NCBI GenBank assembly: GCA_934555895.1
Contig: CAKTFH010000009.1
Span: 7,316-71,315 of the forward strand
Reading direction: 5' to 3'
Length of the DNA stretch: 64,000 nucleotides
Source: an uncultured Muribaculaceae bacterium
Lineage (GTDB): Bacteria > Bacteroidota > Bacteroidia > Bacteroidales > Muribaculaceae
Shown: positions 1 to 64,000 of the stretch, in pieces
Position numbering within the stretch: position 1 is the stretch's first letter
How the letters are laid out: each line of letters starts with the position of its first letter
The notes under the pieces: generated by a model
What the model was told of the DNA's origin: nothing
Databases searched by the model: none
What the model saw: only the letters and a program-made list of their open reading frames with translations
Position numbers and translations under genes: made by a program

Positions 1-1043
1 ATGAAATCGAAGCCGACGGCATCCCGGTGGCCGCACGTGTACCGATGCATGCAGCCGACACATCGCCTCAGGCTGTGGCTGTCTCCACAGCGCAATGCCT
101 CGAAGGCATGGCCGAGGCTTTCGCGCGGCTGCAACCAGACATGGTGCTGATACTCGGCGACCGCTACGAGATGCTTGCCGTGGCCACAGCAGCGACTGTG
201 ATGCGCATCCCGCTGGCACACATCGCTGGCGGCGAAGTGTCGGAGGGCGCCTTCGACGACAATATCCGCCATGCGCTCACCAAGCTCTCCTCGCTCCATT
301 TCACCGCCACCGACGATTATCGCCGCCGTGTGATACAGATGGGCGAACAGCCCTCGCATGTGATTTACGCCGGCGCGCTCGGAGTGGAGAATCTGATGGA
401 CCTTCCCGATGAAGTTCCATTGGACGAACTTGAGGCTTTCACCGGTGTTCCCCTCACACAGGATACACTGCTGGTGACATACCATCCGGCCACACTCGAC
501 ACGGCCGAAACTCCCGCCAACCGCTGTCGGGCGCTCCTTGATGCCCTTGACCGTTTCCCGCAGTCGCCGGTCCTGATCACCTATCCCAACAACGACCCCG
601 GAGGAGCCGAAATCATCGCCCTCATCGACGAATACGCGAAGAAACACCCCGGCAGATGCAGCGTAGTGCCGTCGCTGGGGCGCCGCCGCTATCTGTCGGC
701 ACTGAAACATATCGGAGCCGTGGTGGGCAACTCATCGAGCGGCATAGTGGAGGTGCCGTCGGCCGGCATACCAACCGTCGACATCGGCATACGGCAGCGC
801 GGACGCACCGCCTCCGACTCTGTGATACACTGCGGCGACTCAGCTGATGAAATAGCTGTAGCCATCGCCCTGGCTCTCTCGCCGCAGGGCCGTGAGCGCG
901 CTGAAAAGGCGAAAAATCCATATTGCAAGCCCGGCACCGCCGCCCTCATAGCCCGCACCTTAGCTGAAACCCCACTCACATCGCTCGCTCCGAAGCGGTT
1001 CTACGACATTCCCGTTAATCCAGACTCACAATCAGCCCTATGA
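1..1043 (+). CDS. neuC: NeuC-like UDP/GDP-N-acetylglucosamine 2-epimerase (hydrolysing), 5' end cut off
   Basis: The reading frame is open from the first full codon at position 3 to the TGA at 1041-1043, so the gene enters from outside the window; about 346 codons are present against a usual 370-390, so roughly the first 30-40 residues are missing. Visible family signatures are the GDRYEML segment near the start, HIAGGEVSEG, and the C-terminal GNSSSGIVE / IGIRQRGR blocks of hydrolysing nucleotide-GlcNAc 2-epimerases. These enzymes release the nucleotide and form ManNAc-type sugar (or the 2,4-diacetamido analogue in the legionaminate route) in the cytoplasm. The stop overlaps the next start (ATGA at 1040-1043), so the two genes are translationally coupled. 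Because the neighbour at 1759 is a PtmE-like CBS-nucleotidyltransferase, a GDP-linked legionaminate-type substrate is possible; sequence alone does not settle UDP versus GDP. Confidence 0.9.
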   Translation, partial: EIEADGIPVAARVPMHAADTSPQAVAVSTAQCLEGMAEAFARLQPDMVLILGDRYEMLAVATAATVMRIPLAHIAGGEVSEGAFDDNIRHALTKLSSLHFTATDDYRRRVIQMGEQPSHVIYAGALGVENLMDLPDEVPLDELEAFTGVPLTQDTLLVTYHPATLDTAETPANRCRALLDALDRFPQSPVLITYPNNDPGGAEIIALIDEYAKKHPGRCSVVPSLGRRRYLSALKHIGAVVGNSSSGIVEVPSAGIPTVDIGIRQRGRTASDSVIHCGDSADEIAVAIALALSPQGRERAEKAKNPYCKPGTAALIARTLAETPLTSLAPKRFYDIPVNPDSQSAL

Positions 1044-1741
1044 CACCGCTTATCATCATACCCGCCCGCGGAGGCAGCAAAGGCATCCCCGGCAAGAACA
1101 TCAAACCGCTCGCCGGCAAACCGCTGATAGCCTACAGCATCGACATGGCGAAGCAGGTATGCCTCAGCCGCAATCTTCCTTTCAGCAATATTATGGTGAG
1201 CACCGACAGCGACCGCATAGCAGATGTGGCACGCGGCTGCGGCATCGAGGTAACATATATGCGTCCGGCCGAACTGGCCACCGACACCGCCGGCTCACGC
1301 GAGATGATGCTTGACGCCGCCCGCTGGGCTCGCGAAAACGGCATCGGCTTCGATTATATACTCCTTCTGCAGCCCACCTCGCCGCTGCGCACTCTTGAGG
1401 ACACCCTCGCCTGCATGGAGGCCTACGAGCGCGAACTGCCCGATATGGCGGTCACAGTGAAGGAGGCTTCGGCCAACCCCTACTACAACTGCTTCGAGAC
1501 CGGCGCCGACGGCAGCCTGCATATCTCCAAAGGAGAAGGGCTCTACACCCGCCGTCAGGACGCCCCCAAGGCGTGGGAAATGAACGGAGCCGTGTATGCC
1601 ATCAACCCCGACAGCCTCAGTGCGATGCCGATGGGGAACTTCCCGCGGCGCATTCCCGTGGAGATGCCCGCCTCACGCTCCGTCGACCTCGACACGCCTC
1701 TCGACTGGGCCATCGCAGAAGCCATAATCGCAAACCGCTAA
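1040..1741 (+). CDS. neuA: CMP-nonulosonate (N-acylneuraminate / legionaminate) cytidylyltransferase
   Basis: A 233-residue protein of the NeuA/LegF cytidylyltransferase fold. The CTP-binding loop PARGGSKGIPGKNIKPL lies at residues 8-24, the second signature STDSDRIADVA at about 54-64, and LQPTSPLR at 110-117. It activates a nine-carbon acidic sugar with CTP to give the CMP-sugar used by surface glycosyltransferases. It starts at an ATG that overlaps the stop of the upstream epimerase by four bases, and the next gene begins 17 bases downstream, so the three form one operon. Length is that of the bacterial single-domain enzymes without the C-terminal esterase domain. Whether the product is CMP-Neu5Ac, CMP-legionaminate or CMP-Kdn is not visible. 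Confidence 0.9.
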   Translation: MTPLIIIPARGGSKGIPGKNIKPLAGKPLIAYSIDMAKQVCLSRNLPFSNIMVSTDSDRIADVARGCGIEVTYMRPAELATDTAGSREMMLDAARWARENGIGFDYILLLQPTSPLRTLEDTLACMEAYERELPDMAVTVKEASANPYYNCFETGADGSLHISKGEGLYTRRQDAPKAWEMNGAVYAINPDSLSAMPMGNFPRRIPVEMPASRSVDLDTPLDWAIAEAIIANR

Positions 1742-1758
1742 ACCTCCCCTCCACCACA

Positions 1759-2814
1759 ATGCGACACCACTTACTCTACACCGACAACACCATTGCCGAC
1801 GCCCTGCGGAGCATCAACGACCTCCCCACAGGCGCAGTGCGCACGCTTATAGTCCTCGATTCGGAAAGCGGGGAAGTGAAAGGCACACTCACCGACGGCG
1901 ACATACGCCGCGGACTGCTCGACGGAGCCTCGCTCAGCGAGAGCGTCATCACGGTGATGAACTACTCGTTCATGTCGATAAGCACTTCAGCAGACCCGCT
2001 CGACACACTCGCTACTATACGCTCGGCACGCCGCAAAGGCATCAAGCTTCTCCCTGAACTTGGTCCCGACAACTCTTTGGCCGACATACTCGACCTCTCG
2101 CGGCAGACCACCCGCCTGCCTCTGAGCGCCCTGCTCATGGCCGGAGGTAAAGGCGAGCGACTGAGGCCACTCACCCTCACCACTCCCAAACCACTGCTGA
2201 AAATCGACGGGCGCCCCATCATCGACTACAATATCGAGCGCCTGGCCCGCGCCGGCATCACCGATGTGTCAGTGACCGTCCGCTATCTCGCCGACCAGAT
2301 ACTGCAATATTTCTCCGAACCGCGCCACGGCATCGAGGTAAAGTGCGTGGAGGAGGAGAAGCCGCTCGGCACCATAGGCTCGGCGGCACTGATAGAGCGC
2401 CCCGACGAAGGAGCCACCCTTGTGATGAACTCCGACCTTCTCACCACTATCGACCTCGAGGAGATGTATCTGCGCCATGTCACCATGGAGGCCGACATAA
2501 CCATAGCCGCCATACCCTATACTGTGTCGGTGCCCTACGCCATACTCACCACCGAGGGCGACGAGGTGCGTGCCCTCAGCGAGAAGCCCACCTACTCGCA
2601 CTTCGCCAACGCCGGAATCTATATCTTCAACAACGCCGTGCTCAACTCACTCAACCCCGAAGAGCGCACCGACGCCACCACGCTCATAGAAGCAGCCATG
2701 GAGCAGGGACTGAAGGTAACCTATTATCCCATCAGCGGCACATGGATCGACATAGGCTCGCCTGCCGATTTCGCCCACGCGCAGGAGCTTATGAAGCACA
2801 CCCGCACTCTCTGA
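1759..2814 (+). CDS. CBS-domain nucleotidyltransferase (PtmE-like glucosamine-1-phosphate guanylyltransferase family)
   Basis: The best start is the ATG at 1759, 17 bases after the preceding stop; the frame is open further upstream but that part lies inside neuA. The 351-residue product has a CBS pair in the first 115 residues (GTLTDGDIRRGLL at 42-54) and a sugar-nucleotidyltransferase domain from about 122 (MAGGKGERLRPLT at 127-139, then TPKPLLKIDGRPII). This architecture is that of PtmE from the legionaminic acid pathway, which makes GDP-glucosamine from GlcN-1-P. Combined with a NeuC-like and a NeuA-like gene it argues that the cluster makes a legionaminate-type sugar through GDP intermediates rather than plain sialic acid. 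The CBS pair may sense nucleotides. Substrate assignment is inference from family and context. Confidence 0.8.
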   Translation: MRHHLLYTDNTIADALRSINDLPTGAVRTLIVLDSESGEVKGTLTDGDIRRGLLDGASLSESVITVMNYSFMSISTSADPLDTLATIRSARRKGIKLLPELGPDNSLADILDLSRQTTRLPLSALLMAGGKGERLRPLTLTTPKPLLKIDGRPIIDYNIERLARAGITDVSVTVRYLADQILQYFSEPRHGIEVKCVEEEKPLGTIGSAALIERPDEGATLVMNSDLLTTIDLEEMYLRHVTMEADITIAAIPYTVSVPYAILTTEGDEVRALSEKPTYSHFANAGIYIFNNAVLNSLNPEERTDATTLIEAAMEQGLKVTYYPISGTWIDIGSPADFAHAQELMKHTRTL

Positions 2815-2877
2815 ACCCGAGGAAAACATTTTGTTGCCCCGGAGCGTTGAAAATCAAGACACAAAACAGACTGAATT

Positions 2878-4104
2878 ATGCCCGAATCCAATTTCATAGA
2901 CTACGTAAAAGTGATGTGCCGCTCAGGCAAAGGCGGAGCTGGCTCGCTCCACTTCCACCGTGCCAAATATGTGCCCAAAGGCGGTCCCGACGGAGGTGAC
3001 GGAGGCCGTGGGGGCCATGTGATTTTGCGTGGCAACAAAAACATGTGGACACTTCTGCCTCTGCGCTACCGCCGACATATCTTCGCCGGCAACGGTCAGG
3101 CTGGAAGCGCCGGACGCTCTTTCGGCAAAGACGGCGAAGACCAAATAGTGGATGTGCCATGCGGCACAGTGGTGTTCGATGCCGAGACCGGCGAATACCT
3201 CGCCGAAATAACCGACGACGGCCAGGAGGTAAAACTCCTGCGCGGCGGCAAAGGCGGCCTCGGCAACTGGCATTTCAAATCGGCCACCAACCGCACCCCG
3301 CGCTATGCGCAGCCCGGACAGCCCGCCATAGAGAAAACCGTAATCCTCGAGCTCAAGCTGCTTGCAGATGTGGGTCTGGTGGGATTTCCCAACGCCGGCA
3401 AGTCCACATTGCTGAGCGCCGTGTCAGCCGCACGCCCAAAAATTGCCGATTACCCCTTCACTACCATGGAGCCGCAGCTCGGCATCGTGGAGTATCGCGG
3501 CAACCGCTCGTTTGTTATGGCCGACATTCCAGGAATCATCGAAGGTGCCAGCGAGGGCAAAGGCCTTGGTCTTCGGTTCCTGCGCCACATAGAGCGCAAT
3601 GCCGTGCTTCTGTTTATGGTTCCCGCCGATGCCGACGACATAAAGAGGCAGTATGAGATTCTGCTTGAGGAGCTGCGCCGCTTCAATCCACAACTTGTCG
3701 ACAAACAGCGGGTGCTTGCCATCTCCAAATCGGATATGCTCGATAACGAACTGATTGCCGAAATCCGTCCCACACTGCCAACCGACCTCCCTGTGGTATT
3801 CATATCGTCAGTCAGCGGCATGGGCATCACCGAACTGAAGGACGCCCTCTGGAAGGCCATCACCGATGACGCCAACCGCATAGAGGTTTCGCCCATCACC
3901 CACCGCCCGCTCGACGGCAACCATCGTGTGCGCGAGGAAGATGAATTCATTTTCGAGAACACTCCCGGCGAGGAATCAATCGATGACCCCGATGAATACC
4001 TCTATGAAGACGAGGCATGGGGCGATGATGATGACGAGCCTACTCTCGAAGACCTCAGCTGGCAGTACGGCGACGATGACCCGACGCCTGACAACAAAGA
4101 CTGA
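2878..4104 (+). CDS. obgE: Obg family GTPase (ObgE/CgtA)
   Basis: A 408-residue essential GTPase that associates with the 50S ribosomal subunit. The glycine-rich Obg fold occupies about residues 1-160 ([15 protein letters not shown] at 34-48), followed by the GTPase domain with G1 GFPNAGKST at 169-177, the switch II motif DIPGIIEGA and the SKSD (NKxD-type) base-recognition motif. The last 65 residues are strongly acidic (runs of D and E), a typical but variable Obg tail. Spacing to the upstream nonulosonate genes is 63 bases with no obvious terminator, so read-through is possible. The gene ends before the two-way hairpin at 4127-4171. In many bacteria obgE follows rpmA; here it does not. Confidence 0.97.
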
Positions 4105-4126
4105 TACACCATCTGACAATACACAC

Positions 4127-4171
4127 CACAGGCTGCGCTCCGGAAGCAATTTCCATGGAGCGCAGCCTGTG
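4127..4171. terminator. Two-way intrinsic terminator between obgE and pncB
   Basis: A perfect 15-bp inverted repeat (4127-4141 with 4157-4171) whose loop can add four more pairs (GGAA/TTCC). It sits between convergent genes, 22 bases after the obgE stop and 17 bases after the end of pncB. U-runs are weak on both sides (TTATG..TTTTC on the + side), so termination strength is inferred from the stem. Confidence 0.75.
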
Positions 4172-4188
4172 TTATGTCTGGATTTTCT

Positions 4189-5394
4189 TCATTTGTCGAG
4201 GTGCAGCGTCTCGAGGAAACGCTTTACCGTGGCCTTGTCGCCCGAATATTTCCCGGGCTCCTCGCTCAGCTTGCAGGTCTGGCAATAGAACGGCCACGAC
4301 TCTGTAATTTTCACCGCTATAAGCTTTATGACAATATTCATAGGGCTCACGCCGTCGAAGTCGTTGGTGAAATGGGTGCCGATGCCGAACGAGGGCATGC
4401 ACTTATCCTGTGCATATTTCTGCAACTCTATGGCGCTGTCCACATCAAGGCCATTGCTGAACACAATCTGTTTAGTACGGGGGTCGATTTTCAGACTGCG
4501 GTATTTCTCCGTTATCAGGTCGAGCTCCCTGTAATTGTCGCCGCTGTCAACGCGCAGCCCCTTGAACATGTTGGCGTAATCTTCCGAAAAGTTCAGACTG
4601 AAAATGCGCCAGCCGTATGTATCATAGAGGAAAGTGCCCAACGCACCCCTATAGGTACTCGCCCATGCCTTCATAGCTATATGATTGGCCATCTGCGGCC
4701 CATACATACCCGCGATAGCGCATATCAATTCATGTGCCATGGTCCCGATTGGCACAAGGTCATATTTCATGGCCAGATACACGTTGCTCGTGCCTATGAA
4801 CTTGCCTAGACCGTGAATAGACTCCTGACAGTCCTTCATCGCCTTTACGGCGGTTTCCTGCGCCATGAACGACGCACGCCTACGGGTACCGAAGTCGCTG
4901 AACATGCATCCGGCCTCAATCAGACGCCGGGCCTTGCCATACGATTTTGTATAATACAAGTCATAATCAAAGAGGTAGTCCTCTCCCGTCATCATATAGT
5001 ATAGCTCCGAGATGATGGCAAGCACCTTTACTTCGAGAAATATTGTATTGCTCCAGCACCCCTCGAATTCGATATCCAGACGCCCGCTCTCGTCCTGGTT
5101 TATCCTCACCCAGCTGCTGTCGTAGCGGAACCCCTTCAGATAGCTGTAGAACCACGCCGGAATATACCGGCAACGCCGCCGCATGAAGGCTATTTCCTCG
5201 TCGGTAATCACCACCGATTCGAGCGCCTTCACCTGCCGGCGCAGCTCGTCGGCGAATCCCGGAGGATAGGCCGTATCGTTTCGATCGTTGAAGCGGTATT
5301 TCACCTGTGTGCGGGGATAATTTTCTATCACCGCGCAGCACATCGTGAACTTATAGAGGTCATCGTCTGTAAAATGTTGAATTATCTGACGCAT
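4189..5394 (-). CDS. pncB: Nicotinate phosphoribosyltransferase
   Basis: A 401-residue enzyme of the NAD salvage pathway (Preiss-Handler): nicotinate + PRPP + ATP to nicotinate mononucleotide. The N-terminal DDDLYKFTM segment (10-18), the AQETAVKAMKD region, the STYRGALGTFLYDTYG block carrying the family's phosphorylatable/substrate-binding histidine region, LRVDSGDN, and FGIGTHFTNDF near the C-terminus are characteristic. Length matches PncB. It starts at an ATG 45 bases downstream of a SIR2 gene remnant, itself NAD-related, so the two may once have been co-transcribed. It converges on obgE. Confidence 0.95.
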   Translation of the reverse strand: MRQIIQHFTDDDLYKFTMCCAVIENYPRTQVKYRFNDRNDTAYPPGFADELRRQVKALESVVITDEEIAFMRRRCRYIPAWFYSYLKGFRYDSSWVRINQDESGRLDIEFEGCWSNTIFLEVKVLAIISELYYMMTGEDYLFDYDLYYTKSYGKARRLIEAGCMFSDFGTRRRASFMAQETAVKAMKDCQESIHGLGKFIGTSNVYLAMKYDLVPIGTMAHELICAIAGMYGPQMANHIAMKAWASTYRGALGTFLYDTYGWRIFSLNFSEDYANMFKGLRVDSGDNYRELDLITEKYRSLKIDPRTKQIVFSNGLDVDSAIELQKYAQDKCMPSFGIGTHFTNDFDGVSPMNIVIKLIAVKITESWPFYCQTCKLSEEPGKYSGDKATVKRFLETLHLDK

Positions 5395-5439
5395 GTGTGT
5401 TCGTATCCTGAAATTAACGAATCAAGAGTCGCACCTCCG

Positions 5440-5574
5440 TCAATCGACATGCGGATGCTCTCCATAAGCGAACTTGAAGCCAGCGGCTGACATACCCGAT
5501 GTTCCGCCGACAACTATCGCATCGGCGGCATAGATTTTCTCCTTAAGCCGTTTTAACTTACCTTGTTCGTCCAT
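5440..5574 (-). pseudogene. Remnant of a SIR2-like (sirtuin family) gene, N-terminus only
   Basis: From the ATG at 5574 the frame gives 44 residues and stops. The segment ADAIVVGGTSGMSAAGFKF matches the NAD-binding start of bacterial SIR2-like proteins (usual form ADAIVIGAGAGLSxxAG, within proteins of about 270-290 residues). Everything after roughly residue 44 is absent; 45 bases later pncB begins. I see no continuation in another frame in 5395-5439. The longer open frame that starts further upstream (5757) runs through the acyltransferase end and is not coding. Reading as a decayed gene rather than a small functional peptide is inference, but a Rossmann half-motif without the rest cannot be a working sirtuin. 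The preceding acyltransferase stop lies 94 bases upstream. Confidence 0.65.
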
Positions 5575-5668
5575 ATTCCTGTAGTTTCTGTCTTTTAAAG
5601 TATAACACCAGCAAAAGAATATGGTTGGCCAAAATGCCAAGAAGGATAAAGAGAGGGCCCGGCTCAGA

Positions 5669-6250
5669 TCACTCAAGGGGGAAGGTGGAACGGCGGCCGG
5701 CGTTAGAGGCGACCACACGGGCAGGATTGCCCGCCACCACAGAGTCGGATGGCACATCGTGCACCACCACGGCGCCGGCTGCCACAGTCACGTTGTCGCC
5801 TATAGTGACGCCACCGACAATCTTCGCACCACAGCATATTGTGCAGTTGTCGCCAATCACAGGTCTGGCGCCCTGTGAATATCCTATCGTCACCTGCTGA
5901 CATACCACGGCATCACGGCCTATCCGCTCGGCATTTAGGCTGAGCGAGAATCCATGCATAAGCATCAGGCCGGGACCTATGTCGGAGGTGTGGATGAAGC
6001 AGCACTGCTGCCCCTTGAACGCCATTCGGCCAAGCAGACGCTCCTTGCGCGTGAGCCGGGCGTAGACTACCGACTGAAGTTCGGGATGGGTAGCGAAGCC
6101 GCGCGCACGGTTACGTGCGTTGCACTCAACGCCTATCCAGTCGCAGAACGCGCGGAAATCGGCATCTATCAGGCTTTTGACCTTTCTGTCGGCCATTGCG
6201 CTCATAACGGCGAGATACATGCGGCTCCAGAGGTATTTCAGAAATTCCAT
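5669..6250 (-). CDS. Left-handed beta-helix acyltransferase, serine acetyltransferase-like
   Basis: A 193-residue protein with an N-terminal helical part (1-80) and a hexapeptide-repeat coil from about 88 to 175 (IGPGLMLMHG, IGRDAVV, IGYSQGARP, VIGDNC, IVGGVTIGDNVTVAAGAVV), closing with GNPARVV at 174-180. This is the layout of CysE/NodL/LacA-type O-acetyltransferases. In a run of glycosyltransferases and a methyltransferase it more likely decorates a saccharide than makes O-acetylserine, and the N-terminal part is shorter than in CysE; the acceptor is unknown. It lies 31 bases after the methyltransferase gene in the same direction, so an operon is likely. Confidence 0.75.
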   Translation of the reverse strand: MEFLKYLWSRMYLAVMSAMADRKVKSLIDADFRAFCDWIGVECNARNRARGFATHPELQSVVYARLTRKERLLGRMAFKGQQCCFIHTSDIGPGLMLMHGFSLSLNAERIGRDAVVCQQVTIGYSQGARPVIGDNCTICCGAKIVGGVTIGDNVTVAAGAVVVHDVPSDSVVAGNPARVVASNAGRRSTFPLE

Positions 6251-6281
6251 GGTGACAAGCGGTTTCTATGAAAGTTGGCTA

Positions 6282-7178
6282 TCAGTCTTTGCCGAGAGCT
6301 TTCTTGATGCGGTTCAAGAGGCCGAACGGCAGCATGCGCATCACACGGTGCCCCATGGTGGTGAACAAACGCGAGCTCTGATAACGCATCGTGTTGGGCA
6401 GCGAATGGAAATATCCTACCGTGGCGGCAAGCATCTCCGATGCATTGCGGGCCGACTCGGCAGGGTCGAAAAGCTCAGGCGGCAGTTCGGCGGTCTTGGT
6501 TATCACAGCCACGACACGGTTCTCCACGGTTATCGAGGTTTCCACGGTAGCCACTGCAGCGAGTCTTTCGGTTACATCCACCCGTCCGCTCTCGTTCCAC
6601 AGCTTCAGATGTCCGCGTTCATCGATATCGAGATTCCACTGATGGAACCCGCGGTACGCCTCGCGGCGTGCCTCGTTGCGGAAATGATTGAGATAAAGCA
6701 CTCCCCCCTTGTGGAGACACGCCAGCGCCTCCACTATGCCGCGCAGTGGGTCGGCGCAGTGGTCGAGGGCGTTGCGCACATGCACCAGGCTAACGCTGTC
6801 GGGACGGTAAGTGGCCGACAGATTCTCTATCATGCCAAAACGGATGCGCGGACGGTCGATACGGTAGTCGTCGAGAATACGGTTGTAGAACAGCGCCAGT
6901 GGGTCAACATACTCAACCTTTGTGCCCGGCTTGGCCGGAAACAGATTGCCGAACGTGTAGCTGAGAGCACACCCGAGGTCTACGGCCACCGGCTCGTCAA
7001 CGGGGAGTGAGGCAATGAAATTCTGCACATCGAAATTGTCGACTACACACTCCTTGTTGTACAGCGACCAACTGAAGAGGTCTTTGCGGCGCTTTGTTGA
7101 GCCGTAATAACTTCGCCAGAAGCTCACTTCATAAGGCACTCCGTTGAGCCAGCGTAATATATTTCCGTTTTCGTTCAT
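6282..7178 (-). CDS. Class I SAM-dependent methyltransferase of unknown substrate
   Basis: The chosen start is the ATG at 7178 (MNENGNILRWLNG), 16 bases after the stop of the DUF4922 gene; an open extension to 7253 would overlap that gene. The 298-residue product has a methyltransferase core: motif I as AVDLGCALSYTFG (about 66-78), the acidic end of strand 2 (KVEYVDPLA), and the strand-4 region SLVHVRNALDHCADP, followed by GGVLYLNHF. The SAM loop is modified (GCALSYT rather than GxGxG). The last 80 residues are basic and helical. Its place between an acyltransferase and a nucleotidyl-transfer-like protein suggests a cell-surface glycan role; this is inference from context. Confidence 0.7.
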   Translation of the reverse strand: MNENGNILRWLNGVPYEVSFWRSYYGSTKRRKDLFSWSLYNKECVVDNFDVQNFIASLPVDEPVAVDLGCALSYTFGNLFPAKPGTKVEYVDPLALFYNRILDDYRIDRPRIRFGMIENLSATYRPDSVSLVHVRNALDHCADPLRGIVEALACLHKGGVLYLNHFRNEARREAYRGFHQWNLDIDERGHLKLWNESGRVDVTERLAAVATVETSITVENRVVAVITKTAELPPELFDPAESARNASEMLAATVGYFHSLPNTMRYQSSRLFTTMGHRVMRMLPFGLLNRIKKALGKD

Positions 7179-7194
7179 AATCTGATGATGAGGG

Positions 7195-8106
7195 TCATAG
7201 TGAGGTGAGTGTGTCGGGAGGCAAGCATGTCTGGGCCACGAGGTCAGACACAACTTCGGGAGTTATCCGGGCGAAATCATCGGGCGAAGGCACCACTATC
7301 ACACCTGCCAGGTCGACCGACGCCGGCGAGAGCATGAATTTGCCCTCCCCTTCGCCATAGAAATCAGGACGATGCCTGCGCCGTGGTATCACCACCGTGC
7401 GCCAGCGGCCCGAATCATAGCGGCAAAGGATGTTCATGCGCGGTTCCGGTTCACCGGCCGCATCCTGAAGTTCCTTCATATCGGAAAGCTTCGCCACCAC
7501 GCTACTGAGCCATGCCGTCATTTCGTCGCTGTCGTCGCTTTCATGCACGAATATAAGAAAGGGCGCGCTCCCCGGATTCTCAAGCAGCGGCAATTTGTCG
7601 GCCTCCACCGCCTGGAAATGGAAATGGTCGGGTGCCGACGCGCCGCAATGCGCGCCGTTATAGAAAAGTCCCATTCCCGGCATCGCCGCGGCCAGACGGA
7701 GCATATGGCCGAACCGTTTGCAACCTTCAGCTGCGATTATCTGTGGCACGTGCTCCTTGGCAGGAATGGTGAAATGCATCGGGAAGATAGGGAATGGATT
7801 CAGAAGCAGCTCATATTTCAGGTCGGCGAGCTCAGCCGAGAGGTCACCAGGGGCAAGTGAAAGCTGCTCGGCATAGCGGTTTTTGGCGCAAAGGAAGCAC
7901 GGCCGCGCCTCGATGCTTGCCGCATCGACTTTAGCCGCCGTCGACCTCACTCGGGCCGGATTATGCTGCAGCGTCACATGCCACGGAGTGCCCGAAGCCG
8001 CAGGCACATCCATGCCGCGGAGAGCAACACCCTGCAACGCGCTGAAATTGGCTGCGGCCATCGGCCATCGCTCGAGCTGTATTTTGTAAAATTCGGCGAG
8101 AGTCAT
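7195..8106 (-). CDS. DUF4922 protein, GalT/GDP-hexose phosphorylase-like (HIT superfamily)
   Basis: 303 residues from the ATG at 8106; a TTG at 8118 would overlap the preceding glycosyltransferase, so the ATG is preferred. RPCFLCAKNR lies at about 68-77 and the active-site-like DHFHFQ at 160-165. The latter fits the H-phi-H-phi-Q nucleotidyl-histidine motif seen in GDP-D-glucose/GDP-L-galactose phosphorylases and galactose-1-P uridylyltransferase relatives, where the second histidine is the nucleophile. The family is widespread in Bacteroidales, where I recall it only as DUF4922. The arrangement directly after a two-part glycosyltransferase suggests sugar-nucleotide turnover linked to glycan synthesis. 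Enzyme activity is not established; the phosphorylase/transferase reading is inference from the motif. Confidence 0.7.
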   Translation of the reverse strand: MTLAEFYKIQLERWPMAAANFSALQGVALRGMDVPAASGTPWHVTLQHNPARVRSTAAKVDAASIEARPCFLCAKNRYAEQLSLAPGDLSAELADLKYELLLNPFPIFPMHFTIPAKEHVPQIIAAEGCKRFGHMLRLAAAMPGMGLFYNGAHCGASAPDHFHFQAVEADKLPLLENPGSAPFLIFVHESDDSDEMTAWLSSVVAKLSDMKELQDAAGEPEPRMNILCRYDSGRWRTVVIPRRRHRPDFYGEGEGKFMLSPASVDLAGVIVVPSPDDFARITPEVVSDLVAQTCLPPDTLTSL

Positions 8107-8111
8107 GAGCT

Positions 8112-9461
8112 TCAACAAGCATTATTCTTCCGGCGGCGTGCGGCTATCTCCACGGTTCTGAGCCAGTCTTTATAGGCATTGTTGGCATTCACACGCTCCA
8201 CACTCAGAGCGGCGTCGGAATTTCCTTCCCAGCGACGGCACAGATAAAGCGACTCGTAGATGCGGCCTATGCGGTAACTGCGCGATATGCGCAGTCCCAC
8301 GGCATAATCCTCACCATACGACACATTTGGGAACCCGATTTCGCGTATGACCGGGGTATAGAATGCGCGAGGGGCGCCCAGCCCGTTGATGCGCAGGGCA
8401 TTGTTGGCGCCATTATCATCGGTCCACTCGCGGTGATCAATCAATCCTGGAGGAAGCGGATTCCCCTCAAAGTCCACAAGTCTGTACGAACCTACTACCA
8501 TAGCACATCTCTCGGTGCGGAATTTTTCCACCACCTTTGCGAGAGTGTCGGGAGATCCGTAGACATCGTCGCTATCGAGTTGCACGGCGAAACGGCCACA
8601 CATGGGCGAGTTGACAGCCTCGTTCCAGCAGCCTCCGATGCCGAGAGTGTCGCTTTCAGGCACTATATGCACAAGTCGGCTATCGGCGGTGGCTTGCTCG
8701 CGCAGCAACTCGGTAGTGCCGTCGGTGCTGTGGTTGTCGACCACAATCACATTGAACGGGAAATCGGTCTTCTGGCCCAATGCCGAGCACACTGCTGCCG
8801 CGACTGTACGCACCCTGTTTCGCAGAGGTATCACTACCGAGACCTCTACGGGGAACTCCCCGTCTTGCAAGTCAATCAATTCACTGCTCCGCGGAATCCA
8901 TGCACCTATTGCATGAAGATGTTCCGTAAAAGCAGCCTCCATCTCCACCTGTACCTCGCGGTTGCGCGGATTCACATAGTCGAACTGCTTTTCGCCGCTC
9001 TTGCGATGATCGGAGGGCGTGACGGTGTAAAGAGCCTCAGGCACATGCACCGGAAGAGCTTTGCGCATAAGCGCCAGCCGCAACGCATACCAAGCGGCAT
9101 AATGGTAGGTGTCGAGCCCGGCAAGAGCTTCTGTCACCGCCTCATGATCGAGCAACACAAGCGGACCGAAATCAAAATCGTCACGCACTCCCCCTTCCAG
9201 GCAGTCGATTACCGGGTGTGGCGCGGTTTCACCCTCATCGGTAATGGTACGGTAGTCGGAATAGGCCATAGTGGCGCCGCTGTCGACGGCCACCTGCGCC
9301 AGGCGAGCGGCGCATCCGGCATCAGGCGTCACCTCCATGGCGCCGACATTCAGCAATATATAGTCGCAGCCTTCAGGCACCCTTGCAATGGCCTGCCGAA
9401 GTTCATCGGTGGAGAGCACCGGGGGGATAGCAATGATGGGCGAAACAGTGATATTTTTCAT
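8112..9461 (-). CDS. Family 2 glycosyltransferase with an extra N-terminal half
   Basis: 449 residues. A standard GT-A family 2 domain starts at about 206 ([16 protein letters not shown]), with [10 protein letters not shown] at 241-250 and the metal-binding LDSDDV at 295-300, then [14 protein letters not shown] as the acceptor-side ED motif. Residues 1-200 look like a second, degenerate GT-A domain ([43 protein letters not shown]) lacking a clear DxD, so only the C-terminal half is likely catalytic. No membrane segments. It is followed five bases later by the DUF4922 gene; tight spacing of the two supports a joint role. The sugar donor is not predictable. Confidence 0.8.
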
Positions 9462-9479
9462 CAGTTGTGGATTGTTTGC

Positions 9480-12257
9480 TTATTTTTTACCGTCGAGAAA
9501 ACTAAGGAACTCCTTCATGAGGGCCGAACGTGTATCCTCGCCAATGATGGTCTCGAAGGGGAAACCGACCGCCACCACACGATACGACCTTCCGAACGAC
9601 CCCATACGCTCCATCGCAGTGGCGGCGGTGAGATTGTTTTCCTCATAACGCATGATGGTGAACGCCTCCATGCCCGACGGGCGTATGGCATCGGGCGACT
9701 CCACGGCATAGCTGTCGGCCGAAGGCTCGGTCTGGAATGTGAAAGCCCGCTGAGTGAACATCCTAAAGGGCGAGGGCACCTCTTTCACACGGCCGTCGAC
9801 ACTCCCCTTGCCTATGTGCCAGTCGAATCCGAGCACCTCGTTGGCGAAACGGCGGTCAGCTTCGCGTACTATGCTGTCGGTCATGGCATTGTCCATCAGG
9901 TCGGTGCCGATATAGGCTCCGGTCACAAGCACTCCGCCGCCTATGTTGCAATGGAGCTCAATGCGCTGCTGCATCTCGGGGGTGAAGCCCTTGAAACGCG
10001 AACCCATGGAGCCGTTGCCGGGGAGTATCTCCTTCTGCTTGCCGAGTATGAGGTCAACCACAGTGGGATTGCCGGCTGTGCCGAGCACATAGGTAGGTAC
10101 ATCGGCTGCAAAAGCTCCGGCGCTCTGCGACACGAAACCTTGCCCGGCGGCACGGATAGCACGACCATGCAGATAAGTAAAATCGTGAGTATTTCCGGCC
10201 AGAATCTCTCTCTCGAGGTTGCCACGCGAGGCACCGAGTCCGGGATTGTCATTGCCGCCATATTCCGAATATGCTCTGTAGTCATACTGATATCCGGTGG
10301 TGATTATATCGGCCACATCGGGCACACCGGTATCGCTCAGATAGTTGAACCCCTTGTAGTCGCCGGTATCGAAATAGTCGGGAGCCGAGATGCGGGTGAA
10401 GGCATTCACCACCGTCACACCGGGCACGCCGGTGCCGTTGTCGTAAAGCGAGAGCACTTCCGAGGGGAATGCACGGCCGCCGTCGTTGCCGGCCACTATG
10501 CGGTAGGAATGGATGGCGCGGTCGCTTACAGTGGTCTCCCACACCGGCTCCTTAAGCTTGGCAACCGGAACGAACGCTCCGTTCTCAACGCGCTCCTCCA
10601 CCACATAATATGTGGGCATGGCGGTTTGTTCGATGGGGTCGGGCTGCGCATCCCACGAGAGGGTGTATTTACCTGCGCCCTTGGCATATATGGCGAAGTT
10701 GCGCACAGGCAGAGGCTGCACTGTGAAAGGGCGGTCGTAGCGGTGCGCGAGAAAGCGAAGGATGCCTTTGTAGACAGCCCTCGACACATCGAAGCGGAAC
10801 TGCGGGTCGAGCCCGTATTTCATATCCTCGAAGTTCTGGTGTGATAGCAACTCAATAATCATGGCCGGCACCTTGGTCTCGCGTATCTCGTAATATTTCT
10901 TGTCGCGGATAGAACGATTGTTCCAGTCAGCACGATGCAGCGCCCTGAGGTCGTTGACCACAGATGTCACCACATAGTCGGTGAGGTCACGGTTTTCGAG
11001 ACGCGAGCGGCCGTTGCCGAGCAGGTTACCGTCGTCGGTCGAGTATATGCCGAGCGTCCCAACCACAGAACCGTCGTCGGTGGTACCGGCATCGGTGTGA
11101 AATGCCAAAGCCATATCGATGGGGATGCCGAGACCGGACCTGTCGGGAAGCATTTCAGAACCACCTGCAAGGTAATTCACCCACAAGGCACGGCTCTTGT
11201 AATCGTCGGTGTAATCGTTCTCTCCCGCCGACTCGGAGTAAACACTGTCGGGGATGCCGGCCCACTGGAGCCAGTAACGGGCGCCTTCGGTGAAGCGGGG
11301 TGCTCCCGAGGTAATTGGGTCATAGCGGCGCTCGCCTTTGGCTATGCGGGCTACATTGCCCATGCCGCCGCCAATTTTCACGGCATCGGCCGACACTACC
11401 GAGCCTTTCTCCTCCGACTCGTTGGTGAGCGTCACCACCGGTTTCGACTGTTTGCCCTTGGCAAAGGGGAAATGGCCGAGATACACCCATGTGCCTCCGC
11501 CCATGCGCTGGTTCACCGTCACATGTGTGGCTCCACCTAAATGGTTCACTGTGTATGATGCGTCGGTGGCGCTGTTGGGGTAGGATGCATACGACACATA
11601 CACTGCATAGTCGCCCCTCTCGGGAAAGTCGGCCTGCCAGTTGGCCGTGCTCTGGTGCTGTGTGTCGCCGGTCTTTACCGTGGCCACCTTTTCGGAAGTG
11701 CCGAGCCGGAAGGGGTTCACGCCCTGGGTCAGGTCACCCTCAGGCATGGCGAACCCTTCGCCCGGAGCGCTCTCCTCCCACTTATGTTTTCCTTCGGTGA
11801 GGTAGAAATCACTGTCGGGAGAGCCGTCGGTGTCGGATATTATCTCAATTGTGGAGAGGTCGCGCTCACGCGGCGACATCACATATGCACCGGCATTTTC
11901 AAGCATCGGCATAAGGTATGGCATCACATAGCCCTGGGTAAAGAGGTCCTCCACGGTGCCGAAAAGTTTGGGCCGCTGCCACATCCAGCGGCCGTTGCCT
12001 TGGTCGAAATAGAGTCCGTGGCTCTGCCACACCGCTATGATGCGGCCGTCGAGGCCGCGAGATGCCGGCTCTGCGTCATCGAATGTCACGAAAGGCTGTG
12101 CATCCGACATGGGTCCGGTGAATGTGGGGCGTTTCTGCACCACTTTGGTAGTGCGGGCCCTCTTGCGGCTCTTGCGTTTTTTCTTGCGCGCGGCATCGGC
12201 CGGCACGCAGGCCACAGCCAGCATGAGAAGTATGCTTATGATTTTTCTTAGTTTCAC
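9480..12257 (-). CDS. Secreted amidase_3-like protein with golvesin/xanthan-lyase-type carbohydrate domain
   Basis: 925 residues from a GTG at 12257. It has a signal peptide (KLRKIISILLMLAVACVPADA) followed by a very basic stretch (KKKRKSRKRAR). A zinc amidase fold can be followed: WQSHGLY with H80, E103 in TVEDLFTQ, then LAFHTDAGT, and IELLSHQN as the catalytic-glutamate region, as in N-acetylmuramoyl-L-alanine amidases. Between them (about 215-270) lies a jelly-roll region (YAVYVSYASYPNS .. GTWVYLGHFPF) typical of golvesin C-terminal/xanthan lyase domains, so the amidase fold is split by an insertion. A fibronectin-like domain follows (about 520-620) and then a large C-terminal domain of unknown type. 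Bacteroidales homologues are often labelled xanthan lyase; peptidoglycan amidase activity is the more reasonable inference. It is 18 bases upstream of the glycosyltransferase. Confidence 0.75.
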   Translation of the reverse strand: MKLRKIISILLMLAVACVPADAARKKKRKSRKRARTTKVVQKRPTFTGPMSDAQPFVTFDDAEPASRGLDGRIIAVWQSHGLYFDQGNGRWMWQRPKLFGTVEDLFTQGYVMPYLMPMLENAGAYVMSPRERDLSTIEIISDTDGSPDSDFYLTEGKHKWEESAPGEGFAMPEGDLTQGVNPFRLGTSEKVATVKTGDTQHQSTANWQADFPERGDYAVYVSYASYPNSATDASYTVNHLGGATHVTVNQRMGGGTWVYLGHFPFAKGKQSKPVVTLTNESEEKGSVVSADAVKIGGGMGNVARIAKGERRYDPITSGAPRFTEGARYWLQWAGIPDSVYSESAGENDYTDDYKSRALWVNYLAGGSEMLPDRSGLGIPIDMALAFHTDAGTTDDGSVVGTLGIYSTDDGNLLGNGRSRLENRDLTDYVVTSVVNDLRALHRADWNNRSIRDKKYYEIRETKVPAMIIELLSHQNFEDMKYGLDPQFRFDVSRAVYKGILRFLAHRYDRPFTVQPLPVRNFAIYAKGAGKYTLSWDAQPDPIEQTAMPTYYVVEERVENGAFVPVAKLKEPVWETTVSDRAIHSYRIVAGNDGGRAFPSEVLSLYDNGTGVPGVTVVNAFTRISAPDYFDTGDYKGFNYLSDTGVPDVADIITTGYQYDYRAYSEYGGNDNPGLGASRGNLEREILAGNTHDFTYLHGRAIRAAGQGFVSQSAGAFAADVPTYVLGTAGNPTVVDLILGKQKEILPGNGSMGSRFKGFTPEMQQRIELHCNIGGGVLVTGAYIGTDLMDNAMTDSIVREADRRFANEVLGFDWHIGKGSVDGRVKEVPSPFRMFTQRAFTFQTEPSADSYAVESPDAIRPSGMEAFTIMRYEENNLTAATAMERMGSFGRSYRVVAVGFPFETIIGEDTRSALMKEFLSFLDGKK

Positions 12258-12311
12258 GGCAACAGATTGATTGAATGATGGAAAGTTGATTATCTGGCAA
12301 TTCAGCCACAG

Positions 12312-13529
12312 TCAGCTGCGCCATGTGTAATTTTTGCGTGAGGGGAGGCCGCAGACGATGCTCCACACAAGCTGTCGCGCCCAGCGCGTCATCATATTCC
12401 AAGGTAGGAGCGAACGGCAGAGACGCACACCCATCGACTTGCCTGTACGGCGCCAAGCAGCGCACAGCGGTATCCAGAGGGCCGGAATGAGCGCAACGGC
12501 CACACAGCCGGGCAGGGCGTTGGGGAGGGTCAGCACGATGCAGGATGCCGTAGCTGCCAGCCACACCCACATCATAATGGTGGAACAGCCGAAGAACAAG
12601 CGCGGACGCCACGCGCCGCGCAAACGGCGCCCGGTGAACATGTGCCGCAGGCGCTGCTCGCGGAAAGCCGCGGCAGGCGCCGGAGTATCGACCTTGACCA
12701 CTGTGTCGCGACCGAGCACCACTGCAGTGTTCTGCCTTGTGGCTATACGGTTGACAAACAGGTCGTCGTCGCCGAAATGCAGGCGGAGCGAGTCGGCGAA
12801 GCCCTTTACATCGAAAAAAAGTTGTCGACGGTATGCCAGATTGAAGCCGCATCCGCGGTAGGGATGCCCTTTGATAGCCTGGGTGAGCCAGCCTACGGTG
12901 GTGGCAACCTCGTCGAAGCGGTCGGTCGCCGATGTAAGATGGCCGAACCTTGCTACACCGAGCGCCACATCCTTACCCTCAGCAAGGGGCGCCGTCATGC
13001 GCGCCAGCCAGCACGGACCAGGCAGAGTGCAGTCGCTTGTGGTTAGCACCACCACTTCGTGACGGGCAGCCTTCACTCCGAGCGATATGCAGAGCTTCTT
13101 GCGGCTCAGATTGCGGGCGCCGTCGGGCACATAAGTGTAATATACCTCTTTGCCGGGATTGAATATTCCGAAACGGGTCACCACATCCGACATTTCACCA
13201 GATGTGCCGTCGTTCACAACCACAATTTCCACTTTCCCTTGATATTCCTGCGTGGCGAGCTGCCCGAGGAGCTTCTCAAGCCCCTCCACATTGCCGGTGC
13301 CGTAAACTATGACCGAAACATCGGGAACCGCCGGGCTGTTTCCTGCTCCCTCTTCGGGAACCGCGGCTGCCTTTGCCATCTGTCTGCGGGCCACTGAGGC
13401 TGGCAGAAGCACACGGAGACGATAGGCAGTAAGCAACCATATCACACATAGGGCGGCCACTGCCAATGCAGCCCACCCTACAACCGACACATTATCAAAG
13501 GAAAAATATATCTGATACATCGCAAGCAT
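12312..13529 (-). CDS. Membrane-bound family 2 glycosyltransferase
   Basis: 405 residues. One transmembrane helix near the N-terminus (about 15-40), a GT-A domain beginning at VPDVSVIVYGTGN (about 76), VVVNDGTSGEM as the nucleotide-binding strand, a TTSDCTLPG segment where DxD normally lies, and HFGDDDLFVNRIA as the catalytic ED-type motif. The C-terminal 100 residues hold two to three further membrane helices (STIMMWVWLAATASCIVLTL, GCVAVALIPALWIPL). This is the layout of processive or lipid-linked GT2 enzymes. An ATG three codons later (13520) is an alternative start. It lies 54 bases upstream of the amidase gene in the same direction. Substrate unknown. Confidence 0.8.
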   Translation of the reverse strand: MLAMYQIYFSFDNVSVVGWAALAVAALCVIWLLTAYRLRVLLPASVARRQMAKAAAVPEEGAGNSPAVPDVSVIVYGTGNVEGLEKLLGQLATQEYQGKVEIVVVNDGTSGEMSDVVTRFGIFNPGKEVYYTYVPDGARNLSRKKLCISLGVKAARHEVVVLTTSDCTLPGPCWLARMTAPLAEGKDVALGVARFGHLTSATDRFDEVATTVGWLTQAIKGHPYRGCGFNLAYRRQLFFDVKGFADSLRLHFGDDDLFVNRIATRQNTAVVLGRDTVVKVDTPAPAAAFREQRLRHMFTGRRLRGAWRPRLFFGCSTIMMWVWLAATASCIVLTLPNALPGCVAVALIPALWIPLCAAWRRTGKSMGVRLCRSLLPWNMMTRWARQLVWSIVCGLPSRKNYTWRS

Positions 13530-13561
13530 AAAAAGGTTGCCTCCCCGCCCCCTTTCCTATG

Positions 13562-13569
13562 CAAATTTA
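13562..13569 (-). promoter_or_regulatory. Possible -7 element for the membrane glycosyltransferase gene
   Basis: TAAATTTG on the minus strand fits TAnnTTTG, 33 bases upstream of the start at 13529. No good -33 TTTG at the right spacing, so moderate to low confidence. Confidence 0.4.
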
Positions 13570-13830
13570 GTCAAAAAATCACAAGATTTTCACACCGACA
13601 GTAGAAAAAATCAAGGCCGGGCATTATTGGTAAATGCCATCAAACTGGAGATGCACAAGCATCAGCCTGAAGCTAGCCTATCAAATAATTTCGCCGTCGC
13701 ACTATCGGAGGCTCAGGCCGCATACGCCAACGAGATTTTCAAGGATTCCTATTGCATGGGGAACCTGACCGATAAGGGAGTCATGGCAACAGCAACATTC
13801 AGATTCAAACTAAATCCGGGATTTTTTCGC
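13570..13830. other. Gene-poor stretch between divergent genes, with a weak open frame
   Basis: The region between the divergent glycosyltransferase and ispD genes is 360 bases. A + strand frame (13537-13833) stays open for 98 codons but has no recognisable domain, starts inside the minus-strand promoter area and ends on the ispD promoter. The segment between about 13620 and 13800 has fairly coding-like codons (helical run NNFAVALSEAQAAYANEIF), so a decayed gene is possible. I cannot assign a function. Confidence 0.3.
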
Positions 13831-13838
13831 TAACTTTG
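13831..13838 (+). promoter_or_regulatory. -7 promoter element of ispD-recG
   Basis: TAACTTTG fits the Bacteroidota TAnnTTTG box and lies 51 bases before the ispD start. A clear -33 TTTG is not present. Confidence 0.55.
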
Positions 13839-13889
13839 CCAAAAGAAAGGGCGCGACAGACGCTCTAAAACAGACAAAAGAATCAAGCC

Positions 13890-14585
13890 GTGACATATAC
13901 CATAATAGTGGCCGCCGGAAGCGGCTCGCGCTTCGGCGCCGACATACCCAAACAGTTTCTGGAGCTGTGCGGACGCCCGGTGGTGATACACACCATCGAC
14001 GCCTTCCGAGAGGCCTTTCCCGACGGAGAAATAGTGCTGGTGCTCGCGCCATCCATGACGGCGTTCTGGCAGGAACTGTGCGCCCGACACGGGTTCGAGT
14101 CACCGCGCGTTGTCGAAGGAGGCGCCACACGCTGGGAATCGGTGCGCAACGCTGTACAATCGCTCAAAGATGCTCCTGCCGGAACCACGGTGATGGTGCA
14201 CGACGGGGCTCGCCCACTCACCGAACCGGCGCTCATAAGGCGCGTGGCATCGTATGCGCTCAACACCGACGGCGCCCTGCCGGCTATCCCCGTGAGCGAC
14301 TCGCTGCGTCGCCTCGACGATAACGAAGTGACATCCGAAGCAGTAGACCGCACCCTATTCCGTGCCGTGCAGACCCCTCAGGCGTTTGCCCTCTGGAGGA
14401 TTCGCGAAGCATATGCGCTACCCTACGAGGAGACTTTCACCGACGACGCTTCGGTGATGGCCGCCGCCGGTTTCCACAACCTCGTGCTTGTGCCAGGCTC
14501 TCCCACCAATATCAAAATCACAAACCCGCTCGACCTCGCCATAGCTGAGGCCATAATGAAACACAACCGCAGCACGGACCGGTGA
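13890..14585 (+). CDS. ispD: 2-C-methyl-D-erythritol 4-phosphate cytidylyltransferase
   Basis: 231 residues from a GTG start. It catalyses the third step of the MEP isoprenoid pathway (CTP + MEP to CDP-ME). The CTP-binding signature IVAAGSGSRFGADIPKQFLE (6-25) is complete, including the catalytic Arg and Lys, and VMVHDGARPL with the VHDAARP-type motif follows at about 107. The stop overlaps the recG GTG start (GTGA at 14582-14585), so translation of recG is coupled. A TAnnTTTG box at 13831 is the likely promoter. Length and motifs are normal. Confidence 0.95.
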   Translation: MTYTIIVAAGSGSRFGADIPKQFLELCGRPVVIHTIDAFREAFPDGEIVLVLAPSMTAFWQELCARHGFESPRVVEGGATRWESVRNAVQSLKDAPAGTTVMVHDGARPLTEPALIRRVASYALNTDGALPAIPVSDSLRRLDDNEVTSEAVDRTLFRAVQTPQAFALWRIREAYALPYEETFTDDASVMAAAGFHNLVLVPGSPTNIKITNPLDLAIAEAIMKHNRSTDR

Positions 14586-16675
14586 GACGCGCACGCGACA
14601 TAGAGGTGAAATTCGTGAAAGGCATAGGCCCTGCACGCGCCAAGCTCCTTGCTGAGGAACTTGGCATACACACGTGCCACGACCTCATACAGCATTTCCC
14701 CACACACTATGTCGACCGTTCGCAGACCTATCCCATAGCCCATTTTCAGGGCGAAATGCCATCGGTGCAGCTGCGCGGCCGCTTCGTCACCTTCACCACC
14801 CACGGCGAAGGAGCCAAAAGCCGTCTGGTAGGGCTCTTTTCCGATGGCACCGGCACCATGGAGGCGGTGTGGTTCCGACGAATAAAGGCTATAAAGGAGG
14901 CATATTCCACCGGACGCGAATACATACTCTTCGGCAAGCCGCAGGTGTTCAACGGCCACTGGAGCATGGTGCACCCTGAGGTTGACCCGCCTGAATCGGC
15001 CGGAAGCGCCGGAGGGTTGCGTGGCGTGTATCCACTCACAGAAAAGCTGCGCAACCGCGGAGTGACCGTGCGCAACATGCACATGTGGGTACAGGCCGCA
15101 TTGGCGTCGGTGGCTCCCGAACCCGAAAATGTGCCTGCCTACATAGTGGAGCGCTACGGCCTCATGAGCCGCTGGGAAGCGCTGAAGGCTGTGCACAATC
15201 CACCCGACAACACCACTCTGCAGCGTGCCCGCGAAAGGCTGAAATTCGAGGAGCTTTTCTTCCTGCAGCTCAACATACAGCGTTTCAGCCACACTCGCGC
15301 CGCCACCCTGCAGGGCATCATATTCCCGCGCATAGGGCGTTTTTTCAACAGTTTCTACTCCGAAGTACTCCCCTTCCCGCTCACCAACGCACAGAAAAGA
15401 GTGCTCCGTGAGATTCGCGCCGATGTGGGCTCGGGCAAGCAGATGAACCGCCTGCTGCAGGGCGATGTGGGCTCAGGCAAGACCATAGTGGCCCTGATGA
15501 CCATGCTTATGGCACTCGACAACGGCCACCAGGCCTGCATGATGGCCCCGACCGAGATTCTTGCCACGCAGCATTACGAGTCAATCCGCTCGATGGCGGC
15601 TCCCCTCGGCATCAATGTGCGCCTGCTCACAGGCTCCACGCGCAAGAAAGACCGCGACATAATACACGCCGAACTGCTCGACGGCTCGCTGCACATTCTC
15701 ATCGGCACTCACGCACTGATTGAGGACTGTGTGCGCTTCCACTCGCTCGGCATGGTGATTATCGACGAGCAGCACCGTTTCGGAGTGATGCAGAGGGCCA
15801 AGCTGTGGAGCAAAAGCGAGAGCGCGGTGCCGCATGTGCTGGTGATGACGGCAACCCCCATACCCCGCACCCTGGCTATGACGGTCTACGGCGACCTCGA
15901 TGTGTCGGTAATCGACGAGCTGCCACCCGGCCGCAAGCCTATCACCACCCTGCTGCGCTACGACCAGCAGCGCTTCGCCGTGTACCGCGACGCAGCCCGC
16001 GAAATCGCCAAGGGGCGCCAGGTATACATTGTGTATCCGCTTATAGAGGACAACGAGAAACTGGAGTTACAGAGCCTCGAGGAGGGCTTCGATTATGTGA
16101 GCGAGATGTTCCCCTCAAGCAAGGTGGTGATGGTGCATGGCAAGATGAAACCTGCCGAGAAAGATTTTCAGATGAGGCTTTTCGCTGAGCACAAGGCCGA
16201 TATCATGGTGGCCACCACTGTGATAGAGGTAGGAGTGAATGTGCCGAACGCCTCGACCATGATTATAGAGAACGCCGAGCGCTTCGGTCTGTCGCAGCTT
16301 CACCAGCTGCGCGGCCGCGTGGGCCGAGGAGCCGAACAGAGTTTCTGCGTGCTCATGACCAAAAACAAGATTGCAGCCGACACTCGCAAACGCCTCGAGC
16401 TGATGACAGCCACCACCAACGGTTTCGAGATAGCCGAGGCCGACCTGCGCATGAGAGGACCGGGCGACCTTGAAGGCACTATGCAGAGCGGCGTGCCGCT
16501 CGAACTGCATATAGCCAATCTCGCCACCGACGGGCAGATGGTGCAGCTCACACGCGACTGCGCACGCGCGGTACTTGACGCCGACCCCTCGCTGAAGGAC
16601 CCGCGACACGCCATGATTCTGCCTGAACTTCAAAGATTATTCTCCCGTCCCGTGAACCTCTCCCGCATCTCCTGA
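14582..16675 (+). CDS. recG: ATP-dependent DNA helicase RecG
   Basis: 697 residues from a GTG overlapping the ispD stop. It reverses stalled replication forks and branch-migrates Holliday junctions. The N-terminal wedge/OB domain runs to about 170; superfamily 2 helicase motifs follow: Walker A GDVGSGKT at 294-301, DEQHRFG (motif II), TATPIPRTLAM (motif III), VIEVGVNVP (motif V) and QLHQLRGRVGRG (motif VI), then the RecG C-terminal block ADLRMRGPGDLEGTMQSG. The segment DVGSGK also occurs at 281-286, 14 residues before the true Walker A; related Bacteroidales enzymes have a similar LGSGRQMNR there, so it is not a rearrangement. Its last 39 bases overlap the end of the convergent cca gene. Confidence 0.96.
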   Translation: MRRARDIEVKFVKGIGPARAKLLAEELGIHTCHDLIQHFPTHYVDRSQTYPIAHFQGEMPSVQLRGRFVTFTTHGEGAKSRLVGLFSDGTGTMEAVWFRRIKAIKEAYSTGREYILFGKPQVFNGHWSMVHPEVDPPESAGSAGGLRGVYPLTEKLRNRGVTVRNMHMWVQAALASVAPEPENVPAYIVERYGLMSRWEALKAVHNPPDNTTLQRARERLKFEELFFLQLNIQRFSHTRAATLQGIIFPRIGRFFNSFYSEVLPFPLTNAQKRVLREIRADVGSGKQMNRLLQGDVGSGKTIVALMTMLMALDNGHQACMMAPTEILATQHYESIRSMAAPLGINVRLLTGSTRKKDRDIIHAELLDGSLHILIGTHALIEDCVRFHSLGMVIIDEQHRFGVMQRAKLWSKSESAVPHVLVMTATPIPRTLAMTVYGDLDVSVIDELPPGRKPITTLLRYDQQRFAVYRDAAREIAKGRQVYIVYPLIEDNEKLELQSLEEGFDYVSEMFPSSKVVMVHGKMKPAEKDFQMRLFAEHKADIMVATTVIEVGVNVPNASTMIIENAERFGLSQLHQLRGRVGRGAEQSFCVLMTKNKIAADTRKRLELMTATTNGFEIAEADLRMRGPGDLEGTMQSGVPLELHIANLATDGQMVQLTRDCARAVLDADPSLKDPRHAMILPELQRLFSRPVNLSRIS

Positions 16676-18103
16676 CAAAACGGGAACGAGACCGAGCGTC
16701 TCGGCCGCGAACGAAAGCATCAGCTCACGTGCCGGAGCCGCTTCGTTGGGTATCTCGCCGTCGAGAATGGCGTTTTTTATACGTTCCTTTATCACACCAA
16801 CCTCACGGCACTCCCCTATGCCGAATGTCGCCATAATCTCTATGCCGTCGACAGGGGGCTGAAAATTGCGTATGCGGTCACGCTCCTCAAGCTCCACCAT
16901 CTTCCGGCGCACGAGGTCGTAGTTGGCACGGAAACGCTCCACCTTCATCCGGTTTTTAGAGGTGATATCGGCCGAGCATAGCAGCATGAGGTCGTCGATA
17001 TCGTCGCCTGCGTCAAAAAGCAACCTACGCACTGCAGAGTCGGTCACCTCCTCCTCGACGAGGGCTATGGGACGCATGTGCAGCTCCACAAGCTTCTGCA
17101 CATACTTCATATGCTCGTTCATGGGGAGCTTCATGTTTCGGAAAACGCGGGGCACCATCTTGGCGCCCACCACATTGTGACCGTAAAAAGTCCAACCGGC
17201 CTCGGGGTCGAAACGTTTGCTAACCGGTTTGCCGATGTCGTGGAGCAGCGCCGCCCAGCGGAGCCACACATTGTCGCTTGACTCGGCAACATTGTCGAGC
17301 ACTGCGAGCGTGTGCTGGAAATTATCCTTATGGCCGATGCCGTTCACATTCTCCACTCCCCGCAGAGCCACAAGTTCAGGAAAAATAAGTTGCAGCAGCC
17401 CCGACTGCATGAGCAGACGCCATCCGAGCGACGGCTGCGCCGACCGCATCATCTTCATGAGCTCGTCGGCGATACGTTCCTTCGATATAATGGAGATACG
17501 CGAGGCATTGCGACGAATCGCCTCGAAGGTCTCCGGCACAATGGTGAAATTGAGCTGAGTGGCGAACCGTATGGCTCGCATCATGCGCAGAGGGTCGTCG
17601 GAAAAAGTGATGTCGGGGTCGAGCGGAGTGCGAATCAGTCCGGCAGCGATGTCGGCCATGCCGCCAAACATATCCACCAGTTCACCGAAACCGTCGGCGT
17701 TGACCTTGAGGGCCATGGCATTGATGGTGAAATCGCGGCGCGAAATGTCGTCGGCCAGAGTGCCGTCCTCCACCACAGGTTTGCGGCTGCCCCGGTTGTA
17801 GCTCTCGCGGCGGGCGCCCACAAACTCAAGTTCATATTTGCGGTCTTTCACCTGAGCTGTACCGAAATTGCGATACACCGCCAGATGACTCCCCTTGAGC
17901 ATGGAGGCCACTTTGCGCGCCACCTCGATGCCCGCCCCCACTGTAACAAAGTCGATGTCCTTGGAATGGCGCTCAAGTATAAGATCGCGCACATAGCCGC
18001 CCACCACGTAGCAGGCACAGCCGAGAGCGTCGGCCGCCTCACCCACGAGATGAAACACCTTGCGGTCAATCTTCTTCCGTAGCTCTTCGATATCGGTTGT
18101 CAT
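16637..18103 (-). CDS. cca: CCA tRNA nucleotidyltransferase (HD-domain type)
   Basis: 488 residues. Class II nucleotidyltransferase with GGYVRD at 35-40 and the catalytic DID at 49-51, RRDFTINAMA (about 139-148), the RAIRFATQL neck motif, and a C-terminal HD domain with LLHDIGKP. It adds or repairs the 3' CCA of tRNAs; this matters here because neither tRNA gene in the window encodes CCA. The 3' end overlaps recG by 39 bases on the opposite strand, leaving no room for a terminator between the two genes. Confidence 0.93.
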   Translation of the reverse strand: MTTDIEELRKKIDRKVFHLVGEAADALGCACYVVGGYVRDLILERHSKDIDFVTVGAGIEVARKVASMLKGSHLAVYRNFGTAQVKDRKYELEFVGARRESYNRGSRKPVVEDGTLADDISRRDFTINAMALKVNADGFGELVDMFGGMADIAAGLIRTPLDPDITFSDDPLRMMRAIRFATQLNFTIVPETFEAIRRNASRISIISKERIADELMKMMRSAQPSLGWRLLMQSGLLQLIFPELVALRGVENVNGIGHKDNFQHTLAVLDNVAESSDNVWLRWAALLHDIGKPVSKRFDPEAGWTFYGHNVVGAKMVPRVFRNMKLPMNEHMKYVQKLVELHMRPIALVEEEVTDSAVRRLLFDAGDDIDDLMLLCSADITSKNRMKVERFRANYDLVRRKMVELEERDRIRNFQPPVDGIEIMATFGIGECREVGVIKERIKNAILDGEIPNEAAPARELMLSFAAETLGLVPVLSGDAGEVHGTGE

Positions 18104-18172
18104 TACAATCCCTTTATTATGAAATGATGCTTGGGTGGATAGATTGAGGGAAAATCGGCAGAGGATAACCCG

Positions 18173-19360
18173 TCAGATGAGCGACACAATCTCTTCGTCG
18201 CATTCGGTGAGGCATTCGGCCGGCGCGTCGCCCGAACCAACCAGATAGGTATTTTCGATACCCACAGCTCCCACCTCGGGAATCACAAACTTGGGTTCGC
18301 AGGCTATTACATTGCCAGCGGTGAGGATATCGCGGCTGCGCGGAGCTATCACCGGAAGCTCATTCACCTCGATGCCGATGCCGTGACCGATGAAACCGGC
18401 ATGCTGGCGATGGCCCATAAAATAGCGTTCGAGTCCACGGGCACGCACCATCTCCTCAGCCATGGCATAAAGCGCCTTGGCCTCGGTACCTGGCACTGCC
18501 ATCTCCTGAAAACGATGGCATATGTCAATTGAACAACGGTGTGCGTCGAGGGCCAGAGCGGGCAGAGTGCCGAGCGAGTAAACTCGGGTCATATCGGTCA
18601 TATAACCGGTGTAATTGCCGTTCACATCCACCATAACCGCGGTGTTGTTGAGTATTTCCGAGCCATTGGCTCCCACTGGAAGCGACGGATCGGTGCCGGC
18701 TCCTCCCATGGCGAAATCGTAGGGTGTGGGGGTATCGGCGTTGCGGCCTGAAATCACATTGCCCATGAAAAGCTCCATGCTCGGTCCACTTATGCGGAAC
18801 AGCCCCAAGCAGCCGTGCAGACGGCTCAGGCGCTCTATCTCCACCTGTAACTCCAGATCGGTCATGCCCATGCGGAAGAGGCGCGGCACACGGCGCATGA
18901 CGCCGGCATGAAGCACACCCGAGCGGCGCAGAAGCGCAACCTGAGCAGGAGTTTTCACCGATCGCCACCGGCGAAGCACATCCGATGCGTTGACACATTC
19001 ATGTGTGGCAAACACGGCCTTCAGGCGCTCTATGCCGGTGTAGGAAGTGAGGTCCATCTCAAGCCCCACAGTGCCCTCCAAAGTTATTCCGGCGCCCTGA
19101 AGCACCGAAGGAATTTCCTCGGGCTTGCGTATGTAGGCCACATTGTCACCTTCGAGCTCCACCGGACGCCTTACAAACCACACCGGAGCGCCATCGGCCG
19201 GAATCCATGCGTATCCGGCGTAAACACGCCCGCAGAGAGCAAGCAGATTGGCATTGTCGCATACCAAAAGCGAGCCAATACCCTCCTGACGCATGAGCCT
19301 TTGGAGGGAATCATATCTCAACGCGGCCTCCTCAGCCGTGAGCAATACAAGTTTTTCCAT
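18173..19360 (-). CDS. M24 family metallopeptidase (Xaa-Pro aminopeptidase-like)
   Basis: 395 residues with an N-terminal creatinase-type domain (about 1-145) and a pita-bread catalytic domain. All five metal ligands can be traced: two Asp in MVDVNGNYTGYMTDMTR, His in GHGIGIEVNELP, Glu in ACEPKF and Glu in GAVGIENTYLV. This points to an active dinuclear aminopeptidase that removes N-terminal residues before proline, although M24B proteins of this length in Bacteroidales are not well characterised. No signal peptide, so cytoplasmic. The gene is separated from cca by 69 bases and lies 43 bases downstream of gldH in the same orientation. Confidence 0.85.
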   Translation of the reverse strand: MEKLVLLTAEEAALRYDSLQRLMRQEGIGSLLVCDNANLLALCGRVYAGYAWIPADGAPVWFVRRPVELEGDNVAYIRKPEEIPSVLQGAGITLEGTVGLEMDLTSYTGIERLKAVFATHECVNASDVLRRWRSVKTPAQVALLRRSGVLHAGVMRRVPRLFRMGMTDLELQVEIERLSRLHGCLGLFRISGPSMELFMGNVISGRNADTPTPYDFAMGGAGTDPSLPVGANGSEILNNTAVMVDVNGNYTGYMTDMTRVYSLGTLPALALDAHRCSIDICHRFQEMAVPGTEAKALYAMAEEMVRARGLERYFMGHRQHAGFIGHGIGIEVNELPVIAPRSRDILTAGNVIACEPKFVIPEVGAVGIENTYLVGSGDAPAECLTECDEEIVSLI

Positions 19361-19403
19361 AAATAGCTGTTAAAAAGAAAGCGATTAGCCATCAGCGACG
19401 CTC

Positions 19404-19877
19404 CTATTCAATTGGAACAAAGAAGAGTCCCACACGGTTTATGCCCGGAAGGGTGTCGCGGCGCATAATCTGGCGCACAAGCACCGGAGAACCCGACACA
19501 TGCACTCCTGGCGCCAAAGTATCAGAAATCTGGAAAATCGAGCCTATGCCTTGTCCAAGCCATGAGCCAAAACGGTCGGCCACCTGCATAGCCACTGTGT
19601 CGCGACGCAGCACGGAATCAGAGCGGTGAGTGACCTCGAGCCACAACTCCGTGTAGGGGTAATCTCCCGTATGCGACACCGCCACTGCTAAGCGGCCTGT
19701 GCACACCGAGTCGTCGTGCACAGGCAGATAGCGCAATGTGTCGTCATAGCGCCACTCCTCCGATTTCAGCGAATGATATTCACTGAAGTCATTGCACTTA
19801 TAGTCGGTGCAGGCGGTGGCGGCGCACAGCAGCCCGCACTGCAGACTCCACAACCAATGCATGCGCCGTTTCATCAT
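19404..19877 (-). CDS. gldH: GldH family gliding-motility-type lipoprotein
   Basis: 157 residues with a lipoprotein signal (CGLLCAATAC, lipid-attached Cys at about 23) and a single beta-sandwich domain with the GldH signature order: LRYLPVHD, WLEVTHRSDSVLRRDTVAMQVAD, GSWLGQGIGSIFQISD and the C-terminal INRVGLFFVPIE. GldH is needed for gliding in Flavobacterium but is also kept in non-gliding Bacteroidales, directly after ricT as here. The start codon overlaps the ricT stop by one base (TGATG), so expression is coupled. In a gut-type Bacteroidales the role is unknown, probably in the cell envelope. Confidence 0.85.
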   Translation of the reverse strand: MMKRRMHWLWSLQCGLLCAATACTDYKCNDFSEYHSLKSEEWRYDDTLRYLPVHDDSVCTGRLAVAVSHTGDYPYTELWLEVTHRSDSVLRRDTVAMQVADRFGSWLGQGIGSIFQISDTLAPGVHVSGSPVLVRQIMRRDTLPGINRVGLFFVPIE

Positions 19878-21277
19878 CAGTCTTCCGAATGTTTGGCCGG
19901 CGGCTGAGGCGTCTGGACATCTTTCTGCGGATTGCCGTTGGGATTGGTGCCGGGGCGCTGAGGCTGGCGCTGGGGACGCTGCTGGCGCTCCCTGCGTTGC
20001 TGCGACTGCTTTTCTCCACCACCTTGCTGGCGGCCACGCTGCTGCTCAGAGTTCCCTGCTTCGTCTTTGGGTTCCCTGACATCCTTAGGCTGCCTGCGAG
20101 GCTGCGAGGCATCGTCGGGCTTGGGTTTGCGCTCCTTGTCGGCAGGACGCTTTTTCTTTTTTTTCTTCTTGTCGAAGCGTGTGAGTGAGTCCTGACCGAG
20201 GATATCGGCATATGCCGATACCGGCTTCTCCTCCTCGCCCTCCTCGCACAAAGCCTCTGGCTTCTCGCCGGCTTTGTTCATGGCAGCCACCTCCCATGCG
20301 CGCTCCGCACTGATGGTCACCAGATTGGCGGGGATATTCTTGTCGGTGGAATACGTTATGACACCTCTGAAAATATCTGCCTTGAAATAGTAGTAGGTAG
20401 AATCGGCAGTCTCAAGCCTAATATCCTTGCCGGGCAGCTTGCGCGAAGCCTCCATATATGCATCCACCTCATAGTTGAGGCAGCATTTCAGCTTGGCACA
20501 CTGTCCGGCGAGCTTCTGAGGATTAAGAGATATATCCTGATAGCGGGCAGCTCCGGTGCTGACACTCACAAAGTTGGTCAACCAGGTGGAGCAGCAGAGC
20601 GGGCGTCCGCAGGGACCTATACCGCCGATACGGCCGGCTTCCTGACGAGCACCAATCTGCTTCATCTCTATGCGCACCTTGAATGTCTCGGCGAGCACCT
20701 TGATGAGCTGACGGAAGTCCACACGTTCATCGGCAATATAATAGAATATGGCTTTATTGCCGTCGCCCTGATACTCCACATCTCCGATTTTCATGTTGAG
20801 CTGTAGCGAAGAGGCGATTTTTCTCGCACGTATCATGGTATCGTTCTCGCGGGCCTTGGCCTGCTCGTAACGCTCGAGGTCGGAAGTCTTGGCCTTGCGG
20901 AACACACGCAGCTTTTCGGCGTCGGGCTTGATATTGGCCTTACGCATCTGCAAGCGTACAAGTGCTCCGGTGAGCGACACCATGCCGATGTCGTGACCAG
21001 GCGAAGCCTCCACGGCTACCATGTCGCCAACCTCAAGAGGGAGATGTGCGGAGTTCAGGTAGAAACCCTTGCGGGTGTTCTTGAACAGTACCTCCACCAT
21101 ATCGTCGTCGGCATAGCCGCACGGTATATCGCCGAGATAGTTGAAGCTGTGCAGCTTTCCGCGGGGGCAGCAACCGCCGCAGCCGTTCCCTCCGCATCGC
21201 TTCGGGGTGGCGTCGGACTGCAGCTCCTCAGCTTCAGGATGCTGCACAGCCGGTTTTTCATCCTTCTGTTCTGACAT
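19877..21277 (-). CDS. ricT: PSP1-domain protein, RicT/YaaT-like
   Basis: 466 residues. An N-terminal cysteine cluster (C28, C33, C36, C37 in CGGNGCGGCC) precedes the PSP1 core (about 45-330), which holds GPCGRPLCCSTWL and KLAGQCAKLKCCLNYE with the conserved cysteines that bind Fe-S clusters in the Ric complex. The last 110 residues are a basic, glutamine-rich, disordered tail (KKKKKKRPADKERKPKP, then Q/R repeats). In Firmicutes RicT with RicA and RicF acts on RNase Y specificity; here rny is the immediate upstream gene (25 bases away), which supports a link with RNase Y also in this phylum. That functional link is inference. Confidence 0.88.
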   Translation of the reverse strand: MSEQKDEKPAVQHPEAEELQSDATPKRCGGNGCGGCCPRGKLHSFNYLGDIPCGYADDDMVEVLFKNTRKGFYLNSAHLPLEVGDMVAVEASPGHDIGMVSLTGALVRLQMRKANIKPDAEKLRVFRKAKTSDLERYEQAKARENDTMIRARKIASSLQLNMKIGDVEYQGDGNKAIFYYIADERVDFRQLIKVLAETFKVRIEMKQIGARQEAGRIGGIGPCGRPLCCSTWLTNFVSVSTGAARYQDISLNPQKLAGQCAKLKCCLNYEVDAYMEASRKLPGKDIRLETADSTYYYFKADIFRGVITYSTDKNIPANLVTISAERAWEVAAMNKAGEKPEALCEEGEEEKPVSAYADILGQDSLTRFDKKKKKKKRPADKERKPKPDDASQPRRQPKDVREPKDEAGNSEQQRGRQQGGGEKQSQQRRERQQRPQRQPQRPGTNPNGNPQKDVQTPQPPAKHSED

Positions 21278-21302
21278 AGCAATCTCACTGTGAAAAAAAG
21301 GA

Positions 21303-22844
21303 TTATTTCGCGAAGCTTACAGCGCGGGTCTCACGTATGACGGTGATTTTCACCTGTCCGGGATAGGTCATCTCGTCCTGGATGCGCTTTGCTATCTCAT
21401 TGCTGAGGCTTTCGGTTTCGGCATCGTCGATCTTGTCGGCGCCCACTATCACACGCAATTCGCGGCCAGCCTGAATGGCATAGGTCTTGATTACGCCGGG
21501 ATACGACAGGGCGAGCTGCTCAAGGTCGTTGAGACGCTTGATATAGGCCTCAACGATTTCGCGACGAGCGCCGGGACGGGCGCCGGAGATGGCGTCGCAC
21601 ACCTGCACGATGGGAGCGAGAAGAGTGGTCTGCTCTATCTCGTCGTGGTGCGCACCGATGGCGTTGCAGATTTCGGGTTTCTCCTTGCAGCGCTCGGCAA
21701 TCTTCATGCCAAGCAGCGCGTGCGGCAGTTCGGGCTCCTCGTCGGGCACTTTGCCTATATCGTGGAGCAGGCCTGCGCGGCGTGCTTTCTTGGGGTTGAG
21801 GCCAAGTTCCGAAGCCATGATTGCGCAAAGATTGGCTGTCTCGCGTGCGTGCTGCAAAAGATTCTGTCCGTAGCTCGAGCGATATTTCATCTTGCCTATC
21901 ATGCGGATGAGGTCGGGGTGCAGACCGTGGATGCCGAGGTCAATGGCAGTGCGTTTGCCAGTCTCCACAATCTCCTCCTCGATCTGCTTGCGCACCTTGT
22001 TCACCACCTCCTCGATGCGGGCGGGATGGATGCGGCCGTCGGCCACGAGCTGATGCAGGGCCAGACGGGCTATTTCGCGGCGCACAGGGTCGAAGCCCGA
22101 AAGCACGATGGCCTCGGGGGTGTCGTCGACTATAATCTCGATGCCGGTGGCAGCCTCGAGAGCGCGGATATTGCGGCCTTCGCGACCAATGATGCGGCCC
22201 TTGATTTCATCGGAATCGATATGGAACACCGTCACACTGTTTTCTATAGCAGCTTCAGTGGCCACACGCTGTATTGTCTGAACCACAATGCGCTTGGCCT
22301 CCTTGTTGGCGGTCATGCGGGCTTCGTCCATTATTTCATTCACATACTGTGCTGCAGCGGTCTTGGCCTCGTCGCGGAGCGACTCCACCAGTTTCTCGCG
22401 AGCCTCTTCCGACGAGAGGCCTGAGATATGCTCCAAGGTATCCTGAGCCGAGCGCTTGAGTTTGTCGAGTTCCTCCTTACGCTGCTCTATCACAGCCTCT
22501 TCGGCGTTGAGACGCTGGCGAAGGGCGTCAAGGTCGTTGCGCTGGCGCTGATTCTCGCTCTGAACCTGGTTGAGCTGCATCTCGCGCTGCTTCATCTTCG
22601 ATTCGGCCGACTGCACTTTCGACATGCGTGCCGAAGCCTGTTTCTCAGCCTCGTCCTTTATCCTCAGGCCCTCTTCACGACCTTTGAGTTTCTCTTTCTG
22701 GAGTATCACCTCGCCTTCGCGCACGGCTTCCTCGATGATGGTTTTTGCACGGCTGCGAGCCATGGATTTCTGCACCGCTATGGTCACCAGAGAGCCCACG
22801 GCAAGCGCCACCACAACTATCGCAATATAGATAAATATCGACAT
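21303..22844 (-). CDS. rny: Ribonuclease Y
   Basis: 513 residues. An N-terminal membrane helix ([20 protein letters not shown]) is followed by a long coiled coil rich in K, E, Q and R (about 30-200), a KH domain with [17 protein letters not shown], and an HD domain (GLLHDIGKV and GAHHDE). The endonuclease starts bulk mRNA decay at the membrane. Length is normal. It is transcribed in the same direction as ricT and gldH, after a structured RNA/terminator (22910-22975) that separates it from zapA; a weak TTAATTTG box near 22890 could be its own promoter. Confidence 0.96.
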
Positions 22845-22909
22845 AAGTTAGTAAAGATGAGTTGTTTTATATATGGTTTCAAATTAAAGTTCTTGTCTTG
22901 CACGAGCAT

Positions 22910-23005
22910 AAAAAAGCCCGCCACGGCGCGCCTGCCATCCCGTATGACACGGGCATAGCACTGGCGCCTTGCGGGAAAATCGATTATGTGGGAGCTACTG
23001 TATAG
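22910..23005 (-). ncRNA. ssrS: Structured RNA between zapA and rny: candidate 6S-type RNA (or zapA terminator)
   Basis: On the minus strand a long nested hairpin (22916-22975) is followed by six U (22910-22915). Pairs visible: CCCGC with GCGGG, GGCGCC with GGCGCGCC, then an upper stem TGC..CCCGT / ACGGG..GCA with a five-base loop. This rod with internal bulges closing on a U-run fits a 6S-like fold of about 100 nt, and I recall 6S-Flavo-type genes next to zapA in Bacteroidota. The 5' end is not defined; 23005 is a guess just after the zapA stop. The same structure would serve as an ordinary intrinsic terminator for zapA. A covariance-model search would decide. Confidence 0.45.
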
Positions 23006-23014
23006 TACGCTTAG

Positions 23015-23308
23015 TCAGTCTTCCATTCCGAGCAGAATCTCGTCAAGACCCTGCTCAAATTTCTCAAGCTCACGCAAAGACTCGGCCGAGGTGGCACTCA
23101 ACTGATAGTAGAGCTCAGCGAACTTATATGCCACCATGGCAAGCACCTGATGCGACGACTTGGTGGCATATTTGGCGCGCCATTTGTTCCACAACTGGTT
23201 CACATTGTACTCGGCCGTGCGCGCCACTTCCTCATCGGAGCGTTTGATAGTCAACGCCATGCCGGGTTGGTCGGCGATATGCAGCGTTATGTTCAGTCGG
23301 TCGTTCAT
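23015..23308 (-). CDS. zapA: Cell division protein ZapA
   Basis: 97 residues. The N-terminal ZapA globular part (NDRLNITLHIADQPGMALTIKR cut at about residue 25) and the long C-terminal helix (VAYKFAELYYQLSATSAESLRELEKFEQGLDEIL) match the family in length and pattern. It crosslinks FtsZ filaments at the division ring. It is 299 bases downstream of a coiled-coil gene of the same size, the usual Bacteroidales partner arrangement, and is followed by the structured RNA before rny. Confidence 0.88.
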   Translation of the reverse strand: MNDRLNITLHIADQPGMALTIKRSDEEVARTAEYNVNQLWNKWRAKYATKSSHQVLAMVAYKFAELYYQLSATSAESLRELEKFEQGLDEILLGMED

Positions 23309-23607
23309 CTTTCGGCATCTTCAGTGCCCCGAGGCACGATGGAGTCTCTGCTGTTCCGCCGCAGGCAAAGCCCTGAAGGGTCTGATTGTCGGAGAGAGGA
23401 CGGAAGTGATGGTGGAAGGAGGAGAGAGGGGTGAGATTATCGTGGAAAACTGTTTAAGATTCAGAGAGGGAGAAAGGGAGAGAAAGCGAGGGTTAATATT
23501 TCAGTATACTCTTGGTTTGCGGAGCATCACCGGCATCGGAACTGCGCCATGCGCTCTTCCCGGCGGGAAGAACCCGTGCCGCCACAAGGCGGTCTCGGGA
23601 GGGGGCG
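23309..23607. other. 299-base intergenic region with hairpins and a purine-rich tract
   Basis: Just downstream of the ZapB-like gene (minus strand) are two clear hairpins: CCGCC-TTGT-GGCGG enclosed by CCCG/CGGG, and CTTCCC-GCC-GGGAAG, at about 23555-23595. They are not followed by a U-run. From about 23385 to 23490 the + strand is almost all purine (GGAGAGAGGACGGAAG..). I see no TAnnTTTG promoter for zapA and no coding frame. It may be a transcribed spacer, an untranslated leader of zapA or an unannotated RNA. Confidence 0.4.
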
Positions 23608-23901
23608 TCAGTCATTCAAATCGGCGATACATCTGTCGATATCCCGTACCAAACCGGAAATCAAAGCTCGCGTACGCTCCACATCCTCGCGGTCGGGCGC
23701 TACTACCGAGGCCATCTTGAGAAACTGCACCTGACTCCTCAGGCGCTGGTTTTCTGCCTTGGTTTTCTCAAGCTCCCGCTCCAACTCATCAGCCCTTGCG
23801 GTCATCTGCTCCACCTTCTGTTTCATAAGCATATAGCGCTGTAGCACTATCTGTGCTTTCTGGGCGGTGCGGTTCAAGGTCTGCCGAAGCTCGTCTGCCA
23901 T
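23608..23901 (-). CDS. ZapB-like coiled-coil protein, partner of ZapA by position
   Basis: The ATG at 23901 gives 97 residues (MADELRQTLNRTAQKAQIVL..); a longer open frame to 24153 has no family-like sequence and would span a promoter. The protein is a continuous amphipathic helix (VEQMTARADELERELEKTKAENQRL) predicted to form a coiled coil, then a short tail EDVERTRALISGLVRDIDRCIADLND. Proteins of this kind precede zapA throughout Bacteroidales and are annotated as hypothetical or ZapB-like. A role in the FtsZ ring is inferred from its neighbour only. Confidence 0.75.
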   Translation of the reverse strand: MADELRQTLNRTAQKAQIVLQRYMLMKQKVEQMTARADELERELEKTKAENQRLRSQVQFLKMASVVAPDREDVERTRALISGLVRDIDRCIADLND

Positions 23902-23918
23902 TGATATCCAATTTTTCA

Positions 23919-23926
23919 CAAAAGTA
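23919..23926 (-). promoter_or_regulatory. -7 promoter element of the zapB-like/zapA genes
   Basis: TACTTTTG on the minus strand fits TAnnTTTG, 17 bases upstream of the start at 23901; its position supports that start over 24153. The -33 region has only a partial TTG. Confidence 0.55.
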
Positions 23927-24035
23927 AACAATAATTCCCGAATTTCCCAATTTCCGGACCTGTTTTTCAAAATTTTCAGCCACTCAAGAGCACAAAAAGC
24001 ATACGAAAAGAGTCTTTGACATCCTATACAGGAGC

Positions 24036-24076
24036 ACAAAAGGCAATGATGCCCCTGCGGTTTCATCGCCTTTTGT
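24036..24076 (-). terminator. Intrinsic terminator after the small membrane protein gene
   Basis: Nine-bp stem ACAAAAGGC/GCCTTTTGT plus GATG/CATC inside, 45 bases after the stop at 24122. The U-run is short (TTTTGT, within the stem). Confidence 0.55.
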
Positions 24077-24121
24077 AAAAATTTATCATCTGATGCCAAG
24101 ATGCAGAAAGCGCCAGACAAC

Positions 24122-24313
24122 TCAGCAGAAAGGCATAATGGCGGCGGCCACATCGGTGTCTTCCCACAAGTCGGCTATGGTCAGCCACACAAGAAGTAAT
24201 ATGACAAGCACCGCCACACCTATGTAAAGCCACAGATTGCGTTTCTCCTTATGCTCACGACGACGAAGTTCTCCCTCGTTGTTATCATTATAATTGAATT
24301 TTTTACGTACCAT
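24122..24313 (-). CDS. Small single-pass membrane protein, function unknown
   Basis: 63 residues from an ATG. The first 27 residues are strongly charged (VRKKFNYNDNNEGELRRREHKEKR), then one membrane helix (NLWLYIGVAVLVILLLVWLTIA) and a short acidic tail ending in MPFC. The positive N-terminus predicts it stays in the cytoplasm. Size, clear membrane segment, an upstream ATG-free leader and its own downstream hairpin support a real gene; I recall similar short proteins in other Bacteroidales but no named family. Alternative: a shadow frame in an intergenic region, less likely given composition. Confidence 0.55.
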   Translation of the reverse strand: MVRKKFNYNDNNEGELRRREHKEKRNLWLYIGVAVLVILLLVWLTIADLWEDTDVAAAIMPFC

Positions 24314-24438
24314 TTTTTTCGTGTGATATGTTTTTTGAAATGTTTCTTTAAATCTTTCTTGAATATCCCTCTTTTCTTTCTAACACACGAAGTCGCCCGC
24401 TCGTTCGCTGCCGAACACGAAAATTCACATAGAGGCAC

Positions 24439-24470
24439 AAAAAAAAGGATGCCGCATGACATCCTTTTTT
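24439..24470 (-). terminator. Intrinsic terminator of tRNA-Met
   Basis: Perfect 11-bp stem AAAAAAGGATG/CATCCTTTTTT with an eight-base loop starting one base after the tRNA 3' end and closing in a run of T on the minus strand. Confidence 0.85.
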
Positions 24471-24471
24471 G

Positions 24472-24545
24472 TAGCGGGACCGAGAATTGAACTCGGGACC
24501 TCCGGGTTATGAATCCGACGCTCTAACCAACTGAGCTATCCCGCC
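24472..24545 (-). tRNA. tRNA-Met (CAT)
   Basis: 74-nt cloverleaf: acceptor GGCGGGA/TCCCGCT with a G1-U72 wobble, D-arm GCTC..GAGC, anticodon loop TTCATAA with CAT, T-arm CCGAG/CTCGG, discriminator A. The 31-39 pair is A-C, so the anticodon stem has four pairs. No CCA encoded. Elongator Met is most likely because the initiator's C1-A72 mismatch and GGG anticodon-stem pairs are absent; a lysidine-modified tRNA-Ile2 is a weaker alternative. Confidence 0.92.
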
Positions 24546-24558
24546 GTGTTTGCGAGTG

Positions 24559-24589
24559 CAAAGTTACAACATGTTTTTGAACCCACAAA
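24559..24589 (-). promoter_or_regulatory. Promoter of tRNA-Met
   Basis: TTTG (24586-24589), 19-base spacer, TAACTTTG (24559-24566): a complete Bacteroidota primary-sigma promoter ending 13 bases before the tRNA 5' end. Confidence 0.85.
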
Positions 24590-24682
24590 ATTTTTCTTGA
24601 AGTTTCCGCGAGGTTCCGCGAAGTTTTTGTCCGTTTCAGGCTTTTTTGAAACCGCTAAGAGCCGCAATCATAGCCTTCCGCC

Positions 24683-26041
24683 TCACAGCACATTCATCAT
24701 CCAGGAACATATGAGCATGTAGATGAGCATGCCTATGATGTCGTTGGTGATGGATATGAAGGGGCCTGTGGCAAGCGCAGGGTCGATTTTGAAACGCTCA
24801 AGGGTAAGAGGCACGAATGTGCCGAATACCGAGGCGAACATCACCACAGCCATCAGCGAGATGCTCACGGCCAGAGTGGTGGGATTCCACGGGTTGAGCT
24901 GGAAGGCATTGTAGATGAATACAATCAGCGATATAATCAGACCGTTGATGCAGCCTACGCCCACCTCCTTGAGTATCTGCCGGCCTGTATCCTTCAGGTC
25001 GAGCGAACCGTTGGCAAGTCCCTGCACCACGATGGCCGACGACTGAATGCCCACATTTCCGCCTGTACCGCCAATCATCGGTATGAACAGAGCCATGGCG
25101 GGATTGGTGACGAAGCCCTGCTCAAAGTTGCCGAGGATAAGCGAGTTGCCGATGCCGCCCACGATACCCATCAGAAGCCATGGGAGGCGTGCCTTGGTCT
25201 GACGCCACATTGTGTCGTCGGACTCCACATCCTGCGACAGACCTGATGCCAGCTGATAGTCGCGCTCCTGCGACTCGCGCACGCGGTCCATCACATCGTC
25301 GACTGTGATGTGGCCCACAAGGCGCCCTATGGAGTCGATCACCGGCATCGCCACGAGATCGTATTTCTCGAAGTCGAACGCCACATCGTCGAGCGGAGTA
25401 TCCGTCTTCACGGCGGGAGGGTCGGTCTCCATCACGTTTTTTATCTTCGACACCGAGGGGTGTGTGATAAGTTCCTTCAGTGGGAGTGTACCGCGCAGGC
25501 GGTCGTCGTTGTCGACCACATACACATAGTAGACCTCATCCATGTCCTCTGCCTGCATTCTCAGCTGCTTTATGCACTCCGGCATACTCCAGTTCTCGTT
25601 CACCACAAGCATCTCGGTGCCCATGAGGCCACCGGCGGTATCCTCGTCATATTTCAGAAGGTCGATGATATCTCCGGCCTGCTCCACATCGTCGATATGC
25701 GAGAGCACCTCGTCGCGGTCCTCCTCGTCGAGCTCCTGGATAAGGTCCACGGCCTCGTCTGTGTCGAGGTGGTCCACAAAGCGGCGTGCGATATCCTCCG
25801 GCTCCATGCCGCTGAGGAGCTTGCGGCGGTCCTCCTCGTCGAGCTCCATCACCACATCGGCGGCTTTGTCGCCATCGAGCAGGCGGTAGAGGTATTCCGC
25901 TTCCTCAATGTCGAGCTCACGGTAAAGCTCGGCTATATCGGCCGGATGGAGCTCATTGAGCATGCGGCGCGCTTCCGCGTCGTCGCGCGCAGACACCACC
26001 CGGCGCATTTTCTCAAGATATTCCTCGTTGAACTCCTTCAT
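24683..26041 (-). CDS. mgtE: Magnesium transporter MgtE
   Basis: 452 residues. The N-terminal superhelical domain is highly acidic (LNELHPADIAELYRELDIEEAEYL, LLSGMEPEDIARRFVDHLDTDEAVDLIQELDEEDRDEV), followed by a CBS pair (about 135-255) and five C-terminal membrane helices with PMIGGTGGNVGIQSSAIVVQGL, the ion-path motif. The cytoplasmic domains close the channel at high Mg2+. Length and order are typical. It is the last gene of the pyrG-to-mgtE run on this strand and is 42 bases downstream of ksgA. Confidence 0.96.
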   Translation of the reverse strand: MKEFNEEYLEKMRRVVSARDDAEARRMLNELHPADIAELYRELDIEEAEYLYRLLDGDKAADVVMELDEEDRRKLLSGMEPEDIARRFVDHLDTDEAVDLIQELDEEDRDEVLSHIDDVEQAGDIIDLLKYDEDTAGGLMGTEMLVVNENWSMPECIKQLRMQAEDMDEVYYVYVVDNDDRLRGTLPLKELITHPSVSKIKNVMETDPPAVKTDTPLDDVAFDFEKYDLVAMPVIDSIGRLVGHITVDDVMDRVRESQERDYQLASGLSQDVESDDTMWRQTKARLPWLLMGIVGGIGNSLILGNFEQGFVTNPAMALFIPMIGGTGGNVGIQSSAIVVQGLANGSLDLKDTGRQILKEVGVGCINGLIISLIVFIYNAFQLNPWNPTTLAVSISLMAVVMFASVFGTFVPLTLERFKIDPALATGPFISITNDIIGMLIYMLICSWMMNVL

Positions 26042-26083
26042 GACGGTTTGGCTTAATTGATGATGTTGTTAACCTCTCTTCAG

Positions 26084-26854
26084 CTACTGCTTCACAAGAT
26101 TGGTGAGCTCCACAAACTGCTCCACGCTGAGCTGTTCGGGACGAAGGGCCATCAGCGGCGACTCTGGCACAGGAACTCCGGGGGACAACACTCCGCGGAT
26201 GCTGTTGCGGATAGTCTTGCGGCGCTGTCCGAAGGTTGCCTTAACTACCTTGCGGAAGAGCGCAGGATCGCATCCGAGATCGGTGATGCTGTTGCGCGTG
26301 AGGCGCACCACGCCCGACTTCACCTTCGGCGGGGGATTGAACACATGCTCGTCGACGGTGAAAAGATATTCCACATCATACCAGGCCTGCAGCAGCACAC
26401 TCAGAATGCCCCTTGCCTTGGTGCCGGGACGCGCGGCAAGCCTCTCGGCCACCTCCCTCTGCAGCATGCCGGAGCAGCATGCCACCTGGTCTTTCCACTC
26501 GAGGATATGGAAGAATATCTGCGAAGAGATGTTGTAGGGATAGTTGCCTATCACACAGAATTTCCTGCCGGGAAACAGCGCTCCAAGATCGAGGCGGAGG
26601 AAATCCTCGGCCAGTATACGGCCTTCGAGCGCCGGCATGTGCCTGCGCAGATACTCCACGCTTTCGGTGTCGATTTCCACCACGGTCAGGTCGTGGCCCT
26701 TCTCAAGCAGAAACTGAGTGAGCACTCCCATGCCGGGCCCTACCTCCACCACGGGAAGGGCGGCGAAGGCATCGAGGGTGTCGGCTATGCGTCGCGCGAT
26801 TCCCAGATCGGTGAGAAAGTGCTGTCCGAGGGCTTTTTTCGGCTTTACCTGCAT
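26084..26854 (-). CDS. rsmA: 16S rRNA dimethyladenosine transferase
   Basis: 256 residues of the KsgA/RsmA family, which dimethylates A1518 and A1519 (E. coli numbering) in 16S rRNA. It begins with KPKKALGQHFLTD, has the SAM motif VEVGPGMGVLTQFLL (about 36-50), the catalytic NYPYNIS, and the C-terminal FNPPPKVKSGVVRL and FGQRRKTIRNS blocks. Length is normal. The start lies 34 bases downstream of the SGNH hydrolase stop. Confidence 0.97.
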   Translation of the reverse strand: MQVKPKKALGQHFLTDLGIARRIADTLDAFAALPVVEVGPGMGVLTQFLLEKGHDLTVVEIDTESVEYLRRHMPALEGRILAEDFLRLDLGALFPGRKFCVIGNYPYNISSQIFFHILEWKDQVACCSGMLQREVAERLAARPGTKARGILSVLLQAWYDVEYLFTVDEHVFNPPPKVKSGVVRLTRNSITDLGCDPALFRKVVKATFGQRRKTIRNSIRGVLSPGVPVPESPLMALRPEQLSVEQFVELTNLVKQ

Positions 26855-26888
26855 AAGCTCAATAGTGATTTAGAGGCCGCTGCGAATA

Positions 26889-27608
26889 TTACGGCTTTTT
26901 CTTGAGAATGGTGGATATGATGGGTTCCATAATGGTGTAACCAAGGCGGTTCGGGTGCACGCCATCGTCACTGAAAGTCACGGCAATGGCGCGGTCTCCG
27001 GGATGCACCAGCGGAGTGTAATAGTCAGCAAAGGCTATGCGGTTGGCCTGCGCGTAGGCCTTGATACGGCGGTTGAGGCTCTCGATTTTGTCGGGCACAT
27101 CGGTTGCGCCCTGATTCCAGTAGTAACCCTCGGCCGGAAGCACGGCCGAAAGCACCACCTTCACATCGTGGAGGCGCGCCAACTCGCACATAGACACTAT
27201 ATTGGCCATAGTGCGGTCTTCGCTGTATGATGCGTCGCCGGCAGCTATGTCGATTTCACCGGCACCAATCACCACTACCGAAGGATTGATATCAAGTGCG
27301 TCGGCACGGAAGCGCAAAAGCAACGCATAGGTGCTCTGCCCGCTAATGCCGCGGCATATATAACCGTTTTCAGAAAAGAACTCGGGTCGCTCGCTCTTCC
27401 ACCCTTCGGTGATGGAGCTGCCCAGAAACACCACCCTCTTCTCGCCTTTCTTCAGCGGAGGAAGTGCGGCGTTATCATCGGCGTATTTGTCGAAATTCAC
27501 CAGTTTCAGGGCATTGGAAGTGCGCCCCGACGATGATGGCGGCGCTGCTGCCGACAACGGTGCAGTCAGTGCGATGGCTGCGGCTAAAATCAGATGAAAT
27601 ATACGCAT
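26889..27608 (-). CDS. Secreted SGNH/GDSL hydrolase with an altered block III
   Basis: 239 residues from the ATG at 27608 (a GTG at 27614 is two codons earlier). A signal peptide (RIFHLILAAAIALTAPLSAAA) directs export. Block I is FLGSSITEGW with the nucleophile Ser (GSSIT instead of GDSIT), block II ISGQST supplies the Gly, and block V DGVHPNRLGY supplies Asp and His. Block III, normally GxND, reads GAGEID, so the oxyanion-hole Asn appears replaced by Glu. Proteins of this group act as esterases or deacetylases on glycans; the changed block III makes the activity uncertain. It lies between yidC and rsmA in the same direction. Confidence 0.8.
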   Translation of the reverse strand: MRIFHLILAAAIALTAPLSAAAPPSSSGRTSNALKLVNFDKYADDNAALPPLKKGEKRVVFLGSSITEGWKSERPEFFSENGYICRGISGQSTYALLLRFRADALDINPSVVVIGAGEIDIAAGDASYSEDRTMANIVSMCELARLHDVKVVLSAVLPAEGYYWNQGATDVPDKIESLNRRIKAYAQANRIAFADYYTPLVHPGDRAIAVTFSDDGVHPNRLGYTIMEPIISTILKKKP

Positions 27609-27656
27609 AGACACGGAAGTTGGTTGCGGTTGAGCGGCTCCTCAGAGTCACCGCTG

Positions 27657-29807
27657 TCAGCGGCGGCCCTTGGAGTTGTTGTTGCGTTTCTGCTGCTCAC
27701 GGAGCATGGCCTGTTGCTGGCGCTGGGCCTCCTCAAGGCGTGCCATGAAGCCCGATTTCTTGCGGGGCTTGGCGGCGTTGGCCATGAGGCGTGCGCGCAC
27801 CTTCTCTTCATTGGTGGTGGCGCGGAATATGTATGTCATCACGATGGTGATGAGCAGCGACAGGAAGTAGTAGTAGCTCAGGCCGGCGGCATAGTCGTTG
27901 AAGATGAAAAGGAACATCACCGGCATCAGATACATCATCCATTTCATGCCCGGCATAGAGGCCGAGTTAGGCTGACTCTGCATGTTCACGCGGGTGTAGA
28001 CCACGTTCACAGCGGTCATGAGGAGGCAGAAGAGGCTCACGTGGTTGCCGTACCAAGGTATGGTGAACGGCAGTGTGAATATCACATCGGGGGCCGCGAG
28101 GTCCTGCGCCCAGAGGAACTGCTGTCCGCGCAACTCGATGCACGACGGGAAGAACCAGAACATGGCGATGAGGATAGGCATCTGCAGCAGCATGGGGAGG
28201 CAGCCTGCGAACGGGCTTGCACCGGCTCGGCTGTAGAGTTCCATGGTCTTCTGGTTGCGCACCATGGCGTTTTCCTGACCGGGATATTTCTCGTTGATGG
28301 CCTTGATGTCGGGTGCGAGGGCACGCATGTTGGCCTGCGACTTGAAACTCTTGTAGGTAAATGGGAAGAGGATAAGCTTGATAAAGAGCGTGAGCAGCAG
28401 GATGATGATGCCGTAGCTCTTGATGAAGCCGCTGAGGAAGGTAAACAGCGGTATCACGATGAGAGTGTTGACCCAGCGGAAGATAGGCCATCCCAGCGGG
28501 ATGAGGTTCTGCAACTGCAGATCTTCGCCGTCGGTCTGGTTCTCGTCGGCTGCGATGCTCTTGTCGAGATGCTTGAGCAACGGGTAAAGGTTGGGGCCAT
28601 AGAAAATATCGATGCTCACGGGCTCGGCTACGGTCGACGAATAGTTCATCGTGGCTTTGGCCATGAGGTCTTTCACGAACATCGGGTCGCCCTTGAGGTC
28701 GGTGGAGCTTACTTCAGCCCCGATAAAATTACCCTTGGGTATCATCACCGACGAGAAGAACTGGTTCTTGAAAGCAATCCAGCGAAGCTGCTGGTCGAGG
28801 GTCTCCTCCTTGTCGCCCATGTTGCCGAGTTCGTCGGGGCTATCGCCGGCATACTTATAATAGATGCCCGAGTTGCGCTCCTCGAACACGCGGCCACGCT
28901 CGTTGCGGCCCATCTTCTGGTGCCACAGCATCTCCACGGTGGCCACCGATGGAGCTATCACCTTGTCCATGGCAGTCTGCACAACATCGAGGTGCACCAC
29001 ATACGAGCCTTTGGGCAGGGTGTAGCGCAGTCCCCATGTCGAGCCGTCGCCGAGGTCGAGCTTCATCAGCAGGGTCGAATCGTTGACCTGCTCGGGAGTG
29101 AAATAGAATGTGGAGGTGTCGAAGCGCTGCGAGGCGGAAGTGAGCACGAAGCTGTAGCCCGAATGCTCGGGGGTGCACACATTCACCTGGGCGGTGTCGA
29201 TTGCTCCGGTCTTGGGGTCTTTGTTCACATAGGTATCGTAGTTGTGGAGAGTGGCCTGGGCCACATTGCCGCCATGAGTGGTGAGTTTGAGTGTGACCAC
29301 ATCGTTGGAAAGTTCCACAAGGCGCTCCTCGCCGTTGAGATGACGGGCGAAACCGCCATAACGCTGTGCGTCGGCAAATGCGCGGCGCAGATTCTCAAGC
29401 GCAGCTATGCGGTTCTGCAGCGTGAGGTCGTCGCCGAAACGCGAAGCGACCACATCGGCGTAGGGCAATACGGTGTCGGCGGCCTGTACCGTACCGCTGA
29501 CTTCAGCGCCACGCACCAGAAGGTTCACATCCTTGGTGCGGTAGCGCACCACTGCCGTGCTGTCGGCGCCCGAGGTCTCGGGAGTGCCTGCCTTGTGAAG
29601 CACTCCTGCTATTCCGGCCAGCTCTTCGGGATGTATCGAGTCGACTGTAAGCGAGCGGCGTGCGGCTTCAGCTTCGGCCATCTGCTGTTGCTCGGCCTGC
29701 TCCTGAAGCTGCTGCTGTTGCGACTGCATGTCTTTGTTGTTGATGTACATGAACCCGAAAATCACCAGGCCCATCAGCAGCAATCCATACAAAGTGTTTT
29801 TATCCAT
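27657..29807 (-). CDS. yidC: Membrane protein insertase YidC
   Basis: 716 residues. An N-terminal membrane anchor (LYGLLLMGLVIFGFMYIN), a large periplasmic beta domain (about 60-390), and the insertase core with five helices (GIIILLLTLFIKLILFPFTYKSF, AGCLPMLLQMPILIAMFWFF, then the C-terminal segments), ending in a basic, glutamine-rich tail that binds ribosomes. It inserts inner-membrane proteins alone or with SecYEG. The gap of 37 bases from pyrG and shared direction agree with the pyrG-yidC pair commonly seen in Bacteroidales. Longer than the E. coli protein (548) mainly in the periplasmic part, as usual in the phylum. Confidence 0.96.
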   Translation of the reverse strand: MDKNTLYGLLLMGLVIFGFMYINNKDMQSQQQQLQEQAEQQQMAEAEAARRSLTVDSIHPEELAGIAGVLHKAGTPETSGADSTAVVRYRTKDVNLLVRGAEVSGTVQAADTVLPYADVVASRFGDDLTLQNRIAALENLRRAFADAQRYGGFARHLNGEERLVELSNDVVTLKLTTHGGNVAQATLHNYDTYVNKDPKTGAIDTAQVNVCTPEHSGYSFVLTSASQRFDTSTFYFTPEQVNDSTLLMKLDLGDGSTWGLRYTLPKGSYVVHLDVVQTAMDKVIAPSVATVEMLWHQKMGRNERGRVFEERNSGIYYKYAGDSPDELGNMGDKEETLDQQLRWIAFKNQFFSSVMIPKGNFIGAEVSSTDLKGDPMFVKDLMAKATMNYSSTVAEPVSIDIFYGPNLYPLLKHLDKSIAADENQTDGEDLQLQNLIPLGWPIFRWVNTLIVIPLFTFLSGFIKSYGIIILLLTLFIKLILFPFTYKSFKSQANMRALAPDIKAINEKYPGQENAMVRNQKTMELYSRAGASPFAGCLPMLLQMPILIAMFWFFPSCIELRGQQFLWAQDLAAPDVIFTLPFTIPWYGNHVSLFCLLMTAVNVVYTRVNMQSQPNSASMPGMKWMMYLMPVMFLFIFNDYAAGLSYYYFLSLLITIVMTYIFRATTNEEKVRARLMANAAKPRKKSGFMARLEEAQRQQQAMLREQQKRNNNSKGRR

Positions 29808-29844
29808 TCTTTATCTATAAACAGTTGAACAGTTGTCTGATTCG

Positions 29845-31473
29845 TTAAGCATTTTCATCACCGAGGCGCTCGGCCCGGTAGGCGATGGCCGCGTCCATGA
29901 AACTCAGGAACAGCGGATTGGGATGGAGCACTGTCGATGAGTACTCCGGGTGGTACTGTGTGCCCAGATACCACCGTTTGCCGGGCACCTCCACCACCTC
30001 CACGAGATGTGTGCCGGGATTCTCGCCCACGCACTGCATGCCAGCCTGCTCGAACCGCTCGCGGTAGCTCTCGTTGAACTCGAAGCGGTGGCGGTGGCGT
30101 TCGCTCACGCGGGTGGCGCCATAGGCCTTGGCAGCCAGCGAACCGGGCCGTAGGTCGCAGTCGAAGGCTCCCAGACGCATCGTGCCTCCCATGTTGGAGA
30201 TGCTCTTCTGCTCCTCCATGAGGTCAATCACATTGTGGGGCGTGGTGGTGTTCATCTCGGTGGAGTTGGCACCCTCAAGCCCCAGCACGTTGCGGGCATA
30301 CTCTATGACCATGCACTGCATGCCCAGGCAGATGCCGAAAGTGGGCACATCGTGCTCGCGGCACCACTTGAGCGCCACGAATTTCCCCTCTATGCCCCTC
30401 TGGCCGAAACCGGGGGCTATAATCACTCCGTCGAGGGAGCTCAGAAGCTCGTCGGCGTTGGCCTCGTTGAGCTTCTCGGAATGAATCATGCGCAAGTCGA
30501 GCTTGCGGTCGGCATAGGTGGCTGCCTGGAAGAGCGATTCGTCGATGCTCTTGTAGGCGTCCTGCAGCTCCACATATTTGCCCACCAGTCCGATGGTGAC
30601 CTTCTGCTGCGCGGCATCCATCTTCTCGAGGAAGTGCATCCACGCATGCATATCGGGCTCGCCTTCGGCTGAAGTGTCTGTGAGGCGCAGCACCGTGGTG
30701 TCGAGTCCCTGCTGATGCATGCGCACCGGCACCTGATAGATAGATGGCACATCGATGCTCTCCACCACGGCGTCGGGAGCCACATTGCAGAAGAGCGCTA
30801 TCTTGCGGCGCACTTCGTCGGTCACATGGTGCTCGGTGCGGAGCACCAGCACATCGGGCTGTATACCGAGCTGCTGCAGCTGCTTCACCGAGTGCTGCGT
30901 AGGCTTGGTCTTCAGCTCTTTTGCCGCCGCTATGTAGGGCACATAGGTGAGGTGCACACAGAGTGCGGCACGGCCCATTTCCCAGCGCAACTGACGCACA
31001 GCCTCAAGGAAAGGCAGACTCTCGATGTCGCCCACCACGCCTCCGATTTCAGTTATCACGAAGTCGTAGTCGCCAGTGAGTCCCAGCTGCTTCACCTTGC
31101 GCTTTATTTCATCGGTGATGTGAGGCACTATCTGCACTGTTTTGCCCAGATAGTCGCCCCGGCGCTCCTTGTCGATGACACTCTGATATATACGCCCTGT
31201 GGTGACATTGTTGGCGCGGGTAGTGCGTATGTCGGTAAAACGCTCGTAATGGCCTAAATCGAGGTCGGCCTCATGGCCGTCGACAGTCACATAACACTCT
31301 CCGTGCTCATAGGGGTTGAGGGTTCCCGGGTCGATGTTGATGTACGGGTCGAATTTCTGGATGGTCACGCGATAGCCACGGGCTATCAGAAGGTTTGCCA
31401 ACGATGACGAAATAATGCCTTTGCCAAGCGACGACACCACGCCGCCAGTGACGAAAATGTACTTAGTTTCCAC
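29845..31473 (-). CDS. pyrG: CTP synthase
   Basis: 542 residues from a GTG. The N-terminal synthetase domain starts with YIFVTGGVVSSLGKGIISSS, including the P-loop, and has DPGTLNPYEHGE; the glutamine amidotransferase domain has the nucleophile in GICLGMQCMVIEYARN and the His/Glu pair in TQYHPEYSS. It converts UTP, ATP and glutamine to CTP, which also feeds IspD and the CMP-nonulosonate synthetase in this window. A TAnnTTTG box at 31553-31560 lies 80 bases upstream and is the likely promoter for the pyrG-yidC-SGNH-rsmA-mgtE run. Confidence 0.98.
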   Translation of the reverse strand: METKYIFVTGGVVSSLGKGIISSSLANLLIARGYRVTIQKFDPYINIDPGTLNPYEHGECYVTVDGHEADLDLGHYERFTDIRTTRANNVTTGRIYQSVIDKERRGDYLGKTVQIVPHITDEIKRKVKQLGLTGDYDFVITEIGGVVGDIESLPFLEAVRQLRWEMGRAALCVHLTYVPYIAAAKELKTKPTQHSVKQLQQLGIQPDVLVLRTEHHVTDEVRRKIALFCNVAPDAVVESIDVPSIYQVPVRMHQQGLDTTVLRLTDTSAEGEPDMHAWMHFLEKMDAAQQKVTIGLVGKYVELQDAYKSIDESLFQAATYADRKLDLRMIHSEKLNEANADELLSSLDGVIIAPGFGQRGIEGKFVALKWCREHDVPTFGICLGMQCMVIEYARNVLGLEGANSTEMNTTTPHNVIDLMEEQKSISNMGGTMRLGAFDCDLRPGSLAAKAYGATRVSERHRHRFEFNESYRERFEQAGMQCVGENPGTHLVEVVEVPGKRWYLGTQYHPEYSSTVLHPNPLFLSFMDAAIAYRAERLGDENA

Positions 31474-31552
31474 TGTTTGCTTAAGTTTGCTTTACAGCGG
31501 CAGGCAAAATGCCCCCGCAGTGTAGGCGGAACGTTCCGAACACTACGGGGTG

Positions 31553-31560
31553 CAAAGTTA
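31553..31560 (-). promoter_or_regulatory. -7 promoter element of pyrG
   Basis: TAACTTTG on the minus strand, 80 bases upstream of pyrG. No TTTG at the -33 distance. The remainder of the 228-base gap up to ribH (31561-31701) shows nothing else I can name. Confidence 0.55.
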
Positions 31561-31701
31561 ACTATTTTTCTCTATTATCGGAGCGCTTCCCCAACAAAAG
31601 TTCTCCTATCGGCACAACGATTTGAACTATTTGAACTATTTTTCGCCATGCCTTACAGTTCAACGCACAATAATCCGGAAGGGATTATGGCGCTAACAGT
31701 G

Positions 31702-32217
31702 TCAGTAGGAGGCGTAGTCGTCGGAGAGGTCCTGGACCTTGCGCTTGAAATCGACCATCTTGATGGCGGCCTCAGCGGCCTCGGTGCCCTTGTTGCCGAG
31801 CGAGCCGCCGGCACGGTCGAGGGCGTCCTGCTCTGTATCGACGGTAAGCACGCCGAAAATCACCGGTGTGTCACAGTCGACATTGAGCGATGTGACACCC
31901 TGTGTAACGCTCTGGCAGACATAGTCGAAGTGCGGTGTGCCGCCGCGAATCACGCAGCCGAACACTATGACGGCATCGAAATCGCCGCTCTCAATGAGCT
32001 GGGAAGCGGCGAAAGTGAGTTCCACGGCTCCGGGCACATGAAACACCTTCACATCCTCGCCCTCCTCGAGGCCTACCGAACGGAACACCTCGAGGGCTCC
32101 CTCGGTGAGGGCCGAAGTGATGTGTCCGTTCCACTCGGCGGCCACTATGGCCACCTTCATATCTTCCACAGCAGGCAGCATCCCCACGGGCGCTCCCCCT
32201 TTCAATCCTGTACTCAT
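31702..32217 (-). CDS. ribH: 6,7-dimethyl-8-ribityllumazine synthase
   Basis: 171 residues. Riboflavin pathway enzyme joining the pyrimidinedione and dihydroxybutanone phosphate. Seen: AAEWNGHITSALTEGA near the N-terminus, VPGAVELTFAASQL, FGCVIRGGTPHFDYVC with the catalytic His, TPVIFGVLTVDTEQDALDRAG, and NKGTEAAEAAI. The N-terminus is about 15 residues longer than the minimal enzyme (GLKGGAPVGMLPAVED); the internal ATG at position 20 could also serve. It lies 30 bases after the SIS-domain gene. Confidence 0.96.
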   Translation of the reverse strand: MSTGLKGGAPVGMLPAVEDMKVAIVAAEWNGHITSALTEGALEVFRSVGLEEGEDVKVFHVPGAVELTFAASQLIESGDFDAVIVFGCVIRGGTPHFDYVCQSVTQGVTSLNVDCDTPVIFGVLTVDTEQDALDRAGGSLGNKGTEAAEAAIKMVDFKRKVQDLSDDYASY

Positions 32218-32247
32218 AATAAGTCCTTACAGTATGAGGTTTGTCAA

Positions 32248-32868
32248 TCAATATGTTTCACCGTCGCCGCCACGGGCCGCATGCCCGAGGTAGCCGCCGT
32301 GATGGCGCAGGGCGTAGTCGTGACGGGTGAAGCCGGTGAGCTTCATCACATTCACCACCAGCACATCGCCTATTACGGTCATCATGGTGGTGGAGGTGGT
32401 GGGAGTGAGGCCGAGGGGGCACACTTCAGGCGCTCCGCCGGTGAAGAGTGTGGCGTCAGCCATCTGTGCCAGCGGGCTGTCGGCCTTACCGGTGATCACC
32501 ACAATGGGTACATCCACCACAAGCCTGCGTGCCAGGCTCACAAGCTCGAGAATCTCGCGGGTCTTGCCCGAGTTGGAGATGAGCAGCATCACATCGTTAG
32601 GCTGAAGCACCCCGAGGTCGCCGTGCTGGGCTTCGGAGGGGTGGAGATTCACGGCCGGAATGCCTGTGCTGCTGAATGTGGTGGCTATGTTCATGGCTAT
32701 CTGGCCGGCCTTGCCCATGCCCGATGTTACGAGCTTGCCGCCGCGGCGGTGCACATGCTCCACGATGAGGTTCACGGCCTTGTCGTAGTCGTCGGTATAA
32801 GGGATGCTTTTTATCGCTTCGCTCTCAGCCTTGAGGATAGAGCGCATTGTGTCTTCAATTTGTCCCAT
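32248..32868 (-). CDS. SIS-domain sugar isomerase (KdsD-like, without CBS domains)
   Basis: 206 residues made of a single SIS domain: LVTSGMGKAGQIAMNIATTFSSTG, NLHPSEAQHGDLGVL, LLISNSGKTREILELV and PLAQMADATLF are the signature blocks of arabinose-5-phosphate isomerases (KdsD/GutQ), which supply the precursor of Kdo for lipid A core. The catalytic His of the HPSEAxHGD motif is present. The C-terminal CBS pair of full-length KdsD (about 320 residues) is absent, and the protein ends shortly after GFTRHDYALRHHGGYLG; the short form is common in Bacteroidales. Start at an ATG; in-line with ribH. Confidence 0.85.
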   Translation of the reverse strand: MGQIEDTMRSILKAESEAIKSIPYTDDYDKAVNLIVEHVHRRGGKLVTSGMGKAGQIAMNIATTFSSTGIPAVNLHPSEAQHGDLGVLQPNDVMLLISNSGKTREILELVSLARRLVVDVPIVVITGKADSPLAQMADATLFTGGAPEVCPLGLTPTTSTTMMTVIGDVLVVNVMKLTGFTRHDYALRHHGGYLGHAARGGDGETY

Positions 32869-32946
32869 TTTATAGTGTTGATGAGTTGCAAGTGATTGTC
32901 ATGGTGTTATCAGAAGGCGTATGCCGTTGGGCATACAGGAATGTTT

Positions 32947-33411
32947 TCAGCTTTCGAAATCGGTGAGACTGCGCACCCACGCCGGGTCGAGCTCGCAGCC
33001 CTGGCCGGTAGTGGTGTCGAAGCCTGCCATCACCACCGAGGCCACGCTCTTCACATCGCCGGTCTCAGGGTTCACCACCCTCTGCTCGAGGGTGAAACTG
33101 CGGCGCGAGATGTGCACGCAGGCGGTGAGCACGCTGAGCGGCTCGCCGAATTTGGCGGGAGAGTAGAAGCTCACATTCACATTCACTATCACCACAGCTA
33201 TGCCGTCGACCGTGAGCGGCGCGCCGGTAACAGCCTCGAAATAACGCACTTTCGCGAGGTCCATATACTGTAGATAGGTGGCGTTATTGAGGTGCCCGAG
33301 CATGTCGAAATCGGTGAAACGGGTCTGTATGTCCACCGAGTGGTAGAACGGATGTTCGGCCACCGGCACTTTCTCGTTGGTGCATTCAGGTATCTCGATT
33401 GCTTTCTTCAT
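32947..33411 (-). CDS. Hot-dog-fold acyl-CoA/acyl-ACP thioesterase (4HBT family)
   Basis: 154 residues. The 4-hydroxybenzoyl-CoA thioesterase motif is complete: FTDFDMLGHLNNATYLQYMDLAKVRYFE starts at about residue 35, with the catalytic Asp, His and Asn. A single hot-dog domain, no signal peptide. Such enzymes hydrolyse acyl-CoA or acyl-ACP; in Bacteroidales a homologue works in menaquinone synthesis as DHNA-CoA thioesterase, and menA is five genes upstream on the same strand, so that role is worth considering. The substrate cannot be read from the sequence. Confidence 0.8.
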   Translation of the reverse strand: MKKAIEIPECTNEKVPVAEHPFYHSVDIQTRFTDFDMLGHLNNATYLQYMDLAKVRYFEAVTGAPLTVDGIAVVIVNVNVSFYSPAKFGEPLSVLTACVHISRRSFTLEQRVVNPETGDVKSVASVVMAGFDTTTGQGCELDPAWVRSLTDFES

Positions 33412-33447
33412 TATGTATGGTGTAGCGTTTGTGTAACGGTTTATGAT

Positions 33448-33738
33448 TCAATGTATGCGCAGTTCGGTGAGCACTTCCTCGCCGGCAAGCCTGTTCAGTT
33501 CAGCGAGTATAGCCGATTTACCGAACTCAAGCTCTGTCTTTAGCGGAGCCGAGTCGACATAGACATGCAACACTCCCCCACGCACATAGCGACGGTTTGT
33601 GAGCAGGTTTACGCCTTGCCCCACCACCTCCGGCCAGTAACTCATGGCACGCTGCTCCATGAACTCGTTGCGGCGTGTGGAGCTGTCGAGCACTTTCTCC
33701 ACAATCTCGCGTATGCTCATAGGGTCGGTGCGCTTCAT
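33448..33738 (-). CDS. DUF721 protein (DciA-like)
   Basis: 96 residues of the DUF721 family: SIREIVEKVLD, MSYWPEVVGQGVNLLTNRRYVRGGVLHVYVDSAP and LKTELEFGKSAILAELN are the conserved parts, forming the KH-like domain of DciA-type helicase-loader proteins. It overlaps the recF stop by four bases (ATGA at 33735-33738), so the two are co-translated; the recF-DUF721 pair is common in Bacteroidales. A role in replication start or helicase loading is known for proteobacterial and actinobacterial DciA and is inferred here. Confidence 0.85.
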   Translation of the reverse strand: MKRTDPMSIREIVEKVLDSSTRRNEFMEQRAMSYWPEVVGQGVNLLTNRRYVRGGVLHVYVDSAPLKTELEFGKSAILAELNRLAGEEVLTELRIH

Positions 33739-34892
33739 GGCTGCGGCTCCTCCGGCGCCTGCACGTTTCCGTCGGCTTCGAGCGGCGACGAAGAGGAGTT
33801 AAGGGAGAAGACACCGTCGGCCACCACCCACGAACGGTAATCATGTCCCGAGCGGGCCATGATGTGGTCAAGATGGTCGCGGTTTGTGTCGGTGATGAAA
33901 ATCTGTCCGAAGATATCTTCCGACACTATCTCGACAAGTCGCTCCACGCGTGTGGCGTCGAGTTTGTCGAATATGTCGTCGAGCAACAGCAGCGGTTTCA
34001 TATGCGATGCCTCGCGCATGAAGTCGTACTGGGCCAGACGCAGGGCTATGGTATAGGTCTTGCACTGTCCCTGCGAGGCGGCGCGGCGCACCGGCATGTC
34101 GTCGAGCAGCAGCTCTATGTCATCGCGATGCGGACCCACGCTGGTGTAACCCACAATCTCGTCGTGGCGGCGAGCCCCGTCTAGCAGGGCGGTGAGCGCT
34201 GAGGGATTGCCGGCCAGATGACAGCGCAATCTCATCGACGGATGTTCGCCTCCGGTGGCGATACGACTGTAATAGCGCTCGAAAATAGCTGTTAGTCTCT
34301 CCACCCACGCGCCGCGGGCGCGGGTTATGTAGTCGGCCGAGCGCTCCATGGCCATCTCTATGGCGGTATAGAGCGAATGGTCCACCACATGGTCGCGCAG
34401 CAGCTTGTTGCGCTGCTGCAGGGCGCGGGCATAGCGTATGAGATGATCGAGATAAGCGGCGTCGGTCTGTGAAATCACCTGGTCCATGAAGCGGCGGCGC
34501 TCCTCGCCGGTGCCTGTGATAAGCTCCTGGTCGGAGGGCGACACCATGGCGAGCGGGAAAAGGCCGATGTGGGCGCTCAGGCGGTCATACTCCTTGCCGC
34601 CGCGCTTGAAGCTCTTGCGCTTGCCGGGCATAAGGCCCATCTGCAGCTCCTCGGCTACCCCCTTGCGAGAATACTCACCGCGGATGGTCATGAAATCCTC
34701 GCCACGCTTCACAAGCGCCGCGTCGGTGAGACCGCTGAAGCTCTTGCAGAAGCTCAGATAATACACGGCGTCAAGCAGATTGCTCTTACCCATGCCGTTA
34801 TTGCCCAGGAAACAGTTGATTTTCGGGCTGAAACGTAACCGGGCGTCGGCAATGTTCTTGAAGTTCGTTATATTTATGCTCTTTATATGCAA
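33735..34892 (-). CDS. recF: DNA replication and repair protein RecF
   Basis: 385 residues. SMC-like ATPase with Walker A GNNGMGKSNLLDAVYYLSF (about 29-47), the signature SQGQCKTYTIALRLAQ, and Walker B KPLLLLDDIFDKLD. It helps load RecA at gaps. The frame has no ATG or GTG at its front end; between the in-frame stop at 34908-34910 and the first conserved residues the only usable start is the TTG at 34892 (HIKSINITNF follows). The C-terminal 30 residues are a proline- and serine-rich extension (SSSPLEADGNVQAPEEPQP) not needed for the fold. Confidence 0.93.
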   Translation of the reverse strand: MHIKSINITNFKNIADARLRFSPKINCFLGNNGMGKSNLLDAVYYLSFCKSFSGLTDAALVKRGEDFMTIRGEYSRKGVAEELQMGLMPGKRKSFKRGGKEYDRLSAHIGLFPLAMVSPSDQELITGTGEERRRFMDQVISQTDAAYLDHLIRYARALQQRNKLLRDHVVDHSLYTAIEMAMERSADYITRARGAWVERLTAIFERYYSRIATGGEHPSMRLRCHLAGNPSALTALLDGARRHDEIVGYTSVGPHRDDIELLLDDMPVRRAASQGQCKTYTIALRLAQYDFMREASHMKPLLLLDDIFDKLDATRVERLVEIVSEDIFGQIFITDTNRDHLDHIMARSGHDYRSWVVADGVFSLNSSSSPLEADGNVQAPEEPQP

Positions 34893-34931
34893 TGTGGCGT
34901 ATTTTAATCAGTTAGTTGTCTGCATTACAGT

Positions 34932-35843
34932 TCATGGCCTATCGGAGAAATATTCTGGAAAACAGACCCTCCATATGCCGCATATAAGCAACATCACAGC
35001 TACAATCAGCATCATGCGTGCCGTTTTTCCGAGCAGAGGATTGAGCTCCGCGCCTTTGGCCGAGGCCATCTGCTTGCAGAGCATCCAGTATCCCATTCCC
35101 TGAAATACAATGCAGGCCGAAGCCACAGGAATCATAAAATATATAGGCACCAGCAGCAGCGTGGCCAGAAGGGCATTGACACGGTAAAGATTGAGCGCGA
35201 AGCGGCGGCCGAATTTTACGGCGAGAGTGATCTTGCCCACCTCGCGGTCGTCGTCGGCATCGCGGTAATTGTTCACTATAAGCACATTGGCACCCATCAG
35301 GCCCACCGAAAGCGATGCAAGCCACACCTGCCAAGGGCAGTCGCCGGCTTGCACGTAATATGTGAGGGTCACAGGTGCTATGCCGAAGAAAAACACCACC
35401 GCCACCTCGCCAAGCGCGTGGCGAGACAGAGGATAAGGGCCGGCACTGTAAGCCAATGCTCCGAGCACTATAGCTACACCTGCGGCAAGAAGCCACCAGC
35501 CACCCCAGTGGATGAGGGTGAGACCAAGAACGGAAGCCACCCCCAGGGTGATGAGCGTGGCCGCAAGCATGGCACGAGGAGTGATGTCGCCTTCGGTGAC
35601 ACCCCTACGCGGGCCCACACGCCCTTTGCGGTCGAGGCCGTCGCGGAAGTCGAAATATTCATTCGCAAAATTGGAGGCTATCTGGGCCAGAAGGGCGAAA
35701 AGCAAGCATATGAGCGATGGCAACCAGTTGAACGTGCCATAAAGCAGTGCTATGGCCACGGCTGTGAGCACTCCCGCCACCGACACCGGCAGCGTGCGCA
35801 GCCTCATGGCCTCAATCCAGCATTTTATCTTTCGGGAGTTCAT
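34932..35843 (-). CDS. menA: 1,4-dihydroxy-2-naphthoate octaprenyltransferase
   Basis: 303 residues of the UbiA prenyltransferase superfamily with about nine membrane helices. The two Mg-pyrophosphate motifs are present: NFANEYFDFRDGLDRKGRVG (first Asp-rich site) and NNYRDADDDREVGK (second). It attaches the polyprenyl tail in menaquinone synthesis, the only respiratory quinone route in Bacteroidales. Its ATG overlaps the stop of the MBL-fold gene by four bases (ATGA at 35840-35843). Length normal. Confidence 0.94.
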   Translation of the reverse strand: MNSRKIKCWIEAMRLRTLPVSVAGVLTAVAIALLYGTFNWLPSLICLLFALLAQIASNFANEYFDFRDGLDRKGRVGPRRGVTEGDITPRAMLAATLITLGVASVLGLTLIHWGGWWLLAAGVAIVLGALAYSAGPYPLSRHALGEVAVVFFFGIAPVTLTYYVQAGDCPWQVWLASLSVGLMGANVLIVNNYRDADDDREVGKITLAVKFGRRFALNLYRVNALLATLLLVPIYFMIPVASACIVFQGMGYWMLCKQMASAKGAELNPLLGKTARMMLIVAVMLLICGIWRVCFPEYFSDRP

Positions 35844-36892
35844 TTCAGTCGCAAAGATATGAGTCCGGTACTGTCGAATCGCGGCAGAGCCATCAGCTGC
35901 ACGGGTGCCATAAGGGCGTAGGGGGTGCCGCTGGTGTCGCCCACCTGCTTCACTCCTGCAGCGAGCAGCGCATCGGTGACACAGTGAAGCGCCTTTTCGG
36001 GCAAGTTGTTGTCTTTGCTCAGATGACAGAGGAAAATCTGCCTCAGGGCCGGTGTGTAGATTTCCGCGAGATAGCGGGCCGTCACCTCGTTGTCGAGGTG
36101 GCCTGTGGCCGAGCGGATGCGGGCCTTGAGATATTCGGCATAAGTGCCGTTGGTGAGCATCTCGTTATCGTAGTTAGCCTCTATCATCAGATAGTTGGCC
36201 TGACGCATATAGTAGTCGGCACGCTCGCTCACACAGCCGAGGTCGGTGGCCACCGCAAGGTGGTGCGAGCCACGGGTGATGAAAAATCCGGCATTGTCGG
36301 TGCCGTCGTGCATCACCTCGAACGCCACCACCTCGAAATCACCCACCTTGAATGGATGCTCCTTGTAGATGGCGTGATGATAATCCTTGATGCGGCTCGA
36401 TATGCTGTGACGGCGCAGCAGACCGTTGAGGGTGCGCGGCGTACAGTAAACCACCAGATGACGGTATTTTCGCACAAACGAGTATACAAAGCGCACATGA
36501 TCGGAATGGTCGTGGGTAAGCAGGATGCCTTTCACCCTTGACATGGGGATGCCGTTGCGCCCCAGCTCCTTCACCACGCTGTCGAAATCTACTCCGGCGT
36601 CGATGAGCAGACCGGTAGTGGCGTCGCCCACATAGGCGCAGTTGCCCGAACTGCCGCTTCCGAACGAAATGAAGTTCAGTTTGGCCACATCTGGTGCCGG
36701 AGCGCCGGGAGCCTGCCCTGTTCCCCCGGTTGACTGAGGCGCTACGGTGCGTCGGCGGGCGGCCTCCTTCTCGATATCGGCCGAGACCGCCGTAGGCGGG
36801 GTGGCCGGCGACGGGAAGAGCCCGTCGTCGAGATTATCGAAAAGGCCGCCGTAGATTTCGGCCAGATTGTCCCGTTTTTTAAAACGCGCCAT
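35840..36892 (-). CDS. MBL-fold hydrolase, YycJ/WalJ-like, with N-terminal extension
   Basis: 350 residues. Residues 1-70 are a low-complexity, proline- and alanine-rich leader absent from the core family; the metallo-beta-lactamase domain begins at KLNFISFGSGSSGNCAYVG and has GILLTHDHSDH with the HxHxDH zinc site, VMHDGTDNAGFFI, ATDLG, and FLCHLSKDNN. The GSGSSGN start and the H-L-S-K-D-N-N end fit the YycJ group of putative 5'-3' exonucleases or hydrolases. The leader seems genuine, since no start codon lies nearer the core in a better context, but a downstream start cannot be excluded. Translationally coupled to menA. Confidence 0.85.
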   Translation of the reverse strand: MARFKKRDNLAEIYGGLFDNLDDGLFPSPATPPTAVSADIEKEAARRRTVAPQSTGGTGQAPGAPAPDVAKLNFISFGSGSSGNCAYVGDATTGLLIDAGVDFDSVVKELGRNGIPMSRVKGILLTHDHSDHVRFVYSFVRKYRHLVVYCTPRTLNGLLRRHSISSRIKDYHHAIYKEHPFKVGDFEVVAFEVMHDGTDNAGFFITRGSHHLAVATDLGCVSERADYYMRQANYLMIEANYDNEMLTNGTYAEYLKARIRSATGHLDNEVTARYLAEIYTPALRQIFLCHLSKDNNLPEKALHCVTDALLAAGVKQVGDTSGTPYALMAPVQLMALPRFDSTGLISLRLK

Positions 36893-36982
36893 AATTTGAC
36901 AGTTGCAGCAGGGTAGGAGAGAAAAGCAGAGAGTGCGGTATGTGGGTTAAATTTTTAAAGTTCCGTATATCGGTGATGTCTT

Positions 36983-37738
36983 TCAACCATAAAGGAGGAA
37001 GATAGTGGGGGTCTTGGCATAGTCGTAGGTAGCCTTTCCCCACTGGCGGAGAGGGCGGGTAATGATGCTTTCGCGGCTTCCGGTTATGTCGGACGCCACG
37101 CAGAGCAGCAGGTCGCCGGGGAGAGTTGATACGAGCTCCTCTATCAGCCGGTTGTTGCGGTAAGGCGTCTCGATGAAAATCTGCGTCTGCCTTTCATGGC
37201 GGATGCGGTTCACCATCTCGCGCAACTTGGCCGTGCGCTTCGAGGTCTCGATAGGCAGATAGCCGGCGAAAGCGAAGCTCTGCCCGTTGAATCCCGAGCC
37301 CATCAGCGCCAGCAGAATGCTCGACGGACCCACCAGAGGCACCACCCTGAGACCGCGGCGCTGGGCCACAGCCACGGCATCGGCACCGGGGTCGGCCACG
37401 GCCGGGCAGCCGGCTTCGGAAATCACGCCCATCGGTTTGCCGGCCTCAAGAGGAGCGAGCATAGCGGCCACATCCTCAGGGCGAGTATGCTCGTCGAGCA
37501 CGGAAAACTGCATCTCATTCACATCAATCGAGGCGTCGACACGCTTGATGAACCGTCGCGCCGACCTCACGTTCTCCACAATAAAATGCCGTATGCCTCT
37601 GAGCAGCTCGGCATTGACCGAAGGGAGCACAGACGCCGGCTTCGAGCTGTCGCTCAAAGGCACCGGAAACAGATACAATGCCGCCTGCGGCGCAGATGCG
37701 TCGCCGCCCGATTCGGCCAGATGCTTCTCTTCATTCAT
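36983..37738 (-). CDS. Tetrapyrrole-methylase-fold SAM methyltransferase (RsmI-like)
   Basis: The ATG at 37738 gives 251 residues (MNEEKHLAESGG..); the open extension to 37783 would read through the promoter. RsmI-type blocks: VISEAGCPAVADPGADAVAVAQ, VVPLVGPSSILLALMGSGF, FAFAGYLPIETSKR, and TQIFIETPYRNNRL. RsmI 2'-O-methylates C1402 of 16S rRNA; this protein is shorter at both ends than E. coli RsmI (286), a variant usual in Bacteroidales and annotated only as SAM-dependent methyltransferase. A complete promoter sits so close (37744-37775) that transcription should begin at or within a few bases of the start codon. Confidence 0.85.
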   Translation of the reverse strand: MNEEKHLAESGGDASAPQAALYLFPVPLSDSSKPASVLPSVNAELLRGIRHFIVENVRSARRFIKRVDASIDVNEMQFSVLDEHTRPEDVAAMLAPLEAGKPMGVISEAGCPAVADPGADAVAVAQRRGLRVVPLVGPSSILLALMGSGFNGQSFAFAGYLPIETSKRTAKLREMVNRIRHERQTQIFIETPYRNNRLIEELVSTLPGDLLLCVASDITGSRESIITRPLRQWGKATYDYAKTPTIFLLYG

Positions 37739-37743
37739 ACCCA

Positions 37744-37775
37744 CAAAATTACACATTTCCCTCCATATCCCCAAA
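37744..37775 (-). promoter_or_regulatory. Promoter of the RsmI-like gene, giving a very short or absent leader
   Basis: TTTG (37772-37775), 20-base spacer, TAATTTTG (37744-37751). Initiation expected about 5-8 bases past the box, i.e. at about 37736-37739, next to the ATG at 37736-37738. Confidence 0.75.
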
Positions 37776-37855
37776 ATCTTCACCTCATCTCACCTTTCCG
37801 TTTACCCAATTTTACCTCAAATTTGCGTGTCGGGGCGAGATTTGCGCGCTTAAAA

Positions 37856-37886
37856 TTTGCAGTTTCAAAAATTGTGCTTACCTTTG
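37856..37886 (+). promoter_or_regulatory. Promoter of tRNA-Cys
   Basis: TTTG (37856-37859), 19-base spacer, TACCTTTG (37879-37886), ending 16 bases before the tRNA. Confidence 0.85.
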
Positions 37887-37902
37887 TGGCACCAAAACCG
37901 AT

Positions 37903-37973
37903 GGTACCATGGCCGAGTGGTTAGGTAACGGTCTGCAAAACCGTCTACAGCAGTTCGATTCTGCTTGGTACCT
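37903..37973 (+). tRNA. tRNA-Cys (GCA)
   Basis: 71-nt cloverleaf: acceptor GGTACCA/TGGTACC, D-arm GCC..GGT region, anticodon stem CGGTC-TGCAAAA-type loop with GCA and closing ACCG, T-arm AGCAG/CTGCT with TTCGATT, and U73 as expected for tRNA-Cys. CCA is not encoded. Confidence 0.95.
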
Positions 37974-37982
37974 CTTTCAATC

Positions 37983-38016
37983 AAATCCTGCACCTTCACC
38001 GGCAGCAGGATTTTTT
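37983..38016 (+). terminator. Intrinsic terminator of tRNA-Cys
   Basis: Nine-bp stem AAATCCTGC/GCAGGATTT with a 13-base loop followed by a T-run (38011-38016). Confidence 0.8.
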
Positions 38017-38056
38017 CGTTTCAAACCATTCCCCCGCACTTTCTGTTGTAGATAGT

Positions 38057-38704
38057 ATGAACAAGAATCTCAAAGCCCTTTTAATCACACTGACCATGAC
38101 AATCTCTTCTACAGGCGCCTATGCGCAGGACGGCGTCATAAAATTGCCCAGACCCGACACCTCACGCGGACTTCCCGTGATGGAAGCGCTGCAGCACCGC
38201 CACTCCGAACGCGAATTCGCCGACAGAATGCTCACCGAAGCTGACCTCTCCGACCTTCTCTGGGCCACCAACGGCGTGAACCGTCCCGACGGCCGCCGTA
38301 CAGCCGCCACAGCCCTCAACAAGGGCGATGTGGATGTGTATGTAATCACCGCCGAAGGCGCATATTTCTACAACCCATCGGAACATCAGCTCGAGCAGGT
38401 GGCCAAAGGCGACCATCGCGAGCTTATCCGCGGCGGTCAGGAGGATTTCCCGCTGCCTCCCGTCACTGTGGTGATGACCACCACCCCGACACGTTTCGGC
38501 GTAGGCGACAATGAGCAGGCACGCCTCATGGGCGCTGTGGATGTGGGCATCGTATCGCAGAATATCGCCCTGTTCTGCGCCGGCACCGGCCTGGTGACTG
38601 TGCCCCGCGCATCGATGAACTCCAACGCCATCAGCACCCTTCTCGGCCTCGACGACGAAACCATAGTGCTGCTCAACAACCCGGTGGGATATCCCGTGAA
38701 ATAA
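38057..38704 (+). CDS. Exported nitroreductase-family protein (SagB/ThcOx-like)
   Basis: 215 residues with a signal peptide (LKALLITLTMTISSTGAYA) and one FMN-dependent nitroreductase domain: HRHSEREFADRMLTEADLSDLLWATNGVNRPDGRRTAATA, VDVGIVSQNIALFCAGTGLVTVPRA and the C-terminal VLLNNPVGYPV. The R-S-x-R-x-F and ATNGVNR motifs bind FMN. Export of a flavoprotein of this fold is common in Bacteroidales, where its substrate is unknown. No separate promoter is evident between the tRNA terminator and the start, which are only 40 bases apart. Ends eight bases before the convergent GH78 gene. Confidence 0.85.
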   Translation: MNKNLKALLITLTMTISSTGAYAQDGVIKLPRPDTSRGLPVMEALQHRHSEREFADRMLTEADLSDLLWATNGVNRPDGRRTAATALNKGDVDVYVITAEGAYFYNPSEHQLEQVAKGDHRELIRGGQEDFPLPPVTVVMTTTPTRFGVGDNEQARLMGAVDVGIVSQNIALFCAGTGLVTVPRASMNSNAISTLLGLDDETIVLLNNPVGYPVK

Positions 38705-38712
38705 GCAAGAGA

Positions 38713-40482
38713 CTATTTCACGGCGCCGGAATTACGGTTGATGACCTTTATGCCCTCCGGTGCCTTGACAGTCGCCACATCGTTGCCGGCGGCATCTTTT
38801 TTCACGCTTATCTCCACTGCGCCCTTGGGCGTGGGGAATGTACCTTTAGCCCACTCGAGTTTACCCAGATTTGGCGCCACCTCTATTACCGAACATCCGG
38901 GTTCAAGCGGACGCACGCCAAGTAGATGTCGTGTCATCCAAGATGTAGGACCTGAGGCCCAGCCGTGACACAGGCTCAGTCGCAGCCCTTTATAACAGTA
39001 GTCGCCTCCGTCGGCATGAATATCATGTTTTCCCGCAGGCACCATCCTGTCGATGGGAGCGGCATTTTTCACATCATTATAGTCGAGGTCCTCCCAGAAT
39101 GTAGTGCCTCCGAGGTCGAGCATGGCGCCCCAGTAGTCGGAAATCAGTTTCTGCGTATCGTCGGAGTGACCGGCTTTGGCAAGAGCCTCTATCATGTAAT
39201 ATCCATAGAATGTAGAGAAACCATCGGCACCGCCCCGCAGAATCACAGCCACATCTTTGTCGACATCAGTCGACTGCCCTGAAAGGATGGCCAGCGCCGC
39301 AGCCTGTTTGTTACCGCCGCTGTCAATATGAAATTTACGCAGCCTTTCCAGCAGTCTGTTTGCATCCGACACAAGCTCTTTATCATCCAGCTTACGCCCT
39401 ATTTCCGCAGCCGAAGCTACAGCCATAATAGTAAGCGACTGCAGTCCGGAATGTATGGCTTTCTGATTTTCGCTCGTGGGCCAGTCAAGGAAACGTTTTC
39501 CGTCGAGATGCTCTTCTCCCGATTCGCTCACACATCCGGCAATCTGCTTAAGCAAACCCCGGGTGTATGGCAACTGCTCAGCAAGATAAGCCATGTCGCC
39601 GGTGTAGTCGTTATAATCGTTCTGGATAATCAACCACCACAGTGAATAGGCACTCATCGAGTTGATCCATCCGGGCAGCGGGGTATCGTTTCTGGCGAAG
39701 TCGAGCGAGCGTTTAGCCACATCCACATCGCCCCACACATTGCCTATGGTCATAATCTCAGGATGCATGTCGCCGAGCCACACAAGGCGATCGCGTTTTA
39801 TGCCATCCCATACGTAATCCTGCATATTCAGTTTCACGGTGTATGCCCCGGTGTTCCATATGTCGGTCAGGCGGCTGTCGCTGCAGGCGAATGAACCGAC
39901 ATCCTCCATGTCGCGCAAAAACGAACGCGCTTCGATGTGAAGCAGGGGCAACTCGTCGTTTTCATCAACGAAATCCACGCGCACAAACCTGAAACCGGTC
40001 TTACTGCTCTCCGCCGACCCCAGCCATGGCAAAGAAAGCACATAGTCGCGCATTGAGTGCTCGTTGGTCGGATTCTGCGGATTGGAGAGGATATCAGTGT
40101 CGCTCATAGCTTCCGTCACCGATTCACCCATGCACACTCTCACATGCTTGGGCTTGTTCGATGCAGCCATTCCGGTGTAGATTTTCACCGAGCCGTATAT
40201 CTCCTTCCCGAAATCGAGGAGCAACGATGGTTTGTGTCCGTCGGCCGAGCGTAGCACCATGCACGAGGCTGAATTGTTAACACTGACCTGCCCGGGGAAA
40301 TCAGAAAATAGTTTTTCGGGCGACTTTACATACACACCAGTCGTGTCCGAAATCCACACTATGGCTTGAGGCTGTACCACAGTCTCAACAATTTTTGTTT
40401 CTTTAGCACTTGTTTCCTGGCATACCGCCCACAAAAGCATAACGGGCAGGAGAGAGAACTTCTTAAGGTTAATTCTTGTCAT
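38713..40482 (-). CDS. GH78-type alpha-L-rhamnosidase
   Basis: 589 residues with a signal peptide (KKFSLLPVMLLWAVCQETSA). An N-terminal beta domain (about 35-195) is followed by an (alpha/alpha)6 barrel with the GH78 block DGIKRDRLVWLGDMHPE, which holds the general acid region, then FLDWPTSE and HGWASGPTSWMTRHLLGV, and a short C-terminal beta domain. It removes L-rhamnose from plant or bacterial glycans. The size is below the 900-1000 of multidomain GH78 enzymes; the carbohydrate-binding D-domains are missing. It is divergent from rhaB with a 188-base shared regulatory region, so it should supply substrate for that operon. Confidence 0.88.
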   Translation of the reverse strand: MTRINLKKFSLLPVMLLWAVCQETSAKETKIVETVVQPQAIVWISDTTGVYVKSPEKLFSDFPGQVSVNNSASCMVLRSADGHKPSLLLDFGKEIYGSVKIYTGMAASNKPKHVRVCMGESVTEAMSDTDILSNPQNPTNEHSMRDYVLSLPWLGSAESSKTGFRFVRVDFVDENDELPLLHIEARSFLRDMEDVGSFACSDSRLTDIWNTGAYTVKLNMQDYVWDGIKRDRLVWLGDMHPEIMTIGNVWGDVDVAKRSLDFARNDTPLPGWINSMSAYSLWWLIIQNDYNDYTGDMAYLAEQLPYTRGLLKQIAGCVSESGEEHLDGKRFLDWPTSENQKAIHSGLQSLTIMAVASAAEIGRKLDDKELVSDANRLLERLRKFHIDSGGNKQAAALAILSGQSTDVDKDVAVILRGGADGFSTFYGYYMIEALAKAGHSDDTQKLISDYWGAMLDLGGTTFWEDLDYNDVKNAAPIDRMVPAGKHDIHADGGDYCYKGLRLSLCHGWASGPTSWMTRHLLGVRPLEPGCSVIEVAPNLGKLEWAKGTFPTPKGAVEISVKKDAAGNDVATVKAPEGIKVINRNSGAVK

Positions 40483-40510
40483 ACGGTTTTCAGAGCACTT
40501 TTTTTCTTTC

Positions 40511-40531
40511 TGTAAAATTAGTAATTTTACA
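40511..40531. promoter_or_regulatory. 21-bp palindrome in the GH78/rhaB divergent region, candidate operator
   Basis: TGTAAAATTA-G-TAATTTTACA is a perfect inverted repeat with 10-base arms. It lies 28 bases before the GH78 start and 140 before rhaB, and its arms also resemble the -7 box (TAATTTTA instead of TAATTTTG) on both strands, so it may be an operator, a pair of weak promoters, or both. No other TAnnTTTG box is present in the region, and no regulator gene is next to it. Confidence 0.4.
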
Positions 40532-40670
40532 CCGAATCTACTGAAGTGATTTCAACATTTTCTCAGAGATGCGCACACGGCGTGTCTGTAGCACAGGATA
40601 AATGCTGAAAACAAAAGAAAAGCTATCTCAGAAGTCAGAAGAACTGACACTTTCAAAACCATAGTACCTT

Positions 40671-42071
40671 ATGTCTACATACCATCTTGCCATAGACCTC
40701 GGCGCCACAAGCGGGCGCAGTATCATCGCGACATTCGACGGCGATAAAATCGACATGGAGGAGCTCACACGCTTCCGCAACCCCATGCTCCCCATCGCCG
40801 ACCATCTGTTCTGGAACCTACCGGGACTGTTCGACGCCATTCTCATAGCTCTGCGCGAAGTAAAAAAGCGCGGCATCGAGCTCTCATCGATAGGCATCGA
40901 CACCTGGGGATGCGATGTGGCTTATTTCAATGCCGACGGCACCATTGCGGGACTGCCCTACTGCTACCGAGACCCTCATACCGACGAAGCTCCGGATAAA
41001 TTCTTCAAACGGATGTCCGCATCGGAACTGTATGGCCGCACCGGCATACAGTTCATGAATTTCAACACCGTCTTCCAGCTCGATGTGATCAGGCCGAAAG
41101 CCGACCGCATCCTCTTCATACCCGATGCCCTCGCATATATGCTCACCGGCAATGCCGTGTGTGAATATACCGTGGCATCCACCTCACAAATGCTCAATCC
41201 TGTCACAGGCGACCTGGACGAAGATATCCTCAGCACATTAGGGCTGCAGCGCTGCATGTTCGGCAAGATGGTGAAGCCGGGCACCGTCATCGGGCGTCTC
41301 ACTAGACAGATACAGGAAGCCACCGGCCTCGGAGAGGTTCCGGTGATAGCCGTAGCAGGCCACGACACGGCATCAGCCGTCATAGGCGTGCCGGCCGAAA
41401 CCACCGACTACGCATACCTGAGCTGCGGCACATGGTCGCTCCTCGGCATTGAGACACCTGCGCCCATCATCACCGATGCGGCGCGCAGTTACAATTTCAC
41501 CAACGAAGGCGGCATCGACGGCACCACACGTTTCCTGAAGAACATCTGCGGCCTGTGGCTTTTCGAGCAGGCACGCAAGGAATTCAAGAATGTCCCCGAC
41601 GATATAGCGGCGCTCGCCGCGCTCTGTCGGGAATCAGACTGTCCGTCGGTTATCGACCCCGACGATCCGTCGTTTGCACATCCTGACTCAATGACCCGCG
41701 CCATAGCCGACTACTGCGGGCGCACCGGGCAACCGATACCCGAGACACCTGCCGATTACATCAGAGTGATATACCGTAGCCTCGCCCGTAAATACGGCAT
41801 AGTACTCGGATGGCTCGGAGAACTGTCACCGGTGAAAATCAAGCAACTCAATGTGATTGGCGGCGGATCCAAAAACAGCCATCTCATGCAGATGACAGCC
41901 GACGAGCTCGGCATCCCCGTTATCGCCGGACCCGCCGAATCGACCGCACTGGGCAACGCACTTGTGCAATTGCGAGGATGCGGACAGGCCGCCACACTTG
42001 CCGAGATGCGCGCCATCGCGCTCCGGTCGGTTGAAACCAAAACCTATCTCCCAAACCAAAAACAATCTTAA
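40671..42071 (+). CDS. rhaB: Rhamnulokinase
   Basis: 466 residues, FGGY kinase family. It phosphorylates L-rhamnulose at C1. Seen: LAIDLGATSGRSIIATFDGD (N-terminal phosphate loop), IDTWGCDVAYF, AGHDTASAVIGVPAE, YLSCGTWSLLGIE and VIGGGSKNSHLMQMTADELGIPV (second phosphate site). Length normal (about 470-490). First gene of rhaB-rhaA-rhaT-rhaD; only 16 bases to rhaA. Expression is probably rhamnose-induced, but the AraC-type RhaR regulator usual in Bacteroides is not within the window. Confidence 0.95.
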   Translation: MSTYHLAIDLGATSGRSIIATFDGDKIDMEELTRFRNPMLPIADHLFWNLPGLFDAILIALREVKKRGIELSSIGIDTWGCDVAYFNADGTIAGLPYCYRDPHTDEAPDKFFKRMSASELYGRTGIQFMNFNTVFQLDVIRPKADRILFIPDALAYMLTGNAVCEYTVASTSQMLNPVTGDLDEDILSTLGLQRCMFGKMVKPGTVIGRLTRQIQEATGLGEVPVIAVAGHDTASAVIGVPAETTDYAYLSCGTWSLLGIETPAPIITDAARSYNFTNEGGIDGTTRFLKNICGLWLFEQARKEFKNVPDDIAALAALCRESDCPSVIDPDDPSFAHPDSMTRAIADYCGRTGQPIPETPADYIRVIYRSLARKYGIVLGWLGELSPVKIKQLNVIGGGSKNSHLMQMTADELGIPVIAGPAESTALGNALVQLRGCGQAATLAEMRAIALRSVETKTYLPNQKQS

Positions 42072-42087
42072 ACAACAATCAAATATC

Positions 42088-43338
42088 ATGAACTCAGAAA
42101 AAATCACCAGGGCTTATGAAATAGCCCGCGAACAGTATGCCGCACTTGGAGTAGACACCGAAAAAGCTCTTGACACACTTCAGAAAGTGCAGATTTCGCT
42201 CCACTGCTGGCAGACCGACGATGTCACCGGTTTTGAAAACAACTCATCGCTCACAGGCGGCATTCAGGCCACCGGCAACTATCCCGGCAAAGCCCGCAAT
42301 ATCGACGAAGTACGTTCCGACCTGCTTAAAGTGTGCTCACTCCTTCCGGGACAGCACCGTGTGAACCTCCACGAAATCTATGGAGAGTTCGGCGGCACAC
42401 CCGTAGACCGCGACAAAGTGGAAATAAAGCATTTCCAGGGATGGATCGATTGGGCCAAAGCCAACGGACTGAAGCTCGACTTCAATTCCACATCATTCTC
42501 GCACCCCAAATCGGGCGACCTCTCCCTTTCAAACCCCGACGAATCAATACGCTCGTTCTGGATTGAGCACACCCGCCGCTGCCGCCGCATCGCCGACGAA
42601 ATGGGCCGTCAGCTCAACGACACATGTATGATGAACCTTTGGGTACACGACGGTCAGAAGGAATTTACAGTCAACCGCATGTACTATCGTCAGCTACTCA
42701 AACAGTCGCTCGACACAATTTTCGAAGAGAAACTCACACATATGCGCGATTGCATGGAGTCGAAAGTCTTCGGCATCGGCCTGGAGGCATACACCGTAGG
42801 AAGCAATGATTTCTATCTCGCCTACTGCGCGCAGAACGGCAAAGTGGTGACTCTCGACACAGGCCACTTCCATCCCACTGAAATCGTAGGCGACAAAGTA
42901 AGCTCCGTGCTCCTGTTCTGCCCCGAAATCATGCTGCATGTGAGCCGTCCGATGCGCTGGGATTCGGACCATGTGACACTTATGGACGAGTCGACCCTCG
43001 AGCTATGCATGGAGATAGTGCGCTGCAACGCCCTCGACCGGGTGCACATCGGTCTCGATTACTTCGATGCCTCCATCAACCGCATCGGCGCTTACGTAAT
43101 CGGCGCACGTGCCACCCAGAAATCGGTGCTCCGCGGACTGCTCGAGCCTGTGAAGATGCTCAGCGACCTGGAAATCAGCGGCCGCGGCTTCCAGAAGCTC
43201 GCCATTCTCGAGGAAGGCAAGGCTCTCCCCTTCGGCGCCGTATGGGATATGTTCTGTCTTCGCAACAATGTTCCGGCAGGCCTCGACTTCATCCCCGAAA
43301 TAGAGAAATACGAAAACGAGGTGACCTCAAAACGATAA
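42088..43338 (+). CDS. rhaA: L-rhamnose isomerase
   Basis: The ATG at 42088 gives 416 residues (MNSEKITRAYEIAREQYAALG), matching the family (about 418); the frame upstream of it lies inside rhaB. It converts L-rhamnose to L-rhamnulose. TIM-barrel features are LHCWQTDDVTGFE, LDFNSTSFSHPKS, LWVHDGQKEF, GLEAYTVGSNDFYLAYCAQ, and LDTGHFHPTE / LLFCPEIMLHVSRPMRWDSDHV with the metal-binding Glu, Asp and His residues. Seven bases separate it from rhaT. Confidence 0.97.
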   Translation: MNSEKITRAYEIAREQYAALGVDTEKALDTLQKVQISLHCWQTDDVTGFENNSSLTGGIQATGNYPGKARNIDEVRSDLLKVCSLLPGQHRVNLHEIYGEFGGTPVDRDKVEIKHFQGWIDWAKANGLKLDFNSTSFSHPKSGDLSLSNPDESIRSFWIEHTRRCRRIADEMGRQLNDTCMMNLWVHDGQKEFTVNRMYYRQLLKQSLDTIFEEKLTHMRDCMESKVFGIGLEAYTVGSNDFYLAYCAQNGKVVTLDTGHFHPTEIVGDKVSSVLLFCPEIMLHVSRPMRWDSDHVTLMDESTLELCMEIVRCNALDRVHIGLDYFDASINRIGAYVIGARATQKSVLRGLLEPVKMLSDLEISGRGFQKLAILEEGKALPFGAVWDMFCLRNNVPAGLDFIPEIEKYENEVTSKR

Positions 43339-43345
43339 GCTGCCG

Positions 43346-44353
43346 ATGATACTCCTCGGTCTTCTGATTATAGCGATAGGCGCATTCTGCCAGTCAAGCT
43401 GTTATGTACCCATCAACAAGATAAAATCCTGGAGCTGGGAGACATACTGGATTGTCCAGGGGCTCTTCGCATGGATTGTGCTTCCGCTGGCAGGAGCGCT
43501 GCTGGCCATACCACACGGCGAGACGCTCACCGCTCTGTTCGCGGCACACACCGGGAGCGCCCTGCGCACCGTGTTCTTCGGCGTGCTGTGGGGCATCGGA
43601 GGCCTCACCTTCGGCCTGTCGATGCGCTATCTCGGCGTGGCCCTCGGGCAATCGATTTCACTTGGCACCTGCGCCGCGCTCGGCACCATACTCGGGCCCG
43701 TGTTCACCGGTCAGGCATCAAGCATCACCTCAGCGGTAATCTGGGGCGTGGTTGTGACTCTTGCCGGCATCACCGTAATCGGCATCGCCGGCAACATGAA
43801 GGCGCGCACTCTCGCCGGAAAAGGCGGCACCGACACCGCCGTCAAGGATTTCAACTTCACCAAAGGCATCACCGTGGCGCTGTTCGCCGGACTGATGAGC
43901 GCATGTTTCAATATCGGGCTCTATCAGGGCGCCGACATAAGTTTCGAGGGCACCGACCCTCTCTACGCATCGCTTCCGGCCACATTTCTCGTAACCCTCG
44001 GAGGCTTTCTGAGCAACGCAGTCTACTGTTTCGCCGAAAACACCAGAAACCACACCTGGAGCGACTATGCGAAAGGATCGGTATGGGCCAACAATCTGAT
44101 GTTCTGTCTGCTGGCAGGCGCACTGTGGTACAGTCAGTTCTTCGGACTCGCCATAGGAAAAGGCTTCCTCACCGACTCGCCCGCCCTCCAGACATTCGCC
44201 TTCTGCATACTTATGGCGCTAAATGTGGTGTTCTCGAACTTCTGGGGCATCGTGCTACATGAATGGAAGGGCTGCAACCGGAGCACAATAGCGGTGCTGG
44301 TCAGCGGCCTTGTCATACTGATTGTTTCATCTTTCATACCTCAAATCATCTAA
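43346..44353 (+). CDS. rhaT: L-rhamnose/proton symporter
   Basis: 335 residues with ten membrane helices (for example LLIIAIGAFCQSSCYVPINK, WGIGGLTFGLSMRYLGVALG, FVLISAC-type helices to the C-terminal VLVSGLVILIVSSFIPQII). The pattern QSSCYVPINKIKSWSWETYW near the N-terminus is typical of RhaT. It brings L-rhamnose across the inner membrane. It sits between the isomerase and aldolase genes, as in other Bacteroidales rhamnose operons. Five bases separate its stop from rhaD. Confidence 0.95.
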   Translation: MILLGLLIIAIGAFCQSSCYVPINKIKSWSWETYWIVQGLFAWIVLPLAGALLAIPHGETLTALFAAHTGSALRTVFFGVLWGIGGLTFGLSMRYLGVALGQSISLGTCAALGTILGPVFTGQASSITSAVIWGVVVTLAGITVIGIAGNMKARTLAGKGGTDTAVKDFNFTKGITVALFAGLMSACFNIGLYQGADISFEGTDPLYASLPATFLVTLGGFLSNAVYCFAENTRNHTWSDYAKGSVWANNLMFCLLAGALWYSQFFGLAIGKGFLTDSPALQTFAFCILMALNVVFSNFWGIVLHEWKGCNRSTIAVLVSGLVILIVSSFIPQII

Positions 44354-44358
44354 AAATC

Positions 44359-45165
44359 ATGTCGATACTTGACAACAACCCCCAGTTGGCCAAACAGGTG
44401 GAGGCCGTGGCTGAAACAGCCTCCTACCTGTGGCAGAAAGGCTGGGCCGAGCGCAACGGAGGCAATATCACCATCAATGTCACCGAATATATGCCCGATG
44501 CGGCACGCACGATGCCTGCCATATCGCCTGCCGCGCCCATCGGGCTTACGTTGCCCAACCTGAAAGGATGCTTTTTCTTCTGTAAGGGAACAAACAAACG
44601 CATGCGCGACCTCGCACGCAAGCCTATGGAGAACAGTTCCATAATACGCATCACCGATGACTGCGCACATTACGAAATCATAGCCGACAACCCCGTGAAG
44701 CCCACATCGGAACTGCCGTCGCACCTTGCCGTACACAATTATCTTATCGGCAAAGGTTCTGACTATAAGGCGTCGCTCCACACACATCCCATAGAACTGG
44801 TAGCCATGTCGCACTGCAAGAAATTCCTTGAGAAAGATGTGGCATCGCGCCTGCTGTGGTCGATGATTCCCGAGACAAAGGCTTTCTGTCCACGGGGGCT
44901 CGGGGTGATTCCATACCAGTTGCCCGGCTCGAACCGTCTGGCCGAAGCTACTATCCGTGAACTTGGCGACTACGATGTGACCATGTGGGAAAAACACGGA
45001 GTGTTCGCCGTCGACACCGACATCCTGGCGGCATTCGACCAAGTGGATGTGCTCAATAAATCGGCGCAAATCTACATATGCGCCAAAAACATGGGCTTCG
45101 AGCCCGACGGCATGTCCGACGAACAGATGGCCGAAATGACACGCGCATTCAATCTTCCGAAATAA
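44359..45165 (+). CDS. rhaD: Rhamnulose-1-phosphate aldolase
   Basis: 268 residues from the ATG at 44359; an open extension to 44263 lies inside rhaT. Class II aldolase/adducin fold: KGWAERNGGNITINV, GCFFFCKGTNKRMRDL, LHTHPIELVAMSH with the zinc histidines, and TMWEKHGVFAVDTD with the third His. It splits L-rhamnulose-1-phosphate to DHAP and L-lactaldehyde. A lactaldehyde reductase (fucO-type) or dehydrogenase gene does not follow, so L-lactaldehyde must be handled by an enzyme encoded elsewhere. Confidence 0.96.
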   Translation: MSILDNNPQLAKQVEAVAETASYLWQKGWAERNGGNITINVTEYMPDAARTMPAISPAAPIGLTLPNLKGCFFFCKGTNKRMRDLARKPMENSSIIRITDDCAHYEIIADNPVKPTSELPSHLAVHNYLIGKGSDYKASLHTHPIELVAMSHCKKFLEKDVASRLLWSMIPETKAFCPRGLGVIPYQLPGSNRLAEATIRELGDYDVTMWEKHGVFAVDTDILAAFDQVDVLNKSAQIYICAKNMGFEPDGMSDEQMAEMTRAFNLPK

Positions 45166-45183
45166 CCGAAACAACAACCATGA

Positions 45184-45327
45184 CACACAGCTACGGGTAT
45201 TGTGACCGTCATTCCCGAATCAGAGGTTAAAGATCACATCTACTATAATATCCAGGGCGTCCGCGTAGCTCGTTCTACCACTCCCAGTATATATATCATG
45301 GATGGTAAAAAGAGTTATGTCCACTAA
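45184..45327 (+). pseudogene. Remnant of the C-terminus of a secreted protein
   Basis: In the frame 45184-45327, opened by a TGA at 45181 and with no start codon, 47 codons read ..IPESEVKDHIYYNIQGVRVA, then PSIYIMDGKKSYVH and TAA. YYNIQGVRVA..PSIYIMDGKK is the signature of the C-terminal sorting-like tail on many Bacteroidales surface proteins (usual form YYNLQGxRVxNPxxGIYIxNGKKVxx). The rest of the host gene is missing, so this is a deletion scar, starting 18 bases after the rhaD stop. Function of the former protein is unknown; a glycan-related secreted protein would fit the location. Confidence 0.6.
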
Positions 45328-45365
45328 TTATAGTTATTGATTGACTGCAAATTAAATTGAAACGT

Positions 45366-45400
45366 ATGCCGCAGATGCTAATTTGCGGCATGCATTTCTT
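45366..45400 (+). terminator. Intrinsic terminator after rhaD / the gene remnant
   Basis: Stem ATGCCGCA/TGCGGCAT with a 10-base loop (45366-45391), followed by CATTTCTTTTT. Confidence 0.65.
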
Positions 45401-45430
45401 TTTATACACAGTCCTGAACCAGACTTTTTA

Positions 45431-45462
45431 TTTGTAATCCGTTAAGATTATCATTACATTTG
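45431..45462 (+). promoter_or_regulatory. Promoter of the GH20 gene
   Basis: TTTG (45431-45434), 20-base spacer, TACATTTG (45455-45462). Initiation at about 45469 rules out the TTG at 45460 as start and supports the ATG at 45517. Confidence 0.8.
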
Positions 45463-45516
45463 GACATATTTTTGAACTTGAAAAACCATCGAAAAACAAA
45501 AACATATTTTGCAATT

Positions 45517-47103
45517 ATGAAATACCGTCATTTCATTGCTGCCGTAATGGCTTTTGTATGCGTATCGTTCACTCTGAGTGCAGAACTCAACATAGTGCCG
45601 CAGCCCCGCATTGCCACCGAGCAGACAGGCCACACCTCGCTCTCAGCCACACCACGTGTATATATAGATCCTGAGCTGGGCATCTCATATGAATATGTCG
45701 CCTCTCGATTTGCCGAAAAAGGCCTGAAAGCCATACCTGTCACCGCAAAATCAAAAGCCGCCATCAGTATCACCCTCAATCCTTCCGCCACAGGACACAA
45801 AGAGGGCTATACCCTCCGCTCTGCCAAAGGCAAGATTACAGCCGAAGCATCAGACCGCAACGGGGCACTGTATGCCCTGGAAACAATCAGTCAGCTCATA
45901 TCGGAAAACAAAGGGAAATATGCAGTACCCGCATGCACCATAACCGACTGGCCCGAACTGGGCTGGCGCGACTATATGCTTGACGAATCGCGTCATTTCC
46001 ACGGAAAGGATTTCGTGAAGAACATGCTCGACGAGATGGTGCGCCTGAAGATGAACACATTCCACTGGCACCTCGTCGACGATCCTGGATGGCGCATCGA
46101 GATTGACGCCTACCCACGCCTCACATCGGTAAGCTCCTGGGGCGATTACAGCAAATGGGACCGCACGGAGGAGGAATGGAGAGAGACATATCCCGAAAAG
46201 GAACGCGGATACTACACCAAAAGCGACATCCGCGAGATTGTGGCCTACGCCGCCGAACGCGGCATTCGCGTGATACCCGAAATCGAGATTCCTGGGCACT
46301 GCCATGCCGCGCTGACTGCCTATCCGGAGCTGGGGGCCACCTGCGACGACGGCTCATCGGCCGGATGGGATATATTCGATGTCACCAAACCTGAATACGA
46401 CCGCTTTATCAAGGCCGTACTCGACGAGGTCACCGAGCTTTTCCCCTCGCGCATAGTCCATATCGGCGGCGACGAGGCCAACTATACACGCTGGCAGAAA
46501 AACTCCACTATAAACGAGTTTATGAAGCAGCATGGCCTCAAGTCATATTCCGACCTTCAGCTCCTGGCCGTCAACCGAGCCGCTGAATATCTTGCCTCAA
46601 AAGGCGTAGCCATAATCGGATGGAACGAAATCACCGGCGACAATGTGCACGACGACAAGAACTTCACGGAGCCCTCGGTGCAACTCAAGCCCGGCACGAT
46701 AGTGCAGTTCTGGGACGGATCGCCGGAATTCGCCCGCAAGGCCATCGAGAAAGGCTACGACCTTGTGAACTCCGATCGATTTTACACCTATCTCGACTAC
46801 TCATATGAGACCACACCGCTTGAAAAAGCCTATTCGTTCAACCCCGTTTTCGAGGGTCTCACACCCGAGCAAAGAGCTCACGTGATAGGCACCGGATGCC
46901 AGATGTGGAACGAATTCACACCCACCGACGCCCGCGTGTGCTACCAGACCTTCCCCCGCATAGCAGCCTGCGCCGAGAGCGGTTGGACACCCGCCGAAAA
47001 CAAGGATCTTGATTCATTCCGGCGCCGCATTGCCCCTACCGAACAGCAATGGAAGCAGAAGGGCTACATCACCGACCAGCCCACCTATTCCTCCGTAAAA
47101 TAA
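45517..47103 (+). CDS. Family 20 beta-N-acetylhexosaminidase, exported
   Basis: 528 residues from the ATG at 45517, which begins a signal peptide (KYRHFIAAVMAFVCVSFTLSA). The GH20b domain (about 24-130) precedes the catalytic TIM barrel (about 145-480): GWRDYMLDESRHFHGKDFVK, NTFHWHLVDDPGWRIEI, IPEIEIPGHCHAALTAYPEL and IVHIGGDEANYTRW, whose D319-E320 pair is the substrate-assisted catalytic couple; VQFWDGSPEF is the C-terminal Trp motif region. It releases terminal GlcNAc or GalNAc from host or dietary glycans. It has its own promoter and ends nine bases before the convergent hom gene. Confidence 0.94.
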   Translation: MKYRHFIAAVMAFVCVSFTLSAELNIVPQPRIATEQTGHTSLSATPRVYIDPELGISYEYVASRFAEKGLKAIPVTAKSKAAISITLNPSATGHKEGYTLRSAKGKITAEASDRNGALYALETISQLISENKGKYAVPACTITDWPELGWRDYMLDESRHFHGKDFVKNMLDEMVRLKMNTFHWHLVDDPGWRIEIDAYPRLTSVSSWGDYSKWDRTEEEWRETYPEKERGYYTKSDIREIVAYAAERGIRVIPEIEIPGHCHAALTAYPELGATCDDGSSAGWDIFDVTKPEYDRFIKAVLDEVTELFPSRIVHIGGDEANYTRWQKNSTINEFMKQHGLKSYSDLQLLAVNRAAEYLASKGVAIIGWNEITGDNVHDDKNFTEPSVQLKPGTIVQFWDGSPEFARKAIEKGYDLVNSDRFYTYLDYSYETTPLEKAYSFNPVFEGLTPEQRAHVIGTGCQMWNEFTPTDARVCYQTFPRIAACAESGWTPAENKDLDSFRRRIAPTEQQWKQKGYITDQPTYSSVK

Positions 47104-47112
47104 GCCACACTC

Positions 47113-48321
47113 TCAATCGCGGTCGAGGAAAAAGCGTGGGATGTTGCAGATGAAAAGGTCGGGATTGTCAAGGGCCACGCTGGCCTTCATGAGGTTATCT
47201 ATTGTGATGTCGCCTATCACATAGCTGTGCGACTCCGACTGGTAACGCTCATGAATTTCATCGAAATCGAAAGTCTCTATCTGTGAGGGGTGTTTATAGC
47301 GCAGGTAGACCCTCAGCTGCACATCGGTGGTGTAGGACGGCAGGCCCACATAATGCATTTTTTTGTACTCATAGCGATAGCCGTGCAGACGGGCCATAAC
47401 ATCGCTCAGTATCGAGGATGCCGTGGGGAGGCTGCCCGCGCCCTTGCCGAACATAAACTGGCGGTCGTAACACTCGCCGCGTATCACCACGCCGTTGTAT
47501 TCGTCGTCGACGCTGTAGATATATTTCGACGGCGATACGAATTCGGGCATCACGAACAGAGTGAAGCGGTCGTCGGCCACTTTCACCACCTGCGCCACAA
47601 GCTTTATCTTCACGCTTTTCTCGCGGGCATAGCGAATATCGTCGTCGGAGATATTGGCGATTCCGGCGGTGAATACCTCGTCGGGGTCGACATACACGCC
47701 CAGAGCGTGCACAGTGATAATCACGAGCTTGAACAGCGAGTCGTAGCCCTGGATGTCGAATGTGGGGTCGCTCTCGGCGAATCCGAGGCTCTGCGCCTTG
47801 GCAAGAGCGTCGTGGTAGCTCTCCCCGTGGTCGAACACACGCGACAGAATATAGTTCGACGAACCGTTGAGTATGCCTTTCACCTCAAGCAGAAGGTCGT
47901 TGTCGTAATACTCCTCGAGATTGCGTATCACCGGAATAGAGCCGCACGACGAGGCATCGTAGAGCAGAGCCGTGTTGTAACGGTTCTGCAACTCGATAAG
48001 CTCAGGGAGATGCCTGGCTATCATGGCCTTGTTGCCCGACACCACTGGGATGCCGCGGCGGAGCGCCTCGGTCACGAGCCTGTAGGATGCCTCGGCATCG
48101 TTGATTACCTCCACGATGAGGTTCACCTCGGGGTCGTTGAAGATATCATCGGGATTGTCGGTGAGCACGCCCGGAGGCACGGCCACTGGGCGCTGTCGGG
48201 TGATGTCGCGCACACATATGTGGCTTATCTCGGCATGCGCATTGCGTGCGTTGGCTATCACATGCACTATGCCGCGGCCCACGACGCCCAGGCCGAAGAG
48301 TCCAATCTTTATCTGTTTCAT
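47113..48321 (-). CDS. hom: Homoserine dehydrogenase
   Basis: 402 residues. NAD(P)-binding GLFGLGVVGRGIVHVI at the N-terminus, VVSGNKAMIARHLPEL, the substrate-site block EVKGILNGSSNYILSRV and LGFAESDPTFDIQGYDSLFKL, then a C-terminal segment from about 320 without a clear ACT signature. Monofunctional (not fused to aspartokinase), making homoserine from aspartate semialdehyde. It is the last gene of metY-metX-hom; its ATG overlaps the metX stop (ATGA at 48318-48321). Bacteroidales usually also have a fused thrA; if so, this copy is dedicated to methionine and controlled by the attenuator at 50629-50814. Confidence 0.93.
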   Translation of the reverse strand: MKQIKIGLFGLGVVGRGIVHVIANARNAHAEISHICVRDITRQRPVAVPPGVLTDNPDDIFNDPEVNLIVEVINDAEASYRLVTEALRRGIPVVSGNKAMIARHLPELIELQNRYNTALLYDASSCGSIPVIRNLEEYYDNDLLLEVKGILNGSSNYILSRVFDHGESYHDALAKAQSLGFAESDPTFDIQGYDSLFKLVIITVHALGVYVDPDEVFTAGIANISDDDIRYAREKSVKIKLVAQVVKVADDRFTLFVMPEFVSPSKYIYSVDDEYNGVVIRGECYDRQFMFGKGAGSLPTASSILSDVMARLHGYRYEYKKMHYVGLPSYTTDVQLRVYLRYKHPSQIETFDFDEIHERYQSESHSYVIGDITIDNLMKASVALDNPDLFICNIPRFFLDRD

Positions 48322-49334
48322 AGTTTCAAAAAGTCGTTAAGCAGTGAGTTGAGCTGTCCGTGTTCCACAAGGAAACCATCGTGGCCGAAGTCGGAATGGA
48401 TTTCGGCATATCGGGCGTGCGGAAGCATGGCGGCAAGCAGCCGCATCTCAGCGGGAGTGAAGATTATGTCGGTGGAGAGGCCTATCACCATAGCAGGCAT
48501 ATCCACCCGGGCGAGAGCCGCCTCCACACCCCCCCGGCCGCGCCCCACATCGTGAGTGTCGAACGAGTCGAGAATCGACACATAGGAGTAGGCGTTAAAC
48601 CTCCGACACAACTTGTCGCCCTGATGGCGCTGATAGGTGCACGCACGGTGCGGCACATCGGGTGTCTGTCCCTCGGGGTCATGCTGTGTGAGGTTGTAGC
48701 CCATCGGACCACGGTAAGTGAGCAATCCTATGGCACGTGCGGCCGCCATACCCTTCATGCCGGCGGCAGGGGATGGCTCTCCATAGGTGCTGTCGGCGAA
48801 TATGGCCATGCGCTGTGTCTCGTCGATGGCTATGGTCCAAGGCGAAGCTTTGGCATCAGTAGCTATAAGCACCAGGCGTCTGAATCGCTCTGGCTGCTGC
48901 ACAGCCCACTCTATGGCCTGGAATCCGCCCACGGAGCTGCCCACAAGTGCAGCAATAGTGTCTATGCCGAGATGATCGGCCAGGCGACGGTGTGCCGCCA
49001 CTATGTCGCGCATGGTCAGCCGTGGAAAATCCCCGTAATAAGGGTGCCCGGTAGCGGGATTGACCGACAGCGGACCTGTGGTGCCGTAGTGCGAACCGAG
49101 GATGTTGGCACACACCACAAACCACCTCCCGGGGTCGAGAAATTTACCCACCTCAACCGTATGTGGCCACCAGTCGGCCACATCGCTGTTGGCCGTGAGG
49201 GCATGGCACACCCACACCACATTATCGCGGGTCTCGCTGAGGGTGCCGTAAGTATGGTAGGCAATGTCAAGCTCCGGCAGCGCACCGCCAAGCTCGAGTT
49301 TCAAAGGTTCATTTGAATGGAATATTTTCATCAT
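48318..49334 (-). CDS. metX: Homoserine O-acetyltransferase
   Basis: 338 residues of the alpha/beta-hydrolase type. The nucleophile elbow GSSVGG (132-137, Ser134), NILGSHYGTTGP, STDIIFTPAEM with the acid and GHDGFLV with the catalytic His are all present. It forms O-acetyl-L-homoserine for direct sulfhydrylation by MetY, the upstream gene. The start overlaps the metY stop by four bases (ATGA at 49331-49334) and its own stop overlaps hom the same way, so all three are translationally coupled. Acetyl versus succinyl donor is predicted as acetyl from the family. Confidence 0.94.
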   Translation of the reverse strand: MMKIFHSNEPLKLELGGALPELDIAYHTYGTLSETRDNVVWVCHALTANSDVADWWPHTVEVGKFLDPGRWFVVCANILGSHYGTTGPLSVNPATGHPYYGDFPRLTMRDIVAAHRRLADHLGIDTIAALVGSSVGGFQAIEWAVQQPERFRRLVLIATDAKASPWTIAIDETQRMAIFADSTYGEPSPAAGMKGMAAARAIGLLTYRGPMGYNLTQHDPEGQTPDVPHRACTYQRHQGDKLCRRFNAYSYVSILDSFDTHDVGRGRGGVEAALARVDMPAMVIGLSTDIIFTPAEMRLLAAMLPHARYAEIHSDFGHDGFLVEHGQLNSLLNDFLKL

Positions 49335-50614
49335 AGACCGGCTTTTTCAAATGCCTGCGAGAAATCGGCGATGATATCCTCCACATCCTCCAGGCCGAGC
49401 GATATGCGCAGCAAAGTGGGTGTGACGCCGGCCTGCCTCAGGTCGACCTCGCTGAGCTGCTTGTGAGTGGTGGAGGCGGGATGTGTCACCACTGTTATCG
49501 AATCGCCGATCATGGTCATGTGGGCGGCGAGCTGCAGCGCCTCCACAAAGCGCACTGTGGAATCCACATCGCCCTTAAGCTCGACATTGAGCACAGCCGA
49601 GGAACCGAAACGGAAATATTTGGCAGCATTGGCATGCGAAGGATGGTTGTCGAAGCCCACGTAGCTTATCGAGCTCACCTTGTCGCTGCCGCGGAGGAAC
49701 TCGGCCAGACGGCGGGTAGACTCCACCTGATGGCGCACACGCAGCGACAGGGTCTCGAGTCCAAGCAACATCAGATAACTGTCGAAAGGCGACGGGCACG
49801 CACCCAAATCACGCAGGCCGTCGACACGGCACTTAACTATGAAAGCCTGGTTGCCGAATGTCTCCCAAAAGTTCAGGCCGTGGTAACCCTCTGAAGGAGC
49901 ATCTATGCTCTCGACTCCGCTCCAGTCGAAGTTGCCGCCGTCCACTATGATACCACCCATGGCCGTGCCATGGCCGTTGATCCATTTCGTAGCTGAATCG
50001 ACCACAATGTTGGCACCCCAGTGGAATGGATTGCACAGATATCCGCCGGCGCCGAAGGTATTGTCGACCACAAACGGGATGTGCCGGCTTGCAGCAAGTT
50101 TTCCGAGCCCCTCGAGGTCAGGCACGGCACAGGTGGGATTGCCCATGCTTTCTACGAACAGCGTCCGCGTACGGCTGTCGATAAGCTCCTCAAAATCGGC
50201 AGGCGACGGAGTGGCGGCTATGCGTACCTCGATGCCGAGGCGCTGCAGGGTGTGGCGAAATTGGTTGTAGGTGCCTCCGTAGAGGTAGGGCGACGCCACG
50301 ATGTTGTCGCCCTTGGAGGCGAGGGCCGTGATGGCAATTAGAATCGCTGACATGCCCGAAGATACCGCCAGCGCGCCCGAACCGCCATAGAGAGCGGCGA
50401 TGCGCTCCTCATAGGCCGAGGTGGTGGGGTTCTGCAGGCGTGTATAGATGTTGCCCGGCTGCGACAGCTCGAAAAGGTCGGCGGCATATCCGCAGGAGGG
50501 GAAGCGGTAGGCTGCCGTGGGATGGATGCCTATGCCACGCGAACAGGTAGGGTCCGTTTTGTCGAGGCCAGCATGAATCTGCAAGGTGTCGAAATGCAAG
50601 TTTTTTAAGTCCAT
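49331..50614 (-). CDS. metY: O-acetylhomoserine sulfhydrylase
   Basis: 427 residues, PLP enzyme of the Cys/Met metabolism family. HAGLDKTDPTCSRGIGIHPT at the N-terminus, YTRLQNPTTSAYEERIAALYGG, ESMGNPTCAVPDLEGL, DNTFGAGGYLCNPFHWGANIVVDSATKWINGHG with the PLP lysine, and HPASTTHKQL near the end are the MetY signature blocks. It makes homocysteine from O-acetylhomoserine and sulfide (and can take methanethiol). First structural gene of the operon, 15 bases after the T-run of the attenuator; expression should therefore depend on the leader peptide. Confidence 0.95.
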   Translation of the reverse strand: MDLKNLHFDTLQIHAGLDKTDPTCSRGIGIHPTAAYRFPSCGYAADLFELSQPGNIYTRLQNPTTSAYEERIAALYGGSGALAVSSGMSAILIAITALASKGDNIVASPYLYGGTYNQFRHTLQRLGIEVRIAATPSPADFEELIDSRTRTLFVESMGNPTCAVPDLEGLGKLAASRHIPFVVDNTFGAGGYLCNPFHWGANIVVDSATKWINGHGTAMGGIIVDGGNFDWSGVESIDAPSEGYHGLNFWETFGNQAFIVKCRVDGLRDLGACPSPFDSYLMLLGLETLSLRVRHQVESTRRLAEFLRGSDKVSSISYVGFDNHPSHANAAKYFRFGSSAVLNVELKGDVDSTVRFVEALQLAAHMTMIGDSITVVTHPASTTHKQLSEVDLRQAGVTPTLLRISLGLEDVEDIIADFSQAFEKAGL

Positions 50615-50628
50615 AATTGCGGAAGGTT

Positions 50629-50668
50629 AAAAACGAAACGACCGGCGAGGCTGATGCCGCACCGGTCG
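50629..50668 (-). terminator. Attenuator: intrinsic terminator between the leader peptide and metY
   Basis: Minus strand: CGACCGG-TGCGGC-ATCA-GCCTCG-CCGGTCG, a 13-bp stem with one mismatch and one G-U pair, four-base loop, then TTTCGTTTTT. It lies 29 bases after the leader stop and 15 bases before the metY ATG. Its 5' arm (50655-50666, ACCGGTGCGGCA) can instead pair with TGCCGTTCCGGT at 50710-50721 inside the leader ORF (10 of 12 pairs), assisted by TTGTGT/ACACAA. Confidence 0.85.
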
Positions 50669-50697
50669 CTTGTGTATAAGGGATTGAAAAAAGTTTC

Positions 50698-50814
50698 TCA
50701 CACAATCACACCGGAACGGCACGTGGCCATCATCATGCACATGCACATCACCATCATGGCCATGCCCTTGAGCGCGGCTGCCGATGTGTGATATGTAGTG
50801 TCTGTAGTAATCAT
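50698..50814 (-). CDS. Met/Cys-rich leader peptide of the metY-metX-hom operon
   Basis: An ORF of 38 codons from the ATG at 50814 to the TGA at 50698. The first half is MITTDTTYHTSAAALKG, then MAMMVMCMCMMM (residues 18-29: 8 Met and 2 Cys in 12), then ATCRSGVIV with a third Cys. Such composition has no other sensible reason than sensing charged tRNA-Met/tRNA-Cys, the end products of the operon. It begins about 22 bases after the predicted transcription start and is followed by the attenuator. Ribosomes slowed at codons 18-25 would leave codons 32-35 (50710-50721) free to pair with the terminator arm and let transcription proceed; ribosomes reaching the stop would cover them and the terminator would form. 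The peptide itself probably has no function. Confidence 0.85.
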   Translation of the reverse strand: MITTDTTYHTSAAALKGMAMMVMCMCMMMATCRSGVIV

Positions 50815-50842
50815 ATGACCGTTGTTTCGGTGTTTGATGCCA

Positions 50843-50874
50843 CAAAGTTAAGGATTGATTCCCGAACAACCAAA
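50843..50874 (-). promoter_or_regulatory. Promoter of the metY-metX-hom operon
   Basis: TTTG (50871-50874), 20-base spacer, TAACTTTG (50843-50850). Predicted start near 50836, giving a leader RNA of about 220 bases to metY. Confidence 0.85.
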
Positions 50875-50940
50875 TTTCATTGCGGGGTTTCCGAAAAATT
50901 TTCCCCGGCTTGCTCAGCCCTACTCTCAACCGGCACCGGC

Positions 50941-50990
50941 AAAAACAGCCGCAGGCACCTTCTTCGCGAAGAAGAGGATGCCTGCGGGGA
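50941..50990 (-). terminator. Intrinsic terminator of pckA
   Basis: Minus strand: CCGCAGGCA (outer) and CTTCTT-CGCG-AAGAAG (inner) stems, 30 bases after the pckA stop, then a T-run (50941-50945 on +: AAAAA). Confidence 0.85.
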
Positions 50991-51017
50991 GTGTTTACCT
51001 ATTCTCTAAAAATTGAA

Positions 51018-52622
51018 TCAGAGCTGGGGACCTGCAGCTACGAGAGCCTTGCCAACGGCATTGTTCTCATACTTCTTGAAGTTCTTGATGAAGCGTGCTG
51101 CGAGATCTTTAGCCTTAACCTCCCACTGTGCGGGATCTGCGTAAGTGTCGCGGGGGTCGAGGATGTTGGGGTCCACACCGGGAAGAGCTGTAGGAATCTC
51201 GAAGTCGAAGATGGGGAGCTTCTTGGTGGGTGCGGAAAGGATAGCGCCGTCGAGGATATCGTCGATGATGCCACGTGTATCCTTGATAGAGATGCGCTTG
51301 CCTGTGCCGTTCCAACCTGTGTTCACGAGGTAAGCCTTAGCACCGCTCTTCTCCATGCGCTTAACGAGTTCCTCGGCATATTTTGTGGGGTGGAGCTCAA
51401 GGAAAGCCTGGCCGAAGCAAGCCGAGAAGGTAGGAGTGGGCTCTGTGATGCCGCGCTCTGTGCCGGCGAGCTTGGCGGTGAAGCCGCTCAGGAAGTAATA
51501 CTTGGTCTGCTCGGGTGTGAGAATCGACACGGGAGGAAGCACTCCGAATGCGTCGGCCGAGAGGAAGATTACATTCTTTGCAGCAGGACCTGCGCTGATA
51601 GGCTCAACGATGCTCTCGATGTGGTTGATGGGGTAGCTTACGCGGGTATTCTCGGTAACGCTCTTGTCCTTGAAGTCGATTTTGCCGTCTTTGTCAACGG
51701 TAACGTTCTCGAGGAGGGCGTCGCGTGTGATGGCGTTGTAGATGTCAGGCTCGCTCTCTTTGTCGAGGTTGATGACCTTGGCATAGCAGCCACCCTCGAA
51801 GTTGAACACGCCGTTGTCGTCCCAGCCGTGCTCGTCGTCGCCGATAAGAAGACGCTTGGGGTCGGTGGAAAGAGTGGTCTTGCCTGTGCCGGAGAGACCG
51901 AAGAAGATAGCGGTGTTCTTGCCTTCCTTGTCGGTGTTGGCCGAGCAGTGCATCGAAGCGATACCCTGCTGGGGCAGATAGTAGTTCATCATCGAGAACA
52001 TACCTTTCTTCATCTCACCACCGTACCATGTGTTGATGATAACCTGCTCGCGGCTTGTGGTGTTGAACACAACAGCTGTCTCGGAGTTGAGGCCGAGCTC
52101 CTTGTAGTTCTTGACCTTGGCCTTGGAAGCGGTGTAGACCACGAAGTTGGGCTTGAAGTCCTTGAGTTCCTCCTCGGTGGGAGCGATGAACATGTTGGTC
52201 ACGAAGTGAGCCTGCCATGCCACCTCCATGATGAAGCGCACAGCCATGCGGGTATCCTTATTGGCGCCGCAGAAGCGGTCAACCACATAAAGCTTCTTGC
52301 CTGAGAGTTCCTTGACGGCGATTTCCTTGACAGCCTTCCATGTCTCTTCGGTCACGGGCTTGTTGTCGTTGGGATATTCTTCGGTTGTCCACCATACTTT
52401 GTCCTTCGAGTTGGCGTCGAGAACAATGAACTTGTCTTTAGGCGAACGGCCGGTGTAAACGCCGGTCATCACATTCACTGCGCCGAGCTCAGTGACAACG
52501 CCTTTCTCGAAACCTTCGAGAGAGGGGTCAGTCTCGTCTTTGAACAGCTGCTCGTAGGTGGGGTTGTAAATCACCTCTTTAACATCGGTGATACCATACT
52601 GCGACAAATCGATCTTGCTCAT
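51018..52622 (-). CDS. pckA: Phosphoenolpyruvate carboxykinase (ATP)
   Basis: 534 residues. Catalyses the reversible oxaloacetate/PEP step; in Bacteroidales it runs mainly toward oxaloacetate to fix CO2 on the succinate pathway. Seen: [27 protein letters not shown], the kinase loop [19 protein letters not shown], and the adenine-binding [14 protein letters not shown]. Length is typical (530-540). Codons are more uniformly of the abundant kind than in neighbours, as expected for a highly expressed gene. It has its own complete promoter (52747-52776) overlapped by a 40-bp palindrome, and a strong terminator. Confidence 0.98.
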
Positions 52623-52746
52623 GTCTTAGTAATATTTAAGTTGTTGTTTTTGAATTGTTTAATTTCTTGCATCATGTGCTTAGCACACTGCTGCCACTTT
52701 TTCAGCTCCACGCTGCGGCGGCCAGCTATGCCTTGTTTTCCGAGTG

Positions 52747-52776
52747 CAAAGTTACTCACTTTTTTTTAATCACAAA
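52747..52776 (-). promoter_or_regulatory. Promoter of pckA
   Basis: TTTG (52773-52776), 18-base spacer, TAACTTTG (52747-52754), about 125 bases upstream of the start, leaving an untranslated leader of about 115 bases. Confidence 0.8.
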
Positions 52777-52813
52777 TATGTTATTACGGAAAAATTTCCG
52801 TAATAACATATTT
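52774..52813. promoter_or_regulatory. 40-bp perfect palindrome over the pckA -33 element, candidate operator
   Basis: Arms of 19 bases (AAATATGTTATTACGGAAA and its reverse complement) separated by two A. It overlaps the -33 TTTG of pckA by three bases. No gene ends nearby on either strand within 148 bases, and there is no T-run tied to a coding end, so it is not an obvious terminator. Rest of the gap to the next gene (52814-52962) shows nothing recognisable. Confidence 0.5.
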
Positions 52814-52962
52814 TTAGATTTTCGGATAAAATTTTCATCATATTAGAGAAAGACGAGGCTTTGCGTCCACCTGACCGGGAGGGTCACGTAAGTGCATGAT
52901 TACCTGCGGCACAAGTGTAAACAGCCCATGGCGGCAAAAGGTTCAGATGCCCTCGAAAAATC

Positions 52963-53649
52963 CTACCATTCGAAGCCCATCGTCACACCAAGGGCATTGA
53001 GGGTGAGGTCCGACGACTGATAGTACCAGTAGCGCGATGTGGTGAGCTGATAGCTCACACCGATATTGAGCGCCTGCTTGGGATTGCTGTCGCTCAGCGG
53101 TATGCGCAGCCCCAGAGCCGGCTTAAGATAGAAGCACTCGGAGCGCGTCATGTAACCGTCGCCGATTTCGAGATAGTTGTCGCTCACAAGGAAAGTGGCG
53201 CCCACGCGCAAGTCAAAGAAAAAACCGACGCTTTTGGGCGAGCCAAAGTTGAAACGGAAGTCAGTAAACAGCGGTATCAGCCATCCAGTCTTTGAGCGAC
53301 CGCGCGAGGGGTCTATGCTCCAGGAGTCTTGTTCCGGGTCGTCCCAGCCGTCGAAACTGTGCTGCGGATTGGTGAACATGGCCTCCACGCCGGCGCCTAT
53401 GCCCATGAAAAACCAATCGGCATAGCGAAATCCTTGCGTGGTGGTGATTTCGAAGATGTCGGCGTTGCGGTCGCCAAGCCCCTTGAGATACGACACATCC
53501 ACATATCCCTTATAGTTGAAACTGCCCGACAGAGCCGGCTGAATGAGTTGGCTCACCTGATTGGCAATCGCATAATACTGTGCACTTGCCATAGCCGCAC
53601 TTCCTGACGCCATCATAATGGCAATAACAATTTTATTAAATACTTTCAT
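52963..53649 (-). CDS. Outer-membrane beta-barrel protein, function unknown
   Basis: 228 residues from the ATG at 53649, which starts a signal peptide (KVFNKIVIAIMMASGSAAMASAQ); the open extension to 53742 is unlikely. The mature part alternates aromatic and small residues in beta strands (GYVDVSYLKGLG, WFFMGIGAGVEAMF, IPLFTDFRFNFG, SVGFFFDLRVGATFLV, ALNIGVSYQLT) and ends in TMGFEW, an aromatic C-terminal residue as in barrel proteins. I cannot place it in a named family; it resembles PorT-type or outer membrane beta-barrel DUF proteins of the phylum. It is isolated, with pckA downstream and fba divergent. Confidence 0.7.
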   Translation of the reverse strand: MKVFNKIVIAIMMASGSAAMASAQYYAIANQVSQLIQPALSGSFNYKGYVDVSYLKGLGDRNADIFEITTTQGFRYADWFFMGIGAGVEAMFTNPQHSFDGWDDPEQDSWSIDPSRGRSKTGWLIPLFTDFRFNFGSPKSVGFFFDLRVGATFLVSDNYLEIGDGYMTRSECFYLKPALGLRIPLSDSNPKQALNIGVSYQLTTSRYWYYQSSDLTLNALGVTMGFEW

Positions 53650-53810
53650 AATTGTAGGAGTATGTAAGAGGCTCTCAAACCCGTGTGGGAATGCAGTAGT
53701 TACCATCCGCCTGAGCTGCATTATTATATAATTATAACCCACGCGATGCCCGAATGTTCTTCAGCTACTAAAAAATGCTAATATAGGTGCGGAATCACCG
53801 CGGAATTTTG

Positions 53811-53818
53811 TAATTTTG
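53811..53818 (+). promoter_or_regulatory. -7 promoter element of fba
   Basis: TAATTTTG, 97 bases before the fba start at 53916. No TTTG at the -33 spacing. Confidence 0.55.
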
Positions 53819-53915
53819 CGGTGAAAACGCATATTCGGGCCGCACCCGTCGCTTATCCTTCGGAACCGGCACGACAGTGCTTTCAGCTGCAAGAACAACC
53901 CTTTTATTAACTAAC

Positions 53916-54917
53916 ATGGTAAGCTATAAAGACTTAGGCCTCGTGAACACCCGCGAGATGTTTGCCAAGGCCATCAAAGGAGGTTACGCCATTCCCGCGT
54001 TCAACTTCAACAACATGGAGCAGCTTCAGGCCATCATCAAGGCCGCTGCCGAAGAGAAATCGCCCGTAATCCTTCAGGTTTCGAAGGGTGCCCGCAACTA
54101 CGCCAACGCTACCCTGCTCCGCTATATGGCACAGGGTGCTGTAGCCTACGCCAAAGAGCTCGGCTGGGAGCATCCCCAGATTGTGCTTCACCTCGACCAC
54201 GGCGACAGCTTCGAGCTTTGCAAAGATTGCATCGACAACGGCTTCTCTTCAGTGATGATCGACGGCTCACACCTTCCCTATGAGGAGAACGTAGCCCTCA
54301 CAAAGAAAGTTGTTGACTACGCACATCAGTATGATGTAACCGTAGAAGGTGAGCTCGGCGTGCTCGCAGGTGTTGAGGATGAGGTTTCGTCCGACCACCA
54401 CACCTACACCGACCCCGAAGAGGTTATTGACTTCGCAACCCGCACAGGCTGCGACTCGCTCGCCATCTCGATCGGCACCAGCCACGGCGCTTACAAATTC
54501 ACTCCCGAGCAGTGCACACGCGACCCGAAGACCGGCCGCCTCGTGCCCCCGCCACTGGCATTCAACGTGCTCGACGCCGTTATGGAGAAACTCCCCGGCT
54601 TCCCCATCGTGCTCCACGGATCCAGCTCCGTGCCCCAGGAATATGTCGACACCATCAACAAATATGGCGGCAAGCTTCCTGATGCCATCGGTATCCCCGA
54701 AGAAGAACTCCGCAAGGCTGCCAAGAGCGCCGTTTGCAAAATTAACATCGACTCCGACAGCCGTCTGGCCATGACAGCTGCTGTGCGCACCGTATTCCAC
54801 GACAAACCCGGCGAATTCGATCCCCGCAAGTATCTCGGCCCGGCTCGCGACGAAATGGAGCGCCTCTACAAGCACAAGATTGTAAACGTGCTCGGCTCCA
54901 ACGGCAAAGCTGAATAA
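53916..54917 (+). CDS. fba: Fructose-bisphosphate aldolase, class II
   Basis: 333 residues from the ATG at 53916; an upstream in-frame TTG (53877) gives no family sequence. Zinc-dependent aldolase of glycolysis/gluconeogenesis. HLDHGDSFE holds the catalytic D94 and zinc-binding H92/H95 region, followed by SSVMIDGSHLPYEEN, GELGVLAGVEDEV, SIGTSHGAYKF and VLHGSSSVP, the phosphate-binding loops. Codon use is biased as in pckA. A promoter box at 53811 and a strong terminator at 54950-54987 bracket it as a single-gene unit. Confidence 0.97.
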   Translation: MVSYKDLGLVNTREMFAKAIKGGYAIPAFNFNNMEQLQAIIKAAAEEKSPVILQVSKGARNYANATLLRYMAQGAVAYAKELGWEHPQIVLHLDHGDSFELCKDCIDNGFSSVMIDGSHLPYEENVALTKKVVDYAHQYDVTVEGELGVLAGVEDEVSSDHHTYTDPEEVIDFATRTGCDSLAISIGTSHGAYKFTPEQCTRDPKTGRLVPPPLAFNVLDAVMEKLPGFPIVLHGSSSVPQEYVDTINKYGGKLPDAIGIPEEELRKAAKSAVCKINIDSDSRLAMTAAVRTVFHDKPGEFDPRKYLGPARDEMERLYKHKIVNVLGSNGKAE

Positions 54918-54949
54918 GCCCAACACCGAAAACTACTGAACAACCACAG

Positions 54950-54987
54950 GCTGTGTCGTAATTAAAACCTTACGGCACAGCTTTTTT
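54950..54987 (+). terminator. Intrinsic terminator of fba
   Basis: 12-bp stem GCTGTGTCGTAA/TTACGGCACAGC (one G-U) with an eight-base loop, followed by TTTTTT at 54982-54987. Confidence 0.9.
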
Positions 54988-55043
54988 CATCCACGCAACC
55001 GCTCCCTCATCTATCCTTTAAATCTGAATTAAGGCCTGCAAAC

Positions 55044-55859
55044 TCACTTCAACAATTTGTATTCCTTATTATCACCCAATATGCCCATCTGATGAATGGC
55101 AATCCGGTTTAGTCTAACAAGCCGCTCGCTTTGCGGCATACCCTGCTCGATGAAAACGGCATTCAGATTCTCCATATTCGACAGGCATATCAATTCATTA
55201 ACTGAAGCATAGTCACGAATATTTCCTTTCAAATCTGGGTTTGCGTCACGCCATTGCTTTGCAGTCAGTCCAAACATCGCCACATTTAATACATCTAATA
55301 CATCCGCTTCGTTGGCATAGATTATGTTTGCCTGTGCTTTTGTAACCTCGGCGGGAATAAGGTTCTGTTTGATTGCATCAGTATGTATGCGATAGTTTAT
55401 TTTTGACAACTCACGTTTTGCAGACCAACCAAGCGCCTTCTGTTCCTCGGCTTTAAGCCTCTGAAACTCTTTTACTATGTATAATTCAAATTCAACCGAA
55501 ATCCAGCTCGCGAATTTAAACGCAATATCTTTATGAGCAAAAGTACCACCAAAACGCCCGGACTTTGAGATTAATCCTATTGCATTAGTCGTTTCAATCC
55601 ACTTCTTTGGAGAGAGTGTAAAGGCATTGGGTCCAGCCTCTTTTCTAAACCCCTCGAATTCGAGGGGATTAAAATCAGGGTTATACAAGCTTTCCCAAAT
55701 ACCGAGAAACTCTATTGTGTTACGATTACGCATCCAATTGCCAATGACAGCGTTTGGATCATCGCTTTTATGCCGGGCAAGGTCTGTAATCGACACATAG
55801 TCCGCACCATCCTTATTTATGATGGTGATATTCGTGTTCTGAACCGTGATTTTTGCCAT
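55044..55859 (-). CDS. KilA-N domain protein, orphan
   Basis: 271 residues. An N-terminal KilA-N/APSES-like DNA-binding domain: YVSITDLARHKSDDPNAVIGNWMRNRNTIEFLGIWESL, then KKWIETTNAIGLISKSGRFGGTFAHKDIAFKFASWISVEFELYIVKEFQRLK. The C-terminal half (about 145-271) has a charged helical linker and KAQANIIYANEADVLDVLNVAMFGLTAKQWRDANPDLKG. This family is typical of phages and mobile elements but also occurs as single chromosomal genes in Bacteroidales. Base composition is clearly more A+T rich than the neighbours, pointing to transfer. No integrase, repeats or tRNA lie next to it. Own promoter at 55888. Confidence 0.88.
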   Translation of the reverse strand: MAKITVQNTNITIINKDGADYVSITDLARHKSDDPNAVIGNWMRNRNTIEFLGIWESLYNPDFNPLEFEGFRKEAGPNAFTLSPKKWIETTNAIGLISKSGRFGGTFAHKDIAFKFASWISVEFELYIVKEFQRLKAEEQKALGWSAKRELSKINYRIHTDAIKQNLIPAEVTKAQANIIYANEADVLDVLNVAMFGLTAKQWRDANPDLKGNIRDYASVNELICLSNMENLNAVFIEQGMPQSERLVRLNRIAIHQMGILGDNKEYKLLK

Positions 55860-55887
55860 TTATATATATATATGTTTATTTATCCGG

Positions 55888-55916
55888 CAAAGTTAACGAA
55901 TTTGTTTTAAGAGCAA
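55888..55916 (-). promoter_or_regulatory. Promoter of the KilA-N gene
   Basis: TAACTTTG (55888-55895) with TTG at 55914-55916 after an 18-base spacer, 29 bases before the start. A (TA)n run follows just before the ATG. Confidence 0.6.
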
Positions 55917-56008
55917 TTTGTTTTCCGGGACGTCAGACGGGCGCTTGCAGTTTGCGAATGAGTATATTGCAGAGTGCGCATCGCACCTTAAGATGCCCCA
56001 AAAGGCAA

Positions 56009-56059
56009 AATAAAAAGATTAGGCTATGCCATTGCGGGATTCCGTTATAGCATAGCCTA
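56009..56059 (-). terminator. Intrinsic terminator of the xerC-hpf transcript
   Basis: 10-bp stem TAGGCTATGC/GCATAGCCTA (56020-56029 with 56050-56059), then TCTTTTTATTTT on the minus strand, 70 bases after the hpf stop. Confidence 0.7.
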
Positions 56060-56127
56060 TTCCATTTATCTCGTTTTCACAGCCCTAAGAAGACATCAGA
56101 GCAGTGACATAGATTACGGCCGGCGAA

Positions 56128-56421
56128 TTAGCTGTCTTTGCGGCGCTCGAGCTGGTGCTCCAGGGCCTCGAGAGCCACATCGATGGCTTCCTCGAAAGTG
56201 TCGGCGGTCTTGTCGGCAACGTATTCGCCCTGGGGCATGATAACCTTCACCACAGCCACCTTGTTCATTTTGCTTTCTGGCTTTACCACGGTGAGCTTGA
56301 AGTCGATGGTGGTCACTGCGGGATAGCGTCGCGTCAGGCGCTCTGCTTTTTTATTGATAAAGGCCACGAGCTTGTCGGTGGCGTCGAAATTGATGCTTTG
56401 AATTTTTACTTCCATGGTCAT
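56128..56421 (-). CDS. hpf: Ribosome hibernation promoting factor (short HPF / RaiA type)
   Basis: 97 residues with the single S30AE fold: VKIQSINFDATDKLVAFINKKAERLTRRYP, IDFKLTVVKP, KVAVVKVIMPQGEYVADKTADTFEEAIDVALEALEHQLERRK. It binds the 30S A/P sites and inactivates ribosomes in stationary phase. The ATG at 56421 overlaps the xerC stop (ATGA), which supports it over the ATG two codons later. In many Bacteroidales hpf is followed by tRNA genes and tuf; here a terminator and the KilA-N gene follow. Confidence 0.93.
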   Translation of the reverse strand: MTMEVKIQSINFDATDKLVAFINKKAERLTRRYPAVTTIDFKLTVVKPESKMNKVAVVKVIMPQGEYVADKTADTFEEAIDVALEALEHQLERRKDS

Positions 56422-57383
56422 TCCTCCTTTTTTTGAATTTGTGCGCGGGGGTGCGCAAGTTGGTAATTCTGTTGAAGTTCACGATAAGTGACATGAGTGT
56501 ATACCTGAGTGGTGGCAAGCGACTTGTGCCCGAGCAGACGCTGCACCGACGGGAGGTCGGAACCACCGTTGAGCATATCGGTGGCAAACGAGTGGCGCAG
56601 CGTGTGCGGCGACTGTCGCGATGCCAGCGTGTGGCCCTCCAGAGCCGATTTCACCACTCTCTCCACGAGCATGGGATAGAGCGGGAGGCCGTCGGGGCGC
56701 ACCAGCAGGGTGTCGGTGGTTTGCAGACCCGTTTCCCGTGCCCGCACCTGCCGATATACCTCCACCACTTCGGCAAGCTCTCTGCCAAATGGTATCAATC
56801 TTTCTTTATTACGTTTTCCAAGCACCTTTAGTTCGCCCTTGGCAGTGTCCACATCGGCGTCGCGCAGCCCTATGAGCTCGGCGCGGCGCATGCCGGAGGT
56901 GTAGAGCATCAGCACAATCAGATAGTTGCGCAGCCCGGTAAAATCTTCGGGCAAAGGTGTGTCGCCGCCGGGCTCTCCGAGTATTTCCTCCATTTCCGAC
57001 TCGCGCACATACACCGGCAGAGTGCGCGGAGTCTTTGCCACCGGCACATCGGCCACCGGATTGGATTTCAACCCGTAGTGGCGCATCATATATTTGAAAA
57101 AAGTGCTTAGCCCCGAGAGCTTTTTGCGGATGGTTCGGTGCGACATCCCCCGGTCGGCCAGATTCAGCACCCAGTTGCGCACATCGGCGGCTGTAACCGC
57201 CTGCGCGAGTGCATCACCGTTACCACCGTTTTCAGCCATGCGGTCGAGCGCCGCGTCGAGGGTTTCCGCCTTGTCGCCGGTCACGAACGCAGCGAACTCC
57301 CTGAGGTCTGTGCCATAGGTGTTCACCGTAGCCTCCGAGTAGTTGAGCTCCCCCCGAAGATATGTGAGAAACCGGTCGATCAT
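56418..57383 (-). CDS. xerC: Tyrosine recombinase XerC-like
   Basis: 321 residues. N-terminal SAM-like core-binding domain (1-105) and catalytic domain with the full set of active residues: R166 (SGMRRAEL), K190 (LGKRNKER), H260-x-x-R263 (HTLRHSFA), H286 (LLGHKSLATTQVY) and nucleophile Y295. It resolves chromosome dimers at dif. Position between rpsU and hpf is the normal Bacteroidales arrangement, so this is the housekeeping enzyme rather than an element integrase. The N-terminal domain has an Ala/Gly-rich loop (AENGGNGDALAQAVTAAD) longer than usual. Confidence 0.92.
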   Translation of the reverse strand: MIDRFLTYLRGELNYSEATVNTYGTDLREFAAFVTGDKAETLDAALDRMAENGGNGDALAQAVTAADVRNWVLNLADRGMSHRTIRKKLSGLSTFFKYMMRHYGLKSNPVADVPVAKTPRTLPVYVRESEMEEILGEPGGDTPLPEDFTGLRNYLIVLMLYTSGMRRAELIGLRDADVDTAKGELKVLGKRNKERLIPFGRELAEVVEVYRQVRARETGLQTTDTLLVRPDGLPLYPMLVERVVKSALEGHTLASRQSPHTLRHSFATDMLNGGSDLPSVQRLLGHKSLATTQVYTHVTYRELQQNYQLAHPRAQIQKKEE

Positions 57384-57492
57384 AAGCTTTGGTATGTTAT
57401 GATTTCACGAAGATACGGTCTGCGGCGCGCTTTTCCAAATTTTCTCACAAAAATTTTTACAAATTATTTTCCCCGCGATTACAGGCATTACA

Positions 57493-58299
57493 TTATTTTG
57501 CCATCAGAATCTCACGAACCGGGCCATATAGCACTGGATTCGACACCAGGATGGAATTCCTGCGGTCGGTGCGTATCGGCTCCACGATGCATCCGGCCTC
57601 ACGGGTTATGAGCTGCCCTGCAGCCACATCCCACCGGTTGAGGTTCAGTTCCCAGTAGGCATCGAAAAATCCTGCGGCCGTATAGCAGAGGTCTATCGCC
57701 GCAGAACCCATGCGCCTGATGGCCCGCACGCGCAGCGCCATGCGGCATATTTCAGCGAGATTGTTGTCCGCATTATCGTTGCGGTCATAGGGCACCCCCG
57801 TGGCAAGCACGGCTTTAGACAGCCGGTCCTTCAAAGAGCAGCGTATCGCTTTGCCGTTGAGCCACGCGCCCATGCCTTTCACGGCATAGAAACATTCGCC
57901 GAGATAGGGCGCGAACACCACGCCAAGCACAGCTTCGCCGTCGTGCTCCAGCGCAATCGACACACAGAATGCCGGCAGCCCGGCGGAAAAGTTGGTGGTG
58001 CCGTCGAGCGGGTCAATCACCCAGCGCCATTCCCTGTCCTCATGGTCGGCGCCCGACTCCTCGGCGATGATACCGTGCGACGGATAATGCCGATGAATGT
58101 AATCGACAATCGATGCCTCCGCCTCGCGGTCGGCCACCGTCACCACATCGCTGTCGTTCAGCTTGGTCGATTGCTCGAGACTGTCCCTGCGAAAATACCT
58201 CATATGTATCCCTCCGGCCTTTTCGGCCATGGCGAACGCCGCCGAAAGCAGCGACCTGTATTCCCCGCAACCGTCGGGGAGCCACTTCATCAAATCCAT
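57493..58299 (-). CDS. Inositol monophosphatase family protein
   Basis: 268 residues. Metal-dependent phosphatase fold with all ligands: IIAEESG (Glu80/81), WVIDPLDGTTNF (D96, D99, G100, T101) and NRWDVAAGQLITREAG (third Asp). Such proteins act on inositol-1-P, or as SuhB/CysQ-like phosphatases on 3'-phosphoadenosine nucleotides or other sugar phosphates; the sequence does not decide. It lies between rpsU and xerC, which are adjacent in many relatives, so it seems to have been inserted into that conserved pair. No promoter of the TAnnTTTG type is evident in the 58300-58513 gap. Confidence 0.88.
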   Translation of the reverse strand: MDLMKWLPDGCGEYRSLLSAAFAMAEKAGGIHMRYFRRDSLEQSTKLNDSDVVTVADREAEASIVDYIHRHYPSHGIIAEESGADHEDREWRWVIDPLDGTTNFSAGLPAFCVSIALEHDGEAVLGVVFAPYLGECFYAVKGMGAWLNGKAIRCSLKDRLSKAVLATGVPYDRNDNADNNLAEICRMALRVRAIRRMGSAAIDLCYTAAGFFDAYWELNLNRWDVAAGQLITREAGCIVEPIRTDRRNSILVSNPVLYGPVREILMAK

Positions 58300-58328
58300 G
58301 TCCGACTATAATATTGGTAACTATACGC

Positions 58329-58370
58329 AAAAACCACGGCGCGTCAGCCCTCATCGGGCTGTCGCGTCGC
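58329..58370 (-). terminator. Intrinsic terminator after rpsU
   Basis: CAGCCC-loop-GGGCTG with an outer GCG/CGC (58341-58365), then TGGTTTTTGCG on the minus strand, before the IMPase gene. The rest of the gap (58371-58513) shows nothing recognisable. Confidence 0.65.
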
Positions 58371-58513
58371 GTTATATGCGTGTCGATAATAAGTTGCTTA
58401 CAGAGACCGAGGATAAAATAACGCACATTTCCGCTGCCGATACACCGGCCGCGGCACCGCGCCCCGGAGACAATGGATGAAGCCGCGCTCGCGCGACCCC
58501 TTTCACGCCATTA

Positions 58514-58705
58514 TTATTCCTCTGTGAGGCGAAGCTTCTGCACGTAAATAGCCTTCATCATCTTCTTGCGGTTGGTGACGGAGGGCTTTTCGAATGCCTG
58601 ACGGCTGCGGAGCTCTTTCACGATGCCGGTCTTTTCGAATTTACGCTTGAATTTCTTGAGAGCTTTCTCGATGTTGTCGCCTTCTTTAACTTGTACGATA
58701 ATCAT
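58514..58705 (-). CDS. rpsU: Small ribosomal subunit protein bS21
   Basis: 63 residues: MIIVQVKEGDNIEKALKKF followed by KRKFEKTGIVKELRSRQAF and the basic helix RKKMMKAIYVQKLRLTEE. Matches bS21 in length and charge. In Bacteroidota bS21 helps hide the anti-Shine-Dalgarno end of 16S rRNA, consistent with the weak ribosome binding sites seen throughout the window. It has a complete promoter at 58819-58850 and its own terminator. Confidence 0.96.
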   Translation of the reverse strand: MIIVQVKEGDNIEKALKKFKRKFEKTGIVKELRSRQAFEKPSVTNRKKMMKAIYVQKLRLTEE

Positions 58706-58818
58706 TTTTTAGATACGTGATTTTTATGTTTTATTTTTTTGTTTTTCAAACATTTGAGCCACCCGTCAGCCGCGTGGCGTCACATCGGGGCACAACGCAT
58801 GCCGCCGATTTAGCGGGG

Positions 58819-58850
58819 CAAAATTACGGATATTTTTCATATCACGCAAA
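58819..58850 (-). promoter_or_regulatory. Promoter of rpsU
   Basis: TTTG (58847-58850), 20-base spacer, TAATTTTG (58819-58826). Predicted start near 58812, leaving a leader of about 107 bases before rpsU, long enough for autogenous control by bS21 (speculative). Confidence 0.85.
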
Positions 58851-58944
58851 TTTTCAACAATTTTTCCCGCAAATTCCCACACCGGTTCCTTGCGACTTAT
58901 GGAAGGTCACTCACAGATTTAGTGTGTCATGTTCGTTTATTTTG

Positions 58945-58980
58945 AAAAAGGAGTGTGAAGCCAAACCGACTTCACACTCC
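58945..58980 (-). terminator. Intrinsic terminator at the end of the 58990-63781 operon
   Basis: Perfect 11-bp stem GGAGTGTGAAG/CTTCACACTCC with a nine-base loop and a T-run (58945-58949), ten bases after the last stop. Confidence 0.85.
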
Positions 58981-58989
58981 AGTCAATAA

Positions 58990-59634
58990 TCATTCGACAT
59001 GTTCAAAGGAGCCATCGATATTGCGCCGCCAGGTATCGCCATGATCATCACGGATTTTACCGAAACCAACATCACGCGCCTTGCGGTTGAACATCTCACC
59101 ATCTACGCTGATTTCAAATTCATCGTCATTGGAGCTACTTGAAAAGGAGGCATCACTCGAGGAAGAAGATGATGATGAAGAACTCCCGCTACCGGAGAGA
59201 GCAGCTCCAATTATATAGAAAAACATAACGATAATGAGTATGCCGAACAATATCACAGAGCCTGCCGCTCCTATAAGCGCTCCCACCACACAAGAGAAGG
59301 CCATAAAAGCCATTTTGCCAATCATCTGACCCACACCCGTGTTATGAAATGTCGAATAGACCATAGAACCGAACATCACAATCGCCACAAGTGAGACACC
59401 TGCATAAATGATGCCTTCCATGCGGAAAGAAAGATCAAAGATACCTGCGATAAAACCCCATGCTGTGGCAAGCGCACCTATCGCGGTGCAGGCATACAAA
59501 AAGATAACACCACTTGCCTCCTCGTCATCGGTATCGCCATTTCCGAAAAAACGATGCTCAATTGACGGAAATTTTTTAATGAAATAAAAGCCTGCCACAA
59601 CGGCGATTATCATCGTAATTATAGTAGATAGCAT
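58990..59634 (-). CDS. Multi-pass membrane protein with a serine tract, unknown function
   Basis: 214 residues. Five to six membrane helices in residues 1-150 (STIITMIIAVVAGFYFI, GVIFLYACTAIGALATAWGFIAGI, IIYAGVSLVAIVMFGSMVY, FMAFSCVVGALIGAAG, VILFGILIIVMFFYIIGAAL), then a linker of GSGSSSSSSSSSSD, and a soluble C-terminal piece (DEFEISVDGEMFNRKARDVG .. DDHGDTWRRNIDGSFEHVE). I recognise no family. Four bases separate it from the membrane-protein gene upstream; it is the last gene of the envelope operon. The Ser run is encoded partly by repeated AGT/TCA/TCT codons, so it could vary in length between strains. Confidence 0.6.
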   Translation of the reverse strand: MLSTIITMIIAVVAGFYFIKKFPSIEHRFFGNGDTDDEEASGVIFLYACTAIGALATAWGFIAGIFDLSFRMEGIIYAGVSLVAIVMFGSMVYSTFHNTGVGQMIGKMAFMAFSCVVGALIGAAGSVILFGILIIVMFFYIIGAALSGSGSSSSSSSSSSDASFSSSSNDDEFEISVDGEMFNRKARDVGFGKIRDDHGDTWRRNIDGSFEHVE

Positions 59635-59638
59635 AATA

Positions 59639-60412
59639 TCAGAGATTTAAGGTTGTTTTAGCTATAATCGAGAGAGTTACAATCATGAGTACCATCACTG
59701 CAGTGACACCGATAAAGACGCGATTGCAGACCAACGCCTTGAACGAAGGTCCGTCATCCTCGCCTTCCACAGCTGGAGATGTATATTTGAAAAGCATCCA
59801 CCAGGCACCGACTAAAAAAATACTTACGATAAATGCAAAGTATGTCATCTCCGAGGCAAAAGATCCAACAATATTCAATGGCAGGTAAGTAGCGAAAAGC
59901 ATGCCGAGATTGACAAGGTTCAAGGTCACGATAAGAGACACGGCACCATAGTTGATACCGTCATTCCAGCAGATGGCCAGCATGCCGAGGAACAGGATAA
60001 AAAATCCGATAACACGCAGCATCGGCTCTCCATACTCACTCAAAGCCGTGCCGTAAAGAACGTTGTTCATAAACGGAATCAAATAAATCGAGAGAATGCT
60101 GAAAATGGTGTAGGCACCGACAAACCACCCGAACCAACGGAATGACTTCTGCGGCATACGCGTCAACCGCCAGCACCCGATAAGCCATAGCAAAAGATAC
60201 AAAAAATAATAACCGATATTGACGACTCCCAGATATCCTGAGCGATAAAGGCCAGATGCTCCGAACAGAATGAAGGCAGTATACCCTAAATTCAAAATAA
60301 GAATCGTCATTATCAACCATTTGGCACGCTTGAACTCCTTGATACCAGTTCCACTCTCTGCAGAAGGCGTCACAAGGCAAGTTTCTGACGAAATAACATT
60401 TGTTTTATCCAT
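59639..60412 (-). CDS. Seven-to-eight-pass membrane protein, unknown function
   Basis: The ATG at 60412 gives 257 residues (MDKTNVISSETCLV..); a TTG at 60454 would overlap the stop of the lipoprotein gene by four bases and cannot be excluded. Helices: LIMTILILNLGYTAFILFG, VVNIGYYFLYLLLWLIGCW, WFVGAYTIFSILSIYLIPF, LRVIGFFILFLGMLAICW, AVSLIVTLNLVNLGMLFAT, MTYFAFIVSIFLVGAWWMLF and a C-terminal VFIGVTAVMVLMIVTLSII. No known motif; no family recognised. Operon position between a surface lipoprotein and another membrane protein suggests an envelope function. Confidence 0.6.
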   Translation of the reverse strand: MDKTNVISSETCLVTPSAESGTGIKEFKRAKWLIMTILILNLGYTAFILFGASGLYRSGYLGVVNIGYYFLYLLLWLIGCWRLTRMPQKSFRWFGWFVGAYTIFSILSIYLIPFMNNVLYGTALSEYGEPMLRVIGFFILFLGMLAICWNDGINYGAVSLIVTLNLVNLGMLFATYLPLNIVGSFASEMTYFAFIVSIFLVGAWWMLFKYTSPAVEGEDDGPSFKALVCNRVFIGVTAVMVLMIVTLSIIAKTTLNL

Positions 60413-60450
60413 GGAATTATAAACGGTTAGAAGATTTTTTACACTCGATT

Positions 60451-62130
60451 TCAATAGATGGGCACATTACGGAAATTGATAGAGCTTGAGGACATATGGT
60501 ATGTCGAATTGGGATATGCATATACACCAAGAGTCAGATTAAACTCTTTTGCGCTTTCGCTCACACCGTCAATCGTTACCGAGCCCCTGACAGCCGGCCC
60601 CTCGGGGAAAGAAGCGGTTATCACATTAGCACCGGTTGTGGTCTTGTTGCTGAAGGTCATGGCCGGATAAGGATACTCAGTTCCGTCATCGGTCCACACC
60701 ACACTACGTGTGCCGCCCTGTATAAGCGATATCGATTTAGGAGGATACACCCGCCAGTCGTTGACCGTGCCAAGACCGTTGTTGGTAAGCGTGTATTCGA
60801 ATGTCACTGTCGATCCATACCGATGGCAACTTACAATTTTGGGAGACACACGCGAGTCGCATGTCGTGACCTTCGCCTTTGAGTAATCCTCATCGGCGGG
60901 GTCGTCGCCACTCCCGCCGTTTTCTTTTTCAACAGTTACAGTAATCTGAATTGTCTCGAACTCACCCTCGACACCTACGATAAATACTCCATAGGTATCA
61001 TTGAGTTGTGAACGATCAACTGTAAAAGTTATATCCTTTTCTCCTCTGGCGGGGATAGTTCCGCTTTTAGCCGACATCGCAAGCCATGCCGGCAATTTAT
61101 AATCAGAGGTCTCAAACAGATGCCACTCGGCAGGTTTATTGCTGCGGTTGGCGAGAGTGAGCGGGCGTGTTGTGGCGTTAAGTCCGAAATTAATCTCTGT
61201 TGTCGAAACCGAAACCTCGACAGCAGTTGACACCGGAGTCAATGAGAACGCCTCCTCTACTGTGGCACCGCCTCCAATATATACATTTTTCGTCATCGTC
61301 TCAAATCCATCGGCAGTCACTTCAAATTTATAGTTGCCCGGCGTAAGACTCTCTATGGTGAAATTGCCATAGGCATTGCTTTTCGCCATCACGCCTTTCT
61401 CCGCATCAGATATAGTGGCTCCGGACACAGGTGTCATATCCTCGCCGTTGACCACATGACCTATGATTTTACCATAGACCGGATTTTCATTGCCGCCGCT
61501 GACATTATTGACCAACACACTGATGGATTTCGCAGCTCCACCCGAAGAGACATTAAAGCTCGTGCTCACCGACTTTCCCTCGGGAATGGCATTGCGGTTG
61601 ACAATCACCTTTACCACATTAGCCATACCCTCTTCCAGAGTGCCCTCGTTGGGTGTGACTATGAGCCAATCTACAGTGATAAGGTTGATATTCCATTTTA
61701 TCGGTCCATTCTCTCCCACATTCCTTATCTCGAACGTAAGCTCGTTGATGCCTTTGTCGAAAGTGAGGGAGGATGTCGACAGCTTTAGATTGTTCATAAG
61801 CGACTCGCCTTTGAGCGCTATATCCGTACGCGCAGTCTCTCCGATATTCACCATTACATGCGACGACGCAGAAGTATAGCCTTTCAATTCGGCCATAACG
61901 GTATAAGAACCGCTTTCAAGCGAAGTAAAGGCAAAGTTTCCCGACTCATCGGTAGTTATCGAACGGGAACCTGGTGTCAAAGATACACGTACCCCTGCGA
62001 GAGGTTCATGAGTGGAGTAATCGTATACGCGGCCTGATATACCGCCGAACGCAGGGTCTTCATCGCTCGAGCAAGAAGAGATGGCCGCCGTAGCCAGGAT
62101 GATAAAAAGATATTTTAAATATTTCAGCAT
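60451..62130 (-). CDS. Surface lipoprotein with carboxypeptidase-regulatory and BACON-like domains
   Basis: 559 residues from the ATG at 62130. Lipoprotein signal LFIILATAAISSCSSDED (Cys20; the acidic residues after it suit surface export in Bacteroidales). Domain 1 (about 30-107) is a carboxypeptidase-regulatory/peptidase-associated fold (ISGRVYDYSTHEPLAGVRVSL). Residues 115-210 form a BACON-like beta domain (WLIVTPNEGTLEEGMANVVKVIVNRN). A second regulatory domain (about 222-300, IIGHVVNGEDMTPVSGATI) and second BACON-like domain (about 305-405) repeat the pair; residues 420-559 are an unassigned beta-rich end. Likely binds or spaces away a surface ligand; no enzyme signature. Confidence 0.75.
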   Translation of the reverse strand: MLKYLKYLFIILATAAISSCSSDEDPAFGGISGRVYDYSTHEPLAGVRVSLTPGSRSITTDESGNFAFTSLESGSYTVMAELKGYTSASSHVMVNIGETARTDIALKGESLMNNLKLSTSSLTFDKGINELTFEIRNVGENGPIKWNINLITVDWLIVTPNEGTLEEGMANVVKVIVNRNAIPEGKSVSTSFNVSSGGAAKSISVLVNNVSGGNENPVYGKIIGHVVNGEDMTPVSGATISDAEKGVMAKSNAYGNFTIESLTPGNYKFEVTADGFETMTKNVYIGGGATVEEAFSLTPVSTAVEVSVSTTEINFGLNATTRPLTLANRSNKPAEWHLFETSDYKLPAWLAMSAKSGTIPARGEKDITFTVDRSQLNDTYGVFIVGVEGEFETIQITVTVEKENGGSGDDPADEDYSKAKVTTCDSRVSPKIVSCHRYGSTVTFEYTLTNNGLGTVNDWRVYPPKSISLIQGGTRSVVWTDDGTEYPYPAMTFSNKTTTGANVITASFPEGPAVRGSVTIDGVSESAKEFNLTLGVYAYPNSTYHMSSSSINFRNVPIY

Positions 62131-62144
62131 GATATGTTTGATGT

Positions 62145-62152
62145 CAAAAATA
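62145..62152 (-). promoter_or_regulatory. Possible internal promoter before the BACON-like lipoprotein gene
   Basis: TATTTTTG fits TAnnTTTG in the 43-base gap inside the operon, 15 bases before the start. -33 element unclear. Confidence 0.4.
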
Positions 62153-62173
62153 ATGAGATAATGCGATTGAAAA

Positions 62174-63058
62174 TTAAAAAGTGAGATTTGCCGACAATGC
62201 CACGGATCCGTCGGCATCTACTGTTGGCAACAAAGAGTATTGTTTCCCTCGACCATAGTTATGTACCACGATTCTCTCGGCGCCCGGTGCAACAAGCGCG
62301 TCAATAAGGTTATAGATATAAAGTGCGGCTGTGGCACCGATGCATATATTTCTTCCGGTAGTCCAGTGGTCGCGTTTCGTTCGATAGGATTTTATCAGCG
62401 ACGCGTCATGCGTGTGATTGATTTTCTTTACATAGTCGGCACGCTGATTGTCGGTAACCACAATACCCACGGCACATATGGCCGTGGCTCCAAGTATTGT
62501 GCAGCCTTTGAGAGTCGAGCCTTTGTAAATCTGTCCCCAGCCGGGTATCAGCATAGACCTCCAGAATCCTCGGGCCCCGTAATGGCGGGTCAGCGACACA
62601 TTATCGAACAGCGGCGGTCGGTCAAGCTCCGATTTTGCATAAGCGGCGGTATAACAATACTCCCCTCCACGCTGTTCCCAATATTCAGCAACCTTTTCTA
62701 TATAGAGTGTCTGTTCCGACCCTTTCACATCAGCGCGATGTTCACTGTCTACATCATATGTCTCAGTGAGTTTCCCGTTGACCCAATGCTGGTTCAACTT
62801 GCGTTTCGAAGAACTTTCTGTCACGACAACCACACCGTTTTTCAATCCGGATGTACCGACAATCTGGTCGAGAGTCTGCGCGCGGGCACCTTCAAGCGAC
62901 GACGATATAGCCGAGTGCATTTCATAACGGAATGTGTTGTTTGTCGGAGTCGGCATACCGTTAAGCCACCTGGGCTTGGGAGACGAGGAATTCTGCGCCA
63001 TACCATCCATGGCCATAAAAACGATTATGGCCATCATGGTGATTATACGTAGTCTCAT
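62174..63058 (-). CDS. DUF5683-like exported protein with an LPP20-like N-terminal part
   Basis: 294 residues with a signal peptide (IITMMAIIVFMAMDGMAQ). Residues 30-150 (GARAQTLDQIVGTSGLKNG.., IEKVAEYWEQRGGEYCYTAAYAKSEL) look like an LPP20/FlgT-type alpha-beta domain. From about 165 comes MLIPGWGQIYKGSTLKGCTILGATAICAVGIVV and RNICIGATAALYIYNLIDALVA, the membrane-embedded repeat of DUF5683 proteins. It ends SVALSANLTF. Four bases separate it from the lipoprotein gene upstream. The combination of both parts in one protein is what I find unusual; the LPP20 assignment is by pattern and uncertain. Confidence 0.6.
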   Translation of the reverse strand: MRLRIITMMAIIVFMAMDGMAQNSSSPKPRWLNGMPTPTNNTFRYEMHSAISSSLEGARAQTLDQIVGTSGLKNGVVVVTESSSKRKLNQHWVNGKLTETYDVDSEHRADVKGSEQTLYIEKVAEYWEQRGGEYCYTAAYAKSELDRPPLFDNVSLTRHYGARGFWRSMLIPGWGQIYKGSTLKGCTILGATAICAVGIVVTDNQRADYVKKINHTHDASLIKSYRTKRDHWTTGRNICIGATAALYIYNLIDALVAPGAERIVVHNYGRGKQYSLLPTVDADGSVALSANLTF

Positions 63059-63061
63059 GAT

Positions 63062-63781
63062 TTACTCGCCTTCTTCCGCCGTTTGATTAAGCTTCTCGCG
63101 GTATTCTTTGAGACTCTGTTCATTTTGTTTGGCAAAACGGTCACGGTCGAACTGCAATCCCAAAAATCCGTCGCGGCTCAGCTCATTGGCAAGTTTTTTG
63201 CTGAGGTTGTTGTCGGAGAGGCCGGTCTCGATGCACACATAAATCTGCACCTGACCATTGTCGAGGTCATACACTGAGCGTTTTATAATACGGGAGTCTT
63301 TCGACACATTCACAGAGAATCTGCTTGTAACCGATTCATAAAGCGTTGCGCTCGTGTTGTCGAGATTGATATTGCCGTTGCGTGTGTAATTGCTTGCTGC
63401 CGACTCAAGCGCCGATTTAAGCAACACCGACATACGCTCCTGCGCCACCATAATAGCCTGGTCCATTACAGCGCTTTCAACAAATCCGACGGCATCACCG
63501 TAAGAACGCAGATGATCACTTTTCTCAAGTGCCAGCAATACTGTGGCGTCTTCTTCGCGAAGTGTACGTTTAGGGCGTTGGGCATATTGCTGTGCCTCCG
63601 CAGGTTCTGCAGCTACAGGAGCTGCCGGCCGCCCAGTCTCGACAGCTGCTTTTTGTTGTTGCGCGAGAAATTGCTGATACTGATAGTCGCCGGCACCTGC
63701 CGCAGGTTGTTTAGACGAGCCACATGAGGTCAAAGATAATGCTGCAATTGCGACAGCACACGTGAAAAGAGTTGTTTTCAT
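63062..63781 (-). CDS. LPP20-like lipoprotein
   Basis: 239 residues from the ATG at 63781; the open extension to 63844 has no signal sequence. Lipoprotein signal FTCAVAIAALSLTSC (lipid Cys at about 20), a low-complexity Gln/Ala/Pro stretch (about 30-70), then an alpha-beta domain: ALEKSDHLRSYGDAVGFVESAVMDQAIMVAQERMSVLLKSALES, SRIIKRSVYDLDNGQVQIYVCIETG. This resembles LPP20 lipoproteins. The C-terminus is charged and helical. First gene of the five-gene envelope operon. Its promoter is not obvious in 63782-63960. Confidence 0.65.
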   Translation of the reverse strand: MKTTLFTCAVAIAALSLTSCGSSKQPAAGAGDYQYQQFLAQQQKAAVETGRPAAPVAAEPAEAQQYAQRPKRTLREEDATVLLALEKSDHLRSYGDAVGFVESAVMDQAIMVAQERMSVLLKSALESAASNYTRNGNINLDNTSATLYESVTSRFSVNVSKDSRIIKRSVYDLDNGQVQIYVCIETGLSDNNLSKKLANELSRDGFLGLQFDRDRFAKQNEQSLKEYREKLNQTAEEGE

Positions 63782-63964
63782 AGCGAAGCCTATGATTAAT
63801 GATTGGAAAAACCGGCGGCCCCGTACCGGATTGATAAAAAACAAAAGCGGGAGCCTTCATTGTTGCTCGCTCTCGCTGTTCATGGCCTTTCCACGTGCCT
63901 CTCCTATTGAGACCGAGCAACGAGGGCGCATGGTAATAAACCTGTGTAAGCAGAATAAAAATCT

Positions 63965-63972
63965 TACCTTTG
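63965..63972 (+). promoter_or_regulatory. -7 promoter element of the gene leaving the window
   Basis: TACCTTTG on the + strand, 19 bases before an ATG. The upstream part 63782-63964 shows no other element I can name. Confidence 0.6.
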
Positions 63973-63991
63973 CAGATATAAACAAACTGCA

Positions 63992-64000
63992 ATGGAAAAG
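63992..64000 (+). CDS. Start of a + strand gene cut by the window end
   Basis: ATG GAA AAG directly downstream of a TAnnTTTG box; only three codons are inside the window. Identity unknown. Confidence 0.45.

What the first reader, a model, noticed from the sequence alone, without database searches (positions are those of the whole stretch)
50629..50874. Met/Cys-rich leader peptide and transcription attenuator controlling metY-metX-hom
Seen directly: a complete promoter, a 38-codon ORF with MAMMVMCMCMMM at residues 18-29, a 13-bp terminator with T-run 15 bases before metY, and an alternative pairing of 50710-50721 (codons 32-35) with the terminator 5' arm 50655-50666 at 10 of 12 positions, reinforced by TTGTGT/ACACAA. 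Known: classical attenuators (trp, his, leu) work by ribosome stalling on codons of the end product. Inference: stalling at codons 18-25 when Met-tRNA (or Cys-tRNA) is short frees codons 32-35 and blocks termination. The operon makes homocysteine from homoserine and sulfide, so both amino acids are fitting signals. I do not recall a methionine leader peptide described in Bacteroidota; elsewhere Met genes are mostly under SAM riboswitches, T-boxes or MetJ. The ORF is below usual gene-calling limits, so it is probably missing from annotations.
Basis: partly seen in the sequence, partly recalled or inferred. Interest (0 to 1): 0.85.

Follow-up and report, generated by a model that had tools for sequence, protein, structure and literature searches.

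The report
Methionine-sensing leader peptide attenuator
In front of methionine-making genes, these gut bacteria carry a tiny methionine-packed gene whose RNA looks built to switch the genes off when methionine is plentiful and on when it runs short, a control not found described for methionine in the papers searched.

Summary
In detail: before metY-metX-hom (minus strand) lie a promoter-like sequence, a 38-codon ORF with MAMMVMCMCMMM at residues 18-29, and a terminator whose 5' arm can instead pair with ORF codons 32-35. Comparison now makes the attenuator reading strong. In the MetY tree 29 of 34 rows of the window's clade pass a Met/Cys-run threshold. In 25 aligned leaders the antiterminator keeps 87.4% of pairs against 78.0% shuffled, with 22 double-sided changes; the terminator covaries too. 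A model of the leader searched in 297 genomes gave 30 hits at E<=1.4e-8, all before methionine-pathway genes, including metX-hom without metY; 19 of the 30 were training sequences. Met codons outnumber Cys 149 to 33, so methionine is the likelier signal. Elsewhere, mostly in Bacteroidota, 35 of 42 SAM-I riboswitches found on the metY strand have an ATG 7-15 nt behind them opening a short ORF, 17 of these ending in Cys-rich stretches. The window's family showed no SAM-I riboswitch in 149 genomes. Termination and stalling were not measured. Ten literature searches listed no methionine leader peptide.

The parts
50843..50873 (-). Promoter-like sequence: TTG (50873-50871), 20-nt spacer, TAACTTTG (50850-50843)
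   Evidence: Read; TAnnTTTG upstream of the leader in 31 of 35 loci versus 255 of 3100 random 170-nt pieces. That this is the Bacteroidota consensus is recalled, not from a call.
50698..50814 (-). Leader peptide ORF, 38 codons
   Evidence: Met/Cys run in relatives
50728..50763 (-). Control codons 18-29 (MAMMVMCMCMMM)
50710..50721 (-). Antiterminator strand, leader codons 32-35, pairs with 50655-50666
   Evidence: 10 of 12 Watson-Crick, 11 with G-U; covariation in 25 leaders
50655..50666 (-). Terminator 5' arm segment shared by terminator and antiterminator
50629..50671 (-). Intrinsic terminator: hairpin about 50636-50671 and T-rich tract to 50629
   Evidence: compensatory changes in 9 of 11 pairs
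49331..50614 (-). metY, O-acetylhomoserine aminocarboxypropyltransferase
   Evidence: TIGR01326, 533.6 bits over cut-off 495.1
48318..49334 (-). metX, homoserine O-acetyltransferase (best family matches are below their curated cut-offs)
   Evidence: TIGR01392 E 2.1e-102, 342.8 bits, cut-off 500; PRK00175 324.1 bits, cut-off 331; overlaps metY end by 4 nt
47113..48321 (-). hom, homoserine dehydrogenase
   Evidence: NF004976, 307.5 bits over cut-off 205; overlaps metX end by 4 nt
50950..50987 (-). Hairpin followed by CTGTTTTT after pckA (51018-52622), likely the terminator of pckA, which would set the leader-met operon apart
   Evidence: fold; pckA

Best explanation
The element is a ribosome-mediated transcription attenuator that senses charged methionyl-tRNA (with a smaller contribution of cysteinyl-tRNA) and controls the metY-metX-hom operon. 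Shown by sequence and comparison: promoter-like sequence, leader ORF with a Met run, terminator, and a strand inside the last leader codons that can compete for the terminator 5' arm, with compensatory changes in both helices among relatives. Inferred: when methionine is plentiful the ribosome runs to the stop codon, covers codons 32-35, and the terminator forms; when Met-tRNA is short the ribosome pauses in the Met run, codons 32-35 pair with the terminator arm as it emerges, and RNA polymerase reads into metY. In the folding model an untranslated leader also favours the antiterminator, so failure of initiation under severe methionine shortage (the initiator is methionine too) would also leave the operon on; this is inference.
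For: Leader: of 110 loci with at least 150 nt upstream of metY (one a duplicate: L082 of L006), 40 have 5 or more Met/Cys in a 10-codon window of an ATG-started short ORF on the sense strand, 0 on the antisense strand; 35 beat all 500 shuffles. Pairing: in 29 loci (two with a wrongly picked hairpin, L131 and L019, included) own leader tail and terminator arm pair at mean -15.9 kcal/mol, swapped partners -11.9, 0 of 20000 permutations as low. A1, 25 leaders: antiterminator 87.4% of cells paired (shuffled 78.0, 0 of 500), 22 cells changed on both sides (0 of 500), slid partners 23.5-50.0%; terminator 9 of 11 pairs with compensatory changes. Ribosome-footprint folding: antiterminator measure 1.18 at the median hungry codon, 0.01 at the stop; first hungry codon exceeds stop by over 0.3 in 23 of 27 loci. 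Regulon: 30 of 30 model hits at E<=1.4e-8 in 297 genomes precede methionine genes: 26 metY, 3 metX-hom, 1 PLP enzyme of the MetY/MetB superfamily followed by a PatB-family C-S lyase; 11 of the 30 (7 metY and all 4 others) were not training sequences of the model. Operon kept: metX adjacent in 32 of 33, hom within 2.5 kb in 11 of 11 close Met-leader loci with room.
Against: No transcript, term-seq or ribosome data. 26 of the 62 close rows of the tree fall below the leader threshold: 12 with Alistipes or Rikenellaceae titles, a separate four-row clade, and ten others. 10 of 39 close leader loci gave no terminator by the rule used: five Muribaculaceae-type loci show a hairpin without a qualifying T tract, five Alistipes-type leaders show none. 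In 7 of 29 loci more than 10 of 200 shuffled leader tails paired as well as the real one (L131, L134, L137, L138, L008, L018, L019). The count of pairs with double-sided change in A1 (5) was reached in 29 of 500 shuffles. In the folding model 4 of 27 loci (L005, L007, L008, L018) show little antiterminator at the first hungry codon. In the new loci L184, L185 and L186 the pairing did not clearly beat shuffled tails (349, 150 and 107 of 1000). At least five genomes with a close metY (G232, G304, G405, G485, G487) had no strong model hit; only 10 candidates per genome were scored. No strong protector hairpin of the trp kind was seen.
Confidence: 0.87

Rival explanations
1. The leader senses cysteine, or both sulfur amino acids equally, rather than mainly methionine.
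For: Two of the ten Met/Cys codons in the window run are Cys, and in the folding model a stall at either (C24, C26) leaves the window's antiterminator free. Cys-run leaders precede metY elsewhere: 16 leaders, all mixing TGT and TGC.
Against: In 27 loci of the window's type Met outnumbers Cys 149 to 33, and some runs have no Cys (L129, L134, L006). The same leader precedes metX-hom, whose enzymes make activated homoserine and no sulfur compound (pathway recalled).
Confidence: 0.1
2. The Met run works as an arrest peptide that senses a small molecule such as SAM in the ribosome tunnel, not as codons sensing tRNA charging.
For: Leader length is about 30-35 codons in many loci and a C-terminus like SRxSRV recurs in the clade.
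Against: The N-terminal part varies freely and the order of residues in the run changes between loci; the recurring C-terminus is explained by base pairing that is kept when the residues change.
Confidence: 0.05
3. An ordinary terminator and an ORF without function: constitutive partial termination.
For: No expression data exist here.
Against: 40 sense against 0 antisense leaders, covariation of the competing helices, recurring promoter-like sequence, restriction of strong model hits to methionine genes.
Confidence: 0.02
4. A SAM riboswitch or other known aptamer controls the operon and the ORF is incidental.
For: SAM-I riboswitches do precede metY in other Bacteroidota.
Against: No riboswitch at gathering score in the window, only implausible matches at E<=10 in the leader; none at metY in the 28 close loci scanned; RF00162 in 0 of 149 family genomes (strict filters, 23 candidates scored per genome).
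Confidence: 0.02

Closest known systems
Classical ribosome-mediated attenuators (trp, his, leu, thr, phe of Proteobacteria)
   Same: Leader ORF with control codons, terminator before the first gene, antiterminator overlapping the end of the leader ORF, genes that make the control amino acid (classical details recalled).
   Different: Control amino acid is methionine, which is also the initiator; no clear protector hairpin in the folding model; a Bacteroidota host.
Bacteroid-trp RNA motif, RF01692 (PMC2864571; a table row seen)
   Same: Bacteroidetes, listed there as a likely cis-regulatory RNA; its tie to trp genes and a leader peptide is recalled.
   Different: Tryptophan; no Rfam match to it in the window.
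uORFC-8-2 cysteine attenuator of cysS, Rhodobacterales (PMC8632094; passages seen)
   Same: Predicted ribosome-mediated attenuation on a sulfur amino acid with a terminator-like stem and U run.
   Different: Two tandem Cys codons, controls cysS, alpha-proteobacteria.
Cys leader peptides of Actinobacteria (PMC1262725; passages seen)
   Same: [quoted passage not shown] resembles the Cys-run leaders of other Bacteroidota.
   Different: No conserved terminator hairpins there; that survey reports no conserved RNA structure before methionine operons.
SAM-I riboswitch, RF00162
   Same: Precedes metY in many other Bacteroidota.
   Different: Not found in the window nor in 149 family genomes.

Membership tests
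Ribosome-mediated transcription attenuator | Short ORF with a run of control codons between promoter and first gene | tested here: met
Ribosome-mediated transcription attenuator | Control amino acid is a product of the regulated operon's pathway | tested here: met
   metY-metX-hom; 30 of 30 strong model hits before methionine-pathway genes
Ribosome-mediated transcription attenuator | Intrinsic terminator before the first gene | tested here: met
   window; relatives; 10 of 39 close loci failed the terminator rule
Ribosome-mediated transcription attenuator | Mutually exclusive antiterminator that overlaps the leader end and is masked by a ribosome at the stop codon | tested here: met
   computed only:
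Ribosome-mediated transcription attenuator | Protector (1:2) hairpin giving termination without translation (a trp feature; whether every attenuator needs it is recalled as no) | tested here: inconclusive
Ribosome-mediated transcription attenuator | Stalling and readthrough on starvation shown by experiment | not testable with these tools
   no expression data
SAM-I riboswitch (RF00162) | Match to the SAM aptamer model | tested here: not met
   family genomes
T-box leader | Match to an Rfam T-box model | tested here: not met
   no such hit
uORFC-8-2 Cys attenuator | Tandem Cys codons before cysS | tested here: not met
   Met run before metY

The most novel reading that the evidence does not exclude
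Across Bacteroidota the metY leader is a two-input device: a SAM-I riboswitch gates translation of a short leader ORF whose ATG lies 7-15 nt behind the aptamer, and Cys or Met codons at the end of that ORF add a second, tRNA-charging input. In the window's family the riboswitch is gone and the leader ORF has taken over methionine sensing with a long Met run and a terminator/antiterminator switch: a metabolite sensor replaced by a codon sensor at the same gene.
Probability: 0.5. Interest if true: 0.78.

Novelty: new variant of a known kind. Interest (0 to 1): 0.66.

Why it matters
It would add methionine to the amino acids sensed by leader-peptide attenuation, in a gut family for whose methionine control I found no description. 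It raises a testable question: how a leader that starts with methionine senses methionine. The wider pattern, a SAM riboswitch placed directly before a Cys/Met leader ORF, offers a natural series for studying how one sensor replaces another at one gene.

Tried and rejected
A SAM or other Rfam element in the window leader was sought and not found. No whole genome is held for the window, so other leaders in its own genome could not be counted. My first register for the terminator in A1 was off by one column and scored no better than shuffles (46.7% of cells, 401 of 500); the slide of -1 in the same call gave 93.3%, and fold_alignment gave the same register on its own. An intrinsic terminator for the Cys-run, Alistipes-type and Marinilabiliaceae leaders was sought by script and mostly not found. 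That the Met run is a DNA or RNA repeat rather than codons was rejected: Met+Cys counts by frame are 413, 115 and 4 in 60 leaders (frame 1 was the frame chosen for its Met/Cys score, so it leads by construction), and Cys-run leaders mix TGT and TGC in 16 of 16. Weaker hits of the RNA model (E 3e-6 and above; 141 of 297 genomes have some match at E<=0.01) were short matches, many covering only the terminator half of the model; they were not followed, and the listing was cut.

Limits of counts: one search kept the best 80 of at least 592 relatives. One search examined 39 of the 62 close loci (those with a score of 5 or more plus L004, L120, L131, L134, L144, of which I named L004, L120, L131, L134 and L144 by hand); 29 had a hairpin by the rule; L131 and L019 were then dropped as wrongly picked hairpins (27 loci); A1 used 25 of these 27, without L144 and L004. 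Rfam was not run on L030, L045, L047, L080, on 8 of the 28 loci L083-L110, nor on L081, L082 and L111 onward. The background used random pieces of the loci, mostly coding, so it may understate the intergenic rate. Swap and shuffle tests ignore relatedness; slides do not. The order 'SAM riboswitch lost, Met leader gained' is inferred. Gene names for L187-L205 are read by eye. The window's own taxonomy is inferred from its nearest relatives (L126 in the family of L006, a contig titled Muribaculaceae).

Full report
What is there. On the minus strand of the window, between pckA (51018-52622) and metY (49331-50614), searches show TTG-N20-TAACTTTG (50873-50843), a 38-codon ORF at 50698-50814 with MAMMVMCMCMMM at residues 18-29, and a hairpin with a T-rich tract ending 14 bases before metY. 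Codons 32-35 (50710-50721) can pair with the terminator 5' arm (50655-50666) at 10 of 12 Watson-Crick positions, 11 with G-U. metY, metX and hom overlap end to start by 4 nt each and match the methionine families named (metX with E 2.1e-102 but below the curated cut-offs). A hairpin followed by T residues lies behind pckA, so leader and operon look like a separate unit.

Is it more than chance. I collected metY relatives from genome contigs (80 loci kept) and from unnamed whole genomes; a close metY (E<=1e-190) occurs in 42 of 397 genomes of the family. In 110 loci with at least 150 nt upstream (one a duplicate), the best ATG-started short ORF had 5 or more Met/Cys in 10 codons in 40 loci on the sense strand and in 0 on the antisense strand; 35 beat all 500 dinucleotide shuffles. 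In the tree of 142 MetY rows the window groups with L126 (88% identical) at full support, and the clade of 34 rows around it has 29 over the leader threshold; of the five below, L004 and L134 show shorter Met runs. In the whole set of 62 close rows 36 pass and 26 do not, 12 of these with Alistipes or Rikenellaceae titles. TAnnTTTG lies in the region upstream of the leader in 31 of 35 close leader loci against 255 of 3100 random pieces.

Competing helices. The last codons of the leader (often GAGCCGG-GTG-stop) pair with the terminator 5' arm (CCGGCTC). Across 29 loci the locus's own partners pair at a mean of -15.9 kcal/mol against -11.9 for swapped partners, and 0 of 20000 permutations was as low; against shuffled tails, 22 of 29 loci were beaten by 10 or fewer of 200. 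In A1, 25 leaders aligned, the 8-pair antiterminator has 87.4% of cells paired (shuffled 78.0, 0 of 500), 22 cells changed on both sides (0 of 500) in five pairs (five or more in 29 of 500 shuffles); sliding by 1 to 3 columns gives 23.5-50.0%. The terminator has 9 of 11 pairs with compensatory changes. The shared arm therefore covaries with both partners, as one search shows column by column (for example G-C, A-U and U-A at one position).

How it would work. Folding the nascent RNA with a ribosome footprint gives an antiterminator measure of 1.18 with the A site at the median hungry codon, 0.57 at the last and 0.01 at the stop codon; in 23 of 27 loci the first hungry codon exceeds the stop by more than 0.3. 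L005, L007, L008 and L018 do not. With no ribosome the mean is 1.12, so this model shows no strong protector hairpin. That differs from trp as I recall it, and would fit a system whose start codon is itself methionine: failing initiation would also leave the operon on. This last step is inference.

Which amino acid. In 27 loci the run holds 149 Met and 33 Cys codons. A covariance model of A1 (R1; terminator pairs only) searched in 297 genomes of the family gave 30 hits at E<=1.4e-8. 26 precede metY (25 lie directly before metY places; the 26th, L183). Four precede metX-hom (L182, L184, L186) or a PLP enzyme of the MetY/MetB superfamily followed by a PatB-family C-S lyase (L185), (hom by family search in L182, by eye in L184 and L186). 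One genome (G466) has two copies. 19 of the 30 were training sequences; 7 metY sites and the 4 others were not. At least five genomes with a close metY had no strong hit (G232, G304, G405, G485, G487). In the new loci the antiterminator beat most shuffled tails in L182 and L183 (21 and 17 of 1000 as good) but not clearly in L184, L185 and L186 (349, 150, 107). metX-hom makes activated homoserine and no sulfur compound, so methionine fits better than cysteine.

Wider context. SAM-I riboswitches (RF00162) lie before metY in many other Bacteroidota and two Chlorobiota contigs. Of 42 found on the metY strand, 35 have an ATG 7-15 nt after the aptamer that opens an ORF of 23-49 codons (33 of the 39 that lie within 600 nt of metY). 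Of these 35 ORFs, 17 have three or more Cys in the last ten residues, 7 others two or more Met, and 11 neither. In nine genomes 19 riboswitches were found: 11 had an ATG within 25 nt, and 8, whose next long ORFs look by eye like metH, metE, metF and two PLP enzymes, had none; in one (L197) the ATG at +10 is that of the gene itself. So the aptamer seems placed to control initiation of the leader ORF. The 28 close loci scanned have no SAM riboswitch and RF00162 was found in 0 of 149 family genomes (strict filters, 23 candidates scored per genome; the control rang in 3 of 14 named genomes, and the same family was found in 8 of 9 genomes with 150 candidates scored). Marinilabiliaceae L061, L063 and L067 also have Met-rich leaders without a SAM hit at metY and without a terminator by the script. 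The Met leader may therefore have replaced the riboswitch; the direction is inferred.

Known or new. Passages of PMC7366714, PMC9723704, PMC2965389, PMC1262725, PMC2864571 and PMC8632094 were read, no whole text. They mention leader-peptide attenuation in Bacteroides and Flavobacterium in general terms, cysteine leaders in Actinobacteria and Rhodobacterales, and the Bacteroid-trp motif. Ten searches listed no paper that I recognised as describing a bacterial methionine leader peptide; one search listed 20 of 95 papers, and subscription papers and preprints are not in that library. Mechanism class: known. Control amino acid, host group and link to the SAM riboswitch: new as far as I could search.

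Noticed in passing
L040 3598-3857 and 34 other loci listed: SAM-I riboswitch followed 7-15 nt later by the ATG of a short leader ORF, in 17 of 35 Cys-rich at its end (for example MCMCCCCC), before metY; contig titles include Pontibacter, Flavobacteriales, Mucilaginibacter and Haliscomenobacter.
   Followed up: partly
L011, L014, L015, L021, L028, L145 (upstream of metY): Alistipes-type leaders end in MRMCR with a short hairpin over the stop codon (GTGCCGTTAGGCAC in L014 and L028) and no terminator by the script: a different output step.
   Followed up: no
L061, L063, L067 (upstream of metY): Marinilabiliaceae leaders (MMMCMMMTR, MMCRMMMMTF) without a SAM riboswitch hit at metY and without a T-tract terminator; L061 and L067 show a possible long-range ACGCATCG / CGGTGCGT pairing after the stop, by eye.
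   Followed up: no
L031 and L044 (upstream of metY): Met-rich leaders with a hairpin and T tract (-15.2 and -20.6 kcal/mol) in contigs titled Melioribacter and Candidatus Zixiibacteriota, outside Bacteroidota.
   Followed up: no
L199 and L194: SAM-I riboswitch plus leader ORF ending RLCSCCCC before what looks by eye like an outer-membrane receptor (L199), and ending NMCMHQRF before what looks like a homocysteine biosynthesis protein (L194).
   Followed up: no
A1 about columns 101-106 (after the leader stop codon): A TTGTC-like motif follows the leader stop in many relatives (consensus); function unknown.
   Followed up: no
window 24472-24545 (-) and 37903-37973 (+): Two tRNA genes, the only Rfam gathering hits in the window.
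   Followed up: no
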